Source of the DNA: Thermoleophilia bacterium
Lineage (GTDB): Bacteria > Actinomycetota > Thermoleophilia > Gaiellales > Gaiellaceae
NCBI GenBank assembly: GCA_025928515.1
Contig: JAICJI010000003.1
Coordinates: 1-64,000, forward strand
DNA: 64,000 nucleotides
Direction of reading: 5' to 3'
This document shows positions 1 through 64,000 of the stretch, piece by piece. A program made the position numbers and the translations under genes. The notes below the pieces were generated by a model that was given only the letters and a program-made list of their open reading frames with translations, did not search any database and was not told the origin of the DNA. Numbering within the stretch: position 1 is the stretch's first letter; every line of letters starts with the position of its first letter.

Positions 1-646
1 CGTGTGCGCGCGCGTCCTCGTGGCGGAGGTAGTGGACGTCGCCAGTCGCGACGAGCGGCAGGTCTCGCTTCCCCGCGAGAGCGACGAGCTCCGGGTTGAT
101 CCGTTGCTGCACGTCCAAATGCGCGTTCTGCAGCTCGACGTAGACCTGCTCGCGGCCGAAGATCTGCTCGAGCCGGTCGAGCTCGGCCTCGGCGTCGGTG
201 CCGCGGTTCTCCTCGAGCGCCTTGCACACGCGTCCCGAGAGGCAGCCCGAGAGCGCGATCAGACCTTTGCCGTGCGTCTGGAGCAGCTCCCAGTCGACGC
301 GGGGCTTGTAGTAGTAGCCCTCGAGGTAGCCGAGCGAGGAGAGCTTGATCAGGTTCCCGTAGCCCTCGTTCGTCTCGGCCAGCAGCGTGAGGTGCGCGTA
401 GCCCTTCTGCTGCGCATGCCGGTCGTCGGCGACGTAGACCTCGCAGCCGATGACTGGCTTCACTCCTTCGTTTCGGGCCGCCTTGTAGAGATCGATCGCG
501 CCGGCGAGGGAGCCGTGATCCGTGAGCGAGACCGCCGGCATCTCGAGCTCGGCGGCCCGCTTCGCGAGGTCGGGAATGCGGCAGGCGCCGTCGAGGATCG
601 AGTACTCGGAGTGGACGTGGAGGTGGACGAACGGCGCTTCGGGCAC
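1..646 (-). CDS. dnaE: DNA polymerase III alpha subunit, N-terminal part (window edge)
   Basis: The replicative polymerase subunit; only the first ~215 residues are in the window and the gene runs off the left edge. The translation opens with the PHP-domain signature HLHVHSEYSILDG (about residues 6-18), followed by LTDHG and the DnaE-type stretch YYKPRVDWELL, then LSGCLSG and TGDVHYLR. These are the standard blocks of the PHP domain of bacterial DnaE. The GTG at 644-646 is chosen because it precedes the PHP motif by only a few codons; no strong Shine-Dalgarno sequence is visible. It is divergent from the membrane operon starting at 712. Confidence 0.93.
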   Translation of the reverse strand, partial: MPEAPFVHLHVHSEYSILDGACRIPDLAKRAAELEMPAVSLTDHGSLAGAIDLYKAARNEGVKPVIGCEVYVADDRHAQQKGYAHLTLLAETNEGYGNLIKLSSLGYLEGYYYKPRVDWELLQTHGKGLIALSGCLSGRVCKALEENRGTDAEAELDRLEQIFGREQVYVELQNAHLDVQQRINPELVALAGKRDLPLVATGDVHYLRHEDARAH

Positions 647-711
647 GGGAGGTCGAGCTTAGCGCTGTCCCCGGAAGGCGCCCGGACCGGCCGCGATGCG
701 ACACTTCGGGC

Positions 712-1578
712 GTGAGCCGGAGCCGCCTCGTCCCACTCGCGATCGTCGTGACTTTGCTCCTCGCGGTCGTCGCGATCGTGGCCCGCGGACGGCCGCTCGG
801 CACTGAGACCGGGAACGGCGGCGGGTTGCCCTTGTCGTTCTGGGACTACGCCTACACGACGACCGTCATCATCACCGCCCCGATCCTGCTCGCGCTGGGC
901 CTGACGGCGTTCTTCATGCGCGGGCCGCGGAAGGGGAACCCGCACTTTCAGAGCCGGATGGTCCTCGCCATCGCCGGATTCGCGCTCTTCGCGATGCTCG
1001 CGACCCTCCTCAGGCGACACGGGTTCCACCTTCACTTGCACCAACCCGAGGATGCGGGGCAGGGCCACGTGCCTCCGAAAGCGCCGCAGGGGCAACACAT
1101 CACCACGAAGCGAGCTCCGGCGTTCCGCTGGGGCGAGGTCGTGGTCCTCCTCGGGATCGTCGTCCTGGTGAGCGGCGTCATCGCGGTGACTCGTTCGCGG
1201 CGGGCTCCCAGGCTGTTCGGCGAGAGCACCCCCGAGGTGCTCGCGGCGGCGCTCGACGAGTCGCTCGACGATCTGCGAGCCGACCCCGACCTGCGCCGCG
1301 CGATCATCGCCGCCTACGCCCGGATGGAGAAGGCGCTCGCCGCCGCCGGGATTCCGCGGCATCCCGCCGAGGCGCCGCTCGAGTACGTCGAGCGGGCGCT
1401 GCTCGCGCTCGACGCGAGCGCCCCCGCCGTCCGCAGGCTCACCGATCTCTTCGAATGGGCTAGGTTCAGCCACCATGAGCCGGAGCCGTCGATGAGGGAC
1501 GACGCCGTGGACGCGCTCAGCGCGGTGCGCGACGAGCTCCGCGCTTCTGAGCAGGCGTCGGAGCTGACTCCGGCGTGA
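712..1578 (+). CDS. DUF4129 domain membrane protein
   Basis: A 288-residue membrane protein. Four hydrophobic segments are visible (about 5-24, 45-68, 84-103 and 146-163). The C-terminal part (about 200-275), with the AYARMEKAL and PLEYVERAL stretches, is the cytosolic DUF4129 domain, a family found beside MoxR ATPases, DUF58 proteins and transglutaminase-like proteins. GTG start. Its stop overlaps the next GTG by 4 bases, and the next four genes follow with similar overlaps, so 712-4817 is one operon. Its biochemical role is unknown. Confidence 0.85.
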   Translation: MSRSRLVPLAIVVTLLLAVVAIVARGRPLGTETGNGGGLPLSFWDYAYTTTVIITAPILLALGLTAFFMRGPRKGNPHFQSRMVLAIAGFALFAMLATLLRRHGFHLHLHQPEDAGQGHVPPKAPQGQHITTKRAPAFRWGEVVVLLGIVVLVSGVIAVTRSRRAPRLFGESTPEVLAAALDESLDDLRADPDLRRAIIAAYARMEKALAAAGIPRHPAEAPLEYVERALLALDASAPAVRRLTDLFEWARFSHHEPEPSMRDDAVDALSAVRDELRASEQASELTPA

Positions 1579-2090
1579 GGCTGGCGGGACGGCTCATCCG
1601 ACCCGCGCTCCTGGCGGCGGTGGTGCTCGTCGTCCTGCTCTCCCTGCCGAATCTGCAGACCGCGCGCGCGCTCGCGATCTGGGTCGTGCTCGTTGCGGCG
1701 CTCGTGCTCATGGTGCTCGTCCGGCACTCGGGCGAGCCCGGCTGGTCCGAGCCCCGCCAGCACTTCGAGGAGGCCCTGCGCAGGCGCAAGCCTGCGCCAT
1801 CCCAAGCGGTCGAGTTCCTGCGCATGGAGCGCGAGCTCTCGCTCGGGATGGCGGATGCGGATCACGCCCACCGGCGACTCCTGCCGCTGCTGCGAGCGGC
1901 GGCGGCCGCGCGCCTCGCCGCGAGGCACGGGATCGCACTCGAGCGCCGACCCGAGACCGCACAGGCGCTGCTCGGGGACGAGGTCTGGGAGCTGCTGCGC
2001 CCCGACCGGCCCGATCCCGACGACCGGCACGGCCCGGGCGTGCAGCGCGAGCAGGTCGTCGCGGTGATCGAGGCGGTGGAGGCCCTGTGA
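1575..2090 (+). CDS. two-TM membrane protein of a MoxR/DUF58 operon
   Basis: A 171-residue protein of unknown function. Two hydrophobic helices lie at about residues 8-26 and 32-50, followed by a charged cytosolic domain rich in Arg/Glu/Ala with EEALRRRK and RMERELSLG. The GTG start overlaps the DUF4129 gene stop (GTGA), and its own stop overlaps the MoxR start by 4 bases. Small membrane proteins of this kind commonly sit between DUF4129 and MoxR genes in actinobacteria and may act as a membrane adaptor of the ATPase; that role is inference. Confidence 0.75.
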   Translation: MRLAGRLIRPALLAAVVLVVLLSLPNLQTARALAIWVVLVAALVLMVLVRHSGEPGWSEPRQHFEEALRRRKPAPSQAVEFLRMERELSLGMADADHAHRRLLPLLRAAAAARLAARHGIALERRPETAQALLGDEVWELLRPDRPDPDDRHGPGVQREQVVAVIEAVEAL

Positions 2091-3064
2091 CGGCGCTCGC
2101 GGACCTGCGCGATCGCGCCGAGTCGATCCTCGCCGAGGTCGAGAAGGCGATCGTCGGCAAGCGCGGCCCGCTCGAGCTGATCCTGCTCGCGCTGCTGAGC
2201 GACGGCCACGTGCTGCTCGAGGACTACCCGGGGCTCGCGAAGACGCTGATCGCGCGGTCGTTCGCGCAGGCGACGTCGCTCCGGTTCGCGCGGATCCAGT
2301 TCACGCCCGACCTCATGCCCGGCGACGTGACCGGGTCGCAGATCTTCGACCAGCGGACGACCGAGTTCGTCTTCCGCCCGGGCCCGATCTTCGCCAACCT
2401 CCTGCTCTCGGACGAGATCAACCGCGCCCCGCCCAAGACGCAGGCCGCGCTGCTCGAGGCGATGCAGGAGCGGCAGGTGACGATCGAGAACACGACGCAC
2501 CGGCTCGAGCCGCCGTTCCTCGTGCTCGCGACGCAGAACCCGATCGAGTACGAGGGGACGTACCCCCTCCCCGAGGCGCAGCTCGACCGGTTCCTCGTGC
2601 GCATCTCGATCGGCTACCCGGCGCGCGAGGCCGAGATCGAGATGCTCCAGCGCCGGCTCGAGCGCGGCGTCGACGAAGTGGAGCTCGAACCCGTGGTCGA
2701 CGCGGCGACGCTCTTGGAGATGCAGCGCGCGCTCGAGCAGGTGCACGTCTCGGACGCGATCCAGGGCTACGTCGTCGACCTCGTGACGGCCACGCGAGAG
2801 TCACAACGCCTCGCGGTCGGAGCGAGCCCGCGCGGCAGCATCGCCCTCGTCAAGCTCGCGCGCGCGAAGGCGGCGCTCTCCGGTCGCGACTTCGTCACCC
2901 CCGAGGACGTGAAGGCGATCGCCGTGCCCGCGCTCGCGCACAGGCTGATGGTGCGGCCGGAGCTCTGGGTGCAGCGGCTGCGCAGCGAGGACGTCGTAGC
3001 GGAGGCGCTCGCGACGGTGCCGACGCCGCCCGCCGAGGACGCCGTCCGCGCCGCAGACGCGTGA
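2087..3064 (+). CDS. moxR: MoxR-family AAA+ ATPase
   Basis: A 325-residue AAA+ ATPase of the MoxR branch, chaperone-like proteins thought to help assemble or mature partner proteins, often von Willebrand A-type proteins and DUF58 proteins. Walker A is the family variant EDYPGLAKT (about 45-53), Walker B is LLLSDEINRAPPKTQAALLEAM (about 106 on; D109/E110), and sensor 1 is VLATQNPIEYEGTYPLPEAQLDRF. The lid domain follows to the end. GTG start at 2087 overlapping the previous stop. It lies between the small membrane protein and the DUF58 protein, its likely client. Confidence 0.93.
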   Translation: MTALADLRDRAESILAEVEKAIVGKRGPLELILLALLSDGHVLLEDYPGLAKTLIARSFAQATSLRFARIQFTPDLMPGDVTGSQIFDQRTTEFVFRPGPIFANLLLSDEINRAPPKTQAALLEAMQERQVTIENTTHRLEPPFLVLATQNPIEYEGTYPLPEAQLDRFLVRISIGYPAREAEIEMLQRRLERGVDEVELEPVVDAATLLEMQRALEQVHVSDAIQGYVVDLVTATRESQRLAVGASPRGSIALVKLARAKAALSGRDFVTPEDVKAIAVPALAHRLMVRPELWVQRLRSEDVVAEALATVPTPPAEDAVRAADA

Positions 3065-4323
3065 CGGGCTTCACCTCGCGGCGGCTACCCGCGTACGGCT
3101 CGCTCGCCGCCGCCGGGCTCATCGCGGGGCTCGCGCTCGGCCGGGCCGAGCCGGTCGCCCTCGCCGCTCCCTTCCTGCTCGCGCTCGTCGCTGCGGTCGC
3201 CTGGCGCGAGCCGGAGGTCGCGGTGCGGGTCTCGCTCGACCGCGATCGTGTGCTCGAGGGCGACGAGATCACGGTGACAGTCGAGCTGTCCGCAACCGAC
3301 AACGTCGAGCGGCTCGAGTTGCTCGTCCCGCTGCCGCCGCAGCTCGGCGCCGAGGGAGGGCCGGCGCGGGCGGTCCGCCTCCGCGCCGGTGAGGAGCAAG
3401 CGGTCGAGCTGAAGCTGCGCTGCGAGCGGTGGGGTGCGTTCTCGATCGGGCCGTTGCTCGTCCGGGCGCGCGACACGCTCGGCTTCCGCTCGTGGGAGAG
3501 CACGGCGGGCGAGCCTTACGCGCTGCGCGTCTACCCGGGCGAGCAGACGCTCCGCTCGCTTGTGGCGCCGCTCGAGACGCAGGTCTTCGCCGGGAACCAG
3601 GTCTCGCGGGCCCGCGGAGAGGGGATCGAGTTCGCCGACCTCCGCGAATGGCAGCCGGGCGATCGGCTACGCCGCGTCAACTGGCGCGCGACCGCGCTCC
3701 GCGGCGCGCTCTGGGTGAACGAGCAACACCTCGAGCGCAACACCGACGTGGTCCTCTTCCTCGACACGTTCGGCGAGGTGCGCGTCGAGGGACGCAGCAC
3801 GAACGACCGCGCCGTGCGTGCCGCGGCAACGCTCGCGCATCGCTACCTCGAGCGGAAGGACCGCGTGGGGCTCGTCGGCTTCGGCGGCTTCCTCTCCTGG
3901 CTCGTACCGGCGTCGGGGACGCGGCAGCTCTACCAGATCGTCGACACGTTGCTGACGAGCCAGATCGTGCACAGCTACGCCTGGCGCGACGTCGACGTGC
4001 TGCCGCCCCGGACGCTGCCGCCGCAGGCGCTCGTCCTCGCGATCACTCCGCTGCTCGACAACCGCACCGCCAGCGCGCTGCTCGACCTGCGCGCGCGGGG
4101 ATACGACCTGGTCGTGGTCGAGGTGTCGCCGCTCGAGCTCGTTGCGCCGGATCCCGACTCGGCGGCGCAGCTCGCGCACCGGCTCTGGCGGCTCTCCCGC
4201 GAGGCGCTGCGCTGGCGCTACGAGCAGGTCGGCGTGCCGGTCGTCACGTGGCGGGAGGGAGAGCCGCTCGCCGTCCCCCTCGAGGAGGTGAACTCGTTCA
4301 GGCACTTCGCCCGGCCCGTGTAG
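3061..4323 (+). CDS. DUF58 domain-containing protein
   Basis: A 420-residue protein with two N-terminal hydrophobic segments (about 12-48) and a beta-rich extracellular-type region. The DUF58 signature EFADLREWQPGD...RRVNWRATA lies at about residues 190-211. A vWA-like C-terminal domain follows, with VVLFLDTF standing where a MIDAS-type strand would be. DUF58 proteins are regular partners of MoxR ATPases and are candidates for MoxR-assisted assembly. GTG start at 3061 overlaps the moxR stop by 4 bases. Confidence 0.9.
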   Translation: MTGFTSRRLPAYGSLAAAGLIAGLALGRAEPVALAAPFLLALVAAVAWREPEVAVRVSLDRDRVLEGDEITVTVELSATDNVERLELLVPLPPQLGAEGGPARAVRLRAGEEQAVELKLRCERWGAFSIGPLLVRARDTLGFRSWESTAGEPYALRVYPGEQTLRSLVAPLETQVFAGNQVSRARGEGIEFADLREWQPGDRLRRVNWRATALRGALWVNEQHLERNTDVVLFLDTFGEVRVEGRSTNDRAVRAAATLAHRYLERKDRVGLVGFGGFLSWLVPASGTRQLYQIVDTLLTSQIVHSYAWRDVDVLPPRTLPPQALVLAITPLLDNRTASALLDLRARGYDLVVVEVSPLELVAPDPDSAAQLAHRLWRLSREALRWRYEQVGVPVVTWREGEPLAVPLEEVNSFRHFARPV

Positions 4324-4331
4324 CACCCGCG

Positions 4332-4817
4332 TTGGGAGCGGCGGCTGCGTACGGCGGAGTCCTCGCCGACGCGCTTGTCCACGCCGGCCCGCACGCGGGC
4401 GCGTTCGCACCGGGTGCGGCGCTCGGGACGTTGCTGCTCGTGGCTGCGCTCGTGCTCGGCGGCCGCGGCCTCGGCTTGGCGCTCTTCATCGCGGGCGGGA
4501 CGTACGTCGCCGCGGTCGCCGTGGCGGGGCACCGGATCGACGCGAGCGCGCCGCTCGTCGCCGTGCTCCTTCTCCTCTGTGGCGAGCTGTCGGGCTGGTC
4601 GCTCGACGAACGGTGGGGAGTCCGCGCCGATTCGCTGCTCGCGTGGCGGCGCGGAGCCGGCGTCGCTGTCCTCGCGCTCGCCGGCCTCGGGGTGGCTGGG
4701 CTTGTCGTCGCCCTCTCCGCCGCGCCTTCGAACCACGGACTCGCGTGGACGATCGCGGGCGCAGCCGCAGCGGTGGGCGCCGGGGGAACCGGCATCTGGG
4801 TCGCTCGCCGCGCTTGA
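4332..4817 (+). CDS. small polytopic membrane protein, end of DUF58 operon
   Basis: An Ala/Gly/Leu/Val-rich protein of about 161 residues with four to five predicted membrane helices (for example LGTLLLVAALVLGG, LALFIAGGTYVAAVAV, VAVLALAGLGVAGLVVAL). No family recognised. The start is uncertain: no ATG or GTG occurs in frame near the beginning, so the TTG at 4332, nine bases after the DUF58 stop, is used. Coding is supported by consistent hydrophobic segments and by its place as last gene of the 712-4817 operon. Confidence 0.55.
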   Translation: MGAAAAYGGVLADALVHAGPHAGAFAPGAALGTLLLVAALVLGGRGLGLALFIAGGTYVAAVAVAGHRIDASAPLVAVLLLLCGELSGWSLDERWGVRADSLLAWRRGAGVAVLALAGLGVAGLVVALSAAPSNHGLAWTIAGAAAAVGAGGTGIWVARRA

Positions 4818-4848
4818 CCGGGCCGATGGTTGTAGCGAGAATAGCGTC

Positions 4849-5466
4849 ATGTCACTCTCGGTTCCGCAGCTTCCTCTCCAGTTCGATCCCCTGATCGCGG
4901 AGGCGAAGAGGCGGGCGCGACGGCGCCGACTCGCGGTATTCGCGGCCGTGCTCGTCGGCGTGGTGGCCGTCAGCTCGTTCACTCGCTGGGAGCTGGCCGG
5001 CCCGAATGCGAGCGCGGCGACCACGAGCAGCGGTAGGCAATGCGCGAAATCGAGCTCGTACGGTTCGCAGTGCATCGGCGTGGTCGGCTCTGGGCGGCGG
5101 GTGACGGAGATCCGGACGTTGTTCGACGACACGGACATGTTCTGGCCGAACGACAGATGGAGGATCGACCTCGAGCGCTACACGTGCGATCCGATCGGCC
5201 AGACGAAGGCGACGTGCTGGGCCGCTACGACCTGGCACGGCAGAGTCTTCACCGGCGCCCGCGTCGTCGATCGCCGGGCCCAGCCGCTGCATCTCGCCCA
5301 GTCGCAGAGCCACTACTGGCCGACGTTCGCGCTGCCGCACACATTCCGCGGGGACGTCTGGCTCTGCGCCGAGGTGGCGGTCAACAACGTCGCGAGGCAC
5401 GAATGGGTCTACAACGGGGCAGGCCTGGCCCACGGCTTGCGGGCGTGCGTCTCGGTCCACCGCTGA
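4849..5466 (+). CDS. hypothetical protein with one membrane anchor
   Basis: A 205-residue protein of unknown function. A basic patch (KRRARRRR, about 24-31) precedes one hydrophobic segment (about 32-46), giving a signal-anchor layout with a Cys- and Trp-containing exported domain: Cys residues near 64, 73, 122, 130 and in LCAEV, so disulfides are possible. The ATG at 4849 is the first in-frame start after the preceding operon. No domain recognised. A stem-loop at 5637-5668 could end its transcript. Confidence 0.65.
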   Translation: MSLSVPQLPLQFDPLIAEAKRRARRRRLAVFAAVLVGVVAVSSFTRWELAGPNASAATTSSGRQCAKSSSYGSQCIGVVGSGRRVTEIRTLFDDTDMFWPNDRWRIDLERYTCDPIGQTKATCWAATTWHGRVFTGARVVDRRAQPLHLAQSQSHYWPTFALPHTFRGDVWLCAEVAVNNVARHEWVYNGAGLAHGLRACVSVHR

Positions 5467-5636
5467 CGCTGGGCAGGTCCTCGCGCTCGCAGGTCGAGGA
5501 CTCGTGCCCGATGGGCCAGACTCAGACCATCTGCCGGCTCTACGGGTCGCAGTCCGACCCGGCCGGGGACACGTTCGCGATCTCCGGCACCGTAGCCGGC
5601 CGGCTCAGCTAGCAGCGCTCGCGACGGCAAGCGCGC

Positions 5637-5668
5637 GAGGGGCGGCCAGGCAAGGCTGGCCGTCCCTC
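5637..5668. terminator. stem-loop between convergent genes
   Basis: A 13-base arm (GAGGGGCGGCCAG) pairs with CTGGCCGTCCCTC across a 6-base loop with one mismatch. It lies just after the short non-coding stretch following the gene at 4849-5466 and touches the stop of the convergent SDR gene, so it may terminate both. There is no clear T-tract, as is usual in high-GC actinobacteria. Confidence 0.6.
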
Positions 5669-6419
5669 AGGCCGGGACCGAGACGACCTGCTGAGTCATG
5701 CCCCCGTCGATCACGTAGCTCGAGCCGGTCACGTACGTCGCCTCCTCCGAGCACAGCCACGCGACGAGGGCCGCGACCTCCTCGGGCTTGCCGGGCCGGC
5801 CGAGCGGCACCTCGGGGTCGAGGCGCTCGGCGTCGGCCTCGTTGCGCGGCGTCGCGATCACGCCCGGCGCGACGGAGTTGACACGGATCCCGTACTGCGC
5901 GAGCTCGAGCGCGAGGTTCCGGCTCAGCATCCCGAGCGCAGCCTTCGCGGCCGCATAGACCGCGAAGTCGGGCCGCGGGATGTGCTCGTGGACGGACGTG
6001 ATGTTCACGATCGAGCCGCCGCCCCGATCCTTCATCCGCCGAGCCGCTGCCTGTGCCGCGAGGAAGCTGCCGCGCACGTCGACGTCGAAGGTGAGGTCGA
6101 AGTCGTCGACCGTCAGCTCGAGGAACGGCTTCGCGGTCGAGAGGCCGGCGTTGTTGACGAGCGCGTCGAGCCTGCCGAGCTTCTCCACCGTCTCGGCGAC
6201 GAGTCGCTCGGGCACGTCGGGATCGCCGATGTTGCCCCAGATCCAGTGGATCCCCTCGTCCCCGTAGCGCTTCTGCAGATCGACGAACGGCCCTTCATGC
6301 CGCTCCTCGTTGTCCTGTGTCGCGTACCCGAGCCTCCAGCCGTCGGCGAGCAGGCGCTCGGCGATCGCGAGCCCGATGCCCGTGTTCGCGCCGGTGACGA
6401 GTGCGACGCGGTCGGCCAC
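5667..6419 (-). CDS. SDR-family NAD(P)-dependent oxidoreductase
   Basis: A 250-residue classical short-chain dehydrogenase/reductase. The cofactor motif TGANTGIG spans about residues 9-16, NNAG about 89-92, and the catalytic residues are Ser142, Tyr155 and Lys159 (YAAAK). The ending VTGSSYVIDGGMTQQ is typical of glucose-1-dehydrogenase-like and FabG-like SDRs. The substrate cannot be read from sequence. ATG start at 6419. It is followed closely on the same strand by the FAD oxidase gene that starts at 7823, so the two may be cotranscribed. Confidence 0.9.
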   Translation of the reverse strand: MADRVALVTGANTGIGLAIAERLLADGWRLGYATQDNEERHEGPFVDLQKRYGDEGIHWIWGNIGDPDVPERLVAETVEKLGRLDALVNNAGLSTAKPFLELTVDDFDLTFDVDVRGSFLAAQAAARRMKDRGGGSIVNITSVHEHIPRPDFAVYAAAKAALGMLSRNLALELAQYGIRVNSVAPGVIATPRNEADAERLDPEVPLGRPGKPEEVAALVAWLCSEEATYVTGSSYVIDGGMTQQVVSVPA

Positions 6420-6464
6420 GGCCGGGGAGGTACCCGCGGCGGCCGTGGCCGAATCGCCGGCGTT

Positions 6465-7823
6465 CTACGAGGCGATGTTGTGGTTCGCCCGGAACACGTT
6501 TTCCGGGTCGTAGCGCCGCTTCAACTCGACGAGGCGCTCGTAGTTCGCCCCGTACGCACCGCGGATTGCGTCGTCGCCCTGATCGTCGGCGAGATAGTTG
6601 AGCCAACGCCCGCCCGTGAAGAACTCCTTCATCGCGGCAAAGGTGTCCTTCGTCCAGGCGACGTTCGCATCGTCGTCGGCCGCGCTCTCCCACACGGAGG
6701 GCAGCAGGAGGTTGAATCCCTCGTTGCGGTGCGGGACGGCGGTGTCCGACGCTCCCACCCGCGTGACTGCACCGTGGAAGTGCTCGAGCACCATGCCGCT
6801 CATCGGCGACGGCACCTGCAGGAACCGGTCGACCATCGTGTCGATCAGCCCGTCCGGAAGCCCTTCCGTGAAGGAGGAGAGCCAATAGTTGCGTAGGCCA
6901 TGCGGATACGCCTCGTCGAGGATCGTGTTGAACGCCGGGTACGGCACAGGCCCGACTTCGACCATCACCGGCGGCCCCCACTCCTTGAACGGCGCGAGCT
7001 CCCGCTCCGCCTCGTCCGGCGGCCCGGTGTGGAAGACGATCAGGGCCGCGAGCTTCATCCCCGAGCCGTCGGGCGCATGGACGAGACCCGCGAAAACGGT
7101 GAGGTCGTCAGACGCGGTCGGTGCCGCGTCGCGGTAGAAGCGAAGCATCTCCCCGGCCCGCTCCACGGGGTGAGCGATCAGCCCACCCGTCACGGGAGGC
7201 AGCGGATGAAGGCGGAACTTGATCGAGGCGGCGATCCCGAAGTTGCCGCCCCCGCCCCGCAGTGCCCAGAACAGATCCGGGTCGGACCCCGCGGTCACGT
7301 CGAGCACTCGCCCGTCCGCGGTGACGAGCTCGACGGCGAGCACGTTGTCGGCGGCGAGACCGTGTTTCGCCATCAGCCAGCCGAGGCCGCCGCCGAGCGT
7401 GAGCCCCGACACTCCGGTGTGGGAGATCGCGCCGCCGGTCGTCGCGAGGCCGTGCAGCGCCGCTTCACGGTTTAGCTCGGCCCAGAGGCACCCGCCCTGT
7501 GCACGCAGCGTCATCGCGTCGCGATCCACGTGGATGCCCCGCATCGGCGACAGGTCGATCATCAGCGCGTCGTCCATCACGGCGCGGCCGGCGACGTTGT
7601 GCCCGCCGCCGCGGACGCAGACCTCCATCCCGGCGCGCCGAGCAAAATGCAGCGCGTCGACGATGTCGGCGGTGTTCCGGCACTGCGCGATCAACGCCGG
7701 CCGGCGATCGATCATCGCGTTATGGACACGGCGCGCCTCCTCGTACGCCGGGTCGGCGGGCTCCAAAAGGCTGCCGGTGAAGGTTGCGCGCAGCTCGTCG
7801 AGCGTCGCGGCGACTGTGGCCAT
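6465..7823 (-). CDS. FAD-binding oxidoreductase, berberine-bridge type
   Basis: A 452-residue PCMH-type flavoenzyme. The FAD attachment motif RGGGHN has His75 as the probable 8-alpha-histidyl link. GVSGLTLGGGLGWL is the second FAD-binding block, and the C-terminus (YDPENVFRANHNI) is the berberine-bridge (BBE) domain ending. Such enzymes oxidise alcohols, sugars or alkaloid-like substrates with O2 or another acceptor; the substrate here is unknown. The start at 7823 has a strong GGAGG eight bases upstream on the minus strand. It probably shares a transcript with the SDR gene downstream. Confidence 0.9.
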   Translation of the reverse strand: MATVAATLDELRATFTGSLLEPADPAYEEARRVHNAMIDRRPALIAQCRNTADIVDALHFARRAGMEVCVRGGGHNVAGRAVMDDALMIDLSPMRGIHVDRDAMTLRAQGGCLWAELNREAALHGLATTGGAISHTGVSGLTLGGGLGWLMAKHGLAADNVLAVELVTADGRVLDVTAGSDPDLFWALRGGGGNFGIAASIKFRLHPLPPVTGGLIAHPVERAGEMLRFYRDAAPTASDDLTVFAGLVHAPDGSGMKLAALIVFHTGPPDEAERELAPFKEWGPPVMVEVGPVPYPAFNTILDEAYPHGLRNYWLSSFTEGLPDGLIDTMVDRFLQVPSPMSGMVLEHFHGAVTRVGASDTAVPHRNEGFNLLLPSVWESAADDDANVAWTKDTFAAMKEFFTGGRWLNYLADDQGDDAIRGAYGANYERLVELKRRYDPENVFRANHNIAS

Positions 7824-7883
7824 TCAGTCCTCCTTGCTGGGGTGCGCCCCGACTCTAGTACCGCGTGCAACCATGTTCCAAGG

Positions 7884-8390
7884 ATGGACCGGGCCGAGCT
7901 GCAGGCGATCCAGAAGCCGTTGAAGGACCGATACCGGTCCGACGCGGCGACGGCGCTCATCGTCCTCCGTGCCCAGGGGCAGCTCGACGAGGAGAAGATC
8001 GCGTGCAAGGTCGACACCGGCCGCCAGCTCGTCGAGGCGGGGCTCCATCCCGCAACCGGCGGCACCGGCGCGCTCGCGTGCTCCGGCGACATGCTGCTCG
8101 AGGCGCTCGTCGCCTGTGCCGGTGTGACGCTTCGCTCGGTCGCCACCTCGCTGGAGCTCGACGTCGCCGGCAGCGTCCACGCCGAGGGCGACCTCGACTT
8201 TCGCGGCACGCTCGGCGTCGACCGTGAAGCTCCCGTCGGCTTCGCGGCGATCCGGCTGCGCTTCGACCTCGCCTCGGATGCGCCCGAGGAGAAACTGGCG
8301 AAGCTGATCGAGCTCACCGAGCGGTACTGCGTCGTCTTCCAGACGCTCGCCGCCGGCGTGCCCGTCGAGCTGAGCTACTCGACCTCGTAG
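7884..8390 (+). CDS. OsmC/Ohr-family protein
   Basis: A 168-residue OsmC-family protein, a thiol-dependent peroxidase fold acting on organic or fatty-acid hydroperoxides. The conserved pair of cysteines is probably Cys78 (in ALVACAG) and Cys149 (in RYCVVF); the latter replaces the usual HxxCP context with RYC. An additional Cys66 lies nearby. ATG start at 7884, a few bases after AAGG. It is divergent from the FAD oxidase at 7823 and its 3' end overlaps the convergent GNAT gene by 16 bases. Confidence 0.85.
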   Translation: MDRAELQAIQKPLKDRYRSDAATALIVLRAQGQLDEEKIACKVDTGRQLVEAGLHPATGGTGALACSGDMLLEALVACAGVTLRSVATSLELDVAGSVHAEGDLDFRGTLGVDREAPVGFAAIRLRFDLASDAPEEKLAKLIELTERYCVVFQTLAAGVPVELSYSTS

Positions 8391-8884
8391 GCCATCAGGA
8401 TCGCGTCGACGAACTCGCCGCCGCGGCGGTAGTGCCGCTTGCGGTAGCCCTCGCGCTCGAAGCCGAACGCGTCGTAGAGGGCGATCGCCGCTTCGTTCCA
8501 CGGGAAGACGTGCAGCTCGAGCTTGCGGACGCCGGCCTCGCGCCCCCAGTCCACCGCCGCCTGCAAGAGCGCCTTCCCGACCCCCTGCCGGCGCGCGTCG
8601 AGCGCGACCATCAGCCCGACGTCGGCGACGTGCGTGCTCGCGGGATGCGGGTCGCGCCCGACCGACAGGCGGCCGACGAGGGTCCCGTCCTCGCGCTCCG
8701 CGACGAAGACCGCGGCATGGGCGTACCGCCGCAGCGCCTTGAGGAAGCGGCGCTCGTCGCCTGCGCTGCGCCACTCGCCGGCGATGCTGATCAGCCAGCC
8801 CTCCGGCTCGGCGCTCACCGCATCGGCGAGCAGAGTCAGCTGCTCGGCGTCCGACGGATCGGCATGGCGGACGAGGAAGTCCAT
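8375..8884 (-). CDS. GNAT-family N-acetyltransferase
   Basis: A 169-residue acetyl-CoA-dependent acyltransferase. The motif A region VGLMVALDARRQGVGKALLQAA carries the R-Q-G-V-G-K acetyl-CoA pyrophosphate loop (about 112-117), followed by LELHVFPWNEAAIALYDAFGFEREG, the classic motif B. The ending resembles RimI/ElaA-like small-molecule or protein acetyltransferases; the substrate is unknown. ATG at 8884 (a GTG two codons upstream is possible). It lies immediately downstream of the gamma-glutamyltransferase gene, 2 bases apart. Confidence 0.87.
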   Translation of the reverse strand: MDFLVRHADPSDAEQLTLLADAVSAEPEGWLISIAGEWRSAGDERRFLKALRRYAHAAVFVAEREDGTLVGRLSVGRDPHPASTHVADVGLMVALDARRQGVGKALLQAAVDWGREAGVRKLELHVFPWNEAAIALYDAFGFEREGYRKRHYRRGGEFVDAILMAYEVE

Positions 8885-8886
8885 CG

Positions 8887-10266
8887 TCACGCGACTACCA
8901 CCCCGCCGCCGCCCCGACGCGGGTCGCCGGCGGCTGCGAGGGAGCCGTCCTCCCGGATCTCGACGGCCGAGACACCGCCGAAGAAGAGGTTCCGCTCCCG
9001 CCAGCGGACGACCGCGTAGCCGGCCGCCTCGAGCTCGTCCGCCACGGCCGGGTCCTCGCAATGCGCTACGCCCTTCTCGACGTGGATCCGCCGCGCGTCC
9101 ACCGCCTCCTCCACCCCGAGCCCGCGTGCGAGGACGTTCGCCACGACCTGCAGGATCGCACCGTGCAGCCGGGAGCTGCCCGCCGACCCGAGGACGAGCC
9201 GCGGCCTGCCTTGCTCGAGGAAGATCGAGGGCGTCATCAGCGACATCAGCCGCGCCCCGGGCTGCGCGTCGCCCGCGAGGTGAGTCTCGCCGAGCATGTT
9301 GTTGAGGTGGATGCCGGTGCCCGGCACGACGATGCCGCTGCCGGAGCCGAGCGAGCACGAGAGCGACGCCGCGTCGCCCTCGCCGTCGACCACGCTGATG
9401 TGCGTCGTGCCGCCTACGCCCTCTTCGCGCCGCATGGCTTCCTGCGCCTCCATCGCCCGCGCAATCGCCGACGGCGTCGCCTCTGCAGGGCCGAGCTCTT
9501 CGAGCCCGACCGCGAGCAGGCGGCCTCCGCTCGACGGCGGTGGATTCGTCCGGAGCTCGCCGTCGCGGAACGTGGCGGCGAGAGGCTCGCGCTCGATCAC
9601 CTCGTAGCGGCCGAGGTCTTCTCGTGTGATCGGCACATGGGCGGCGATGCGCTGCGCCAGCTCGCCCCGGTAGAAGCAGTCGGCACCCGCGGCCGCGAGC
9701 AGCTCGAGCGTGTCCCCGAGCTCCGGCAGCGCAAAGCGCTCCCCCTTGTGCCGCGCCCGTCCCGGCCCGTACAACGCGTCTCCCTCAGGCGCGTGCCGGA
9801 GCAGCGGGTCGAGGATCTCGTGCAGGTATGCGCGCGGCTCGTCGAGGACGAATCCGTCGCGGGCGAGCCTCGCCGCCGGCGCGAGCAACTCGGGCCAGGG
9901 CATCGATCCCCAGCGGGAATGCGCGTCCCAGAGCCCGGCCACGGTTCCCGGGACCGCGACCGACGCGGGGCCGGTGTAGAAGATCTGCTGCGAGTCGCCG
10001 AAGTCGACGACGAGCTCGACGAGCTGGAGCGAGGCGGGCGTCTGCTCCGGCAGGTCGACGAAGAAGTCGAGCAGGTGCGTGCGCCCCTCACCCGCCAGAT
10101 GGACGAGGAGGAAGCCTCCGCCACCGGGACCGGTGAGCGAGCTCTCGCAGACCCACGAGACCGCGGCAGCGGCGATGCACGCGTCGACGGCGTTCCCCCC
10201 GGCACGCAGGATGTCCGCCCCCGCCTCCGCGGTCAGCGGGTGGCCGGCTGCCAGCGCACCTCTCAT
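8887..10266 (-). CDS. gamma-glutamyltransferase family protein
   Basis: A 459-residue Ntn-hydrolase of the gamma-glutamyltranspeptidase family, which transfers or hydrolyses gamma-glutamyl groups (glutathione, cephalosporin-type amides). N-terminal landmarks are ADILRAGGNAVDAC and GPGGGGF. The autoprocessing nucleophile is the second Thr of GGTTHIS at about residue 287. LGSGSGI and GSAGSSR lie in the small subunit. No signal peptide is visible, so it is probably cytosolic, and it is shorter than the ~570 residues of E. coli Ggt. ATG start at 10266, only 24 bases from the divergent gene at 10291. Confidence 0.88.
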   Translation of the reverse strand: MRGALAAGHPLTAEAGADILRAGGNAVDACIAAAAVSWVCESSLTGPGGGGFLLVHLAGEGRTHLLDFFVDLPEQTPASLQLVELVVDFGDSQQIFYTGPASVAVPGTVAGLWDAHSRWGSMPWPELLAPAARLARDGFVLDEPRAYLHEILDPLLRHAPEGDALYGPGRARHKGERFALPELGDTLELLAAAGADCFYRGELAQRIAAHVPITREDLGRYEVIEREPLAATFRDGELRTNPPPSSGGRLLAVGLEELGPAEATPSAIARAMEAQEAMRREEGVGGTTHISVVDGEGDAASLSCSLGSGSGIVVPGTGIHLNNMLGETHLAGDAQPGARLMSLMTPSIFLEQGRPRLVLGSAGSSRLHGAILQVVANVLARGLGVEEAVDARRIHVEKGVAHCEDPAVADELEAAGYAVVRWRERNLFFGGVSAVEIREDGSLAAAGDPRRGGGGVVVA

Positions 10267-10290
10267 GCCCGCGAGCGTACGCTTTGGCGA

Positions 10291-12039
10291 ATGGCCACCG
10301 TGCCCTACGCCGACCCCGGGCGTACGCCAAGGTGGCGGCCGCCGGTCGCACGCGAAGCCGTGCTCTGCACGGGCCTTGCGGCGGCCGTCGCGTCGCTGCT
10401 CGTGTGGCTCGCCCCGCCGGCCGGCGATCTCGCCGCTCACGAGTACCAGCGCGCGCTCTTCCTCGGCCACGGCTTCGCGCTCTGGGACAACTTCTGGTAC
10501 GCCGGGCGCTACGCGTTCGTCGGCTACAGCGTCCTCTACTACCCGCTCGCCGCGCTGCTCGGGATCCGTCTGCTCGCCGTGCTTGCGGCCGCGGTCGCTG
10601 CCGGTGCGTTCGCCGTGCTCCTCCAGCGCGAGTGGGGACCTGCCGCGAACTGGGCCGTGCGGGCATTTGCCGTCGTGTGGTCGGGAGTGGTGATCACGGC
10701 CGAGTACCCCTTCTCGCTCGGCGTGACCCTGGCCCTGCTCGCGCTGGTCGCGTTCCGCTCCGGGCGTCGCTGGGTCGGGGCCGGCCTGACGTTGCTCGTG
10801 CTCGCGGCGAGCCCGGTCGCCCTCGTCCTGCTGGCCGTCGTCCTCGTCGGGGTCGCCGTTGCGCGGCGCGCACCGCTGCGCGGGCGTGTCGTGCCGGCAC
10901 TCGCGCTCGCAGCGGCCGCCGGGACGGAGCTCGTGGTGCTGCGGCTCTTTCCCTTCGGCGGCGCGCAGAGCTTCCCGACCCTCTCCATGGCGGGAGCGCT
11001 CGCCTTCTGCGCCATCGGATTCGCCTGCACGCTGCGCCTCGAGCGGGCGCGCCTGCTTCGCTTCGTCTTCGCGACGTACGCGATCACGGTCGTATTCGTC
11101 TACGTCGTGCCGTCGGGGCTCGGAGACAACGTCGCCCGCCTGCGCTTCTTTGCCGTGCCGTTGGCGTTGCTCGTGCTCGCGCTGCGCCGCTGGCGTCCGG
11201 TCAAGGTCTCGGTGGCCGTTCTCGCGCTCGCGCTCTCGTGGAACGTGACTCCGCTCGCGGCCAGCTGGGCCCGTGGGAACCAGGACGTGACCGACCGTGC
11301 CGCCCTCTGGCGGGCGCCGGTCTCATACCTCCGCGCGAACCTTCGTCCCGGGTATCGCGTCGAGGCGGTCGACACGGCCGATCACTGGCCCGCGTACTAC
11401 CTCGCCACCGCCAAGATCCCGCTCGCGCGCGGCTGGTTCCGCCAGGACGACTTCCCGTTCGACGCGATCCTCTACCGGCACCGAACCCTCGCTCCGGCGC
11501 AGTACCTCGGCTGGCTGCGGCGGCTCGGCGTCGCCTACGTCGTACTGACGCGCTCGCCGCCGGATTACAGCTCACGCGCCGAAAAGCGGCTCGTGCGCAG
11601 CGGGCGCACCGATCTGCGTCGCGTCTTCTCGACCCGGGAGGTCTCGATCTACGCCGTCCCCCATCCACGGCAGATCGTGAGTGGGCCCGGCGAACCGAGC
11701 GTGCTCGCGTTCAAGGAGTCGCGCCTCGTCGTTCGCGCCTCGCGCGGCGGAACGTACGACCTCGCCGTGCGCTGGTCGCCGTACTGGCAGGCCTCGACTG
11801 GCTGCCTCCTGCCGAGCAGCGATGGGATGGTCGAGCTGCGGACGCGACGACCGGCGACCGTGCGGATCGCGTTCGACGTGAACGCGAGCAGCCTCCTCGC
11901 CGCCTTCGCGGGTCAGCGCCCGCGCTGCCGTCGGAGCTACGACGTCTCGCGCACGAGCTCCGAGAGCGGCTTGCGGTCCGCCCGCGCCGACCACTCCTCG
12001 GCGGTGTGGCTTGCCGGTGTGCGCGCTCGCGCCGGGTAG
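10291..12039 (+). CDS. large polytopic membrane protein, glycosyltransferase-like topology
   Basis: A 582-residue integral membrane protein with about ten hydrophobic helices between residues 25 and 320, then a soluble C-terminal region. An acidic/aromatic periplasmic-type loop (GHGFALWDNFWYAGRYAFVGYSV in part) after the first helix is reminiscent of GT-C or O-mannosyltransferase-like membrane proteins, but no firm family motif is recognised. The C-terminal part contains DTADHWPAYYLA and repeated Tyr/Trp. Divergent from the gamma-glutamyltransferase gene with a 24-base gap. Confidence 0.72.
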   Translation: MATVPYADPGRTPRWRPPVAREAVLCTGLAAAVASLLVWLAPPAGDLAAHEYQRALFLGHGFALWDNFWYAGRYAFVGYSVLYYPLAALLGIRLLAVLAAAVAAGAFAVLLQREWGPAANWAVRAFAVVWSGVVITAEYPFSLGVTLALLALVAFRSGRRWVGAGLTLLVLAASPVALVLLAVVLVGVAVARRAPLRGRVVPALALAAAAGTELVVLRLFPFGGAQSFPTLSMAGALAFCAIGFACTLRLERARLLRFVFATYAITVVFVYVVPSGLGDNVARLRFFAVPLALLVLALRRWRPVKVSVAVLALALSWNVTPLAASWARGNQDVTDRAALWRAPVSYLRANLRPGYRVEAVDTADHWPAYYLATAKIPLARGWFRQDDFPFDAILYRHRTLAPAQYLGWLRRLGVAYVVLTRSPPDYSSRAEKRLVRSGRTDLRRVFSTREVSIYAVPHPRQIVSGPGEPSVLAFKESRLVVRASRGGTYDLAVRWSPYWQASTGCLLPSSDGMVELRTRRPATVRIAFDVNASSLLAAFAGQRPRCRRSYDVSRTSSESGLRSARADHSSAVWLAGVRARAG

Positions 12040-12392
12040 CCGAAGGAGAGGATCGCCCGCACCTCGCCGCCACAGATCGCCGCGGCAGCATCGGCGTCGC
12101 GCACGCCGTTCGGGCAGGAGACGACGCCCTCACCCCAGGCCCCGAGCATCATGTTCTGTGCGCAGCGGCCGACGTCGAAGGCTCCCGCCTCGCCCACGAT
12201 CGCGACGACGAGCGCGGCCGAGCTGACGTTCTCGGGCGCGTAGACGGCCTCACTCAGACGTTCTTGCGCATCGCCGGAGACGACGACGAACTCCCACCGC
12301 TGCCGGTTCCTCGAGCTGCCGGACAGCCGCCCCGAGTCGAGGATCCGCTCGCGCACCTCGGGTGGGATCGCCGCGTCCGAGTAGGCGCGCAC
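11937..12392 (-). CDS. nitroreductase-family protein (start uncertain)
   Basis: An FMN-dependent nitroreductase-like protein. Visible family features are RAYSD, GRLSGSSRNRQRWEFVVV (FMN phosphate contact), CAQNMMLGAWGEGV (the C-Q-N block) and SFGYP near the end. A GTG at 12392 gives 151 residues, but in-frame sequence upstream reads AVDSYLAIASKRDV, exactly what precedes this point in family members (compare xxYEAIxxRRSVRxF), so the true start is probably upstream, possibly the CTG at 12444-12446 overlapping the ftsZ stop. It overlaps the 3' end of the convergent membrane-protein gene. Confidence 0.8.
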   Translation of the reverse strand: MRAYSDAAIPPEVRERILDSGRLSGSSRNRQRWEFVVVSGDAQERLSEAVYAPENVSSAALVVAIVGEAGAFDVGRCAQNMMLGAWGEGVVSCPNGVRDADAAAAICGGEVRAILSFGYPARARTPASHTAEEWSARADRKPLSELVRETS

Positions 12393-12442
12393 GTCCCGCT
12401 TCGAGGCGATGGCGAGGTACGAGTCGACGGCGGGCTCCTGCG

Positions 12443-13924
12443 TCAGGTGCGGAGGAAGGACGGCACGTCGAGGTCGCCACCCTCACCCGGCGGGCCCGGC
12501 GGGCGCCGTTGCTCGGCCGGCGGAGCGAAGCCGTCGCCCCGCGGGCGCCTCCCACGGCCTCCGAAGCCGGTGGCGACGACGGTCACCCAGACCTGGCCGT
12601 TCAGCCGGTCGTCGACGGTCGCGCCGAAGATGATGTTCGTGTCGTCGGTGGCGGCGGCGCGGATCACCTCGGCGGCCTCGTTCACCTCGACGAGCGTCAG
12701 GTCGTCTCCACCCGCAATCGAGAGCAGGATGCCGCGCGCGCCGGTGATCTCGGCGTCGATGAGCGGCGAGCGCAAGGCGCGCTCCGCGGCCTCTCGCGCC
12801 CGGCCGTCGCCGGTCGAGGACGAGAAGCCGATGCCCATGAGGGCCGTGTCGGAGTCGGACATGATCGTGCGCACGTCCGCGAAGTCGAGGTTGATGAGGC
12901 CGGGCATCGTGATCAGGTCGCAGATGCCTTGCACGCCCTGGCGCAGCACGTCGTCGGCGACCTTGAAGGCGTCGAGCATCGAGGTCGACCGCTCGAGCAC
13001 CTCGAGCAACCTGTCGTTCGGGATCACGATCGTCGTGTCGCACGCCGAGCGAAGGTCGACGATCCCCTTCTCCGCTTGGCTGCGCCGTTTCGTCCCTTCG
13101 AACTTGAACGGCGTCGTGACGATGCCGACGGTGAGCGCGCCGAGCTCGCGGGAGATCCGCGCGACGATAGGCGCGGCACCCGAGCCGGTGCCTCCGCCCT
13201 CGCCGGCCGCGACGAAGACCATGTCGGCGCCTCTCAGCTCCTGCTTCAGCTCGTCGTAGGCCTCGTCGGCCGCGCGGCGTCCCACGTCGGGGTCGGCGCC
13301 GGAGCCGAGCCCCTGGGTGAGCTCGCGGCCGATGTGGATCTTGACCGGCGCGTCACTTGTCCTGAGCGCCTGGATGTCGGTGTTGACGGCGATGAACTCG
13401 ACCTGGCTGATGCCGGCGTCGATCATGCGGTTGACGGCGTTGAGACCGGCTCCGCCGACGCCGACGACCTTGATCACCGCCAGGTAGGCACCCGCGTCGG
13501 CGCCTGCGCGATGCAGCCGCGCGGGCGACTCCGGCAACGGCTCGAGGTAGTGCGAGACCGGAGGCAGATCGGCCGGGCGCAGCTCGGGCGCCGGAGACGG
13601 CGGTACCGGGTCCGGATCGGGCGTTGGAGCAGGAGGCTGAGGATCGGGCAGCGTCGGCCCCGGCGTGGGATCCGGCGTAGGCGTCGGCGGCGTCGGGATC
13701 GGAGTCTCGATAGCCGTTTCGACCCCGGTCTCCTCCCAGCTCGGGACGTGCTCGACCGTCCGCTCGTCCGGCTCGGTCGGAGCTTCGGGAGCGGTCGTCG
13801 CGGCGTCCTCAGGCGGCTGCGGCTCGGCTTCGCCGTGCTGCTCCGCCTGCTTCTGCGCAGCTTCCGTCGCACGGAAGAGCTCCGCTAGCGGGCCTTCACG
13901 CATGCTGGCGCGCCGACGCGCCAT
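12443..13924 (-). CDS. ftsZ: cell-division GTPase FtsZ with long N-terminal extension
   Basis: The tubulin-like division GTPase. The core starts at about residue 149 with [17 protein letters not shown] and includes the GTP signature [12 protein letters not shown], the T7 loop block [11 protein letters not shown], and the C-terminal peptide [10 protein letters not shown] that binds membrane anchors. Normal FtsZ has 10-30 residues before the core; here there are ~148: a charged start, then a Pro/Thr/Asp-rich stretch (about 74-113). The ATG at 13924 is chosen because AAGGAGG lies 6-7 bases upstream. It overlaps the parA 3' end by 29 bases, so the two are cotranscribed. Confidence 0.92.
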
Positions 13925-14666
13925 CGAGCACCTCCTTCGCGAGATCACGGTACATCCCGGCTGCCTCGCCGGACGGGTCGTACTTGAGGATCGACTGCCC
14001 CTTCACCGGCGCCTCGGCGTAGCGCACCGTCTTGCGGATCTTCGTGTTGAGGACGAGGTCGCCGAAATTCTCCTTCAGGATCTCGACCGCCTCGCGCGAA
14101 TGGAGAAGCCGCCGGTCGAACATGGTCGCCAGAATGCCCTGAATCCCGACGTTCGGGTTGAGGTTCTCGCGGATCATCGACAGCGTGTTCTCGAGCTGGA
14201 CGAGCCCGCGCAGCGAGAGGTACTCGCACTGGACGGGCACGATCACGCCGTCGGCCGCGACGAGCGCGTTGATCGTCAGCAGGCCGAGCGACGGCGGCGT
14301 GTCGATGAGGATGTAGTCGTAGTTCTCGCGCACCGTCGCCAGCGCTTTCTCGAGCGCGCGCTCGCGGCCGATCATCGAGGCGAGTGCGAGCTCGGCACCC
14401 GCGAGGTCGATCGACGAGACGCCGACGTCGAGCTCGTTCGTGCGGATGATCTCGCTCAGCGCGAGCCGGTTGACGAGGACGTCGAACATCGAGCGGTCGA
14501 TCTCGTCCGGGTTCCAGCCCTGCGACATGGTGAGGTTGCCCTGCGGGTCGAGGTCGACCGCGAGCACGCGCAGCCCCTTCTCGACGAGCGCCACACCGAG
14601 GTTGAGCGTGGTCGTCGTCTTCGCGACGCCGCCCTTCTGGTTGGCGAAGGCGATCACCCTGGCCAT
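13896..14666 (-). CDS. parA: ParA/Soj-family chromosome-partitioning ATPase
   Basis: A 256-residue deviant-Walker ATPase. It opens with [22 protein letters not shown] (signature Lys in KGGVAKTT, about 11-18), then [10 protein letters not shown] and LIDTPPSLG (Walker B). ParA-type proteins move chromosomes or position cargo and division proteins. The start is taken as the ATG at 14666 directly before the Walker region; an in-frame upstream extension to 14726 exists but has no homology. No parB follows; the next gene is ftsZ, overlapping by 29 bases, suggesting a role in positioning of division or segregation. Confidence 0.9.
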
Positions 14667-14772
14667 GGCCGGACCGCTATCCGCCGTCCGCGCTTGCGGA
14701 CGCGCTAGTAACCGCGTGAGACCCATCCCTGCTGACCTTTCGTACCGCCGTAGTCGACTCCTGCTTCGTTAG

Positions 14773-14794
14773 TTTCCGCGTAATGGAGCGGAAA
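14773..14794. promoter_or_regulatory. inverted repeat over the MFS gene start
   Basis: TTTCCGC and GCGGAAA form a perfect 7-base inverted repeat separated by 8 bases. The ATG of the MFS exporter (14783) lies in the spacer. This is a typical geometry for a repressor operator or an initiation-masking hairpin. No dedicated regulator gene is adjacent. Confidence 0.45.
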
Positions 14795-16276
14795 TGGCGT
14801 GTTCTCATCGTGGTGTGCGTGGCAGTGTTCATGCTGCTCCTCGACATCACCGTAGTCAACGTCGCGCTGCCCGATATCGAAAAGGAGCTGCACACCTCCT
14901 TCACCGATCTGCAGTGGGTCGTGGACGCGTACGCGCTGACCCTCGCGGCGACGATGCTCAACGCGGGCTCGCTCGGCGACCTCCTGGGGCGCAAGCGGGT
15001 CTTTCTCGTCGCGATTGCCCTCTTCACATGCGCCTCGGCGCTGTGTGGTGCCGCGAACTCCCCGCTCTGGCTGATCCTCGCGCGCGGCGCGCAGGGAATC
15101 GGCGGCGCGGGGATGTTCGCTGTCTCGCTCGCGATCATCTCGCAGGAGTTCCACGGCCGCGAGCGCGGAACGGCATTCGGGATCTGGGGCGCGACGGTCG
15201 GGATGGCGGTCGCGATCGGGCCGCTCGTCGGCGGCGCGCTCACAACCTATGTCGGCTGGCGCTGGATCTTCTTCGTGAACATCCCGATCGGGGCGGCCTG
15301 CATCCTCGCCGGGGTTCGCGCGTTGCACGAGACGCGCGACGACGAACGCGCCAACCTGGATCTCCCGGGGCTCGTGACGCTCACGGCCGGCCTGTTCGCG
15401 CTCGTGCTCGGACTCCTGCGCGGCAACGACTGGGGCTGGTCGAGCGGACGCGTGATCGGCCTCTTCGCCGCGGGAGCGATCCTGCTGGTCGTCTTCGGCG
15501 CCGTCGAGTTGCGACAGGCGTCCCCGATGTTCGACCTCCGGCTCTTCCGGGTGCCGACGTTCACGGGCGCGCAGATCACCGCGTTCGCGATGTCCTCCGG
15601 GATGTTCGCCCAGTTCCTGTACCTCGCGATCTACCTCGAGAGCGTGCTCGGACACTCCGCCGTCTGGGCCGGCGTCCGCTTCCTACCGCTCTCCCTTGTC
15701 TCGTTCGTCGTCGCGCCGATTGCCGGCCGGTTGTCGGCGAGGCTCCCCGTGCGGTTGTTCCTCGGTGGAGGACTCGCGGTCATCGGTGTCGCGCTGCTGT
15801 TGATGTGGGGAATCAAGCTCGACTCCGGCTGGACGACGCTGCTGCCCGGCTTCATCGTCGGCGGGATCGGGATCGGGATGGTCAACGCGCCGCTCGCGGC
15901 AACCGCGGTGAGCGTCGTCGAGCCGCGGCGGGCGGGGATGGCCTCCGGGATCAACAACACGTTCCGGCAGGTCGGGATCGCCACCGGCATCGCCGCGCTG
16001 GGCGCGATCTTCCAGAGCCGGATCGCCTCGTATCTCAACAGCCACTGTCTCCACTTTGGTCACGGAATAGCGGTTTGCCAAGCGAACTCCGCGCCTGCGC
16101 TCGTCGCCTCCGGTCAGGTGTCTTTTCCGAATGCCCATGCCGCATTCATCAGCGGCCTGAACGAGATCCTCCTCGTCGCGGCGTTCGTTCTCTTCGCAGG
16201 CGCGATCCTCGCCTTCGTGCTCGTGCGCGAGAGGGACTTCGTCGCCAGCGGACCGGCGGCCGAAGGAGCCGGCTAG
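14783..16276 (+). CDS. DHA2-family MFS drug exporter (EmrB/QacA type)
   Basis: A 497-residue proton-coupled exporter with about 14 membrane helices. DHA2 signatures are LDITVVNVALPDIEKEL in helix 1, LQWVVDAYALTLAA in helix 2, the GSLGDLLGRKRVF motif A loop, and motif C-like GPLVGGALTTYVGWRWIFFVNIP. It probably expels hydrophobic drugs or metabolites. It is divergent from parA. Its start codon is embedded in a 22-base inverted repeat, which may be an operator. Its 3' end overlaps the convergent flippase-like gene by 4 bases. Confidence 0.93.
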   Translation: MERKWRVLIVVCVAVFMLLLDITVVNVALPDIEKELHTSFTDLQWVVDAYALTLAATMLNAGSLGDLLGRKRVFLVAIALFTCASALCGAANSPLWLILARGAQGIGGAGMFAVSLAIISQEFHGRERGTAFGIWGATVGMAVAIGPLVGGALTTYVGWRWIFFVNIPIGAACILAGVRALHETRDDERANLDLPGLVTLTAGLFALVLGLLRGNDWGWSSGRVIGLFAAGAILLVVFGAVELRQASPMFDLRLFRVPTFTGAQITAFAMSSGMFAQFLYLAIYLESVLGHSAVWAGVRFLPLSLVSFVVAPIAGRLSARLPVRLFLGGGLAVIGVALLLMWGIKLDSGWTTLLPGFIVGGIGIGMVNAPLAATAVSVVEPRRAGMASGINNTFRQVGIATGIAALGAIFQSRIASYLNSHCLHFGHGIAVCQANSAPALVASGQVSFPNAHAAFISGLNEILLVAAFVLFAGAILAFVLVRERDFVASGPAAEGAG

Positions 16277-17259
16277 GCCGCTGCGGGAGCGACGCGCGGG
16301 CGGCGCACGCGGACGGCGAGCCGCCAGGAGGCGATGAGAAGGATCACCGCAGCGCCCGTCACGATCACCAGCGCCTGCGCGGCAATCGAGAACGCGACCG
16401 CGTCGGCCGTGTGGACGCCGCTGAGGACGAGGATCGCGGCGCCCGCGCCCGCCTGCGTGGCGGCACCGGCGGGAGCGATCGGGAGCGCGGCCGACGCCGC
16501 CGAAGCGACGAGGAACGCGAGCGCGAGCACGAACGAGCCAGGCATCGAGAGAGCGTTGAGCAGCAGGAAGACGGCGAGGCCGCGGAGGCTCCACGAGACC
16601 GAGATGAAGAGCCAGGCCGCCCACGCCTCCTTCGTGCAGTGCGTGTGCTGGGCCAGCCAGCGGCCGGAGCGGCGGCGTGTCACCCAAGGCAAGCGGGCGA
16701 TCCGTGGCAGGAAGGCGACGACCGCGGCGGCCGCGATCCCCGCGGCGGCGACGACCGCGAATCCGGCGCGCGCGGTCCAGTGGCTCGAGCCGGCGGCGGC
16801 AACCGACGCGAGCGGCGTCAGGGCCGCGTTGTCGAGCATCCCGAGGACGATGAGGCTGAGGCCGAGCGTCCCGATCCCCGTCTTCGTCCCGGGGTAGCGC
16901 TTCACGATGGCGATGCGAATGGCGTCGTCGACGCGGCCCGGCAGGGCGATCCCGCCGACGCACGCGGCGCCGCCTGCGAAGGCGAGCGCGTCGGCGGTCG
17001 GCCGCTCGCTCGCATGAAAGAGCCGCTGCCAGCCCCACGCCTTGAAGGCGTAGGCAGCGAGGAAGAGCAGGGCCGCTGCGGTCACGAGCACCGGGTCGGC
17101 GTGGTGGATCGGCCACCCCTTGCCGACGAAGTGGCGCACGCTCACGAACGCCACCCCGAGCAGAACGAAGCCGAAGCCGCCGTTCAGCGCGAGCTGAATC
17201 TTCCGGTTGGAGAGAAGCCGCATCACCGCAGTTACAACTCGGCTATCGGCGTCATGCAT
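16273..17259 (-). CDS. flippase-like / lysylphosphatidylglycerol-synthase-TM family protein
   Basis: A ~328-residue membrane protein with about eight helices. The segments GGIALPGRVDDAIRIAIVKRYPG and LPIAPAGAATQAGAGAAIL resemble the conserved Gly/Pro-rich blocks of the UPF0104/AglD-MprF flippase-like domain, which moves or modifies polyisoprenyl or phospholipid substrates. The start is uncertain: ATG at 17259 (MHDADS...) or ATG at 17223 (MRLLSNRK...), neither with a clear Shine-Dalgarno sequence. It is last of a minus-strand run beginning with nei at 19572. Confidence 0.78.
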   Translation of the reverse strand: MHDADSRVVTAVMRLLSNRKIQLALNGGFGFVLLGVAFVSVRHFVGKGWPIHHADPVLVTAAALLFLAAYAFKAWGWQRLFHASERPTADALAFAGGAACVGGIALPGRVDDAIRIAIVKRYPGTKTGIGTLGLSLIVLGMLDNAALTPLASVAAAGSSHWTARAGFAVVAAAGIAAAAVVAFLPRIARLPWVTRRRSGRWLAQHTHCTKEAWAAWLFISVSWSLRGLAVFLLLNALSMPGSFVLALAFLVASAASAALPIAPAGAATQAGAGAAILVLSGVHTADAVAFSIAAQALVIVTGAAVILLIASWRLAVRVRRPRVAPAAA

Positions 17260-17270
17260 GGGAAGCTTTG

Positions 17271-17546
17271 TCACCCGATTGGGGCGGCCGCAGCCGCGGA
17301 AGCGGAAGGTACTGCCTGCTCGTGAGAACGGTGTAAGGGCAACATCGGGTTCGCGTCGCCGCGTTCTGCCTCGGCGAGCGCCGCCGCCGCCGCCCGCGCC
17401 CGGGGATCGCGTTCGCGCTCGGCCCAGTCGGTCGCTTCGCGCACGAGCTCGCGCAGTTCGGCGAGGAGCGGCTTCATCCCGGCGTCCTCGCGTTCCAGCG
17501 CCTCGATCCGCTCCAGCCGTGCCAGCACCGCACGCGCCTCTTCCAT
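17271..17546 (-). CDS. small charged helical protein
   Basis: A 91-residue protein of unknown function, rich in Ala, Arg and Glu with alternating heptad-like pattern (VLARLERIEALERE, LLAELRELVREATDWAERE), suggesting a helical hairpin or short coiled coil in residues 5-60 and a flexible Ala/Ser-rich tail. ATG start at 17546. It lies between the flippase-like gene and the unknown 404-residue gene on the same strand. Coding is supported only by codon pattern and strand context. Confidence 0.5.
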   Translation of the reverse strand: MEEARAVLARLERIEALEREDAGMKPLLAELRELVREATDWAERERDPRARAAAAALAEAERGDANPMLPLHRSHEQAVPSASAAAAAPIG

Positions 17547-17587
17547 GTCCCGAGGGTAGGCGGCAATACGTGACGTGTCTGTGCCGG

Positions 17588-18802
17588 CTAGCTGGCGCGT
17601 TGCTGAAGGCTCGCGACCGCGCCGCCCGTGACGCCGAGCAGCGCCTCGTCGAGGTCGCGCACGAGCGCGCGACGGTCGCCGTGCAGGAGTACTGCGACGA
17701 GGAGACGCCGCACCAGCTCGCAGCTCGGCTTTCGCAGTTGCTCGGCGAGGTCTGCGCGCTCCGACGGCGTCGACCCGAGCAGGGCGGCGCCGCGCATCGC
17801 AGCGGCCCAGGCCCCGTCGCCCTCGCCGAGCGCGGCCTCGAGCGCGTGTCGCAGCTGCTCGCCGCGAAACGGCTCCGACTGGAACAGGGAGAGCTCCCAG
17901 CGGTCGAGCGCGTCACCGAGGTACGCGTCGTCGTCGGCCGCGGACAGGCGGACGCGGATGTCGGTCGCGACCGAGGCGCGGAACGGATCGAGGCGGGTCG
18001 GCTCGCCCGGCGGGGCCGTCGCCGCGATCGGCAGCACCGGCCGGATCCCGTACGGCCGCCAGTCGAGCCGCTCGAACAGGACAGGCCCGGCGCCGACCGG
18101 CGCCGAGGTGGCGAGGCGGATGGCGGTGACCGCGTCGGCGAGCTCACCGGGCGCGTCGGGCGCGTCGTTCGTGCCGCTCGGCAGCGAGCGCTCGAGCTCG
18201 AGCACGCAGATCCGGTCGGGCTCGCGGCCGAAGTCGCGAGGGAGCAGACCTGCCGCCTCGGGCCACATCGCAGCGAGCTCTCCGGTTGCCGCGACCCGCA
18301 CGCGGATCCCGTCGCCGAGCTCGATCTGCGTCCCGACCGACAGCCCGATGAGCGGCGCCACCGCGCCGTACGCGTGGCCCTCGCCGTAGAGCGATGCCTC
18401 TAGCTCCTCGTAGGCGCGCGCGAAGGCGCTGTCGTCCCAGTCGAAGCCGCCGCAGTTCTCGGCCGTGCGCACGAGCAGCGGCACGAGGACGCTGCGGTAG
18501 ACCGCGCGACGCTCGTCGCGCACGTCTCCATCATGCGCGTGAGCGAAGATCCGCGCCGCCGGCTCGCCGAGCAGGTCGGCGACCGCGTCCTGGACGTCGA
18601 CGCGCGCGAAAAGCCGTTCGGTCCGCGCCTCGACGAACCCGCGCACGAGCGGGCGGTACTCGTAGAGCGTCGGCCGGCCGTACGAGCCGTGCTCCTCGAA
18701 GGAGAACGGGAGCGGCGTGCCGTCCTCCAGCTCGCGCGTGAAGACGGCGAACGCGCCGAGGCAGAAGCGGCGGAGCGTGTCGTTGAGGTGCGGCGCGCGC
18801 AT
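17588..18802 (-). CDS. unknown 404-residue protein
   Basis: No family is firmly recognised. The ATG start at 18802 gives a soluble protein without signal peptide or membrane helices. Residues 1-150 are rich in aromatic and acidic residues (FTRELEDGTPLPFSFEEHGSYGRPTLYEY in part). The C-terminal third is helical, with DRWELSLFQSEP and ALEAALGEGDGAW, a pattern that loosely resembles Apea-type HEPN helices, but the catalytic RxxxxH motif is not seen. It lies just downstream of the nei-like glycosylase gene (32-base gap), probably in the same transcript. Confidence 0.7.
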   Translation of the reverse strand: MRAPHLNDTLRRFCLGAFAVFTRELEDGTPLPFSFEEHGSYGRPTLYEYRPLVRGFVEARTERLFARVDVQDAVADLLGEPAARIFAHAHDGDVRDERRAVYRSVLVPLLVRTAENCGGFDWDDSAFARAYEELEASLYGEGHAYGAVAPLIGLSVGTQIELGDGIRVRVAATGELAAMWPEAAGLLPRDFGREPDRICVLELERSLPSGTNDAPDAPGELADAVTAIRLATSAPVGAGPVLFERLDWRPYGIRPVLPIAATAPPGEPTRLDPFRASVATDIRVRLSAADDDAYLGDALDRWELSLFQSEPFRGEQLRHALEAALGEGDGAWAAAMRGAALLGSTPSERADLAEQLRKPSCELVRRLLVAVLLHGDRRALVRDLDEALLGVTGGAVASLQQRAS

Positions 18803-18834
18803 CCGAGTCTCCTACGACGCCCCCGCGTCGCCTC

Positions 18835-19572
18835 CTACTTTTGGCACTCCGGGCACCAGTACGCGGTGCGCGCGTTGTCGCCCGGCGGCGCCGAGCGGAT
18901 GCGACCGCCGCAGCGGGGACACGCTCGGCCGGCACGCCGGTAGACCCGCCTCGGCGGTCGCGGCCCTGTGAGGGCCGACCGCATCAGCCTGTGCGCAGCC
19001 TCGAGCACCGTGTGGAGATCTTCGTCGGCAGCCTCGCCGAGTCGCCCCCACGGTGAGACGCGCGCCTCCCAGAGCGCTTCGGCCCGCCAGAGGTTGCCGA
19101 TCCCGGACACGAGCCGCTGGTCGAGGAGGGCATCGCCGATCTCGCGCTCCGGCGACTCACTCCGCAGCCGTGCGGACATCGTCTCGAAATCGGGCGGGTC
19201 GCCGAGGATGTCCGGCCCGAGCCTTGGTGCCCCGCGCGCGCCGACGAGCTCGAGGACGGCGCCGTTCCACAGGACGCCCTCTTGCTCGGCTCCCCGCAGC
19301 ACGAGCCACGGCTTCCCGTTGCGCGGCGTGCCGCGCGGCTCCACCCGCCAGCGGCCGTTCATCCGCAGGTGGCTGCGGAGGACAAGGCCTCCCTCGAAGC
19401 GCAGCAGGAGGTTCTTGCCGACCGCCTCCACCGCATCGAGCCGCCGGCCGTCGAGCCGCTCCGCCAGTCCCTTCACCGCCGCGCGCGGATGAGGCGTCTC
19501 GACTTCGACCTGCTCGCCGACGAGAACCTGCAGCCGCTGGGCCGCGCGATGCAGCGAATCCCCTTCGGGCAT
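18835..19572 (-). CDS. Fpg/Nei-family DNA glycosylase (Nei2-like)
   Basis: A 245-residue formamidopyrimidine/endonuclease VIII-type glycosylase-lyase that removes oxidised bases. It begins MPEGDSLHRAAQRL, where Pro2 is the Schiff-base nucleophile and Glu3 the acid. GKNLLLRF contains the conserved Lys, and LRMNGRW the conserved minor-groove wedge block. GIGNLWRAEALW holds the helix-two-turn-helix, and the C-terminal zinc finger has CPRCGG...YWCPECQK. The MPEGD start matches actinobacterial Nei1/Nei2. First gene of the minus-strand group; 24 bases from the divergent histidine kinase at 19596. Confidence 0.93.
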   Translation of the reverse strand: MPEGDSLHRAAQRLQVLVGEQVEVETPHPRAAVKGLAERLDGRRLDAVEAVGKNLLLRFEGGLVLRSHLRMNGRWRVEPRGTPRNGKPWLVLRGAEQEGVLWNGAVLELVGARGAPRLGPDILGDPPDFETMSARLRSESPEREIGDALLDQRLVSGIGNLWRAEALWEARVSPWGRLGEAADEDLHTVLEAAHRLMRSALTGPRPPRRVYRRAGRACPRCGGRIRSAPPGDNARTAYWCPECQK

Positions 19573-19595
19573 GCCGGGAAGCCTACGATTGAGCC

Positions 19596-21257
19596 GTGAT
19601 CCGACCCTCTATCGGCGTGCGCTGGTGGCTCGGAATCGCGTTCGCGGTGGTCGCCGCGACGTCGACCGCGATCGTCGTCTCGCAGTTCTCGGACCGCTCG
19701 GAGAACGCCTTCCGCCGTCACGGCCAGAGCATCACCCTCAAGGATGCGCAGCTCGGGGCTGCGCTTCCTCGCACGAAGCTCAAGCGTTTTGCGGAGCAGG
19801 AGAACATCCGGTTCCGGATCCTCCGTACACCCGCCGCCGCGGCGTCGCACCTCGAGCGCGACGCGGTGACCGTGGCACTGGGCGGCGAGTCGTTCGCCAA
19901 GGGAGACAAGGACGGCGGGACGTACGTCGCCGCCGTTCCCTACCACGGCGGCGCCCTCGTCGTGGTCAACCGCGTCCCCGATCTCGCCGAGGCAATCGAC
20001 ACCGTCAACGGCGAGGCGCTCCGGGCGGGCGTGATCGCCGGCGTGATCGGCGTCATCGTGGGGCTCCTGCTCGCGCAGCTCATCGCGCTCCGCCTGCGCC
20101 GGCTGAGCGCGGCCGCCGAGGCGATCGCACACGGAGACTTCGAGACGCCGCTGCGGTACCGCTTCCGCGACGAGTTCGGGATGCTCGCGCACAACTTCGA
20201 CCGGATGCGACGCCAGCTGCGCCGCTCGTTCCGCCGCGTCGAGGCCGAGCGCGACCGCCTGCGCCTCCTGCTCGAGCGGCTGCACGAGGGCGTGCTCACG
20301 ATCGACCAGGATCTCGTCGTCCACTTTGCGAACACCGAGGCGCGCCGGCTGCTCGGCGGCCGTCTCAAGGAAGGCGACGAGCTGCCCGAGCCATGGCAGG
20401 GCTTCGCGCTCCGCGACTTCGCCCAGCGGCTGTTCGACGAGCGGGCGTCCGTCACGCAGGTGCACGTGACGCCGGACACGCAGCACGCCTTCGGCGTCAC
20501 CGGCATCCCCTCCCAGCCGGAGACCGACTGGGCGCTGCTCGTCGTCGACGACCTCACCGAGCAGGAGCGGCGGGAGCTGGCCGAGCGCGAATTCGTCTCG
20601 AACGCCGCGCACGAGCTGCGCACACCGCTGACGACGATCATCGGGGCGATCGAGGTGCTGCAGGCCGGCGCGAAGGAGGATCCCGTCGAGCGCGACCGCT
20701 TCCTCGCCCACATCGAGCGCGAGTCGGGCCGCCTCGCCCGCCTCGCCCGCGCGATGCTGACCCTGGCGCGCGCGCACTCCGGGGAGGAGCAGCCCCGGAT
20801 CGAGGCGGTCGAGCTCGGGCCGCTGCTGCGCGAGGTCGCGGCCGGGCTCCGTCCACACGCAGGGGTTGCGGTCGACGTCGAGGTCACCGACGGCCTCGCG
20901 GTCGACGCGAACCGAGACCTGCTCGAGCAGGCCCTGCGCAACCTCGGGGAGAACGCCGCAAAGCACACGGCCCGCGGCTCGGTCGCCCTCCGTGCGTACG
21001 GCGACGGGCACACGGTCACCCTCGAGGTCGAGGACTCCGGCCCGGGCATCAGCCCCGAGGTGCAGCGCCACGTGTTCGACCGCTTCTACCGCGGCGAGCG
21101 CGACGCACACGGCTTCGGCCTCGGCCTCGCGATCGTGCGCGAGTCGGTGCGGACGCTAGGAGGCCGCATCGAGCTCGACTCCTCCCCGGGCGAGGGGACG
21201 GTCTTCCGGATCTTCCTCACTCCGGCGCGTGTGCGCGAGAGGGTGACCGCGGCGTGA
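19596..21257 (+). CDS. PhoR-like sensor histidine kinase
   Basis: A 553-residue membrane histidine kinase. Helices at about 8-28 and 145-165 flank an extracellular sensing region; a HAMP domain (about 165-218) and a PAS-like domain (about 230-320) follow. The H-box NAAHELRTPL has phosphorylated His339. The ATPase domain shows NLGENAAKH (N box), DSGPGIS (G1) and GFGLGLAIV (G2). GTG start at 19596. Its stop overlaps the response-regulator start by 4 bases, so the two form a two-component pair. The signal is unknown. Confidence 0.93.
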   Translation: MIRPSIGVRWWLGIAFAVVAATSTAIVVSQFSDRSENAFRRHGQSITLKDAQLGAALPRTKLKRFAEQENIRFRILRTPAAAASHLERDAVTVALGGESFAKGDKDGGTYVAAVPYHGGALVVVNRVPDLAEAIDTVNGEALRAGVIAGVIGVIVGLLLAQLIALRLRRLSAAAEAIAHGDFETPLRYRFRDEFGMLAHNFDRMRRQLRRSFRRVEAERDRLRLLLERLHEGVLTIDQDLVVHFANTEARRLLGGRLKEGDELPEPWQGFALRDFAQRLFDERASVTQVHVTPDTQHAFGVTGIPSQPETDWALLVVDDLTEQERRELAEREFVSNAAHELRTPLTTIIGAIEVLQAGAKEDPVERDRFLAHIERESGRLARLARAMLTLARAHSGEEQPRIEAVELGPLLREVAAGLRPHAGVAVDVEVTDGLAVDANRDLLEQALRNLGENAAKHTARGSVALRAYGDGHTVTLEVEDSGPGISPEVQRHVFDRFYRGERDAHGFGLGLAIVRESVRTLGGRIELDSSPGEGTVFRIFLTPARVRERVTAA

Positions 21258-21943
21258 GCGAGACGATCCTCCTCGTCGACGACGACGCCGGTGTCCGTGA
21301 CGTCGTGGCCTTCACGCTCCGGCGGGAGGGGTACGAGGTCGACGAGGAGCGCGACGGGCCGTCGGCGCTCGAGTCCGGCCGCTCGGGTCGCTATGGGCTC
21401 GTCGTCCTCGACGTCATGCTCCCCGGGCTCTCCGGGGTCGAGGTGTGCCGCGCGCTCCGGGCGGAGAGCGACGTTCCGATCCTGATGCTCACCGCGCGGG
21501 ATGCGGAGTCGGACCGCGTGCTCGGGCTCGAGCTCGGCGCGGACGACTACGTGACGAAGCCGTTCTCGAGCGCGGAGCTGCTCAGCCGCGTGCGCGCGAT
21601 CCTGCGCCGCCGCGAGCTCGACCGCGCCGGCGGCGGCGCGACCGTCAGGAAGCTCGGGGGCCTCCAGATCGACCTCGGCCGGCACGAGGTGCTCGTCGAC
21701 GGCGCACGCGTGCACCTGACGTTGTCGGAGTTCAAGGTCCTCTCCCTCCTCGCCGAGCGGCCGGAGGCGGTGGTCTCGCGGCGCGAGCTCATGCAGCACC
21801 TCTGGGCGAGCGAGCACGTCGGGGACGAGCACGCCTGCGAGGTGCACATCTCGAACCTGCGCAGGAAGATCGAGCGCGATCCGACGCAGCCCGAGCGGCT
21901 CGTGACCGTGCGGGGATCGGGCTACAAGCTCGTCGCTGCATGA
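21254..21943 (+). CDS. OmpR/PhoP-family response regulator
   Basis: A 229-residue regulator. The receiver domain has the acidic pocket Asp9-Asp11 (LLVDDDAGV), phosphoacceptor Asp53 (VVLDVMLPG), Thr in LMLTARD and Lys in VTKPFSSAE. A winged-helix DNA-binding domain (about 130-229) contains LTLSEFKVLSLL and HISNLRRKIE...RGSGYKL. GTG start overlaps the kinase stop (GTGA), and its own stop overlaps the nitronate monooxygenase start (ATGA), giving a three-gene transcript. Confidence 0.95.
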   Translation: MSETILLVDDDAGVRDVVAFTLRREGYEVDEERDGPSALESGRSGRYGLVVLDVMLPGLSGVEVCRALRAESDVPILMLTARDAESDRVLGLELGADDYVTKPFSSAELLSRVRAILRRRELDRAGGGATVRKLGGLQIDLGRHEVLVDGARVHLTLSEFKVLSLLAERPEAVVSRRELMQHLWASEHVGDEHACEVHISNLRRKIERDPTQPERLVTVRGSGYKLVAA

Positions 21944-22854
21944 GCCTCCTCGACACTCCCCTCCGCGGCCTGCTCGGCATCGAGCTGCCGCTCGTGCAGG
22001 CGCCAATGGCGAACAACGCCCCGCCGGCGCTCGCGGCTGCGGTCTCCGCCGCCGGAGCCCTCGGCTCGATCGCCGGAGCCGCACTCTCCCCCGAGGAGCT
22101 GCGGCTGGCGATCCGGGAGGTGCGAGAGGCGACCGACCGGCCGTTCGCCGTCAACCTGTTCGCACCGCCGTATCTGCGCGACGGCGTGCTCGAGGTCGTG
22201 CTCGAGGAACGCCCGCCGGTGTTCAGCTTCACCTTCGGGATCGTCGATCCGGCGCCACTGCGGGCCGTCGGCATCGTCACCATCGGGACGGCGACGACGG
22301 CCGACGAGGCGCGCGCTCTCGAGGAAACGGGAGTCGACGCCGTCGTCGCGCAGGGAGCCGAAGCGGGCGGTCACCGCGGGTCGTTCCTCGGCGGCTTCCC
22401 ACTCGTACCGCTCGTCGAGCTCGTCCCGGCCTGCGTCGAGGCCGTGTTGCTACCGGTCGTCGCCGCCGGCGGCATCGCCGACGGGCGCGACATCGTCGAG
22501 CTGCTGAACCTCGGCGCGAGCGGAGTCTCGCTCGGCACCGCGTTCCTCTTCACGCCCGAGGCGGGACGCCCGCGCCGGCATCTGGAGGCGCTTCGGACGG
22601 TCGAGACCGTCGTCACCGACGCGTACACGGGCCGGCCGATGCGGGCTGCCGGGACGCCGGTGCTCCGGGAGCTGATGGCCGGGCCGCCTCCGCTCCCGTT
22701 TCCCGAGCAGCGAGCGGTTGCCGCGCAGAAGGGGCCGTTGTTCATGGGCGGGACGGGAGCGCGCCGGGCGCGTGAGCTGGACGCGGGCGAGCTCGTGCGG
22801 CTCCTTTTCGCCGAGGCGCAGGAGGCCGGCGCAAGCTCGATGCCGCCCGGCTAA
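21940..22854 (+). CDS. nitronate monooxygenase family flavoenzyme
   Basis: A 304-residue FMN TIM-barrel protein of the 2-nitropropane dioxygenase/nitronate monooxygenase class, which oxidises alkyl nitronates. Visible are IELPLVQAPMANN at the N-terminus, VDAVVAQGAEAGGHRG (the family's active-site His block) and VVAAGGIADGRDIVELLNLGASGVSLGTAFL (FMN phosphate-binding Gly-rich segment). ATG overlaps the response-regulator stop by 4 bases, an unusual third member for a two-component operon. Related enoyl-ACP reductases FabK share the fold, so substrate is uncertain. Confidence 0.9.
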   Translation: MSLLDTPLRGLLGIELPLVQAPMANNAPPALAAAVSAAGALGSIAGAALSPEELRLAIREVREATDRPFAVNLFAPPYLRDGVLEVVLEERPPVFSFTFGIVDPAPLRAVGIVTIGTATTADEARALEETGVDAVVAQGAEAGGHRGSFLGGFPLVPLVELVPACVEAVLLPVVAAGGIADGRDIVELLNLGASGVSLGTAFLFTPEAGRPRRHLEALRTVETVVTDAYTGRPMRAAGTPVLRELMAGPPPLPFPEQRAVAAQKGPLFMGGTGARRARELDAGELVRLLFAEAQEAGASSMPPG

Positions 22855-22923
22855 AATTCTCGCGTTCGCTGTACGACGGTCGCCGGCGTCAACGTCGGCG
22901 GCTCCGAGGAGAAAAGGGGACTC

Positions 22924-24090
22924 ATGCGTATCAAGGCATCTCAGCTGCGGCTGCCTGCCGTCGCGACCGCGGTCGCTGCTGCCCTACTCGTGGCAGTGGC
23001 GCCGGCGGCAGCGAAGGGGCGCCACCATCACCACAGCAAGCGTCATCACAGCCCGCCCGCGGTCTACGTCTCGCCCACCGGGTCGGCGAGCGCGTCCGAC
23101 AAGTCTTGCCGGCACGCGCGGTACAGCTCCATCCAGGACGCGATCGAGGCGGTGCCGCTGCGCGGCACGGTCGTCGTCTGCAAGGGAACGTATCCCGGCA
23201 CGATCAACCTCGACCGGCGCGTGATCCTCGCGGGCAAGCCCGGCGCGACGATCGACGCAACCGGTGACGCTTACGGAATCGGCGTCAGCGCCTCCCACGC
23301 CGCGGTCGTCGGCCTGACGGTCGAGAACGCGAACCTGGACGGCGCGATCGACGACGGAATCGTGACCGTCGGCTTCGACGCGAACGGCGCTCCTACCGGC
23401 GCCGCGAACCACGCGAAGATCATCGGGAACGTCGTGACCGGCAACCTCGGCTCGGGGATCGACCTGAACAGCACGTCGTACTCGGTCGCCTTCGGGAACA
23501 AGGCCAACGGCAACGGCGTCGGGATCAACGTCGCCGACGACCTCGGCATCGCGGCGTCTCACAACTGGATCAGCCACAACGTCGCCAACAAGAACTTCGG
23601 CGGCTGCGGGATCGCGCTCGCCGACCACTCCGGCGCCGGCGTGACCGACAACCTCGTCGATCACAACGTGGCGAACGACAATGGCCTGAGCACGCCGACC
23701 GCGCCGGACGCTTCGGCCGGCAGCGGCGTCATCCTGGCCAGCCCGGTGCCGAACGGCATCGTGAAGGGGAACCTGATCACTCACAACAAGTTCTCGGGCA
23801 ACGGTCACGCCGGCGTCGTCGTCCACGCGCACGCGCCGGGCGCCGACTTCGGCGACAACGTGATCTCGTTCAACCTCATCGGGACGAACAACGTCCGCAC
23901 CGACGAGAACGACCTCAAGACGACGGGGATCTACCTCGGCAGCCTCGCGCCGCAGACGATCACCGTGAAGGGCAATCAGATCCACGACGACTACTACGGG
24001 ATCTTCACCTCCGGCCCCGTGACGCTGACGGGGAAGCACAACCAGTTCCACAACGTCACGACGAAGATCGGCACCTTCCCGACCTTCTGA
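22924..24090 (+). CDS. exported right-handed parallel beta-helix protein
   Basis: A 388-residue secreted protein. The signal peptide (about 1-31) ends near VAPAAAKG, followed by a His-rich stretch (HHHHSKRHH). From about residue 45 the sequence YVSPTGSASAS...CRHARYSSIQDAIEAVPLRGTVVVCKGTY is the standard opening of pectate-lyase-like beta-helix proteins, and later repeats such as NHAKIIGNVVTGNLGSGI, HNWISHNVANKN and GNQIHDDYYGIFT are beta-helix coils. It may bind or cut cell-surface polysaccharide; no catalytic residues can be assigned. GAGGAG precedes the ATG at 22924. A strong stem-loop follows it. Confidence 0.88.
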   Translation: MRIKASQLRLPAVATAVAAALLVAVAPAAAKGRHHHHSKRHHSPPAVYVSPTGSASASDKSCRHARYSSIQDAIEAVPLRGTVVVCKGTYPGTINLDRRVILAGKPGATIDATGDAYGIGVSASHAAVVGLTVENANLDGAIDDGIVTVGFDANGAPTGAANHAKIIGNVVTGNLGSGIDLNSTSYSVAFGNKANGNGVGINVADDLGIAASHNWISHNVANKNFGGCGIALADHSGAGVTDNLVDHNVANDNGLSTPTAPDASAGSGVILASPVPNGIVKGNLITHNKFSGNGHAGVVVHAHAPGADFGDNVISFNLIGTNNVRTDENDLKTTGIYLGSLAPQTITVKGNQIHDDYYGIFTSGPVTLTGKHNQFHNVTTKIGTFPTF

Positions 24091-24097
24091 CCGGAAC

Positions 24098-24129
24098 GGG
24101 GGCCGGCGGGCACACGCCTGCCGGCCCCC
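24098..24129. terminator. bidirectional stem-loop terminator
   Basis: GGGGGCCGGCGGGC pairs with GCCTGCCGGCCCCC over a 4-base loop (ACAC), with one mismatched position in 14. It sits in the 47-base gap between two convergent genes (beta-helix protein and lhr), the expected place of a shared terminator. Confidence 0.8.
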
Positions 24130-24137
24130 ACCGTCGC

Positions 24138-27100
24138 TCAGGCGCGAAGCACCGCGCGACGTGGGCCGGCGAGGAAGCCGGCCTCCACGAGTAGCGGCAT
24201 CACAAGAGTCTCGGTGACCGGCTCGCCGTCGAAGCGCTCGACCGCGAGCCGCTTCGCACCGCCGCGCTTGACGAACCCGACGAGCGCCGCAAGCGCCGGC
24301 CGCAGCCACTCCTCCTCCGGCTCCCGCAGCGGGACGAGCGAGCGGCCGCCGCGCTCGACGTAGAGCGCCGGCTCGCCGCCGAGCAGGACGACGTGCGCAC
24401 CCGCCACCCGCGCCGCCCGCGCACCTGCGCGCTTGGGCCAGGCGAGCACGGCTCCGTACGGCTGGGCGGGATCGGCGGCGGCGAGCACTAGCGGCTCCGG
24501 CTCGTCGCCCTCGCGCGGCCGTAGCTCGCGCACGCGCTCGACGGCGCCGCCGAGCGCGAACTGCGCTCCGCCGAGCCCTTCCACGAAGTAGCCGCGGCGG
24601 CACGAGCCGAGCGTCTCGAGCGCTCGCAGCTCGCCGTAGACGGCGCCGTAGCCGCCGGGGATTCCCTCGGCTCGGACGGCGTCGCGCGTGACGACACCGT
24701 GCCGCTCGAGCAGGAGCTCGGCGAGCGCACGGCGGTCGGGCTCCGCGCCGGTGAAGAGCTGGGCCGCGAGCGACCAGCGTCCCTGCGTCGCCGTCGGGCG
24801 ATGCGCGCGGGCACGCGAGAAGCGGCGCGAGCGGCGGTCGGGACGTGGCGGCTGGTAGCGGCGCTCGGCCCGCAGCGGCGCCCAGGAATCGTTCGTAACC
24901 TCGCCGCTCCAGACGAGATCCCAGAGCGCAGGCAGCGCGGTCTCGGCGTCGAGCCCGGTCGTGTCGAGCAACCCATCCCAGAACAGCGCACCGCCGTCGA
25001 GCGCGGCGCGGATCGAGTCGTGAGCCTCGCCCTCGGGAGCGTGCGCGGCGGACGGCCGCCCGAGCAGCGGTGCGTCGTCGCGGAAGAAGACGGCGACGCG
25101 GTCGAGCCCGGCTCCGACCCAGACGAGCTCTCCCGAGGCACAGAGCTGGTCGAGCTGCTCCGGGCGGTAGTCGGGCACGCGCCTCGGCAGCAGCTCCGTC
25201 TCCCAGAGCGCGACGGGCAGCGCGAGCGCCTGCAGTGGGACGAGCGACTCGCGAAGCGAGGCGCGGCGGTCGATGCCGTGCCAACTCGGGAGGAAGCGAC
25301 CGAGCGCGGCCTGCTCGACGGGCTCGACTTCGCGGCGCAATGCGGCGAGCGACGCGCGGCGCAGCCGACGCAGAACCTCGGGATCGCACCACTCCCGCTC
25401 GGTGCCTCCGGGACGGAGCTCACCACGGACGAGCTTCTCGTCGTGCTCGAGCGCACGCAGCTCGCCTTCGACGTCGACGCCGAACCACGCCGACGCGTCG
25501 GCTGTCGTGAACGGGCCACGGCCGCGCGCGAAGCGCGCCACGAGCGAACGGAGCGCATCGGCAACAGGCTCGAGGAACACATCGGGCAGGCCGGAGGGCG
25601 GGACGATGCCGAGCGCGTCCCGGTAGCGGCCCGCGTCTTCCGCCGCCGCCAGCCGCTCTTCTCCCGCGATGCGGACGCGGATAGCGCGCCTCTCCGCCTC
25701 GAGGATCGCCGCCTGCGCCTCGTCGAACTCCCCGGTGCGCAGGTCGCCCCGCAGCCGCAGCAGGTCGTAGAGCCGCTCGGGATCGTCCGGGAACGGCCGC
25801 AGCGACGCCTCCACCTCGGCGAGCGCAGCCGGGTCGATGAGCTCGCGGAGCTCCTCCTGGCCGAGCAGCTCCCGCAGCAGGTCGCGGTCGAGCGAGAGCG
25901 CCTGCGCGCGCCGCTCCGCCGGCGGCGTGTCGTCTTCGTACATGTACGTCGCGATGTAGTCGAAGAGGAGCGACGAGGCGAAGGGCGACGCCGACGCCGT
26001 CTCGACGTCGACGAGGTCGATCTCGCGTGCGCGCAACCGGCCGAGCAGCCGCTTCAGCGCGGGCAGGTCGAACACGTCCTGCAGGCACTCGCGGTACGTC
26101 TCGAGCACGATCGGGAAGCTCGCGTACTTCCGCGCGACCTGGAGCAGCCCCTGCGCCTTGAGCCGCTGCTGCCACAACGGCGTCCGCTCGCCCGGCCGCC
26201 GGCGCGGGATGAGGAGCGCGCGCGCCGCGTTCTCGCGGAACCTCGCGCCGAAGAGTGCCGTCTGGCCCACCTCCGCGAGCACGAGATCCTCGAGCTCGTC
26301 GGGATCGAGCACGAGCAAGTCGGTAGCCGGAGGCGAGTCGGCGTCGGGCAGGTGGAAGGCGATGCCGTCGTCCGACCAGAGGGACTGCACCTCGAGGCCG
26401 AGCGACTCGCGGAGCCGCGCGCCGACCGCCATCGCCCACGGCGCGTGCACGCGCGCGCCGAACGGCGTGAGGATGCAGACGCGCCAGTCGCCGATCTCGT
26501 CGCGGAAGCGCTCGACCACGACGGTGCGGTCGGACGGGAGCGCGCCGGTCGCCTTCTCCTGCTCACGCAGGAAGGCGAGGAGGTTCCGTTCGGCACGCGG
26601 GTCGAGGTCCGGCACCTTGGGGTCGCGCGCCGCCAGAAGCTCGCGCGCGAACTTCCCGATCGCCTCGCCGAGCTCGTATGGCCGGCCGACTCCTTCGCCT
26701 TTCCAGAACGGCACGGCACCCGGCACGCCCGGCGCCGGCGAGACGAGCACGCGGTCGCGCGTGATCTCCTCGATCCGCCACGACGAGGCGCCGAGCACGA
26801 TCACCTGGCCGGCGCGGGCCTCGTAGACCATCTCCTCGTCGAGCTCCCCGACCCGGCTCGGTGGCTCCGAGCCTGCGATGAAGACGCCGAACAGTCCGCG
26901 GTCGGGAATCGTGCCGGCGTTCGTGACGGCAAGCCGCCGCGCTCCCGGCCGGCCGCGGACGACGCCGGCGGTGCGATCCCAGATGATCCGCGGCCGCAGC
27001 TCCGCGAACTCGTCCGACGGGTACCGGCCCGCAAGCATGTCGAGGACGTTCTCGAGCTGCGCCCGAGAGAGATCCGCGAACGGATACGCGCGGCGGACGA

Positions 27101-28364
27101 GCTGATGCAGCTCCGCGACCTCGATCTCCTCGTCGGCGCAGATCGCGACGACGTGCTGCGCGAGCACGTCGAGGGGGTTGCGCGGGATCTGCGTCTCCTC
27201 GATCAGCCCCTCGCGCATCCGCTGCGCGACGACCGCCGACTCGAGCAGGTCGGCGCGGAACTTGGGGAAGATCCGCCCGCGCGACACCTCGCCGAGCGAG
27301 TGGCCGGCACGGCCGACACGCTGCAGGCCGCGCGCGACCGATTTCGGCGACTCGACCTGGATCACGAGGTCGACGGCGCCCATGTCGATCCCCAGCTCGA
27401 GCGACGAGGTCGCGACGAGACACGGGATCCGGCCGGCCTTCAGATCCTCCTCGATCACCGTCCGTTGCTCGCGGGCGAGGGAGCCGTGGTGCGCGCGGGC
27501 AACTTCTTCGTCCGCCGCCTCGTTGAGGCGCAGCGCCAGCCGCTCCGCGAGCCGCCGGTTGTTGACGAAGACGATCGTCGAGCGGTGTGCCCGAACGAGC
27601 TCGACGAGCGCCGGGTAGATCGAGGGCCAGATGGAACGCGTCTCCCAGCCCTCTTCCCGGGACTCGCCGCCGGGCTCCCGCATGTCCTCGACCGGGACGA
27701 CGACCTCGAGGTCGAGCTCCTTCGCCACGCCGGCGTCGACGAGCGCGATCTCGCGGCTGCCCGAGACGAACTTCCCGATCTCCTCGAGCGGCCGCTGCGT
27801 CGCCGAGAGACCGATCCTCTGCACCGGCTGCGTCGCGATCGCCTCGAGCCGCTCGACCGAGAGCGCGAGATGGGCGCCGCGCTTCGTGCCGGCGACCGCG
27901 TGCACCTCGTCGAGGATCAGCGTGTCGACGCTGCGCAACAACTCGCGCGCACGCGACGTCAGCAGCAGGAAGAGCGACTCGGGGGTCGTGATCAGGACGT
28001 CGGGCGGCTCGCGCAGCATCGCCGCGCGTTCCTTCTGCGGCGTGTCCCCGGTGCGGACCGCGACCCGCAGCTCCGACTGCAGGCCGGCCAGAGGCCCGCG
28101 CAGGTTCCGCTCCACGTCGTAGTTGAGCGCCTTGAGCGGCGAGACGTAGAGGACGCGGAGACCAGTGCCCGGGGTCGCCGTCAGCCGGTCGATCGCCGAG
28201 AGGAACGCCGCCAGCGTCTTCCCCGAGCCGGTCGGCGCCTGGATCAGGACGTGGCCGCCGGCCGCGATCGCCGGCCAGCCCTGCTCCTGCGCGGGCGTCG
28301 GCGCATCGAAGTTCCGCTCGAACCACGCGCGCGTCTCGGGCCGGAAGAGGGTCAGCGGCTCCAT
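24138..28364 (-). CDS. lhr: Lhr-family superfamily 2 DNA helicase
   Basis: A 1408-residue ATP-dependent helicase of the Large Helicase-Related family, which unwinds DNA and RNA:DNA hybrids in repair. Motif I is APTGSGKT (about 43-50), motif Ia YVSPLKAL, motif II DEVH in LILDEVHAVAGTKRG, motif III LSATQRP, and motif VI VGRAGHS. The long C-terminal part carries the Lhr winged-helix and Lhr-CTD region. The ATG at 28364 is preferred because helicase homology begins right there, although in-frame sequence continues upstream. A LexA-box-like palindrome lies 18 bases upstream, so DNA-damage induction is likely. Shorter than E. coli Lhr (1538), close to mycobacterial Lhr. Confidence 0.94.
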   Translation of the reverse strand: MEPLTLFRPETRAWFERNFDAPTPAQEQGWPAIAAGGHVLIQAPTGSGKTLAAFLSAIDRLTATPGTGLRVLYVSPLKALNYDVERNLRGPLAGLQSELRVAVRTGDTPQKERAAMLREPPDVLITTPESLFLLLTSRARELLRSVDTLILDEVHAVAGTKRGAHLALSVERLEAIATQPVQRIGLSATQRPLEEIGKFVSGSREIALVDAGVAKELDLEVVVPVEDMREPGGESREEGWETRSIWPSIYPALVELVRAHRSTIVFVNNRRLAERLALRLNEAADEEVARAHHGSLAREQRTVIEEDLKAGRIPCLVATSSLELGIDMGAVDLVIQVESPKSVARGLQRVGRAGHSLGEVSRGRIFPKFRADLLESAVVAQRMREGLIEETQIPRNPLDVLAQHVVAICADEEIEVAELHQLVRRAYPFADLSRAQLENVLDMLAGRYPSDEFAELRPRIIWDRTAGVVRGRPGARRLAVTNAGTIPDRGLFGVFIAGSEPPSRVGELDEEMVYEARAGQVIVLGASSWRIEEITRDRVLVSPAPGVPGAVPFWKGEGVGRPYELGEAIGKFARELLAARDPKVPDLDPRAERNLLAFLREQEKATGALPSDRTVVVERFRDEIGDWRVCILTPFGARVHAPWAMAVGARLRESLGLEVQSLWSDDGIAFHLPDADSPPATDLLVLDPDELEDLVLAEVGQTALFGARFRENAARALLIPRRRPGERTPLWQQRLKAQGLLQVARKYASFPIVLETYRECLQDVFDLPALKRLLGRLRAREIDLVDVETASASPFASSLLFDYIATYMYEDDTPPAERRAQALSLDRDLLRELLGQEELRELIDPAALAEVEASLRPFPDDPERLYDLLRLRGDLRTGEFDEAQAAILEAERRAIRVRIAGEERLAAAEDAGRYRDALGIVPPSGLPDVFLEPVADALRSLVARFARGRGPFTTADASAWFGVDVEGELRALEHDEKLVRGELRPGGTEREWCDPEVLRRLRRASLAALRREVEPVEQAALGRFLPSWHGIDRRASLRESLVPLQALALPVALWETELLPRRVPDYRPEQLDQLCASGELVWVGAGLDRVAVFFRDDAPLLGRPSAAHAPEGEAHDSIRAALDGGALFWDGLLDTTGLDAETALPALWDLVWSGEVTNDSWAPLRAERRYQPPRPDRRSRRFSRARAHRPTATQGRWSLAAQLFTGAEPDRRALAELLLERHGVVTRDAVRAEGIPGGYGAVYGELRALETLGSCRRGYFVEGLGGAQFALGGAVERVRELRPREGDEPEPLVLAAADPAQPYGAVLAWPKRAGARAARVAGAHVVLLGGEPALYVERGGRSLVPLREPEEEWLRPALAALVGFVKRGGAKRLAVERFDGEPVTETLVMPLLVEAGFLAGPRRAVLRA

Positions 28365-28381
28365 GGATTCGAGCCTAGCGC

Positions 28382-28395
28382 GGAACACGTGTTCG
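28382..28395. promoter_or_regulatory. probable LexA (SOS) box in the lhr/cyclase gap
   Basis: GGAACACGTGTTCG contains the 12-base perfect palindrome GAACACGTGTTC and matches the actinobacterial SOS box CGAAC-N4-GTTCG at 9 of the 10 fixed bases. It lies 17-18 bases from the lhr ATG and 36 bases from the divergent cyclase ATG. Lhr is a repair helicase, so control of lhr is the natural reading. Confidence 0.7.
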
Positions 28396-28431
28396 TGGTG
28401 GATGCCGCTCGAGGGGCGTACGGTATGGCCC

Positions 28432-31400
28432 ATGGTCACGTGTCCTGCCTGCGGCCAGGAGAACCCTGCCACCTCCCGTTTCTGCGGGATGTGCGGAGCC
28501 TCGCTCGAGCCTGCAGCGGCGCCCGCCCGGGAGGAGCGGAAGGTCGTGACGATCCTCTTCACCGACCTCGTCGGCTCGACCGCACGCGCGGAGGGCCTCG
28601 ATCCCGAGGACGTCAGCGCGACTCTCTCGGCGTACTACGCGCAGCTCCGCGCCGAGCTCGAGCGCTTCGGCGGCACGGTGGAGAAGTTCATCGGCGACGC
28701 GGTGATGGCGGTCTTCGGGGCGCCGGTCGCACACGAGGACGACGCCGAGCGAGCCGTGCGGGCGGCGCTGGCCATCCGCGAGTCGATCGGCGACGAGCTT
28801 CAGATCCGGACGGCCGTCAACACCGGCGAGGCGCTCGTCACGCTCGGCGCGCGGCCCGGCGAAGGCGACGCGATGGTGGCCGGCGACGTCGTCAACACCG
28901 CGGCACGGCTCCAGAGCGCCGCGCCGGTCAACGGCATCCTCGTCGGCGAGGGGACGTACCGCGCGACCCGGCATGCGATCGACTACCGCGAGGCGCCGCA
29001 GGTCGATGCCAAGGGGAAGGCGGAGCCCATCACCGTGTGGGAGGTGGTCTCGGCGCGGTCGCGGTTCGGCAGCGACATCGAGCAGAAGCTGCGGACGCCG
29101 CTCGTCGGGCGCGAGCGCGAGCGCAGTCTCCTCTCCGACGCGCTCGACCGGGTGCGCAAGGAACAGTCGGTGCAGCTCGTGACACTCGTCGGCGTGCCGG
29201 GCATCGGCAAGAGCCGGCTCGTCGCGGAGCTCTTCCAGATCCTCGAAGCCGACCCCGACCTCATCAGCTGGCGCCAGGGCCGCTCCCTCCCCTACGGCGA
29301 GAGCGTGAGCTTCTGGGCGCTCGGCGAGATCGTCAAGGCGCACGCCGGGATCCTCGAGTCCGACGACGCCGCGACGGCCGAAAAGAAGCTCGGAACGATG
29401 GTCGAAGCGCTCTCCGAGGACGAGCAGGAGCGGGAGTGGCTCGCACGCCACGCCCGGCCGCTCGTCGGTCTGGAGGGAGCCGACCGCGCGGAGCGCGAGG
29501 AGGCGTTCGCGGCTTGGAGGCGACTGCTCGAGGCGGCCGCCGAGCAACGTCCGCTCGTCCTCGTCTTCGAGGATCTCCACTGGGCCGACGACGGGCTGCT
29601 CGACTTCGTCGACCACCTCGCCGACTGGGCGACCACCGTCCCGCTCCTCATCGTCGGCACGGCCCGGCCGGAGCTGCTCGACCGCCGGCCCGGCTGGGGC
29701 GGCGGCAAGCGCAACGCGTTCACGCTCTCGATCGGCGCGCTCAGCGACGAAGAGACGGCGGTTCTCCTCCAGCGCCTGCTCGACCGTGCCGTGCTCGACG
29801 CCGACGCTCAGCGGGCGGTGCTCCAGCGAGCGGAGGGCAACCCGCTCTACGCCGAGGAGTACGCGCGCATGCTCGCCGAGCACGACGGCGGCGAGCTGCC
29901 GTTGCCCGAGACGGTGCAAGGGCTGATCGCCGCGCGCATAGACGGGCTCGCGCCCGAGGAGAAGTCGCTGCTCCAGGACGCGTCGGTGATCGGCAAGGTC
30001 TTCTGGCCCGGCGCTGTGCCGGGAGCGGATCCGCGAATCCTGCACGGGCTCGAGCGCAAGGAGTTCGTCCGCCGCGACCGCCGCTCCTCGATCGCCGGCG
30101 AGACGCAGTTCGCGTTTCTCCATGCGCTCGTTCGCGACGTGACCTACGGCCAGATCCCGCGCGCAGAGCGAGCCGAGAAGCACCGGCGGGCCGCGCAGTG
30201 GCTCGGCTCGCTCGCCGGCGACCGCGGCGAGGACCACGCCGAGATGCTTGCCCACCACTACCGGGAGGCACTCTCGCTCTCCGCTGCCGCCGGGCTCGAC
30301 ACGACGGTGCTCCGCGAGCCTGCGCGCAAAGCGTTAACGGAGGGCGCCCACCGGGCCCTGTCCCTCGGGGCCGGTATCACAGCGCACGAGCTCGCACTCG
30401 AGGCGCTCGAGCTCACGCCGGAGGACTCGCCCGAGCTCCCAGGACTGCTCCTGCTCGCTGCGGACGCGAGTCGCCTGTTCGCCGGTGAGGACGTCGAAGT
30501 GCTCGGCGAGCGGGCCGTCGAAGCTTTTCTCGCACACGGCGAGCACGGCCGCGCTGCCGACGCGCTGGAGCTCGTCGGCAGCGACAAGTTCCATCGCGGG
30601 GACGTTGCCGGGGTGCGGGCAGCTCGGGACCGCACGCTGGAGCTTGCCCGCAAGGATCTCGCTTCACCTTGGTCGGCGCGCGCCATCGCCGGAGTTGGTC
30701 GAGGCATATTCCTCCTCGACCGCAACCTGGAGGGCGCTCTCGAGCTCTCACGCCAGGCGCTCGCGCTTGCCCTCGAGTCCGCGGACGAACGGGCGCAGGC
30801 GATCTCCCTCAACACGATCGGGCTTGCCCGAGTCCAAAGCGGGGACGCCGGCGGAATCGAGGATCTTGAAAGAAGCGTGGAGCTCGCGGCGCGATCGGGC
30901 TCGTTCACCCACCTCGCAACCGGGCTCAACAACCTCGCGAACTCGCTTTGGCTCGTCGGCAGGCTGGCCGAGGGCTCAGCCCGGATCTACGACGCTCGCG
31001 AGCTCTGCGAGCGCTACGGACTCACGGGACTGCTCCGCTGGAACGACGCCGAGCTCGTCTACGACGCGTATTTCAGGGGCGACCTGGAGGCTGTCGTCAC
31101 ACAGGCGACCAAGGTTTTCGAGGAAGGGCTTGGCAGTGCGGCCTATCAGGAGCGGACGCTCTTGGCCGCGCGTGCGCGCGCCTTGCTTGCCCGCGGCCGG
31201 CAAAAGGAGTCGGTGAGCGATGCCGAGCGAGCGCTGTCGCTGCTCCGGGAGGGTGGCGCCGACGCCCAGACTGCGGCCTACGTTCTCGCATCCGCAACGG
31301 TCGTCTTGCGGGAGGCAGGACGCGAAGCCGAAGCCGAAGCACTCCAGAGCGAGCTCTTCTCCGGGTGGCCGAGCGCCGAGATCTTCGACCTGGCCCTGCA

Positions 31401-31683
31401 GCTTGCGGAGCGCGACCGGGGCCAGGACTACATGGCGGGCATGCAACATCACCCGGGTCATCTGTGGCTCGACGCGGCCCGCCTGGCGGCCGACGGAGAC
31501 TTTCTGGGCGCAGCCGGAATCTACGGTGGAACGGGCGCTCGCTTCGCCGAGGCGTGGGCGGCCCTGCTCGCGGCCGAGCGCGGCGACACCTCCCGCCTCG
31601 AAGCGGCGCTCGCCTACTTCGAGGAGCAGGGAGCGACGCCGTACGTCCAGCGGTGCCGCGCTCTGATGCAGGCCTCCGCGTAG
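28432..31683 (+). CDS. adenylate/guanylate cyclase - AAA ATPase - TPR regulator
   Basis: A 1083-residue multidomain protein. Residues 4-21 hold a zinc ribbon (CPACG...FCGMCG). A class III nucleotidyl cyclase domain covers about 36-215, with metal-binding Asp in FTDLVGSTARAE and GDAVMAVFG. A predicted STAND/AAA ATPase begins about 225 with Walker A GVPGIGKSR (about 253-261) and a Walker B-like VFEDLHWAD. From about 600 helical TPR-like repeats run to the end. No C-terminal HTH is seen. Proteins of this plan are abundant in actinobacteria; the output is probably cAMP, but the regulatory input is unknown. ATG at 28432. Confidence 0.88.
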   Translation: MVTCPACGQENPATSRFCGMCGASLEPAAAPAREERKVVTILFTDLVGSTARAEGLDPEDVSATLSAYYAQLRAELERFGGTVEKFIGDAVMAVFGAPVAHEDDAERAVRAALAIRESIGDELQIRTAVNTGEALVTLGARPGEGDAMVAGDVVNTAARLQSAAPVNGILVGEGTYRATRHAIDYREAPQVDAKGKAEPITVWEVVSARSRFGSDIEQKLRTPLVGRERERSLLSDALDRVRKEQSVQLVTLVGVPGIGKSRLVAELFQILEADPDLISWRQGRSLPYGESVSFWALGEIVKAHAGILESDDAATAEKKLGTMVEALSEDEQEREWLARHARPLVGLEGADRAEREEAFAAWRRLLEAAAEQRPLVLVFEDLHWADDGLLDFVDHLADWATTVPLLIVGTARPELLDRRPGWGGGKRNAFTLSIGALSDEETAVLLQRLLDRAVLDADAQRAVLQRAEGNPLYAEEYARMLAEHDGGELPLPETVQGLIAARIDGLAPEEKSLLQDASVIGKVFWPGAVPGADPRILHGLERKEFVRRDRRSSIAGETQFAFLHALVRDVTYGQIPRAERAEKHRRAAQWLGSLAGDRGEDHAEMLAHHYREALSLSAAAGLDTTVLREPARKALTEGAHRALSLGAGITAHELALEALELTPEDSPELPGLLLLAADASRLFAGEDVEVLGERAVEAFLAHGEHGRAADALELVGSDKFHRGDVAGVRAARDRTLELARKDLASPWSARAIAGVGRGIFLLDRNLEGALELSRQALALALESADERAQAISLNTIGLARVQSGDAGGIEDLERSVELAARSGSFTHLATGLNNLANSLWLVGRLAEGSARIYDARELCERYGLTGLLRWNDAELVYDAYFRGDLEAVVTQATKVFEEGLGSAAYQERTLLAARARALLARGRQKESVSDAERALSLLREGGADAQTAAYVLASATVVLREAGREAEAEALQSELFSGWPSAEIFDLALQLAERDRGQDYMAGMQHHPGHLWLDAARLAADGDFLGAAGIYGGTGARFAEAWAALLAAERGDTSRLEAALAYFEEQGATPYVQRCRALMQASA

Positions 31684-31692
31684 GATCGGGGC

Positions 31693-32244
31693 ATGCCCGA
31701 CGCTCTGTGGTTCACCGAGGACGACGCAGCCTGCCGCCTGCTGGCGACGGATCCGTTCGCGCTCCTCGTCGGCTTCGCGCTCGACCAGCAGGTCACCGTC
31801 CAGCAGGCGTTCCTCGGCCCGTTACGGCTGCAGGAGCGGCTCGGTACGCTCGAGCCCGCCGCGGTTGCGAAGGCCGACCTCGAGCCGCTCTTCCGCGAGA
31901 AGCCGGCCATCCACCGCTTCCCCGGCTCGATGGCCCAGCGCGTTCGAGAGCTCGCGGCGACCGTCGCGGACGAGTACGGCGGCGACGCGTCGCGCCTCTG
32001 GAGGGAGGCCGAGGACGGCCCCGACCTCCGCCGCCGCATCTCTGCCCTCCCCGGCTTCGGCGAGATGAAGATCAAGTCGCTCGGTGCGGTGCTGGCGAAG
32101 CGGTTCGACGTTCCGGTCGCGCAGGAGCTCGTGCCGGGTCACCCGACCCTCGGGGACGTCGACTCGCCGCAGGCGCTCTCCGACTACCAGGCTGCGAAGA
32201 AGGCGCACAAGGCGGAGTGGCTGGCGTCGAAGTCCGCACGCTGA
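31693..32244 (+). CDS. HhH-GPD-type base-excision repair protein
   Basis: A 183-residue helix-hairpin-helix glycosylase-like protein. The segment LLVGFALDQQVTVQQAF matches the opening of the HhH-GPD fold; LPGFGEMKIKSLGAVLAKRF is the HhH hairpin (L-P-G-F/V-G). The family is annotated in actinobacteria as HhH-GPD-type base excision DNA repair protein. The Lys and Asp expected of a bifunctional glycosylase cannot be assigned with confidence. ATG start at 31693, ten bases after the preceding stop. Its 3' end overlaps the phospholipase D-like gene by 28 bases. Confidence 0.83.
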   Translation: MPDALWFTEDDAACRLLATDPFALLVGFALDQQVTVQQAFLGPLRLQERLGTLEPAAVAKADLEPLFREKPAIHRFPGSMAQRVRELAATVADEYGGDASRLWREAEDGPDLRRRISALPGFGEMKIKSLGAVLAKRFDVPVAQELVPGHPTLGDVDSPQALSDYQAAKKAHKAEWLASKSAR

Positions 32245-33248
32245 CGGACGGCGGCCAGCCCGCCGAGGAGACCGCGCACGCGCTGGCCGAGTTCGTCTCG
32301 GCCGCGAAGCAGACGCTCGAGATCGCGGTCTACGACTTCCGGCTGCCTCAAGACCTCAACGAGATCGTCTGCGGCGCGCTCGTCGCGGCGCAGAAGCGCG
32401 GCGTCGCCGTCCGTCTCGCCTACAACCTCGACCACGCGAAGAACGCGCCCGTCCCGCCGCCGCCGATCACCGACCCCGGCGCGATCGAGGCGCAACCCTT
32501 CCCGACCGAGGCGATTCCGGGCGTGCCCGACCTCATGCATCACAAGTACGTCGTCCGCGACGCCTCCTCCGTCTGGACCGGATCGACGAACTGGACCGCC
32601 GACTCGTGGACGCGGGAGGAGAACGTCATCGTGACCGTCGACTCCCCCGGCCTCGCGGCCCGCTATCACGAGGACTTCGAGCAGCTCTGGACGACCCGCA
32701 TCGTCGCTCGCAGCGGCAAGGTCGACACCGCGCCGGTCGACGGGATGCGGGCCTGGTTCTGCCCGGGCCGCGGCGAGAAGCTCGCGCACCGGATCGCCAA
32801 GGCGATCGGCGCGGCGAGCCGTCGCGTCCGGATCGCCTCGCCGGTCATCAGCTCGGCGCCGATCCTCGGGACGCTGGCGCAGGTCGCTTCAGACGGAAAG
32901 GTCGACCTCGCCGGCGTCGTCGACGCGACGCAGATCCACGAGGTACTCGAGCAGTGGCACGAGAACGGGAACGCCGAGTGGAAGGCCCCGCTGCTGCGAA
33001 CGTCGCTCACACGCGCGCCTTTCTCCGGCAAGGTGACCACGCCGTATGCGCCCGGCTCGGTGCACGACTACATGCATGCGAAGGTGACGGTCGCCGACGA
33101 CACCGTGTTCGTCGGCAGCTTCAACCTCTCGCACTCGGGGGAGCTGAACGCCGAGAACGTGCTCGAGTTCGAGGACGCGCACGTCGCCGAGCGCCTCGCC
33201 GCCTTCATCGACGAGGTGCGAGCGCGGTATGCTCCCGTAGCGGTTTGA
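32217..33248 (+). CDS. phospholipase D-like (HKD) domain protein
   Basis: A 343-residue protein with two HKD catalytic motifs: HHKYVVRDASSVWTGSTNW (first, H-x-K-x4-D) and HAKVTVADDTVFVGSFNLS (second). The pair forms one active site acting on phosphodiester bonds; the superfamily includes phospholipases, cardiolipin synthases and nucleases. No signal peptide is seen, and the overlap with a DNA glycosylase gene suggests a nuclease or DNA-end processing role, but that is inference. The GTG start at 32217 gives a 28-base overlap with the HhH-GPD gene. Confidence 0.85.
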   Translation: MAGVEVRTLTDGGQPAEETAHALAEFVSAAKQTLEIAVYDFRLPQDLNEIVCGALVAAQKRGVAVRLAYNLDHAKNAPVPPPPITDPGAIEAQPFPTEAIPGVPDLMHHKYVVRDASSVWTGSTNWTADSWTREENVIVTVDSPGLAARYHEDFEQLWTTRIVARSGKVDTAPVDGMRAWFCPGRGEKLAHRIAKAIGAASRRVRIASPVISSAPILGTLAQVASDGKVDLAGVVDATQIHEVLEQWHENGNAEWKAPLLRTSLTRAPFSGKVTTPYAPGSVHDYMHAKVTVADDTVFVGSFNLSHSGELNAENVLEFEDAHVAERLAAFIDEVRARYAPVAV

Positions 33249-33264
33249 AGGCATAAACCCCTCG

Positions 33265-33299
33265 TGTCAGGGGGCGAACCTCTCTCTTGCCCACTGACA
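33265..33299. terminator. stem-loop after the phospholipase D-like gene
   Basis: TGTCAGGGGGC pairs with GCCCACTGACA (10 of 11 positions) across a 13-base pyrimidine-rich loop, starting 16 bases after the stop at 33248. No T-tract follows. It could be a terminator, or a leader element for the exported-protein operon whose first ATG is 183 bases further on. The rest of the 33249-33481 gap contains no recognisable gene; its function is presumably promoter and 5' leader. Confidence 0.5.
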
Positions 33300-33481
33300 A
33301 GTTCGCCGAGGAAACACTCGTGGCTGCGGCGCTCACGCTCTCCTCCTCCCCATTTCGGGGGACATTCCGGCCATACAAGACTCATACCGCGCCCACCCTC
33401 GGTTTCATAAGGCGCCGGGCGATTCTCTGGTCACCGGGCATGCAGCCCGGCCGGTACGAAAACGACCAGAGGAGCACTTCA

Positions 33482-33892
33482 ATGCGCAAGATTCGGAACG
33501 CGACACGCATGACGAAGATGGTCGTCGCGGCGGTCGCCGCCGTCGTCGTCTTCGCGAGCACTTACGGCTTCGCCGCCTCGCTGGGCCTCACGACCAACGG
33601 CCTCGGCGCCGGCAGCAGCGTCGTCGCCGCCTGCGGCACCGGCATCCAGGCCGCCTACACCACGGCGTACGCCTCGGGGATTCCCGGCTATGCGGTCAGC
33701 CAGGTGAACCTCTCCAGCATCCCGGCCGCCTGCCAGAGCAAGTCGTACAGGATCCAGCTGACCGGCGCCGCGGGCGCTGCAGTGGGCACCGAGATGAGCG
33801 GCACGCTCCCCGCGACCGCCACGGCGAACATCGCGACCTCGGGCAACCCCGACGCGAGCCTCGTCACCGGCGTCTCCGTCGTCATCTCGTAA
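33482..33892 (+). CDS. small exported protein A of a SipW-type cluster
   Basis: A 136-residue protein. The N-terminus is basic (KIRNATRMTK), followed by a hydrophobic segment (VVAAVAAVVVFASTYGF) and AASLGL, a signal-peptide layout with cleavage probably near residue 32. The mature part is small, rich in Ala/Gly/Ser/Thr/Val, with two cysteines in VVAACG and IPAACQ that align with those of the next gene product (paralogue; shared pattern AASL...LGAG..VAAC....V.QVN...IP.AC). GAGGAG precedes the ATG by about 9 bases. First gene of the operon ending with a signal peptidase and a kinase. Possibly a matrix or fibre subunit; unproven. Confidence 0.8.
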   Translation: MRKIRNATRMTKMVVAAVAAVVVFASTYGFAASLGLTTNGLGAGSSVVAACGTGIQAAYTTAYASGIPGYAVSQVNLSSIPAACQSKSYRIQLTGAAGAAVGTEMSGTLPATATANIATSGNPDASLVTGVSVVIS

Positions 33893-33918
33893 GGAACGTC
33901 TTCGTACCGGCGGATAGC

Positions 33919-33947
33919 GAGCGGGGCACGAACGACGTGCCCCGCTC
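33919..33947 (+). other. perfect 11-bp stem-loop between exported-protein genes
   Basis: GAGCGGGGCAC and GTGCCCCGCTC form a perfect 11-bp stem with a 7-base loop (GAACGAC), placed 27 bases after the stop of gene A and 24 bases before the GTG of gene B. With no T-tract it may be a weak terminator or a stabilising 3' end that makes gene A more abundant than downstream genes. Confidence 0.7.
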
Positions 33948-33971
33948 CACTCCGACCATGGAGGTGATGGA

Positions 33972-34358
33972 GTGAAGCGGCTGATCAAGATTCTCGGCGC
34001 AGTGTTGACGGCGACGTTGCTGTCGGCCGGTGTCGCCGCCGCCGCGAGCCTCACCTTCTCGACCGGATTGCTCTCCGCCGGAAACGCCGCGGTCGCCGGC
34101 TGCACCTCGTCCGCGCTCACCGCAACCCGGAACGTCAACAACAGCGGCAACGTCACACAGGTCAACGTCCTCAACGTCCCGCAGGCCTGCGCCGGCCAGA
34201 CGCTCGCCGTGACGCTCGAGAACAGCTCCCACACGAGTCTCGGCGCCGCCTCGACCACCGTCGGGACGTGCACCGGCGGTTGCACCGTGACGATCACCGG
34301 CTTCGGCACCGTCGCGGCCGCGAACCTTTCCGCCTACGCCCTCTCTCTCAGCAACTGA
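33972..34358 (+). CDS. small exported protein B of a SipW-type cluster
   Basis: A 128-residue exported protein, paralogous to the preceding one. The signal peptide (MKRLIKILGAVLTATLLSAGVAAA in part) ends near residue 24, and the mature part begins ASLTFSTGLLSAG. Two early cysteines occur (VAGCT and PQAC) at matching spacing to protein A, plus an extra pair near TCTGGC. The V-T-Q-V-N-V-L-N-V-P-Q-A-C segment is the closest match to protein A. The GTG start at 33972 has GGAGGTGA just upstream. Followed 3 bases later by protein C. Confidence 0.8.
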   Translation: MKRLIKILGAVLTATLLSAGVAAAASLTFSTGLLSAGNAAVAGCTSSALTATRNVNNSGNVTQVNVLNVPQACAGQTLAVTLENSSHTSLGAASTTVGTCTGGCTVTITGFGTVAAANLSAYALSLSN

Positions 34359-34361
34359 CCA

Positions 34362-35015
34362 ATGCGCAGTCTCCGCATCACCCCTCTTCGCCTCGCCTCC
34401 GGGATTCTTGTCGGCTCGCTCTCGTTCGCGGGTGCCGGGTACGCCGCCGACATTGGGCTCGGCTCCAAGAACCTCCACGCTTGGACACAGACGCTGACCA
34501 AGGCGACCTGCAACCAGACCTCGACCACCGCCGACGACACGTTCGTCAACCAGGCGAGCCCGACCAGCACGACGGGCGGGACGGCGACAACGCTCGCGAT
34601 CAAGCCCACGTCCGGCTCGCAGGAATACGCCTTCATCCGCTTCGATCTGAGCGGCTGCGGCCTGCCCACGACCGGTGGCGCGGACAGCGCGGTCCTGACC
34701 GTCCACGTCACCACGGCCGGCAGCGACACGATCTCCGTCTTTCCCGTCACCTCGAGCTGGAGCTCGTCGACACTCAACTGGAACGGCGTCGGCAGCCTCG
34801 CGATCGGTTCCACCGCCACGGGCACCTTCTCCGCGTCGACGACCGGGACGAAGACCGTCACGGTCACGGCCGACGTCGACAACGCGATCAAGGCGGGGAA
34901 CCTGTGGGGCTGGGAGCTGAAGGCCACGAGCGGCTCCGCGACCGTGGCGATCGGGGCGTCCGAGAACGGCACCTCCGCCAACCGACCCTCAATGACCCTC
35001 AGCGATGAGAAATAG
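34362..35015 (+). CDS. exported DNRLRE-like protein C of a SipW-type cluster
   Basis: A 217-residue exported protein. The signal peptide covers about 1-29 (ends SFAGAGYAADIG). The mature protein carries a DNRLRE-type beta-sandwich pattern: ADDTFVNQASPTSTTGG near the start, YAFIRFDLSG in the middle, SWSSSTLNWNG and WGWELKATSG later. Such domains are adhesive or carbohydrate-associated surface modules, normally repeated in large cell-wall proteins; here it stands alone. ATG at 34362, three bases after gene B. Its 3' end overlaps the signal peptidase start by 11 bases. Confidence 0.8.
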   Translation: MRSLRITPLRLASGILVGSLSFAGAGYAADIGLGSKNLHAWTQTLTKATCNQTSTTADDTFVNQASPTSTTGGTATTLAIKPTSGSQEYAFIRFDLSGCGLPTTGGADSAVLTVHVTTAGSDTISVFPVTSSWSSSTLNWNGVGSLAIGSTATGTFSASTTGTKTVTVTADVDNAIKAGNLWGWELKATSGSATVAIGASENGTSANRPSMTLSDEK

Positions 35016-43365: not shown

Positions 43366-44019
43366 CTAGACCGGAATCGCCCAGCCAACCTCGCCGAAGA
43401 CCGTGTACGAGCGTCCGGTGTAACCCCCGCTCGCTATCACGCGCCCGCCCTTGCCACGGACGAAGATGAACGCGCCCTCGATCCGACGGTAGAGCGCCTC
43501 GACAAGCCTCGGTGCTCCGGCCAGGCGGACGAAGTTGCGGGGGTGACGGGGGCTGACGACGATCACCGGTGCGTAGGCCAAGGGGTGCAGAAGCTGGAGG
43601 CTGTCGATCCGCGCGCCCGACCGCCTAGCCGCGGAGTCGATCGCTCTCACGACCTGCCGCCGAGAGGCGCGCTTGACCTTGCCGAGCCGATGCATTCCGG
43701 GATACGAACACGCGCAATTGACGGCAGGGAAGCCGAGCGTGACATCACCGATCGGCCCCGGGCGGACAAGCCGCACCGAGTGGAGCGGGTACCCGTGCGC
43801 CGCGTAGACGCTCGCCGCGACATACCCCCTCCACTGCGCCTCCTGCGAGCCCGAGACGATCACGACCCTCCTGCCGCCGTGGGCGAGGTACGCCAAGCCG
43901 GGCCGGGCGTGCATCGCCTGGAGCGCGTCGCGAAGCACGTGCTGCCGCGGCGCAGCGGCGAGAGCGGCGCCGACGCCGACGCTCGCAGCGAGCAGCAGGG
44001 TCACCCCGACTCTCGTCAC
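43366..44019 (-). CDS. exported hypothetical protein
   Basis: A ~217-residue protein. A GTG at 44019 begins a signal-peptide-like stretch (RVGVTLLLAASVGVGAALAAA), followed by a basic mature domain with LRDALQAMHARPGLAYL, PAVNCACSYPGMHRLG and APVIVVSPRHPRNFVRLAG. No family is recognised. The reading frame continues upstream to ATG candidates (about 44180), but that region holds the promoter of the divergent regulator, so the later start is preferred. Confidence in the start is low. Confidence 0.55.
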   Translation of the reverse strand: MTRVGVTLLLAASVGVGAALAAAPRQHVLRDALQAMHARPGLAYLAHGGRRVVIVSGSQEAQWRGYVAASVYAAHGYPLHSVRLVRPGPIGDVTLGFPAVNCACSYPGMHRLGKVKRASRRQVVRAIDSAARRSGARIDSLQLLHPLAYAPVIVVSPRHPRNFVRLAGAPRLVEALYRRIEGAFIFVRGKGGRVIASGGYTGRSYTVFGEVGWAIPV

Positions 44020-44143
44020 GCTGGTAATACGTCGCCGAGCCGCGCTCTCGTCACCCTCCTCGCGGGACGCCGAACTGCGCGAGGAAGTCGTGCACGCAAG
44101 GAAGCCCCTTCTCGTGATTGCCTCAGCCGATCGTAGGCCAGGC

Positions 44144-44173
44144 TTGACTCTGCTCGTCCGAGGGTCGTAGAGT
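44144..44173 (+). promoter_or_regulatory. sigma70-type promoter of the cupin regulator
   Basis: TTGACT (44144-44149) and TAGAGT (44168-44173) are separated by 18 bases, a good housekeeping-type promoter. It lies 30 bases from the regulator ATG at 44203 and directly in front of the operator at 44185-44203. Confidence 0.6.
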
Positions 44174-44184
44174 CGCTTCATGTC

Positions 44185-44203
44185 TCTGAACCTCAAGTTC
44201 AGA
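44185..44203. promoter_or_regulatory. operator-like inverted repeat at the cupin-regulator start
   Basis: TCTGAAC and GTTCAGA form a perfect 7-base inverted repeat with a 5-base spacer (CTCAA). Its last base is the A of the regulator's ATG, and it lies just downstream of the TTGACT/TAGAGT promoter. That position is ideal for autorepression by the HTH regulator encoded immediately after. Confidence 0.65.
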
Positions 44204-44784
44204 TGACTGAACCGGCCGCCGGCGCGCAGACGAACGGCCGCCTCGAGGTCGGTGAGCGCCTGCGCGCGATTCGGGTGCTGCGCCGGCGGACGCTGCGCGA
44301 GGTGGCCCAGTCGGCCGGAGTCAGCGAGAGCTTCGTCAGCCAACTGGAACGCGGCCGCTCGAACGCGAGCGTCGCCACCCTGCAACGGCTCGCGAACGCG
44401 CTCGGGATCGAGATCTCGGACCTCTTCGCCGGCGAGCCGCAGTCGGGGCCACGCGTCCTGCGCCGGCAGGAGCGTCAGCTGCTCGAGTGGGGACACCTCG
44501 GCCGCAAGGCGCTCCTCACGCCGAAGCCGTTCCACTCGCTCGAGGTCGTGGCGGCAGCGTTCGATCCCGGCGGCTCGACGGGCGACGAGCCGTACACGCA
44601 CGGCGACTCGGAGGAGCTCCTGCTCGTCATCGCAGGACAGGTGCATGTGCAGCTCGGGAGTGAACTCCTCGACCTCTCGGCCGGCGACAGCGTCAACTAC
44701 CGGAGCTCGACTCCGCACCGCGTCACCAATCCCGGCGACGAGCCCGCGGAGGTTCTGTTCGTCATCAGTCCGCCCAGCTACTAA
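44203..44784 (+). CDS. XRE-type regulator with C-terminal cupin (PuuR-like)
   Basis: A 193-residue transcription factor. The N-terminal HTH (about 16-72) reads GERLRAIRVLRRRTLREVAQSAGVSESFVSQLERGRSNASVATL in part, and the C-terminal cupin domain (about 115-185) shows the metal-site blocks PYTHGDSEELLLVIAGQV and TPHRVTNPGDEP. This is the plan of PuuR and related regulators of polyamine, amine or amino-acid catabolism. It heads a cluster of polyamine-type ABC transporter, amidohydrolase and permease genes. A strong operator-like repeat overlaps its start codon, suggesting autoregulation. Confidence 0.9.
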   Translation: MTEPAAGAQTNGRLEVGERLRAIRVLRRRTLREVAQSAGVSESFVSQLERGRSNASVATLQRLANALGIEISDLFAGEPQSGPRVLRRQERQLLEWGHLGRKALLTPKPFHSLEVVAAAFDPGGSTGDEPYTHGDSEELLLVIAGQVHVQLGSELLDLSAGDSVNYRSSTPHRVTNPGDEPAEVLFVISPPSY

Positions 44785-44808
44785 CGCCAACGCCCAAAGG
44801 AGGCGTCA

Positions 44809-45933
44809 ATGGACGTGGAGGGTGAACCGTTCGACCGCCGGCTCTCTCGCAGAGAGATGTTGCGCTTGGCCGGGTTCGCAGCGGGAGTGACGGTCGTCGC
44901 CGGCCCGGCGGCGGCCTGCGGCGCCGCAGCGAAGAAGGTCTCGTCGAGCACGAAGGAGACGGGGCAACTGCATGTGCTCGACTGGGCGGGCTACGAGAAC
45001 GACGGCGGCCAGCCGATGTTCGCCGCCTACGTCCACGCGCACCCGCAGAACAAGCCGCAGTTCACGTACATGACGAACGAGGCGGACGCTCTCGCGAAGA
45101 TCCGTGCCGGGCTGAAGCCGGACCTCTTCCGGCCGTACATCGGCTGGGTCGAGTACTTCGCCAAGAGCGGCCTCGTCCAGCCGTGGGACCCGAGCCTGAT
45201 CTCGAACTTCAAGCACCTCAACCAGTTCATGGTCAAGGCCGGCCAGTACCAGGGAAAGCAGTACGGCATCCCGGACGACTGGGGCTTCGACGCGATTCTC
45301 TACCGCAGCGACAAGGTGACGCCGAAGTCGCAGTCCTGGGATCTGCTCTGGGACGATCGCTACGCGGGCAAGATCGCGTGGTTCGACGACATCGAGATGC
45401 TGGAGATCGCCGGCCTGTACCTCGGGTTCCCGAACACCTGGGAGCAGACCGACGACCAGCTGAACCAGTCCAAGCAGCTGCTCATCTCGAAGAAGCACCT
45501 CGCGAAGGTGATCTGGTCGTCAGAGACGACGCTCGACCAGGCTTTCGCGGCCGGGGACATCTGGATCGCGTACGCGTGGCCGGCCGACTGGGTGTACATG
45601 AAGGCGAAGAAGCTCGACGTGACCTACATGCGCCCGAAGGAGCTCCCGATCGCCTGGGTCGGCTATTTCATGCTCCTCAAGGACACGCCGCGCTTCAACC
45701 TCGCGCACGCGTACGTCGACGCCTGGAGCTCGACGAAGAGTGCGAAGTGGTTGGAGGACAACTACGCCTACGGCCACGCCAACACGGTCGCGCGGCCGGC
45801 GTCGGCGGACACGCTGAAGGCGCTCCTCCTCAACAACCCGAAGGGCATCGTGGAGCCGAACGCCCACCTCGACCGCGACATCCCGCGGCGGGCGCAGTAC
45901 GAGAAGGCCTGGGAAGAGGTGAAAGCTGCGTAG
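44809..45933 (+). CDS. spermidine/putrescine-type ABC substrate-binding protein (PotD-like)
   Basis: A 374-residue extracellular binding protein. The N-terminus has a Tat-like twin-arginine context (RRLSRREMLRLAGFAAG) and a Cys in AAACGAAA that could be a lipidation site. The mature protein shows LHVLDWAGYEN at the start and family features GIPDDWGFDAILYRSDKV and WIAYAWPADWVY, matching PotD/PotF-type polyamine-binding proteins. ATG at 44809 follows an AAAGGAGG ribosome site. It heads the transport operon with two permeases after it, but no ATPase gene follows. Confidence 0.9.
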   Translation: MDVEGEPFDRRLSRREMLRLAGFAAGVTVVAGPAAACGAAAKKVSSSTKETGQLHVLDWAGYENDGGQPMFAAYVHAHPQNKPQFTYMTNEADALAKIRAGLKPDLFRPYIGWVEYFAKSGLVQPWDPSLISNFKHLNQFMVKAGQYQGKQYGIPDDWGFDAILYRSDKVTPKSQSWDLLWDDRYAGKIAWFDDIEMLEIAGLYLGFPNTWEQTDDQLNQSKQLLISKKHLAKVIWSSETTLDQAFAAGDIWIAYAWPADWVYMKAKKLDVTYMRPKELPIAWVGYFMLLKDTPRFNLAHAYVDAWSSTKSAKWLEDNYAYGHANTVARPASADTLKALLLNNPKGIVEPNAHLDRDIPRRAQYEKAWEEVKAA

Positions 45934-45950
45934 CTAAGTCGGTGGCACAG

Positions 45951-46847
45951 ATGGCGGTCGAGGTCGCCGCGGTTCCCAAGCCGCGGCGGCGCCGGCTGCG
46001 GCACGCTCTCGTCACGCCCGGCCTTCTGGGGCTCCCGATCGGCTGGCTGATCTGCTTCTTCCTGGTCCCGGTCGGCATCGTCGCCGCGTACAGCCTCGGC
46101 CCGTCGCTGGCCGCAAGCCCGCATCCGGTCACGCTCAAGACGTGGCACGACTTTCTGCACAGCACGACGTACCTGCGGCTGTTCTGGAGCTCGTTGCAGC
46201 TCTCGCTGATCGTGTCGGTGCTGGTCGTCGCGGTCGCGTACCCACTCGCGTACTACCTCGCACTGTCCGGGACGAAGCGGAAATACGTCCTGCTTCTGCT
46301 GCTGATCGCGCCCTTCCTGACCAGCTACCTGCTGCGCGTGCTCGCGTGGAAGATCATCCTCGGTAACCAGGGCCCGATCGACAGCTTCCTCTCATCGGTC
46401 GGGCTGCACCCGCTCTCGCTCATCTACACGCGGTTCGCGGTCATCCTCGTACTCGGCTACATCTGGCTTCCGTTCGTCGCCCTCCCCATCTTCGTCTCAC
46501 TCGAGAGTCTCGACCGCGGATTGCTCGAGGCGGCGAGCGACCTCTACGCGAGCCGGCTCCAGGCGTTCGGGCGCGTGACCCTGCCGCTGAGCTTGCCGGG
46601 TGTCTTCGCCGCGTTCCTGTTCGTGTTCATCCCGACGCTCGGCGAGTTCGTGACACCGTCGCTCGTCGGGGGAACCAGCAGCTCGTCGGGCTACATGTAC
46701 GGCAATGCGATCCAGGACCTGTTCGTGCACGGCTTCCCCGATTGGGAGACCGGGTCGGTCCTCGCCATCTTCCTGCTCGGGGTGGTCGCCGTCCTGATGG
46801 TCGTCTTCTCCCGGTTCCTGCAACCGCGCCAGGTAGCGGCCGACTGA
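45951..46847 (+). CDS. PotB-type ABC transporter permease
   Basis: A 298-residue permease with six to seven helices. The EAA-type loop is the segment EAASDLYASRLQAFGRVTLPLSLPG, the site that contacts the ATPase. Family landmarks: FLTSYLLRVLAWKIILGNQG and FIPTLGEFVTPSLVGG, as in PotB/PotH. ATG at 45951 is preferred; a GTG at 45942 is also possible. It lies 17 bases after the binding-protein gene; its stop overlaps the next permease start (TGATG). Confidence 0.9.
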   Translation: MAVEVAAVPKPRRRRLRHALVTPGLLGLPIGWLICFFLVPVGIVAAYSLGPSLAASPHPVTLKTWHDFLHSTTYLRLFWSSLQLSLIVSVLVVAVAYPLAYYLALSGTKRKYVLLLLLIAPFLTSYLLRVLAWKIILGNQGPIDSFLSSVGLHPLSLIYTRFAVILVLGYIWLPFVALPIFVSLESLDRGLLEAASDLYASRLQAFGRVTLPLSLPGVFAAFLFVFIPTLGEFVTPSLVGGTSSSSGYMYGNAIQDLFVHGFPDWETGSVLAIFLLGVVAVLMVVFSRFLQPRQVAAD

Positions 46848-47656
46848 TGGACGTCGCGCTCTCGCGCAACGGCAGGCGGCTCATGCGGGTGTTCTTCGCA
46901 CTCGCCGTGGTCTTCCTCTACGCGCCGATTGCGGTCCTACTCCTGTTCTCGTTCAACAACTCGGAGCTGCCGTCATTCCCGCTCAGCGGCTTCACGCTCC
47001 AGTGGTACCACGAGTTCCTCACGAACTCCGACATCCAGAACGCGCTCGTGACGAGCGCGAAGGTCGCGGCCCTGTCGAGCGTTGGCGCCGTCGCGCTCGG
47101 CATCCTCGCCTCGATTGCCCTCGTTCGCCGCGCCTTCCGCGGCAAGAGCCCTATCTCCGCCCTCCTGCTCAGCCCGCTCGTCATCCCCTACGTCGTCTTC
47201 GGGATCTCGCTTCTGCTGCTCTACCACACGCTCGGGATCTCGCTTGGGATTCTCACGATCGTGGTCGGACACGTCGTGATCACGCTGCCGTACACGATCC
47301 TCGTCCTCATGCCCAGGCTGCAGCAGGTGGACGTCGCCCTCGAGGAGGCGGCCTACGACCTTTTTGCCAACCGACTGCAGACGTTCCGCTTCGTGACGTT
47401 TCCGCTGATCCTGCCCGCGGTGGTATCGGCCTTCCTGATCGCGTTCACGACCTCGTTCGACGAATACGCGGTCGCCTCGTTCGTCAATGGCTCGACGACG
47501 ACGTTCCCGATCTACCTCATCTCGGCGTTCCGGAGCCCGCACAACCTGCCGCAGGTGATCGCGGTGGCGGTGGTCGTGATCACGATCTCGCTGCTCGTCG
47601 TCGTCGCTGCCGAGGTATGGCGCCGCCGGGCGGAGGCCCGGCTCGAAGCGGCCTGA
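46847..47656 (+). CDS. PotC-type ABC transporter permease
   Basis: A 269-residue permease with six helices. The opening FFALAVVFLYAPIAVLLLFSFNNSE is the standard PotC N-terminus; the EAA-type loop is LEEAAYDLFANRLQTFRFVTFPLILPA; the last helices follow FDEYAVASFVNG. Together with the PotB-like permease it forms the membrane pore. The start codon overlaps the previous stop by one base. The gene ends 16 bases before the amidohydrolase start; the expected PotA-type ATPase gene is missing here. Confidence 0.92.
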   Translation: MDVALSRNGRRLMRVFFALAVVFLYAPIAVLLLFSFNNSELPSFPLSGFTLQWYHEFLTNSDIQNALVTSAKVAALSSVGAVALGILASIALVRRAFRGKSPISALLLSPLVIPYVVFGISLLLLYHTLGISLGILTIVVGHVVITLPYTILVLMPRLQQVDVALEEAAYDLFANRLQTFRFVTFPLILPAVVSAFLIAFTTSFDEYAVASFVNGSTTTFPIYLISAFRSPHNLPQVIAVAVVVITISLLVVVAAEVWRRRAEARLEAA

Positions 47657-47672
47657 CGACTACGCTCGGCTC

Positions 47673-49184
47673 GTGCTGCTCGAGAACGGGACGATCCGCA
47701 CGCTCGACCCGTCGCTGCCGACGGTCAACTCGCTCTGGGTCGCCGGCGAGCGGATCGCGGGCGGCGTCGGCGTGCACGAGACATCGCTCCCCAGCCCGGA
47801 GACGGTGAACCTCGGCGGACGTTGTGTCCTGCCCGGCTTCACCGACTCGCACGTCCACTTCCCCACGTGGGCGCTCGCGCGGCAGGACGTTCGGCTGCAC
47901 GGCTGCGAGTCGCTCGCCGAGGCCCTCGACTGCGTGCGAGCGGCGCCGAAGGACGGCAGCTGGCTGCGAGGACAGGGGTGGCGCGACGCCGACTGGCCCG
48001 ACGGGCCGCCCACCCGCCAGGCGCTCGACGAGATCGAGCCTACGCGGCCGGCGATGCTGATCTCGAAGGACTACCACGCGCTGTGGCTCAACTCGGCGGC
48101 GCTCGCGCTCGCGGAAGGCGACCTCGAGGTCGAGGGTGGAGTCGTCGTCCGGGACGAGCGCGGCGAGCCGACCGGCATCCTCTACGAAGAGGCAGCGTGG
48201 CGCTTCAAGGCCCGTTTTGTGAGCATCGAGGCCGACGAGTACGTCGCCGCCATGCGCGACGGCGTACGGGTCGCGTCGGCCCGCGGTGTCACCTCGCTGC
48301 ACGACAAGGACGGTTGGCTCGGCGCGATCGGCCTCTGGCAGCGGCTCGAGCAGCAAGGAGGCCTGCCGCTGCGGGTCTGGCAGTCGACGCCGGCCGACCA
48401 GCTCAGCCACCTCCGCAGCCTCGGTCTGCGCAGCGGCGTGGGGTCCCCGCTCCTACGGCTCGGCTACCTGAAGACGTTCATGGACGGGACGCTCGGCTCG
48501 CAGACGGCGTGGCTCTCCGACGGGAGCGGCGTCGTGATCACGTCGAGCGAGGAGCTCGAGGAGATCGTGCGCGAGGGCGCCGAAGCCGGCTGGCCGGTGG
48601 GAGTGCACGCGATCGGCGACGCAGCGAACCGGGCGGCCCTCGACGCGTTCGAGCGTTCGCGGGAGGCGTGGCAGCCACGCGGCCTGCGCCAGCGGATCGA
48701 GCACGCGCAGTGCCTCGCGCCGGAGGACGTCGGGCGCTTCGCGGAGCTCGGCGTGACCGTGTCCGTCCAGTTCTCGCACGCGCCGTCCGACGAGGGGCTC
48801 GCCAAGCGCTACTGGGCCGACCGCCTCGACGGCACGTACTCGTTCCGCTCCCTCCTCGACTCCGGCGCCGTGCTCGCGAACGGCTCCGACGCACCCGTCG
48901 AAGAACTCGAGCCGTGGGCAGGCATCGTCGCTGCCGTCCTCGACCACTGGCGCGAGGATCAGCGGCTCACGCTCGAGCAGGCGCTCCACGCGGTCTGTGT
49001 CGCGCCGGCCTGGTTGTCTCACGACGAGCGCTTGCGCGGAACCCTCGTCCCGGGCCGCTACGCCGATCTCGTCGTCCTCGACCGCGACCCGTTCGCCTGC
49101 GAGCCCGAGGAGCTCCGCGAGGTACAGGTCGTCGCAACGATGCTCGGCGGCCGCTGGACGCACAACCCGCCGCCCTGGGATTGA
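47673..49184 (+). CDS. YtcJ-like metal-dependent amidohydrolase
   Basis: A 503-residue amidohydrolase-superfamily enzyme. The metal-binding motif HVHFP (H-x-H) follows the opening VLPGFTDSHVH. KTFMDGTLGSQTAWL contains the family's shared Gly/Ser block; VGVHAIGDAANRAALD gives further His ligands; LANGSDAPVEELEP is the conserved C-terminal Asp. This is the YtcJ/N-substituted-formamide deformylase group, which hydrolyses amides or lactams. GTG start at 47673. It lies in the polyamine/amide region between a transporter and an amino-acid permease. Confidence 0.9.
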   Translation: MLLENGTIRTLDPSLPTVNSLWVAGERIAGGVGVHETSLPSPETVNLGGRCVLPGFTDSHVHFPTWALARQDVRLHGCESLAEALDCVRAAPKDGSWLRGQGWRDADWPDGPPTRQALDEIEPTRPAMLISKDYHALWLNSAALALAEGDLEVEGGVVVRDERGEPTGILYEEAAWRFKARFVSIEADEYVAAMRDGVRVASARGVTSLHDKDGWLGAIGLWQRLEQQGGLPLRVWQSTPADQLSHLRSLGLRSGVGSPLLRLGYLKTFMDGTLGSQTAWLSDGSGVVITSSEELEEIVREGAEAGWPVGVHAIGDAANRAALDAFERSREAWQPRGLRQRIEHAQCLAPEDVGRFAELGVTVSVQFSHAPSDEGLAKRYWADRLDGTYSFRSLLDSGAVLANGSDAPVEELEPWAGIVAAVLDHWREDQRLTLEQALHAVCVAPAWLSHDERLRGTLVPGRYADLVVLDRDPFACEPEELREVQVVATMLGGRWTHNPPPWD

Positions 49185-49256
49185 TCACCGGCATTTGATC
49201 AGACTGACCCCAGTGCGAGAAGATCGCAGCACCGGTCACTAACCAGGGGAGGGACG

Positions 49257-50732
49257 ATGGAGGCTGCATCCGCCAGCGGCGGCCGCTTCGAGCATTTGCG
49301 CGAGCACTCGATCGGGCTACCGCAGGTTCTGTTCCAGTCGATCACGCACATGGCGCCCGCCGCGGCCGTTGCGTACTCGATCTTCATTTCCGTGCCGCAG
49401 GCGCAGCAGGCGCTGCCGCTCTCGGTCGGCCTCGCGCTGATCGCCTGCATCTGCGCCGCGACTGCGATCGGACAGCTCGCGAAGCTGTTCCCGTCCGCCG
49501 GCGGCATGTACACGTATGCCGGCAAGACGCTGGGGCCGTGGGCCGGCTTCCTCGTGGCGTGGCTCTTCATCCTCTTCCAACCACTCGTGGCGCCCTTCCT
49601 CTACCTCGAGTTCGGCTGGGCGATGAGCGACGTCTTCTCGAACTCGATCGGCTGGCACTACAGCGGCCAGTGGTGGGTCTGGGTAGTGCTGATGACGGTG
49701 ATCGTCTTCCTGCTCACCTACCGCGACATCCGCCTCTCCACCACCGCCGGCGTGATCCTCGGTGCCTTCGAGATCCTGATCTTCGCCGCGCTTGCGCTCT
49801 GGATGATGTTCTCGAACGTGAGCGACCTGAACCTGCAGCCGTTCAACCCGCACCACGCGGTCGGCGACTGGAGCGGTGTCTTCAAGGGGATGGTGTTCGC
49901 GATCCTCGCCTTCATCGGCTTCGAGGCGTCGGCGCCGCTCGGTGAGGAGGCGCGCAACCCACGTCGCACCGTGCCACGCGCCGTCGTGGGCTCGGCGATC
50001 GCGATCGGCCTCTTCTACGTCCTCTGCTCGTACGCCTGGGTCTTCGGAGCCGGCTTCGACAACTTCGTCAACCAGGCGACGACGAATCCCGATCCGTGGC
50101 GCAGCCTCGGGAAGGCGTTCTGGGCCGGCGGCTGGGTGCTCGTCTTCCTGGCGATCTGCAACTCGATCGCAGCGAATTCGAACGCGGCCGTGAACGCGGC
50201 GACGCGGGTCTTCTACTCGCTCGCCCGCAACGGCCTTGCTCCCAAGCCGCTGGGCCGGGTGCACGAGCGCTTCAAGACGCCGAACGTCGCGATCATCTGG
50301 ATGTCGGCGTTCGCGCTCGTGGTGGCGCTGCTGTTCGGCTGGAAGTGGGGCCCGCTCGACGGCTTCTTCACGATCGCCACGCTCGCGGTGCCGCCGGTGA
50401 TCCTCGTGTACATGCTCGTCAGCGCCGGCTGCATGTACTGGTACGGGGTCAAGGCGCGAGGTCAGTTCAACCCGCTGATCCACCTGGTGCTTCCGGTCGG
50501 CGGCATCGTGCTCTTCTTCTTCCCGCTCTACTACCAGTTCGTGAAATACCCCCCCGTCTACCCGGAGAAGTACGGCAACTGGGTCGACATCGCGTGGGTC
50601 GTCCTCGGTATAGCCGTGACGGCGTTCATCGTCCTCGTGCGGCCCGACAAGCTCGCGGACGTCGACCGCGTCTATGTGGAGGACGAGAACGAGACCCCGG
50701 AGGCACGTGCAGAAACATTTCCTACCGCGTGA
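49257..50732 (+). CDS. APC-family amino acid/polyamine permease
   Basis: A 491-residue transporter with 12 helices. Visible features are PQVLFQSITHMAPAAAVAYSI (helix 1), GMYTYAGKTLGPWAGFLVAWL (substrate site Gly-rich segment) and GFEASAPLGEEARNPRRTVPRA (helix 6). The fold is LeuT-like and moves amino acids or amines in exchange or with protons. GGGGAGGGA precedes the ATG at 49257. The next gene, an acetamidase/formamidase, overlaps its 3' end by 26 bases, suggesting uptake coupled to amide or amine degradation. Confidence 0.92.
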   Translation: MEAASASGGRFEHLREHSIGLPQVLFQSITHMAPAAAVAYSIFISVPQAQQALPLSVGLALIACICAATAIGQLAKLFPSAGGMYTYAGKTLGPWAGFLVAWLFILFQPLVAPFLYLEFGWAMSDVFSNSIGWHYSGQWWVWVVLMTVIVFLLTYRDIRLSTTAGVILGAFEILIFAALALWMMFSNVSDLNLQPFNPHHAVGDWSGVFKGMVFAILAFIGFEASAPLGEEARNPRRTVPRAVVGSAIAIGLFYVLCSYAWVFGAGFDNFVNQATTNPDPWRSLGKAFWAGGWVLVFLAICNSIAANSNAAVNAATRVFYSLARNGLAPKPLGRVHERFKTPNVAIIWMSAFALVVALLFGWKWGPLDGFFTIATLAVPPVILVYMLVSAGCMYWYGVKARGQFNPLIHLVLPVGGIVLFFFPLYYQFVKYPPVYPEKYGNWVDIAWVVLGIAVTAFIVLVRPDKLADVDRVYVEDENETPEARAETFPTA

Positions 50733-51621
50733 CCAGGTGATCTGGTCGTTCGGGCCCGACCTCCAGCCAGTGCTGGAGGTCGAGCCCCGCGACGTCGTCA
50801 CCTTCGAGACGAACGACTGCTTCACCGGACAGATCCGGAGCGAGGACGACCTCGTGACCGAGATCGACCTCTCGCGGATCAACGGCGCGACCGGTCCCGT
50901 AGCGGTCAAGGGAGCCGAGCCGGGCGACTCGCTCGTGGTCGAGATCCTCGATGTCCGCCCGATCGAGTGGGGCGTCGCCACGCTCATCCCCGGCTTCGGC
51001 CAGCTGATCGACCAGGTTCAGTCGCCGCTCACCCGACTGTTCGAGGTTCGGGACGGCATGGTGAAGATGAACGAGCGCGTCTCGTTCCCGGCGATGCCCA
51101 TGGTCGGCGTCGTCGGCGTCGCGACCGACGGCGAGGAGTTGTCGAACGGGCTCGCCGGGCGCCACGGCGGCAACCTCGACGACCACTGGCACGGCGCGGG
51201 CGCGCGCATCTTCTTCCCGGTGCGGCAGCCGGGCGGGATGTTCGCGGTCGGCGACATGCACGCCGCGATGGGCGACGGCGAGATCTGTTTCACCGGCGTC
51301 GAGATCGCAGGCGAGGTCGACGTCCGCTTCGATGTCCTCAAGGGCAAGCAGGCGACGTGGCCGGTGACCGAGCTCGCCGACCGCTGGCTGCCGCACGCGA
51401 CCGCCTACGAGTTCGACGAGGCACTCGCGCTCGTGTCCGAGGAGGCAGCGCGCCTGCTCGTCGACGAGCACGGCTTCACGATCGAGGACGCGTTCATCTT
51501 TCTTTCGGTCGCCTGCGACGCAGGTGTCGCGCAAGCGTGCAAGCCTGCGGAGGGGTTCGGCACGATCGCGCGCTTCTCGATCCCGAAGATCGACGCCTGC
51601 CCCGCTCCGTTCGATCTCTAG
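50707..51621 (+). CDS. acetamidase/formamidase family protein
   Basis: A 304-residue amidase of the FmdA/AmdA family, which hydrolyses short amides to acid and ammonia. Landmarks are VTFETNDCFTGQI, AEPGDSLVVEILDV, GGNLDDHWHGAGARIFFPVR and FAVGDMHAAMGDGEI, the last two carrying conserved His/Asp metal ligands. GTG at 50707, overlapping the permease stop by 26 bases. This places amide hydrolysis directly behind an amino-acid/amine permease. Confidence 0.9.
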   Translation: MQKHFLPRDQVIWSFGPDLQPVLEVEPRDVVTFETNDCFTGQIRSEDDLVTEIDLSRINGATGPVAVKGAEPGDSLVVEILDVRPIEWGVATLIPGFGQLIDQVQSPLTRLFEVRDGMVKMNERVSFPAMPMVGVVGVATDGEELSNGLAGRHGGNLDDHWHGAGARIFFPVRQPGGMFAVGDMHAAMGDGEICFTGVEIAGEVDVRFDVLKGKQATWPVTELADRWLPHATAYEFDEALALVSEEAARLLVDEHGFTIEDAFIFLSVACDAGVAQACKPAEGFGTIARFSIPKIDACPAPFDL

Positions 51622-51631
51622 ACGCGCGGCG

Positions 51632-51637
51632 TACAAT
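51632..51637 (+). promoter_or_regulatory. -10 element of the HxlR-type regulator
   Basis: TACAAT ends 7 bases before the ATG at 51645, so transcription would start at or next to the start codon; no Shine-Dalgarno sequence lies in between. This suggests a leaderless transcript for the regulator. Confidence 0.5.
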
Positions 51638-51644
51638 CTGACGC

Positions 51645-52004
51645 ATGGCCGTCCGGACGATGAACCCGGTCCACGTCGCAGGCACCTGCGCGGTCGCCGC
51701 CACCGCCGAGATCGTCGGCGCGAAGTGGACGGCACTGCTCGTGCACGACCTCTCCGAAGGCCCCCGCCGCTTCTCGGAGCTCGAGCGCTCGTGCCAGGGG
51801 ATCAGCCCGCGCACGCTCGCCGAGCGGCTCCGCGCCCTCGAAGCCGAGGGAATCCTCCAGCGCCAGAGCTACCCCGAGACGCCGCCGCGGGTCGAGTACT
51901 CGCTCACGGCGAAGGGGCAGTCGCTGCTCCCGATCATCGACGCCATGCGCGAGTTCGGGCACGACTGGCTCCCCTGCGGGCGCCCGCACCCGCACGCGCT
52001 CTAG
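51645..52004 (+). CDS. HxlR-family transcriptional regulator
   Basis: A 119-residue winged-helix regulator. The family core reads AEIVGAKWTALLVHDLSEGPRRFSELERSCQGISPRTLAERLRALE in part, with a single Cys near the N-terminus (AGTCAVA), which in some members senses reactive carbonyls or oxidants. C-terminal wing: VEYSLTAKGQSLLPI. ATG at 51645 has a TACAAT box 7 bases upstream and no ribosome site, so it may be leaderless. Its 3' end overlaps the convergent peptidase by 4 bases. Confidence 0.9.
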   Translation: MAVRTMNPVHVAGTCAVAATAEIVGAKWTALLVHDLSEGPRRFSELERSCQGISPRTLAERLRALEAEGILQRQSYPETPPRVEYSLTAKGQSLLPIIDAMREFGHDWLPCGRPHPHAL

Positions 52005-53326
52005 CTCAAGCGGCCGAGCGCGGTGAAAAGTGCCGCGACCGTGTCGATCCCGGCCGCGAAGTACTCGACGAGGAAGCGCTCGTTCGGCGAGTGCACGTTC
52101 GACTCCGGCAGCGCGAAGCCGCTGAGGACCGTGTCGATGCCCTTCTCGGTCAGCGCCGGCATGAGCGGGATCGAGCCGCCCACCCGTGTGAGCAGCGGGC
52201 GCACGCCGAGCGTCTGCTCGAACGCTTCGAGCGCAAGCTGAACGGCAGGCGCGTCCCCTCTGACGAGGCCCGGATTCGCGCCCACGAACTTGATCTCGAG
52301 CTCCGCCCCGGCCGGAGCCGCCTCACGTAGGAGCCGCTCTGCGGCGGCACCGATCGTCTCGACGTCCTGGCCGGGAGCGAGGCGGATCGAGAACTCGGCC
52401 GAGGCAGCGATGCTGAGCGTCGTGTTGCGGATGCCGGGCTTGCCGCCCACGATCCCGTTCACGTCGGCCGACGGCTCCGCCCAGGTGCGGAGGTAGAACT
52501 CCTCGGCGGCCTTCGGGTCGAGCGGCTGCGCACCGGCATCCGAAAGCGATTCGGCGCCCGGGGGCAACGTCGACCATGCCTCGAGCTCCTCCGCCGTCGG
52601 CGCGGCGATGCCCTGACGCAGCGGCTCCGGCAGCAGTCCGTTCGGGCCTGCAAGCACGGCCTGGAGGCAGCCCATCAGGACGTGGATCGCGTTCAGCGCA
52701 GCGCCGCCGTACATCCCGGAGTGGAGGTCGCGCTCGCCCGTCCGTACCTTGACGTCGAGCCCGACAAGGCCGCGGGTCGCGAGCTCGATCGTCGGCACGC
52801 CGCGCCGCAGCATCCCGCCGTCGAAGATCACGGCCGCGTCTGCACCGCGCTCGTCCTGCCCGACCCAGTCGGCGATCGTGTGGCCGCCGATCTCCTCCTC
52901 GCCGTCGCATGCAAAGCGGAGGTTGACGGGCAGCGCGCCCGCCTCGGCGAGCCGCTGGGCCGCCTTGAGGACGAGCCAGAGCTGGCCCTTGTCGTCCGCG
53001 ACGCCACGCGCGTACGCCCACTCGCCGCGGATGTCGAGCTCGAACGGATCGGACTCCCAGAGCTCGAGCGGCGCGGGCGGCTGCACGTCGAAGTGGTTGT
53101 AGACGAGGACGGTCGGCGCGTTGCCGCCGCCGTTCGAAGCGGGGATCTCGCCCAGTGCGAGCTCCTTCTCACCGAACGGGGTCAGCTCGGCGGTGCCACC
53201 GATCCGGCGGATGAACTCGCAGACCCACTCCCCCGCGCGCTTCACGTCCTCCCGGTGGGCCGGGTCGGCGCTCACGCTCGGGATCGCAATCAGCTCCGCC
53301 AGCTCGGCGCGCCAGGCCTCATCCAC
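52001..53326 (-). CDS. M20-family zinc metallopeptidase (dipeptidase)
   Basis: A 441-residue M20/M28-fold exopeptidase. Metal-ligand blocks are VLVYNHFDVQPP (His and Asp), GVADDKGQLWL (bridging Asp), CDGEEEIGG (catalytic Glu and Glu ligand) and GIDTVLSGFALPESNVHSPNE (His near the C-terminus). The plan matches carnosinase-like and PepV-like dipeptidases. ATG-type start at 53326 is followed by DEAWRAELAELIAIPSVS. It overlaps the soxR stop by 8 bases and may share the soxR transcript. Confidence 0.92.
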   Translation of the reverse strand: MDEAWRAELAELIAIPSVSADPAHREDVKRAGEWVCEFIRRIGGTAELTPFGEKELALGEIPASNGGGNAPTVLVYNHFDVQPPAPLELWESDPFELDIRGEWAYARGVADDKGQLWLVLKAAQRLAEAGALPVNLRFACDGEEEIGGHTIADWVGQDERGADAAVIFDGGMLRRGVPTIELATRGLVGLDVKVRTGERDLHSGMYGGAALNAIHVLMGCLQAVLAGPNGLLPEPLRQGIAAPTAEELEAWSTLPPGAESLSDAGAQPLDPKAAEEFYLRTWAEPSADVNGIVGGKPGIRNTTLSIAASAEFSIRLAPGQDVETIGAAAERLLREAAPAGAELEIKFVGANPGLVRGDAPAVQLALEAFEQTLGVRPLLTRVGGSIPLMPALTEKGIDTVLSGFALPESNVHSPNERFLVEYFAAGIDTVAALFTALGRLS

Positions 53327-53768
53327 GAGGAGAGACTCTACGGAGATAGTGCGCGCCTCCGCCGAGCGAACCCGCTTCGTCCTCGGGATTGAGCAGCGCG
53401 CACGTGCGCAGCGAGAGGCAGCCGCAGCCGATGCACGTCGTCAACCGGTCGCGCACGGACTCGAGCGTCGCGATGCGCTCGTCGAGCTCGCGCGCCCAGC
53501 TGCGCGAGAGCCGCTCCCAGTCGCGCTTCGTCGGTGTCTTGCCGGCCGGCAGCTTGTCGAGCGCGTCCCGGATCCGCTCGAGCGGGATGCCCGCCGCCTT
53601 GCCGGCCTGCACGAGCGCGACGCGGCGCAGAGTCACGGACGCGTACCGCCTCTGGTTGCCGTCGGTGCGCCACGCCGAGACGAGGCCTTCGCGCTCGTAG
53701 AAGCGAAGCGCCGACTGCGAGACGCCGCTGCGCGTCGAGAGCTCGCCGATGGTGAGTTCTCTTGCCAT
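53319..53768 (-). CDS. soxR: redox-sensing transcriptional activator SoxR
   Basis: A 149-residue MerR-family activator. The HTH is ELTIGELSTRSGVSQSALRFYEREGL (about 4-29). The [2Fe-2S] cluster ligands are Cys112, Cys115, Cys117 and Cys123 (C-x2-C-x-C-x5-C), diagnostic of SoxR, which senses redox-cycling compounds. The start ATG at 53768 faces the transketolase genes; a 19-base-spaced promoter lies in the 37-base gap. In actinobacteria SoxR acts directly on target genes without SoxS, fitting control of the divergent transketolase. Confidence 0.95.
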   Translation of the reverse strand: MARELTIGELSTRSGVSQSALRFYEREGLVSAWRTDGNQRRYASVTLRRVALVQAGKAAGIPLERIRDALDKLPAGKTPTKRDWERLSRSWARELDERIATLESVRDRLTTCIGCGCLSLRTCALLNPEDEAGSLGGGAHYLRRVSPRG

Positions 53769-53799
53769 TTGACTTAAACCATAGTTGAGGTTCTACGGT
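53769..53799 (+). promoter_or_regulatory. SoxR-type promoter with 19-bp spacer
   Basis: TTGACT (53769-53774) and TACGGT (53794-53799) are 19 bases apart, the over-long spacing that MerR-family activators such as SoxR compensate by DNA distortion. Inside the spacer CTTAAACCATAGTTGAGG (53773-53790) is an imperfect 18-base dyad (6 of 9 pairs) resembling the SoxR box CCTCAA...TTGAGG. Transcription would begin at about 53806, the transketolase ATG. Confidence 0.7.
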
Positions 53800-53805
53800 G
53801 TAGTC

Positions 53806-54450
53806 ATGGCAATAACGACGACACCCGGCTACGACGCTTTGCCGGCGCTGATCACACGGCTGACCGGCGACGAGAAGCACGATCGGAGCTCGTTCTCGAC
53901 CCTCGACGTGCTGTGGGTTCTCTACGACCGCGTCCTCGGCGAGGAGGATCGCTTCGTCCTCTCCAAGGGTCACGGCCCCACCGCGTATTACGCAGTGCTC
54001 GCCGCGAAAGGACTGATCCCGACGGAGCTGCTCGACGGGTTCGGCGACTTCGAGTCGCCGCTCGGACACCATCCCGACCGCGTCCTCGTGCCGGGCGTCG
54101 AGTTCTCGAGCGGCTCGCTCGGCCACGGGCTCGCGGTGGCGACGGGACGCGCCCTGACAGGCCGCCGCGTGTACTGCCTCGTAGGAGACGCCGAGCTCGA
54201 GGAGGGCTCGAACTGGGAGGCAGTGCAGTACGCCGGGCGGATCGGCCTCGCGTCGCTGACGGCGATCGTGATCGACAACGACTCCTCCTCGCACGGCTGG
54301 CAGGAAGGGGTCGAGCGCCGCCTCATGCTCGAGGGCTGGGTCGCGAGACGGGTCGACGGACGCGACCACGAGCAGCTCGCCGCGGCACTCGCGCCCGACG
54401 CCGACGGAACGCGGCCGCGGGTAATCGTCGCCGAGGTGGAGCCGAGATGA
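53806..54450 (+). CDS. transketolase, N-terminal subunit
   Basis: A 214-residue thiamine-pyrophosphate-binding half of a split transketolase, which shifts two-carbon units between sugar phosphates in the pentose phosphate pathway. Features: FVLSKGHGPTAYYAVLA (active-site His), GSLGHGLAVATGRAL and GDAELEEGSNWEA (TPP-Mg site, GDG-like). Ends near the linker, without the pyrimidine-binding domain. The likely promoter ends 7 bases upstream, so the mRNA may be leaderless. Its stop overlaps the C-terminal subunit start by 4 bases. Confidence 0.92.
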   Translation: MAITTTPGYDALPALITRLTGDEKHDRSSFSTLDVLWVLYDRVLGEEDRFVLSKGHGPTAYYAVLAAKGLIPTELLDGFGDFESPLGHHPDRVLVPGVEFSSGSLGHGLAVATGRALTGRRVYCLVGDAELEEGSNWEAVQYAGRIGLASLTAIVIDNDSSSHGWQEGVERRLMLEGWVARRVDGRDHEQLAAALAPDADGTRPRVIVAEVEPR

Positions 54451-55322
54451 CGTCGATGCGGCAGCGCTTCTACGAGATCGCGCGCGAGGCACTCGACGAG
54501 GACGAGCGAGTCGCGGTCGTCACGGCCCAAATCGGCACCGACTCGGTGGGCGAGCACCCGCGCCACTTCGACGTCGGCATCCGCGAGCAGCTGATGATCG
54601 GCGTCGCCGCCGGGCTCGCGGCCGAGGGCTACCGACCCGTCGCACACTCCTACACGCCGTTCCTCGTCGAGCGGCCGTACGAGATGCTCAAGCTCGACCT
54701 CGGCCACAACGACCTCGGCGCCGTGCTCGTCAGCATCGGCGCGTCCTACGACGCCGCGCGCGAGGGGCGCACGCACCAGGCGCCCGAGGATGTCGCGCTC
54801 GTTGCGGCACTTCCCGGCTGGACGATCCACGTGCCGGGACATGTCGACGAGGTCGACGTGCTCCTCCGGCACGCGCTCGCCGACGACGGCCGCGTCTACA
54901 TCCGGCTCAGTGAGGAGACGAACCACGCCCGCGTCGACGGCGGCGGCTTCACTGTTTTGCGACGCGGCTCGCCCGGCTCGGCGCTCGTCCTTGCCGTCGG
55001 CCCCACGCTCGGCCCGGTGCTCGAGGCGACCGTCGAGCGCGACGCAACCGTCGCGTACCTGGCGACGGTGCGCCCGTTCCCGCACGGCGAGCTGCGCGAC
55101 GCGCTCGGGAGCGGGAGCGACGTCGTCCTCGCCGAGCCGTATCTCGCCGGCACCTCGTCGGCGGAAGTAGCCGTCGCGCTCCAGGACCGCCCTCACCGGC
55201 TGCTCGCGCTCGGCGTCCCGAATGCCGAGCTCCGCCGCTACGGAACCGGGCCGGAGCACCGGGCCGCGCACGGGCTCGACGCGGCCGGGATCGCACGCTC
55301 GCTCGACAGCTTCCTCTCGTAA
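54447..55322 (+). CDS. transketolase, C-terminal subunit
   Basis: A 291-residue pyrimidine-binding and C-terminal half of the split transketolase. FDVGIREQLMIGVAAGLA holds the catalytic Glu that activates the TPP imino-pyrimidine; THQAPEDVALVAALPG and VYIRLSEETN are the family blocks, and the C-terminal transketolase domain follows (VLAEPYLAGTSSAEVA). ATG overlaps the N-terminal subunit stop by 4 bases, so the two halves are made together, probably under SoxR control. Together they resemble TktA split enzymes seen in many actinobacteria and archaea. Confidence 0.92.
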   Translation: MTSMRQRFYEIAREALDEDERVAVVTAQIGTDSVGEHPRHFDVGIREQLMIGVAAGLAAEGYRPVAHSYTPFLVERPYEMLKLDLGHNDLGAVLVSIGASYDAAREGRTHQAPEDVALVAALPGWTIHVPGHVDEVDVLLRHALADDGRVYIRLSEETNHARVDGGGFTVLRRGSPGSALVLAVGPTLGPVLEATVERDATVAYLATVRPFPHGELRDALGSGSDVVLAEPYLAGTSSAEVAVALQDRPHRLLALGVPNAELRRYGTGPEHRAAHGLDAAGIARSLDSFLS

Positions 55323-55343
55323 CCTTCGGCCATCGGCGCCTTC

Positions 55344-55568
55344 TTGAAGCGGACAGTCCGCGCGGTGAAGATCGTCGCGCAGCACGGCGACATCCCGCGA
55401 CCGCTTCGCTGGCTTGCCGCCGTCGGGCTGCTCCCGGTGCCGGGGCCGTTCGACGAAGCCTTGCTTCTCCTCGTCGCCGCGATCCTGTTCGTGTTCTACC
55501 GGCCCCAGCTGCGCGACGCGTGGCAGCAGAGCTCACGCGAAGTCGTCGGCGAAGTCCCAGCCCCGTAG
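55344..55568 (+). CDS. small membrane protein
   Basis: A 74-residue protein with a basic N-terminus (KRTVRAVKIVAQHGD), the motif IPRPLRWLAAVGLLPVPGPFDE and one hydrophobic helix (ALLLLVAAILFVFYR). The PGPFDE/helix pattern recalls small actinobacterial YkvA-like proteins, a weak resemblance. TTG start at 55344. Its 3' end overlaps the convergent pyridoxamine-oxidase-like gene by 36 bases. Confidence 0.55.
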   Translation: MKRTVRAVKIVAQHGDIPRPLRWLAAVGLLPVPGPFDEALLLLVAAILFVFYRPQLRDAWQQSSREVVGEVPAP

Positions 55569-55955
55569 CTCCGTCGGCTCGAGACGTACGAGCACGCTGC
55601 CGTCTCCGGCGGTCTCCGCATACGCCGGCCCGTCGTCGGGGCCGAGATAGCGAACCGCCATCGAGGCGATTGCCTCCGTCGCCCCGTCAAAGGCGAGACG
55701 CGCCTGACCGCGGGCTTCGAGCCCCCGGTACGGAGGCTCGTGGTCGTAGACGAGGACGCTCATCCGCGGATCGCGGCGCAGGTGCCGGAGCTTGACGTCG
55801 TTCGGGCCGATGGCCACGTCGAAGCCGTTGTCATGCCAGCGATGCCAGACCGGCGAGAGGAGGACGCTCCCGTCGGCGCGGTACGTGGCCATGACGGCGA
55901 CGAGCGGCAAGCCAAGCAGGTCGCCGAGCTCGGCCGGGCCGAGGTCCCTGCGCAT
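55533..55955 (-). CDS. PPOX-class F420/FMN-dependent enzyme
   Basis: A 140-residue split-barrel flavin-type protein of the pyridoxamine 5'-phosphate oxidase superfamily. VAVMATYRADGSVLLSPVWHRWHDNGF is the typical opening and KLRHLRRDPRMSVLVYD the typical middle; ARGQARLAF follows. In actinobacteria this group mostly uses coenzyme F420 and reduces unsaturated substrates, or binds heme; specific role unknown. ATG at 55955, 21 bases from the end of the sigma factor gene. Confidence 0.87.
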   Translation of the reverse strand: MRRDLGPAELGDLLGLPLVAVMATYRADGSVLLSPVWHRWHDNGFDVAIGPNDVKLRHLRRDPRMSVLVYDHEPPYRGLEARGQARLAFDGATEAIASMAVRYLGPDDGPAYAETAGDGSVLVRLEPTELRGWDFADDFA

Positions 55956-55975
55956 CGGGCGAGTCTACGCCGGAT

Positions 55976-57073
55976 CTACGCGACGTCTCTGAGCGAGTCC
56001 GTCACCGCGAGCGCGCGCAGCTTCTTCAGGCTCTGGTTCTCGATCTGGCGGATCCGCTCGCGCGTCACGTTGAACGCGCGGCCGACCTCGTCGAGCGTCC
56101 GCGGCTGCTCGCCGTCGAGCCCGTAGCGCAGCTCGAGCACGCGCCGTTCCCGGTGCGACAGCGTGCCGAGAATGTTGCGCAGCAACTCCTGGCGCAGCGT
56201 CGTGTCGGCGGCCTCGTCGGGCAGCGGGGCGTTCTCGTCGGTGAGGAAGTGGCCGAACTCCGACTCCTCCTCGTCGCCCACCGGCTTCTCGAGCGAGACG
56301 GGCGCCTGCGAGGTGCGGAGGATCTGCTCGACCTCGTCGAGCGGGAGGTCGACGTCGGTCGCGATCTCGATCGGGGAGGGCTCGCGGCAGAGCTCACCGC
56401 GCAGCTTGCGCTCCGAGCGAACGATCTTGTTCAGCTTCTCGACCACGTGGACGGGCATCCGGATCGTGCGGCCCTTGTCCGCGAGTGCGCGGGCGACCGC
56501 CTGCCGGATCCACCAAGTCGCGTAGGTCGAGAACTTGTAGCCCTTGCGCCAGTCGAACTTCTCGGCGGCGCGCACGAGGCCGATCGTCCCCTCCTGGATC
56601 AGGTCGAGGAACGGGAGGCCCTGGTTGCGGTAGCGCTTTGCGATCGAGACGACGAGCCGGAGGTTCGCCTCCACCATCTCCTGCTTCGCGCGATGGTCGC
56701 CGCGCTCGATCCGCTTCGCGAGCTCGACCTCCTCCGCCGCGGTCAGGAGCTCGACCTTGCCGATGTCCTTCAGGAACAGCTGCAGCGCATCGGTCGAGAC
56801 TTCGCGCGCGGTCTCGTCGAGCCGCGCCGGCTCCGGCTTCGCCTCTGGTTCGGCCGGCTCACCGTCGACGATCTCGACCTGCAGCTCCTCGAGAGCGCGG
56901 TATACGTCCTCGAGCTGGGCGGGCTCGAGGTCGAGCTCGTCGAGCGAAAGTGCGATCTCCTCTGCGCTGATGCGCCCGGCGGCCTGTGCGGCCTCGAGCA
57001 TGGTCCGTGCTTCGTACGTCTCGAGAACGTCTGTTGTCGACGTCCCCTCAGAAACTGCGGCTGTCGCGGCCAT
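55976..57073 (-). CDS. RpoD/SigA-type RNA polymerase sigma factor
   Basis: A 365-residue sigma70 factor. Region 1.2 ([18 protein letters not shown]), region 2 ([36 protein letters not shown]), region 3 and region 4 ([23 protein letters not shown]) are all present, as in primary-type sigma factors, though no full region 1.1 is seen. Start at ATG 57073 with GGGAGGGGGA directly upstream; an in-frame extension to 57127 is unlikely. It could be the principal sigma factor or a close SigB-like copy; the window cannot decide. Confidence 0.92.
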
Positions 57074-57150
57074 GTCCCCCTCCCTCGCGATGCCGGAGGA
57101 TGCCATGCGCGGAGCTACAACCGCCATAGGCCGTTCGGCTCATATTTCCT

Positions 57151-58164
57151 TTACTTAGACCTAGTGCCAGGCAGATGCGCAAGCAATGCTTTCGCGTCTT
57201 GCGAGTAAGAAGAGCCCGGCTGGTCGGCGGCCGCGAGCCTGAGCTGTGGCAGCGCCTTCTTGGGGTCGCCGTTCCAGAGCAGCAGCAGACCGAGTTCGAG
57301 GCGCACGACAGACGACCTCGGGAAGACGCCCGTCAGCGGACCGAGGCGGCCGAACGCCTTCGCCGGATCGGCCTTCGTAAAGGCGCCGACGGCCGCGGCG
57401 GTTCGCGCTGCCGGGTCGTGAGGCGACAACTTCGCGGCTGCCGCGAACTGACGCTCGGCGGAGATCGGCCGCTGGAGGTTGGTCCACAGCGCGAGCCCAT
57501 AGAGGAGCTTCGCTCGCGCCGACGGCTTCGCGGCGCCCTTTGCGAGGGCTGCGAGCTCCGCGGCCGCCGGCAGCTTCTGGATCGCGCGCGGAGGCTGGAC
57601 GTCGAGGAGTAGGTACGGCAGCCCCGGGAGCTTCAGGGTCGGGTGCAGGAGATCCTCCGCCTTGACGCCGTACGGCGAGTCGGCAGCAACCCTCGCCGTC
57701 TTCTCCCAAGTGCCAACAGCGTCCGCGTTGTGACCCGCCCAGAACTCGGCGAAACCGAGATGGAGCAGCACGACGCCGCTCGACGGATATGACTTCGCGA
57801 GCTGTTCGACGGTCGCGAGCCCGCCCTGGTTCCACGCTGCGAAGGCCGAACCGATGCGTGCCTCCGGCGACTGGTACCGGCGGAAGATCGCCGCCGCCTG
57901 CGCGACGTGCTTGCCGTTGTAGAGCTGTTGCGCGCGCGCGAGGGCCTGCGCCTCAGCACTCGCGTCGACGCCGAAATCGAGTCTCAGCGGCGGATACCCC
58001 GGTTGCGGCGTCACCACCGCACCCTTGACGGTCGTCGTCTCGCCGCGAGTCTGCAGCAGCGTCACCCCGATCACGGCTCCCGCGGCCGCGAGCGCGGCCA
58101 GCACGACGACGAGGACGACGCGCCGGCTCCGAGCCGCCGCCGGCGGGCGTGCTGCTGTGGCCAC
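57151..58164 (-). CDS. membrane-anchored TPR-like protein
   Basis: A 337-residue protein. A basic start (RPPAAARSRR) precedes a membrane segment (VVLVVVLAALAAAGAVIGVTLL, about 16-37), with an external alpha-helical domain of tetratricopeptide-like pattern: LYNGKHVAQAAAIFRRYQS, GFAEFWAGHNADAVGTWEK, RQFAAAAKLSPHDP, LLLWNGDPKKALPQLRLA. Such proteins are structural scaffolds of unknown partners. ATG at 58164, 46 bases from the divergent cysteine operon. Confidence 0.72.
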   Translation of the reverse strand: MATAARPPAAARSRRVVLVVVLAALAAAGAVIGVTLLQTRGETTTVKGAVVTPQPGYPPLRLDFGVDASAEAQALARAQQLYNGKHVAQAAAIFRRYQSPEARIGSAFAAWNQGGLATVEQLAKSYPSSGVVLLHLGFAEFWAGHNADAVGTWEKTARVAADSPYGVKAEDLLHPTLKLPGLPYLLLDVQPPRAIQKLPAAAELAALAKGAAKPSARAKLLYGLALWTNLQRPISAERQFAAAAKLSPHDPAARTAAAVGAFTKADPAKAFGRLGPLTGVFPRSSVVRLELGLLLLWNGDPKKALPQLRLAAADQPGSSYSQDAKALLAHLPGTRSK

Positions 58165-58210
58165 GAATTCGAGCGTAGCCGTGAACGGGGTCGCTACATT
58201 TCCGAAAGCG

Positions 58211-59386
58211 ATGCCGAACTACCGCGAACTTCTGCAGCAGGTCAAGTCGGAGATCGACGAGCTCGACGTCACGCAGGCGCGCGACGTGCTCGCCGCCGAC
58301 GACCGTCCGCTCCTGCTCGACGTGCGCGAGCTCGACGAGTGGACCGAGGGACGCATCCCGGGCGCGCTCCACATCCCCCGCGGCAACCTCGAGTCGCGCA
58401 TCGAACAGGCGGCTCCCGATCGCGCGCAGCCGATCCTCGTCTACTGCGCCGCCGGCAACCGCTCGGCCTTCGCCACGAAATCGCTCGAGGAGCTCGGCTA
58501 CGAGAACGTCTCCTCGCTCGCCGGCGGCTACACCGACTGGAAGCGCAGCGGCTTCCCGACCGAGCTGCCGCGCACGCTCGACGGCGAGAAGCGCCAGCGC
58601 TACAGCCGGCACACCCTCATTCCCGAGGTCGGCGAGGCAGGACAGCTCAGGCTGCTCGACTCGCGCGTGCTGCTGCTCGGCGCGGGCGGGCTCGGCTCGC
58701 CGGCGGCGCTCTACCTCGCAGCGGCCGGCGTCGGACGGCTCGGCATCGTCGACGACGACCGCGTCGACGCGTCGAACCTCCAGCGCCAGGTGCTGCACTC
58801 GACGGGACGGCTCGGCGAGTGGAAGGCGGAGTCGGCGAAGCGGACGCTCGAGGAGCTCAACCCCGACGTCGAGGTCGTTCCGTACATCGAGCGGCTCACG
58901 TCGGAGAACGTCGAGCGGATCCTCGCCGACGGCTGGGACGTGATCGTCGATGGCGCCGACAACTTCCCCACGCGCTACCTGATCAACGACGCGGCGGTCT
59001 GGCACGACATCCCGCTCGTGCACGGCTCGATCTACCGCTTCGAGGGGCAGGCGACGGTCTTCAGACCGGGGGACGGGCCTTGCTATCGCTGCCTCTTCCC
59101 GCAGCCGCCGCCTCCGGAGCTCGCCCCGAGCTGCGCCGAGGGCGGCGTGCTCGGCGTCCTGCCGGGCATCGTCGGATCGCTGCAGGCGAGCGAGGCGCTC
59201 AAGCTCTGCCTCGGGATCGGCGAGCCGCTCGTCGGCCGCCTCCTTCTCTTCGACGCGCTCGCGACCGAGTTCAGCGAGGTCCGGCTCCGCCGCGACCCGA
59301 ACTGCCCCGTTTGCGGCGACTCGCCCACCATCACCGAGTACGTCGACTACGTCGAGTTCTGCAGCGGAAGGCCGACGCACGCATGA
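58211..59386 (+). CDS. rhodanese-MoeB fusion: sulfur-carrier adenylyltransferase
   Basis: A 391-residue two-domain enzyme that adenylates and thiolates a sulfur-carrier protein. The N-terminal rhodanese (about 20-115) has active-site Cys in VYCAAGNRS; the E1-like MoeB/ThiF domain (about 130-391) has GAGGLGSPA, DNFPTRYL, zinc Cys pairs CYRCLFP and CPVCG, and the catalytic Cys in PSCAEGGVLG. Mycobacterial MoeZ has the domains in the reverse order. Here the next genes are CysO, CysM and Mec, so it charges CysO with thiocarboxylate for cysteine synthesis. Confidence 0.92.
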   Translation: MPNYRELLQQVKSEIDELDVTQARDVLAADDRPLLLDVRELDEWTEGRIPGALHIPRGNLESRIEQAAPDRAQPILVYCAAGNRSAFATKSLEELGYENVSSLAGGYTDWKRSGFPTELPRTLDGEKRQRYSRHTLIPEVGEAGQLRLLDSRVLLLGAGGLGSPAALYLAAAGVGRLGIVDDDRVDASNLQRQVLHSTGRLGEWKAESAKRTLEELNPDVEVVPYIERLTSENVERILADGWDVIVDGADNFPTRYLINDAAVWHDIPLVHGSIYRFEGQATVFRPGDGPCYRCLFPQPPPPELAPSCAEGGVLGVLPGIVGSLQASEALKLCLGIGEPLVGRLLLFDALATEFSEVRLRRDPNCPVCGDSPTITEYVDYVEFCSGRPTHA

Positions 59387-59655
59387 GCCGCGTCCGGATT
59401 CCACCCCAGCTGCGCACCGAGGTCGGCGGCGCGCGCGAGGTTCCCGCCGAGGGCGGCACCGTGCGCGAGCTGCTCGACGACCTGATGGACCGCTTCCCGG
59501 CACTGCGCCCGCAGCTCGTGGAGCACGACGAGATCGCGCCGTTCGTGAACGTCTACGTCGAGGGAGAGGACGTCCGCACGCTCGACGGGCTCGACACCTC
59601 GGTCGAGCACGGCTCCACGGTGATCCTCCTCCCCGCCATGGCCGGTGGGCTCTAG
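59383..59655 (+). CDS. cysO: CysO-like sulfur-carrier protein (MoaD/ThiS family)
   Basis: A 90-residue ubiquitin-fold carrier. The C-terminus reads PAMAGGL: the diglycine tail (Gly88-Gly89) needed for adenylation and thiocarboxylation is followed by an extra Leu90, so the tail must be trimmed before use. Mycobacterial CysO ends in AGG directly. PFVNVYVEGEDVR is the family's central strand. ATG overlaps the MoeB-like gene stop by 4 bases; the cysM start overlaps its 3' end by 11 bases. Confidence 0.9.
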   Translation: MSRVRIPPQLRTEVGGAREVPAEGGTVRELLDDLMDRFPALRPQLVEHDEIAPFVNVYVEGEDVRTLDGLDTSVEHGSTVILLPAMAGGL

Positions 59656-60580
59656 CGTCCGCACGGCCGGCTCCCTGCTCGAGCTCGTAGGCAACACCCC
59701 GCTCGTCGAGCTCTCGCGCCTTGCGCCGAAGCCGTCGGTGCGGCTGTACGCAAAGCTCGAGGGCCAGAACCCGACCGGCTCGATCAAGGATCGCGTCGCC
59801 CTCGCGATGATCGAGGCCGCTGAGGCGGCGGGCGAGCTCGAGCCGGGCCGCGAGCTGCTCGAGCCGACCTCCGGCAACACCGGCATCTCGCTCGCGCTCG
59901 TCGCCAAGCTCAAGGGCTACCGGCTCACGTGCGTGCTCCCGGAGAACGCGACCGAGGAGCGGCGACAGCTCCTGCGGCTCTACGGTGCCACGATCGTCGA
60001 GTCGCCCGGCGCCGAGGGCTCGAACGGCGCGGTCCGCCTCGCCCTCGAGCTCGCCGAGCGGGAGCCGCGCTACTTCATGCCGTTTCAGTACGCGAACGAG
60101 GCGAATCCCCGCGCGCACCACCACGGCACCGGAGCGGAGATCGCCGCCGCGCTCGACCGCGTCGACGTGTTGGTCGCGGGCCTCGGCACCGGCGGCACGC
60201 TCATGGGCGCGGGCGAGCGCCTGCGCGAGAGCTTCCCGGAGATCGTGGTCGCCGCAGCCGAGCCGCTGCCGGGCGATCCGGTGATGGGGCTTCGCTCGCT
60301 GGACGACGGCTACGTGCCGCCGATCCTCGACGTCTCGAGGCTCGACCGCAAGATCCTCGTCTCGAACGACGAGGCGGTCGCGGGCGTGCGCGCGCTGCTC
60401 GACTGCGAGGGCATCTTCGCCGGAGTCTCCGGCGGCGCCGTCCTCCATGTCGCCCGGCGGCTCGCGGACGAGCTCGAGGAGGGAGTCGTTGTGTGCGTCC
60501 TCGCCGACGGCGGCTGGAAGTACCTCTCCGCCGGTTTCTGGCAGGGCGAGGAGATCGACGAGAGCAAGCTGTGGTGGTAG
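59645..60580 (+). CDS. cysM: CysO-dependent cysteine synthase CysM
   Basis: A 311-residue PLP enzyme of the O-phosphoserine/O-acetylserine sulfhydrylase family. The PLP Lys is Lys48 in NPTGSIKDR; EPTSGNTGISLAL binds the substrate carboxylate; GLGTGGTLMGAG binds the phosphate. The C-terminus (GFWQGEEIDESKLWW) matches the extended tail of CysM. With CysO and Mec next to it, it transfers the thiocarboxylate sulfur to phosphoserine to form CysO-Cys. GTG at 59645, overlapping cysO by 11 bases. Confidence 0.94.
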   Translation: MGSSVRTAGSLLELVGNTPLVELSRLAPKPSVRLYAKLEGQNPTGSIKDRVALAMIEAAEAAGELEPGRELLEPTSGNTGISLALVAKLKGYRLTCVLPENATEERRQLLRLYGATIVESPGAEGSNGAVRLALELAEREPRYFMPFQYANEANPRAHHHGTGAEIAAALDRVDVLVAGLGTGGTLMGAGERLRESFPEIVVAAAEPLPGDPVMGLRSLDDGYVPPILDVSRLDRKILVSNDEAVAGVRALLDCEGIFAGVSGGAVLHVARRLADELEEGVVVCVLADGGWKYLSAGFWQGEEIDESKLWW

Positions 60581-60945
60581 TGCCGGCGCCGGTGCGCGAG
60601 GCGCTCGCCGAGCACGCGCGCCAGGAGCTGCCGAACGAGAGCTGCGGGCTGCTCGTCCTGCGCGACCGCGTCGCCGACCGCTACGAGCCGGGCCGCAACG
60701 GTGCCGAGTCGCCCTATCGCTTCGAGCTCGAGGTCGCCCCGGAGCTCTGGTTCCTCGAGGACGAGGGGTACCAGCTGGCAGTCGTCCACTCGCACGTCTC
60801 CGCGCCGCCGCGCCCCTCGCGCACGGACGTGGAGAACGTCGGCCTCTGGCAGGGCCGGCCGTACCTCATCTACTCGGTCGCGCGCGACGAGCTCGCGGCC
60901 TGGACGATCGACGACGGCTCGATCGAGCCGCTCAAGCTCGGCTGA
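60571..60945 (+). CDS. mec: Mec-like JAMM peptidase for CysO-Cys
   Basis: A ~124-residue JAMM/MPN+ metalloprotease. The zinc site is complete: Glu in LPNESCG and H-S-H-x7-S-x2-D in HSHVSAPPRPSRTD. In mycobacteria Mec frees cysteine from CysO-cysteine; in related systems (QbsD) the same fold trims residues after the GG tail of the carrier, which this CysO needs. The start is not certain: GTG at 60571, 60574 or 60580 (the last overlapping the cysM stop TAG). Completes the pathway 58211-60945. Confidence 0.9.
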   Translation: MVVVPAPVREALAEHARQELPNESCGLLVLRDRVADRYEPGRNGAESPYRFELEVAPELWFLEDEGYQLAVVHSHVSAPPRPSRTDVENVGLWQGRPYLIYSVARDELAAWTIDDGSIEPLKLG

Positions 60946-60965
60946 CGCGGCTCGATTCCGGCGAT

Positions 60966-61005
60966 TTAGTCTGATATCGTAGTATTTAGTACGAAATAAG
61001 ACTAA
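60966..61005. promoter_or_regulatory. 40-bp palindromic operator of the SRPBCC/MarR operon
   Basis: A palindrome with 16-base arms around an 8-base centre and only 2 mismatches per arm: TTAGTCT...TCGTA on the left and TACGA...AGACTAA on the right. It is far more A+T-rich than its surroundings, lies directly in front of the AAGGAGG ribosome site (61003 region), and precedes an operon containing a MarR regulator, so it is a likely operator and promoter. Confidence 0.75.
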
Positions 61006-61016
61006 GGAGGTTCGCT

Positions 61017-61430
61017 GTGATCAGCCGCACCGTTACCGCCGTCCTCGACGCGCCGAGTGCCGACGTCTTCGGCTTCCTCTCCCGCGTGGAGAATCTCCCG
61101 AGCTGGGCGACCGACTTCGCGCGGAAGCTCAAGTACGAGAACGGGAAGCCGAAGGTCGTCAACGGCCTCGGCGAGCTCTACTTTCGGATCGACGCCAACC
61201 CCGCCACGGGCGTGATCGACATGTTTGCCGGCCCCGACGAGACGCAGATGGCGATCTTCCCCACCCGCGTCGTCGAGCTTGCTCCCGACAAGTGCGCGTA
61301 CACGTTCACGATGTTCAAGGCGCCCGAGACCGCCGACGAGCTGTTCGAAGCGCAGCATCGGTCGCTCGAGCGGGAGTTCGAGAACATCCGGGCGCGCTTC
61401 TCGAAGGCCGAGCTGAGCTCCCTCGGATGA
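61017..61430 (+). CDS. SRPBCC-family protein (START-like ligand-binding)
   Basis: A 137-residue helix-grip protein. ISRTVTAVLDAPSADVFGFLSRVENLPSWATDFAR is the characteristic opening, with a ligand-cavity-forming strand set and the C-terminal long helix ELFEAQHRSLEREFENIRARFSK. SRPBCC proteins bind hydrophobic ligands or catalyse polyketide/aromatic chemistry. GTG at 61017 follows TAAGGAGG at about 7 bases. It heads a three-gene operon with an HhH protein and a MarR regulator behind a large palindromic operator. Confidence 0.88.
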   Translation: MISRTVTAVLDAPSADVFGFLSRVENLPSWATDFARKLKYENGKPKVVNGLGELYFRIDANPATGVIDMFAGPDETQMAIFPTRVVELAPDKCAYTFTMFKAPETADELFEAQHRSLEREFENIRARFSKAELSSLG

Positions 61431-61669
61431 TCCCTCAGGCCGAGCGGGCGAAGATGCTGGCGGTACCCCGCTGCGGGCAACGCGTTCTCCTCCGGCTCGA
61501 ATCGATCGGCGTCCGTGCCCTGGGCGATCTACGCGGTGGCGATCCCTGGGAGCTCATGCACGCGATCAACGTCAGCGCCGGGCGTCCGATCTGGAGGCCG
61601 CCGCTCGCGGTCCAAGCCCTGCAGAACCTCGTCGACGCCGCCGAGCGCGAACGCGCAGATGGCAGCTGA
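61427..61669 (+). CDS. small helix-hairpin-helix (Cdd1-like) protein
   Basis: An 80-residue protein. AVPRCGQRVLLRLESIGVRALGDLRGGDPWELMHAINVSAG matches the helix-hairpin-helix plan of Cdd1/pathogenicity-locus-type small proteins (I-P-G-I-G...L...G-I....DL). Its exact role is not known; members are found beside varied regulators. ATG at 61427 overlaps the SRPBCC stop by 4 bases; the MarR start overlaps its own stop by 11 bases. Confidence 0.78.
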   Translation: MIPQAERAKMLAVPRCGQRVLLRLESIGVRALGDLRGGDPWELMHAINVSAGRPIWRPPLAVQALQNLVDAAERERADGS

Positions 61670-62177
61670 CCGCACCGATACCGGCTACCTGCTCGCGCTC
61701 GCGAGCAGACGCTGGAACGAGGTCCTCGAACATCGCTTCGCTGACGCGGGCTTCGCCGAGGTGCGTGCGTCGTACGGCGCCCTGCTCGTCCCGCTCTTCG
61801 AGGAAGACGGCCTCCGACTCGGCGAGCTTGCACGCCGCGCACGTTTGAGCAAGCAGACCGTGACGACGATGGCACGTCTCCTGGAACGCGACGGCCTCGT
61901 CGCACGCCGGCCCGACCCGGACGACGCGCGCGCTGCACGCCTCTTCCTCACGAAGCGGGCGCGCGAATTCGAGTCGGTTGTGGACTCGGTGCTCGCGGAC
62001 ATCGAGCAGCAGGTCGTCGAGCTTCTCGGCGCCGGACCGGCCGCGCGCCTCAAGCAAGCCCTCACCGCTCTCGTCGAGCTCGTCGAGTCGGCCGGCCCCG
62101 CCGCTACTCGACCTCGTCCTCGTCGACATAGTCCGCGACCTCGTCGCGGCGGGGCTCGGGGCGCTGCTCGAACGTGA
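61659..62177 (+). CDS. MarR-family transcriptional regulator
   Basis: A 172-residue winged-helix regulator. The HTH is LRLGELARRARLSKQTVTTMARLLERDGLVARRPDPDDARAARLFLT in part, typical of MarR proteins that respond to phenolic or oxidant ligands. The last ~25 residues are Arg/Pro/Gly-rich (SPRPRRGGARGA), unusual for the family and overlapping the convergent corC gene by 74 bases, so the true end may be less conserved. ATG at 61659. Likely binds the 40-bp palindrome that begins at 60966 and represses its own operon. Confidence 0.88.
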   Translation: MAADRTDTGYLLALASRRWNEVLEHRFADAGFAEVRASYGALLVPLFEEDGLRLGELARRARLSKQTVTTMARLLERDGLVARRPDPDDARAARLFLTKRAREFESVVDSVLADIEQQVVELLGAGPAARLKQALTALVELVESAGPAATRPRPRRHSPRPRRGGARGAART

Positions 62178-63429
62178 CCGCGATGCGCTCGATGCGGTTG
62201 CCCTCCACCTCGAGCACGTCGAACCGCATGCCGTCGTAGGAGACGTCGTCGCCCGGCTCCGGCGCGCGGCCCAGCTGGCCGAAGACGAAGCCGGCGACCG
62301 TGTGGAAGTTCTCGTCGGGGAGCTCGGTGCCGAAACGCCCGTTGAACTCGTCGATCGAGAACATCCCGTCGACGCGGTACGAGTCCTCGCCGATCTGCTC
62401 GACCGGCTCCTCGGGCACGTCGAACTCGTCCTCGATCTCGCCGACGATCTCCTCGAGCAGGTCTTCGAGCGTCGCGATCCCGACCATCGCGCCGTACTCG
62501 TCCACCACGACCGCGAAATGGTTGTTCGTGCGCCGGAACTCCTGCAGGAGCGAGGCGAGATCCTTCGTCTCGGGGACGACGTACGCCGGCCTCAAGAGAC
62601 CCTCGAGGTCGACCTCCGCGAGCCCACGGTCGTGGATCCCGCTGAAGAGGTCGCGGACGTGGAGCACGCCCGCGATGTCGTCGAGCGACTCGCGGTAGAC
62701 CGGGTAGCGTGTGTACGGCGAGTCGAGCACCACCGCGAGCACCTCCTCGGGCGGCTGGTCGATCGAGATCGCGGCGACGTCGGGCTTCGCCACCATCACG
62801 TCGGCGACGTCCTTGTCCCCGAAGACGAAGACCTTGTCGATCATCTCGCGCTCGCCCTCCTCGATCTGCCCTTGCTGGGTCGAGCGGGAGACGAGCATGC
62901 GCAGCTCGGCCTCGGAATGCACCTCGCGCTCGGCGCCCGGCGGCTCGAGCCCGAACGAGTGGAGGATCGCGTCGCTCGCCTTCTGCAGGAACCAGATCGC
63001 GGGGCGGAAGACTGTGAGAAACGCGCGCACGGGGATCGAGACCCAGAGCGCCGTCCCCTCCGCGTGGCCCAGCGCAGCGCCCTTCGGCACGAGCTCTCCG
63101 AGGACGACGTGGAAGAAGCTCAGGATCGCGTACGCGATGAGGATCGCGAGGATCGCCGCCATCCAGTGCTTGAACTCGCGCGACAGCGTCTCCTCGCCGA
63201 GAGCGCCGATGCCCAGGGAGGTGAGCGTGACGCCGAGCTGCATCGCGGCGATGAAGCGGCCCGGATCTCCCGTGATCCGCAGGACGTCGCGGGCGCGGCG
63301 GTTCCCCTGGTGCTGGAGCTCGATGATCCTCGTGCGACGCGCCGTGACGAGGCCGTACTCCGCCGCCACGAAGAACGCGTTGAGCAGGATCAGGACCGCG
63401 ACCCCGATCAGCTCGAAGAGAAGTGTCAC
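62104..63429 (-). CDS. CNNM/CorC-type hemolysin-family membrane protein
   Basis: A 441-residue protein with an N-terminal DUF21/CNNM membrane domain of three to four helices (LFELIGVAVLILLNAFFVAAEYGLVTARR opens it), two cytosolic CBS domains (about 215-335; VVVDEYGAMVGIATLEDLLEEIVGEIEDE is the second one's end), and a CorC_HlyC C-terminal domain (FNGRFGTELPDENFHTVAGFVFGQLGR). Members move or sense Mg2+ or other divalent ions. GTG start at 63429. Its 3' end overlaps the MarR gene by 74 bases tail to tail. Confidence 0.92.
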   Translation of the reverse strand: MTLLFELIGVAVLILLNAFFVAAEYGLVTARRTRIIELQHQGNRRARDVLRITGDPGRFIAAMQLGVTLTSLGIGALGEETLSREFKHWMAAILAILIAYAILSFFHVVLGELVPKGAALGHAEGTALWVSIPVRAFLTVFRPAIWFLQKASDAILHSFGLEPPGAEREVHSEAELRMLVSRSTQQGQIEEGEREMIDKVFVFGDKDVADVMVAKPDVAAISIDQPPEEVLAVVLDSPYTRYPVYRESLDDIAGVLHVRDLFSGIHDRGLAEVDLEGLLRPAYVVPETKDLASLLQEFRRTNNHFAVVVDEYGAMVGIATLEDLLEEIVGEIEDEFDVPEEPVEQIGEDSYRVDGMFSIDEFNGRFGTELPDENFHTVAGFVFGQLGRAPEPGDDVSYDGMRFDVLEVEGNRIERIAVTFEQRPEPRRDEVADYVDEDEVE

Positions 63430-63519
63430 GCCCTCACCAAGAGGGCGCGGGTACTAGGAGGGTTCTCGTCCAACTCTCCGGCCGGAGTATAGGGACGGGC
63501 TCGGTCGCTTCAGCCAATA

Positions 63520-63533
63520 CGAACATGTGTTCG
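63520..63533. promoter_or_regulatory. perfect actinobacterial LexA (SOS) box
   Basis: CGAACATGTGTTCG is a perfect 14-base match to the mycobacterial/actinobacterial SOS box CGAAC-N4-GTTCG. It lies 14 bases upstream of the radical SAM ATG at 63548 and 91 bases from the divergent corC start. A possible -10 (TGTATCC) abuts it downstream, so LexA binding would block the radical SAM promoter. Confidence 0.88.
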
Positions 63534-63547
63534 TGTATCCTCGCGGG

Positions 63548-64000
63548 ATGCGAGCCGAGTACCGCGAGGAACCGTGCCGCAACGCCCTCAACCGCGTCCG
63601 CGGAATGCCGTTCGCCTGGTCGCTCAACCCGTACATGGGTTGCGTCCACCGCTGCACGTTCTGTTACGTCCGCGCCTTCGAGGCGCGCGCCGACCGGCCG
63701 TGGGACGACCGCTACGGCGCGAGCATCCGCGTCAAGACGAACGTCGCGGACGTGCTGCGGCGAGAGCTCACGCGGCCTTCCTGGGATCGGGAGCCGGTCG
63801 CGATCGGCGCGGCGACCGACCCGTACCAGCCGGCGGAAGGGCGCTACCGGCTCACGCGCGCGTGCATCGGGGCATTCGCCGAGGCTGCGAGCCCGTTCGC
63901 GATCATCACGCGCGGGCCGCTGATCGTGCGCGACGTCGACGTGCTCGTCGAGGCCGCCCGGCGCGCCGACGTCTCGGTCACGTTCTCGGTCCCGACCCTT
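63548..64000 (+). CDS. radical SAM protein, Rv2578c-like (window edge)
   Basis: A radical S-adenosylmethionine protein cut off by the right edge after 151 residues. The cluster-binding CxxxCxxC is CVHRCTFC (in NPYMGCVHRCTFCYVRAFEAR), with the conserved E...AIGAATDPYQPAE region next. This plan is that of the SplB-related Rv2578c family of actinobacteria. The product and substrate are unknown. ATG at 63548 is 14 bases after a perfect LexA box, so DNA-damage induction is expected. A TGTATCC box near 63533 suggests a very short or absent 5' leader. Confidence 0.87.
   Translation, partial: MRAEYREEPCRNALNRVRGMPFAWSLNPYMGCVHRCTFCYVRAFEARADRPWDDRYGASIRVKTNVADVLRRELTRPSWDREPVAIGAATDPYQPAEGRYRLTRACIGAFAEAASPFAIITRGPLIVRDVDVLVEAARRADVSVTFSVPTL

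What the first reader, a model, noticed from the sequence alone, without database searches (positions are those of the whole stretch)
53769..53806. SoxR promoter drives an apparently leaderless split transketolase
A 19-base spacer between TTGACT and TACGGT, a dyad inside the spacer, and the soxR gene divergently adjacent form a textbook MerR-type target. The predicted transcription start coincides with the transketolase ATG. Redox control of the pentose phosphate pathway (NADPH supply) through SoxR would be a direct defence circuit.
Basis: partly seen in the sequence, partly recalled or inferred. Interest (0 to 1): 0.6.

Follow-up and report, generated by a model that had tools for sequence, protein, structure and literature searches.

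The report
SoxR switch for a transketolase-like enzyme
A 37-base stretch between two genes carries a binding site for the redox sensor SoxR whose predicted RNA start is the first base of a two-part transketolase-like gene; this layout recurs in dozens of actinobacteria, and the enzyme has lost the phosphate-holding residues of true transketolases, so its job is probably not the sugar-phosphate one its name suggests.

Summary
TTGACT-(19)-TACGGT at 53769-53799, with a SoxR dyad, fills the gap between a genuine soxR gene (TIGR01950 above cut-off, CX2CXCX5C) and tkN-tkC. It is the only such box in the 2.0-Mb assembly, even with 3 mismatches. In the class sample, all 10 genomes carrying this transketolase subfamily have the box, divergent soxR, and a start codon exactly 6 nt after the -10. 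In named genomes, 42 of 44 subfamily members (Actinomycetota and Chloroflexota) have the box; 40 of the 42 have ATG 6-7 nt after it, and 31 of those have an in-frame stop inside the box. Leaderless translation is therefore strongly supported. A conserved reverse -10 inside the operator suggests that soxR is also near-leaderless and self-repressed (inference). The boxed genes form one clade; its sister genes lie beside an ArsR/SmtB regulator and have no box. The pentose-phosphate/NADPH interpretation is not supported: the subfamily lacks three of the five phosphate-orienting residues (RSFHR) and the H263 loop, the genome has a separate full-length transketolase near G6PD, and no other SoxR box was found. 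A SoxR site upstream of one transketolase (SAV_1623) was noted in 2014 (PMC4146615). Breadth, leaderlessness and the altered active site appear new.

The parts
53319..53768 (-). soxR: [2Fe-2S] MerR-family redox regulator, 149 aa, start codon directly against the -35 of the divergent promoter
   Evidence: TIGR01950 SoxR 187.5 bits (cut-off 116.9); MerR HTH and MerR-DNA-bind Pfam domains; CX2CXCX5C motif CIGCGCLSLRTC; only SoxR over cut-off in the assembly
53769..53774 (+). -35 element TTGACT of the tkN promoter
   Evidence: sequence; invariant in the 10 orthologous loci
53772..53791 (.). SoxR operator dyad ACTTAAAC-CATA-GTTGAGGT inside the 19-nt spacer
   Evidence: sequence; conserved in orthologues and in 78 boxes of the class
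53775..53793 (+). 19-nt spacer, the MerR-type hallmark
   Evidence: sequence
53778..53783 (-). putative -10 (TATGGT) of soxR inside the operator, 9 nt before the soxR start codon
   Evidence: reverse TANNNT present in 18 of 22 boxes with an ATG/GTG abutting the -35 versus 6 of 55 without
53794..53799 (+). -10 element TACGGT of the tkN promoter
   Evidence: TANNNT with fixed spacing in 10 of 10 orthologues
53806..53806 (+). predicted transcription start = A of the tkN ATG (leaderless)
   Evidence: 6 nt between -10 and start codon in 10 of 10 class loci; 6-7 nt in 40 of 42 boxed named relatives
53806..54450 (+). tkN: ThDP/pyrophosphate-domain subunit of a split transketolase-like enzyme, 214 aa, ends before the H263 loop
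   Evidence: PF00456; Foldseek best match 6yak N chain; alignment with full-length TKs
54447..55322 (+). tkC: pyrimidine plus C-terminal domain subunit, 291 aa, overlaps tkN by ATGA
   Evidence: PF02779; fold matches DXS and the split TK C chain 6yaj; motif counts

Best explanation
The 37 bases between soxR and tkN form one compact redox switch. SoxR sits on the dyad in the 19-nt spacer. When its [2Fe-2S] cluster is oxidised by redox-active compounds it twists the over-long spacer and activates tkN-tkC. The message begins at, or within a base of, the tkN start codon and is translated without a leader; tkC is coupled through an ATGA overlap. The same bound SoxR covers a second -10 reading the other way, so soxR is probably near-leaderless and limits itself. 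tkN-tkC encodes a two-subunit ThDP enzyme that keeps transketolase cofactor and donor residues but has lost the phosphate grip. It most likely moves a two-carbon or acyl unit to or from an unphosphorylated carbonyl compound, as a detoxification or repair step, and does not run the pentose phosphate pathway. Shown: sequence anatomy, conservation, one-clade distribution, residue losses. Inferred: SoxR binding and activation, transcription start, self-repression, substrate class.
For: soxR identity. Box, register and start codon conserved 10/10. In the class sample the 10 carriers of the subfamily (E below 1e-80) are exactly the genomes with the box at this gene; the 7 nearest split TKs lack it there. 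42 of 44 named relatives have the box and 40 have ATG 6-7 nt after it; about half have no soxR within the fetched flank, so the box is not simply a soxR autoregulatory site. Tree: 50 boxed sequences in one clade (SH-aLRT 99) with a single unboxed member. Leaderlessness goes with this gene: 10/10 versus 21/67 for other SoxR boxes, 39 of which have a leader with Shine-Dalgarno. Phosphate motif lost: H466 0/28, R525 0/28, S383 1/28, while E418, H69, H103 and N187 are invariant and D157 33/34 (motif defined in PMC11659671). Both halves fold as TK/DXS domains. Transketolase plus G6PD elsewhere, one box in the assembly.
Against: No binding, transcript or enzyme data. Two Chloroflexota members have a 30-39 nt gap between box and ATG. 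S. coelicolor SoxR was reported not to be a repressor (PMC4146615), so self-repression may not hold generally. Sulfofructose transketolases lack parts of the phosphate motif yet still transfer to glyceraldehyde-3-phosphate (PMC11659671), so loss of the motif does not prove unphosphorylated substrates. The assembly is about 79% complete, so other SoxR targets could be missing. Catalytic numbering rests on alignment and recalled structure knowledge.
Confidence: 0.72

Rival explanations
1. SoxR induces an ordinary transketolase to push carbon through the pentose phosphate pathway and so support NADPH supply.
For: Transketolase_N and Transket_pyr domains; ThDP and donor-side His/Glu kept; G6PD present in the genome.
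Against: Phosphate-orienting S383, H466 and R525 lost in nearly all members; H263 loop missing; scores far below every transketolase equivalog cut-off; a separate full-length transketolase lies near G6PD and no second box was found.
Confidence: 0.13
2. The box serves only soxR autoregulation; tkN merely happens to start next to it and is expressed from elsewhere.
For: soxR is adjacent in all 10 class loci, and a reverse -10 lies inside the dyad.
Against: 23 of 42 boxed named relatives show no soxR within the fetched flank but keep box and ATG spacing. The -35/-10 register is fixed to the tkN start, and the frame has a stop inside the box.
Confidence: 0.05
3. SoxR controls tkN-tkC, but the transcript carries a short leader or starts elsewhere, so the leaderless reading is wrong.
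For: No transcript data; two Chloroflexota members have 30-39 nt between box and ATG.
Against: 6-7 nt spacing in 50 of 52 loci despite N-termini of varying length; no Shine-Dalgarno; in-frame stops inside the box in 31 of 40; no other promoter-like site found by the scan of 53400-55600.
Confidence: 0.08

Closest known systems
SoxR regulon of Streptomyces, including the S. avermitilis SAV_1623 footnote (PMC4146615)
   Same: SoxR boxes in promoters of single enzyme genes; that paper's Table 4 footnote lists SAV_1623, a putative transketolase, as having a conserved SoxR site
   Different: There it is one footnote in one species. Here a clade-wide link in two phyla is shown, with leaderless start, split gene and altered active site. 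Whether SAV_1623 belongs to this subfamily was not tested.
Escherichia coli soxR-soxS divergent pair (own knowledge; Wu and Weiss 1991 is cited in PMC4146615)
   Same: Divergent gene pair with one SoxR dyad in an over-long spacer, dyad in the same register to the -35
   Different: Target is an enzyme pair, not a second regulator; both start codons bound the element and the target appears leaderless
Split transketolase of Carboxydothermus hydrogenoformans (6YAK/6YAJ)
   Same: Two genes, one per domain set; best solved match for tkN and among the best for tkC
   Different: That enzyme has the RSFHR phosphate motif and a longer N chain (309 aa); this one lacks S, H and the second R and ends before the H263 loop
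Sulfofructose transketolase SqwGH (PMC11659671)
   Same: Split transketolase with a changed phosphate-orienting motif and non-standard sugar substrate
   Different: RAFDR there, R-D/A-F-G/A-variable here; no sulfosugar genes seen near the locus
Leaderless genes of actinobacteria (PMC4633059, PMC4681348)
   Same: Start codon at the transcription start
   Different: Here leaderlessness is tied to a MerR-type regulated promoter and conserved with the gene

Membership tests
SoxR (MerR family) | Equivalog profile TIGR01950 above curated cut-off | tested here: met
   187.5 bits versus 116.9
SoxR (MerR family) | Four-cysteine [2Fe-2S] motif CX2CXCX5C | tested here: met
   CIGCGCLSLRTC in the translation
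SoxR (MerR family) | Binds the dyad and is activated by redox-active compounds | not testable with these tools
   needs EMSA/footprint and induction assays
MerR-type promoter | -35 and -10 separated by 19-20 nt with a dyad in the spacer | tested here: met
   TTGACT-19-TACGGT, dyad 53772-53791; conserved
Leaderless gene | Start codon at the transcription start expected from the -10, no Shine-Dalgarno | tested here: met
   6 nt after the -10 in 10/10, 6-7 nt in 40/42. The physical 5' end is not testable here.
Split transketolase architecture | Separate PP-domain and PYR+C-domain subunits encoded together | tested here: met
   pair kept in 43 of 44 loci
Canonical (sugar-phosphate) transketolase | ThDP/Mg site and donor histidines (D157, N187, E418, H69, H103; H30 equivalent) | tested here: met
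   invariant or nearly so
Canonical (sugar-phosphate) transketolase | RSFHR phosphate-orienting motif | tested here: not met
   R and F kept; S 1/28, H 0/28, second R 0/28
Canonical (sugar-phosphate) transketolase | H263 loop (KGKG...HG) | tested here: not met
   N chain ends before it in the aligned members
Canonical (sugar-phosphate) transketolase | NCBIfam equivalog score above cut-off | tested here: not met
   116.9 and 70.1 bits against 488; the halves score separately, so this is weak evidence
SoxR-controlled pentose phosphate pathway | SoxR box at G6PD or the housekeeping transketolase | tested here: not met
   only one box in the assembly with up to 3 mismatches; G6PD and TK on contig C43; assembly 79% complete

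The most novel reading that the evidence does not exclude
A widespread, previously unrecognised two-subunit ThDP enzyme detoxifies or repairs damage from redox-active compounds by carbon-carbon bond chemistry on unphosphorylated substrates. It came under SoxR once, from an ancestor beside an ArsR-type regulator. It is run from a promoter in which both divergent genes are leaderless or nearly so and share one operator.
Probability: 0.3. Interest if true: 0.75.

Novelty: new variant of a known kind. Interest (0 to 1): 0.55.

Why it matters
SoxR targets outside enterics are few and mostly transporters and oxidoreductases that handle redox-active antibiotics. A SoxR-controlled ThDP enzyme kept across Actinomycetota and Chloroflexota, often where SoxR itself lies elsewhere, suggests an unrecognised chemical step in that response. 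The fixed start codon right behind a MerR-type -10 gives a clean, testable case of a regulated leaderless message, and it ties activation, self-repression and translation start into 37 bases. The annotation 'transketolase' would mislead metabolic models if the phosphate grip is truly gone.

Tried and rejected
The sigma-70 scan finds nothing here because it allows only 16-18 nt spacers. A search for conserved neighbours of tkN-tkC beyond soxR found none shared by most loci, and the sister ArsR-type loci showed no obvious conserved cargo, so context does not reveal the substrate. SAV_1623 appears in only one held paper and its sequence was not fetched, so its membership stays open. A chance origin was rejected. 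Whole-protein fold searches point to TK for tkN and to DXS/TK for tkC but do not settle specificity. Searches for SoxR together with leaderless genes gave no paper listed as describing such a promoter (results judged from title and abstract only).

Full report
OBSERVATION. Between the soxR start codon (ATG, minus strand, ending at 53768) and the tkN start codon (ATG at 53806) lie 37 bases: TTGACTTAAACCATAGTTGAGGTTCTACGGTGTAGTC. TTGACT and TACGGT are separated by exactly 19 nt. A dyad ACTTAAAC-CATA-GTTGAGGT spans 53772-53791. The last -10 base is 53799, so the usual +1 is 53806, the A of the ATG. In tkN's frame a TGA stop lies at 53770-53772, inside the -35; the only other in-frame start codon before the ATG, a TTG at 53785, lies upstream of the -10.

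IDENTITY OF THE GENES. The minus-strand gene is SoxR: TIGR01950 at 187.5 bits against a cut-off of 116.9, with MerR domains and the four-cysteine motif CIGCGCLSLRTC. It is the only SoxR over cut-off in the assembly. tkN (214 aa) matches Transketolase_N and tkC (291 aa) matches Transket_pyr. They overlap by ATGA. AlphaFold models are confident (mean pLDDT 87.7 and 92.2) and match the split transketolase 6YAK for tkN, and DXS and split-transketolase C chains for tkC.

CONSERVATION OF THE SWITCH. Seven orthologous loci from the first relatives search, from two families of the order, all show divergent soxR, the same box and a start codon (ATG in six, GTG in one) exactly 6 nt after the -10. A class-wide pattern scan found 78 boxes in 67 of 399 genomes and none with the reversed control pattern. 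Ten of those boxes lie before this transketolase, all with soxR divergent and all with the 6-nt spacing. A profile search of the same class sample shows that the ten genomes with the strongest tkN matches (E below 1e-80) are exactly these ten; the next seven split transketolases have no box at the gene. In the window's own assembly there is one box even with three mismatches allowed.

In named genomes the subfamily is found in Streptomyces, Kitasatospora, Amycolatopsis, Saccharopolyspora, Lentzea, Nocardiopsis, Rhodococcus, Williamsia, Actinoplanes, Micromonospora, Kocuria, Chloroflexota and others. Of 44 members, 42 have a SoxR-type 31-mer just upstream, and in 40 of these the ATG follows 6 or 7 nt after it (three rows list an earlier GTG at 0-1 nt but also carry the ATG at 6-7). 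The two exceptions are Chloroflexota with 30-39 nt. In 31 of the 40 the reading frame has a stop inside the box itself. The N-terminal extension varies greatly in length between members, but the ATG stays fixed to the promoter, not to the protein domain. Only 19 of the 44 show soxR within the fetched flank, so in about half of the boxed members the box is not there for an immediately neighbouring soxR.

LEADERLESSNESS. Among the class boxes, 10 of 10 transketolase boxes have the adjacent start codon and no Shine-Dalgarno, against 21 of 67 other SoxR boxes with an adjacent ATG; 39 of those 67 have a leader with a Shine-Dalgarno (Fisher p 4e-5, not corrected for shared ancestry). The same regulator and promoter type therefore makes led messages for other genes, and leaderlessness goes with this gene. 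Leaderless genes are common in actinobacteria (PMC4633059, PMC4681348), so the translation mode itself is not strange.

SOXR SIDE. In the window's lineage the soxR start codon abuts the -35. Where an ATG/GTG abuts it, the operator carries a reverse TANNNT exactly 9 nt before that codon in 18 of 22 cases, against 6 of 55 boxes without one. In the window this is TATGGT at 53783-53778. This suggests a second, near-leaderless promoter that bound SoxR would occlude. The idea is inferred; S. coelicolor SoxR was reported not to be autoregulated and not to act as a repressor (PMC4146615).

EVOLUTION. A tree of 93 N-chains puts 50 boxed sequences in one clade (SH-aLRT 99) with one unboxed member. Just outside it are split transketolases that have an ArsR/SmtB-family regulator with an ETCACDF motif nearby, mostly divergent and adjacent. 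The simplest history is a single change of regulator to SoxR. Close SoxR proteins (66-73% identical) in other members of the window's family stand instead beside a Rieske protein or a small unknown protein, so the SoxR neighbourhood is modular.

WHAT THE ENZYME IS. Against full-length transketolases from the same class, the cofactor and donor residues are kept (H30, H69, H103, D157, N187, E418 and H481 equivalents). The H263-bearing loop is absent and the phosphate side is altered. Counting over 28-34 members: E418, H69, H103 and N187 invariant, D157 33/34, H30 32/34; S383 1/28, H466 0/28, R525 0/28. These are three of the five RSFHR residues that orient the sugar phosphate in ordinary and split transketolases (PMC11659671). 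The G000 genome has a separate full-length transketolase, with G6PD on the same contig, and no SoxR box was found there. So the pentose-phosphate/NADPH story is the weakest part of the finding. A caution: sulfofructose transketolases also have an altered motif and still use glyceraldehyde-3-phosphate as acceptor (PMC11659671), so only an assay can name the substrate.

PRIOR KNOWLEDGE. Naseer and colleagues (PMC4146615) noted in a table footnote that S. avermitilis SAV_1623, a putative transketolase, has a conserved SoxR site; no other held paper mentions it. The link itself is thus not wholly new. What appears new is its breadth, the clade-wide leaderless layout, the altered active site and the ArsR-type sister group.

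VERDICT. Real, functional-looking and conserved. SoxR control is close to certain by sequence standards (about 0.93), leaderlessness very likely (about 0.88), non-canonical substrate likely (about 0.7). These three figures are judgements, not computed values.

Noticed in passing
L195-L200 (relatives G016, G046, G276, G037, G310, G038): The sister clade of split transketolases has no SoxR box; an ArsR/SmtB-family regulator with an ETCACDF motif lies in the fetched upstream DNA, mostly divergent and adjacent, with TATATAG-like sequences in several gaps: a second stress-type regulator on the same enzyme type.
   Followed up: partly
L033, L035, L037, L039, L040, L041, L043, L049, L084: SoxR proteins 66-73% identical to the window's, with the same box, stand beside a ~490-aa Rieske [2Fe-2S] protein and/or a ~125-aa protein without a Pfam match instead of the transketolase.
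   Followed up: partly
L063, L082, L101, L102, L106: SoxR boxes in the class also precede a ~107-aa protein of the Pfam 'Luciferase' domain (PF17648), often with the start codon 6-7 nt after the box, another candidate leaderless SoxR target.
   Followed up: no
L057 (G303 C81), two boxes about 1 kb apart: Two SoxR boxes on opposite strands close together in one genome, suggesting a small local regulon.
   Followed up: no
G000 C43:18705-23963: Housekeeping transketolase and G6PD lie within about 5 kb of each other, apparently the ordinary pentose phosphate gene cluster.
   Followed up: partly
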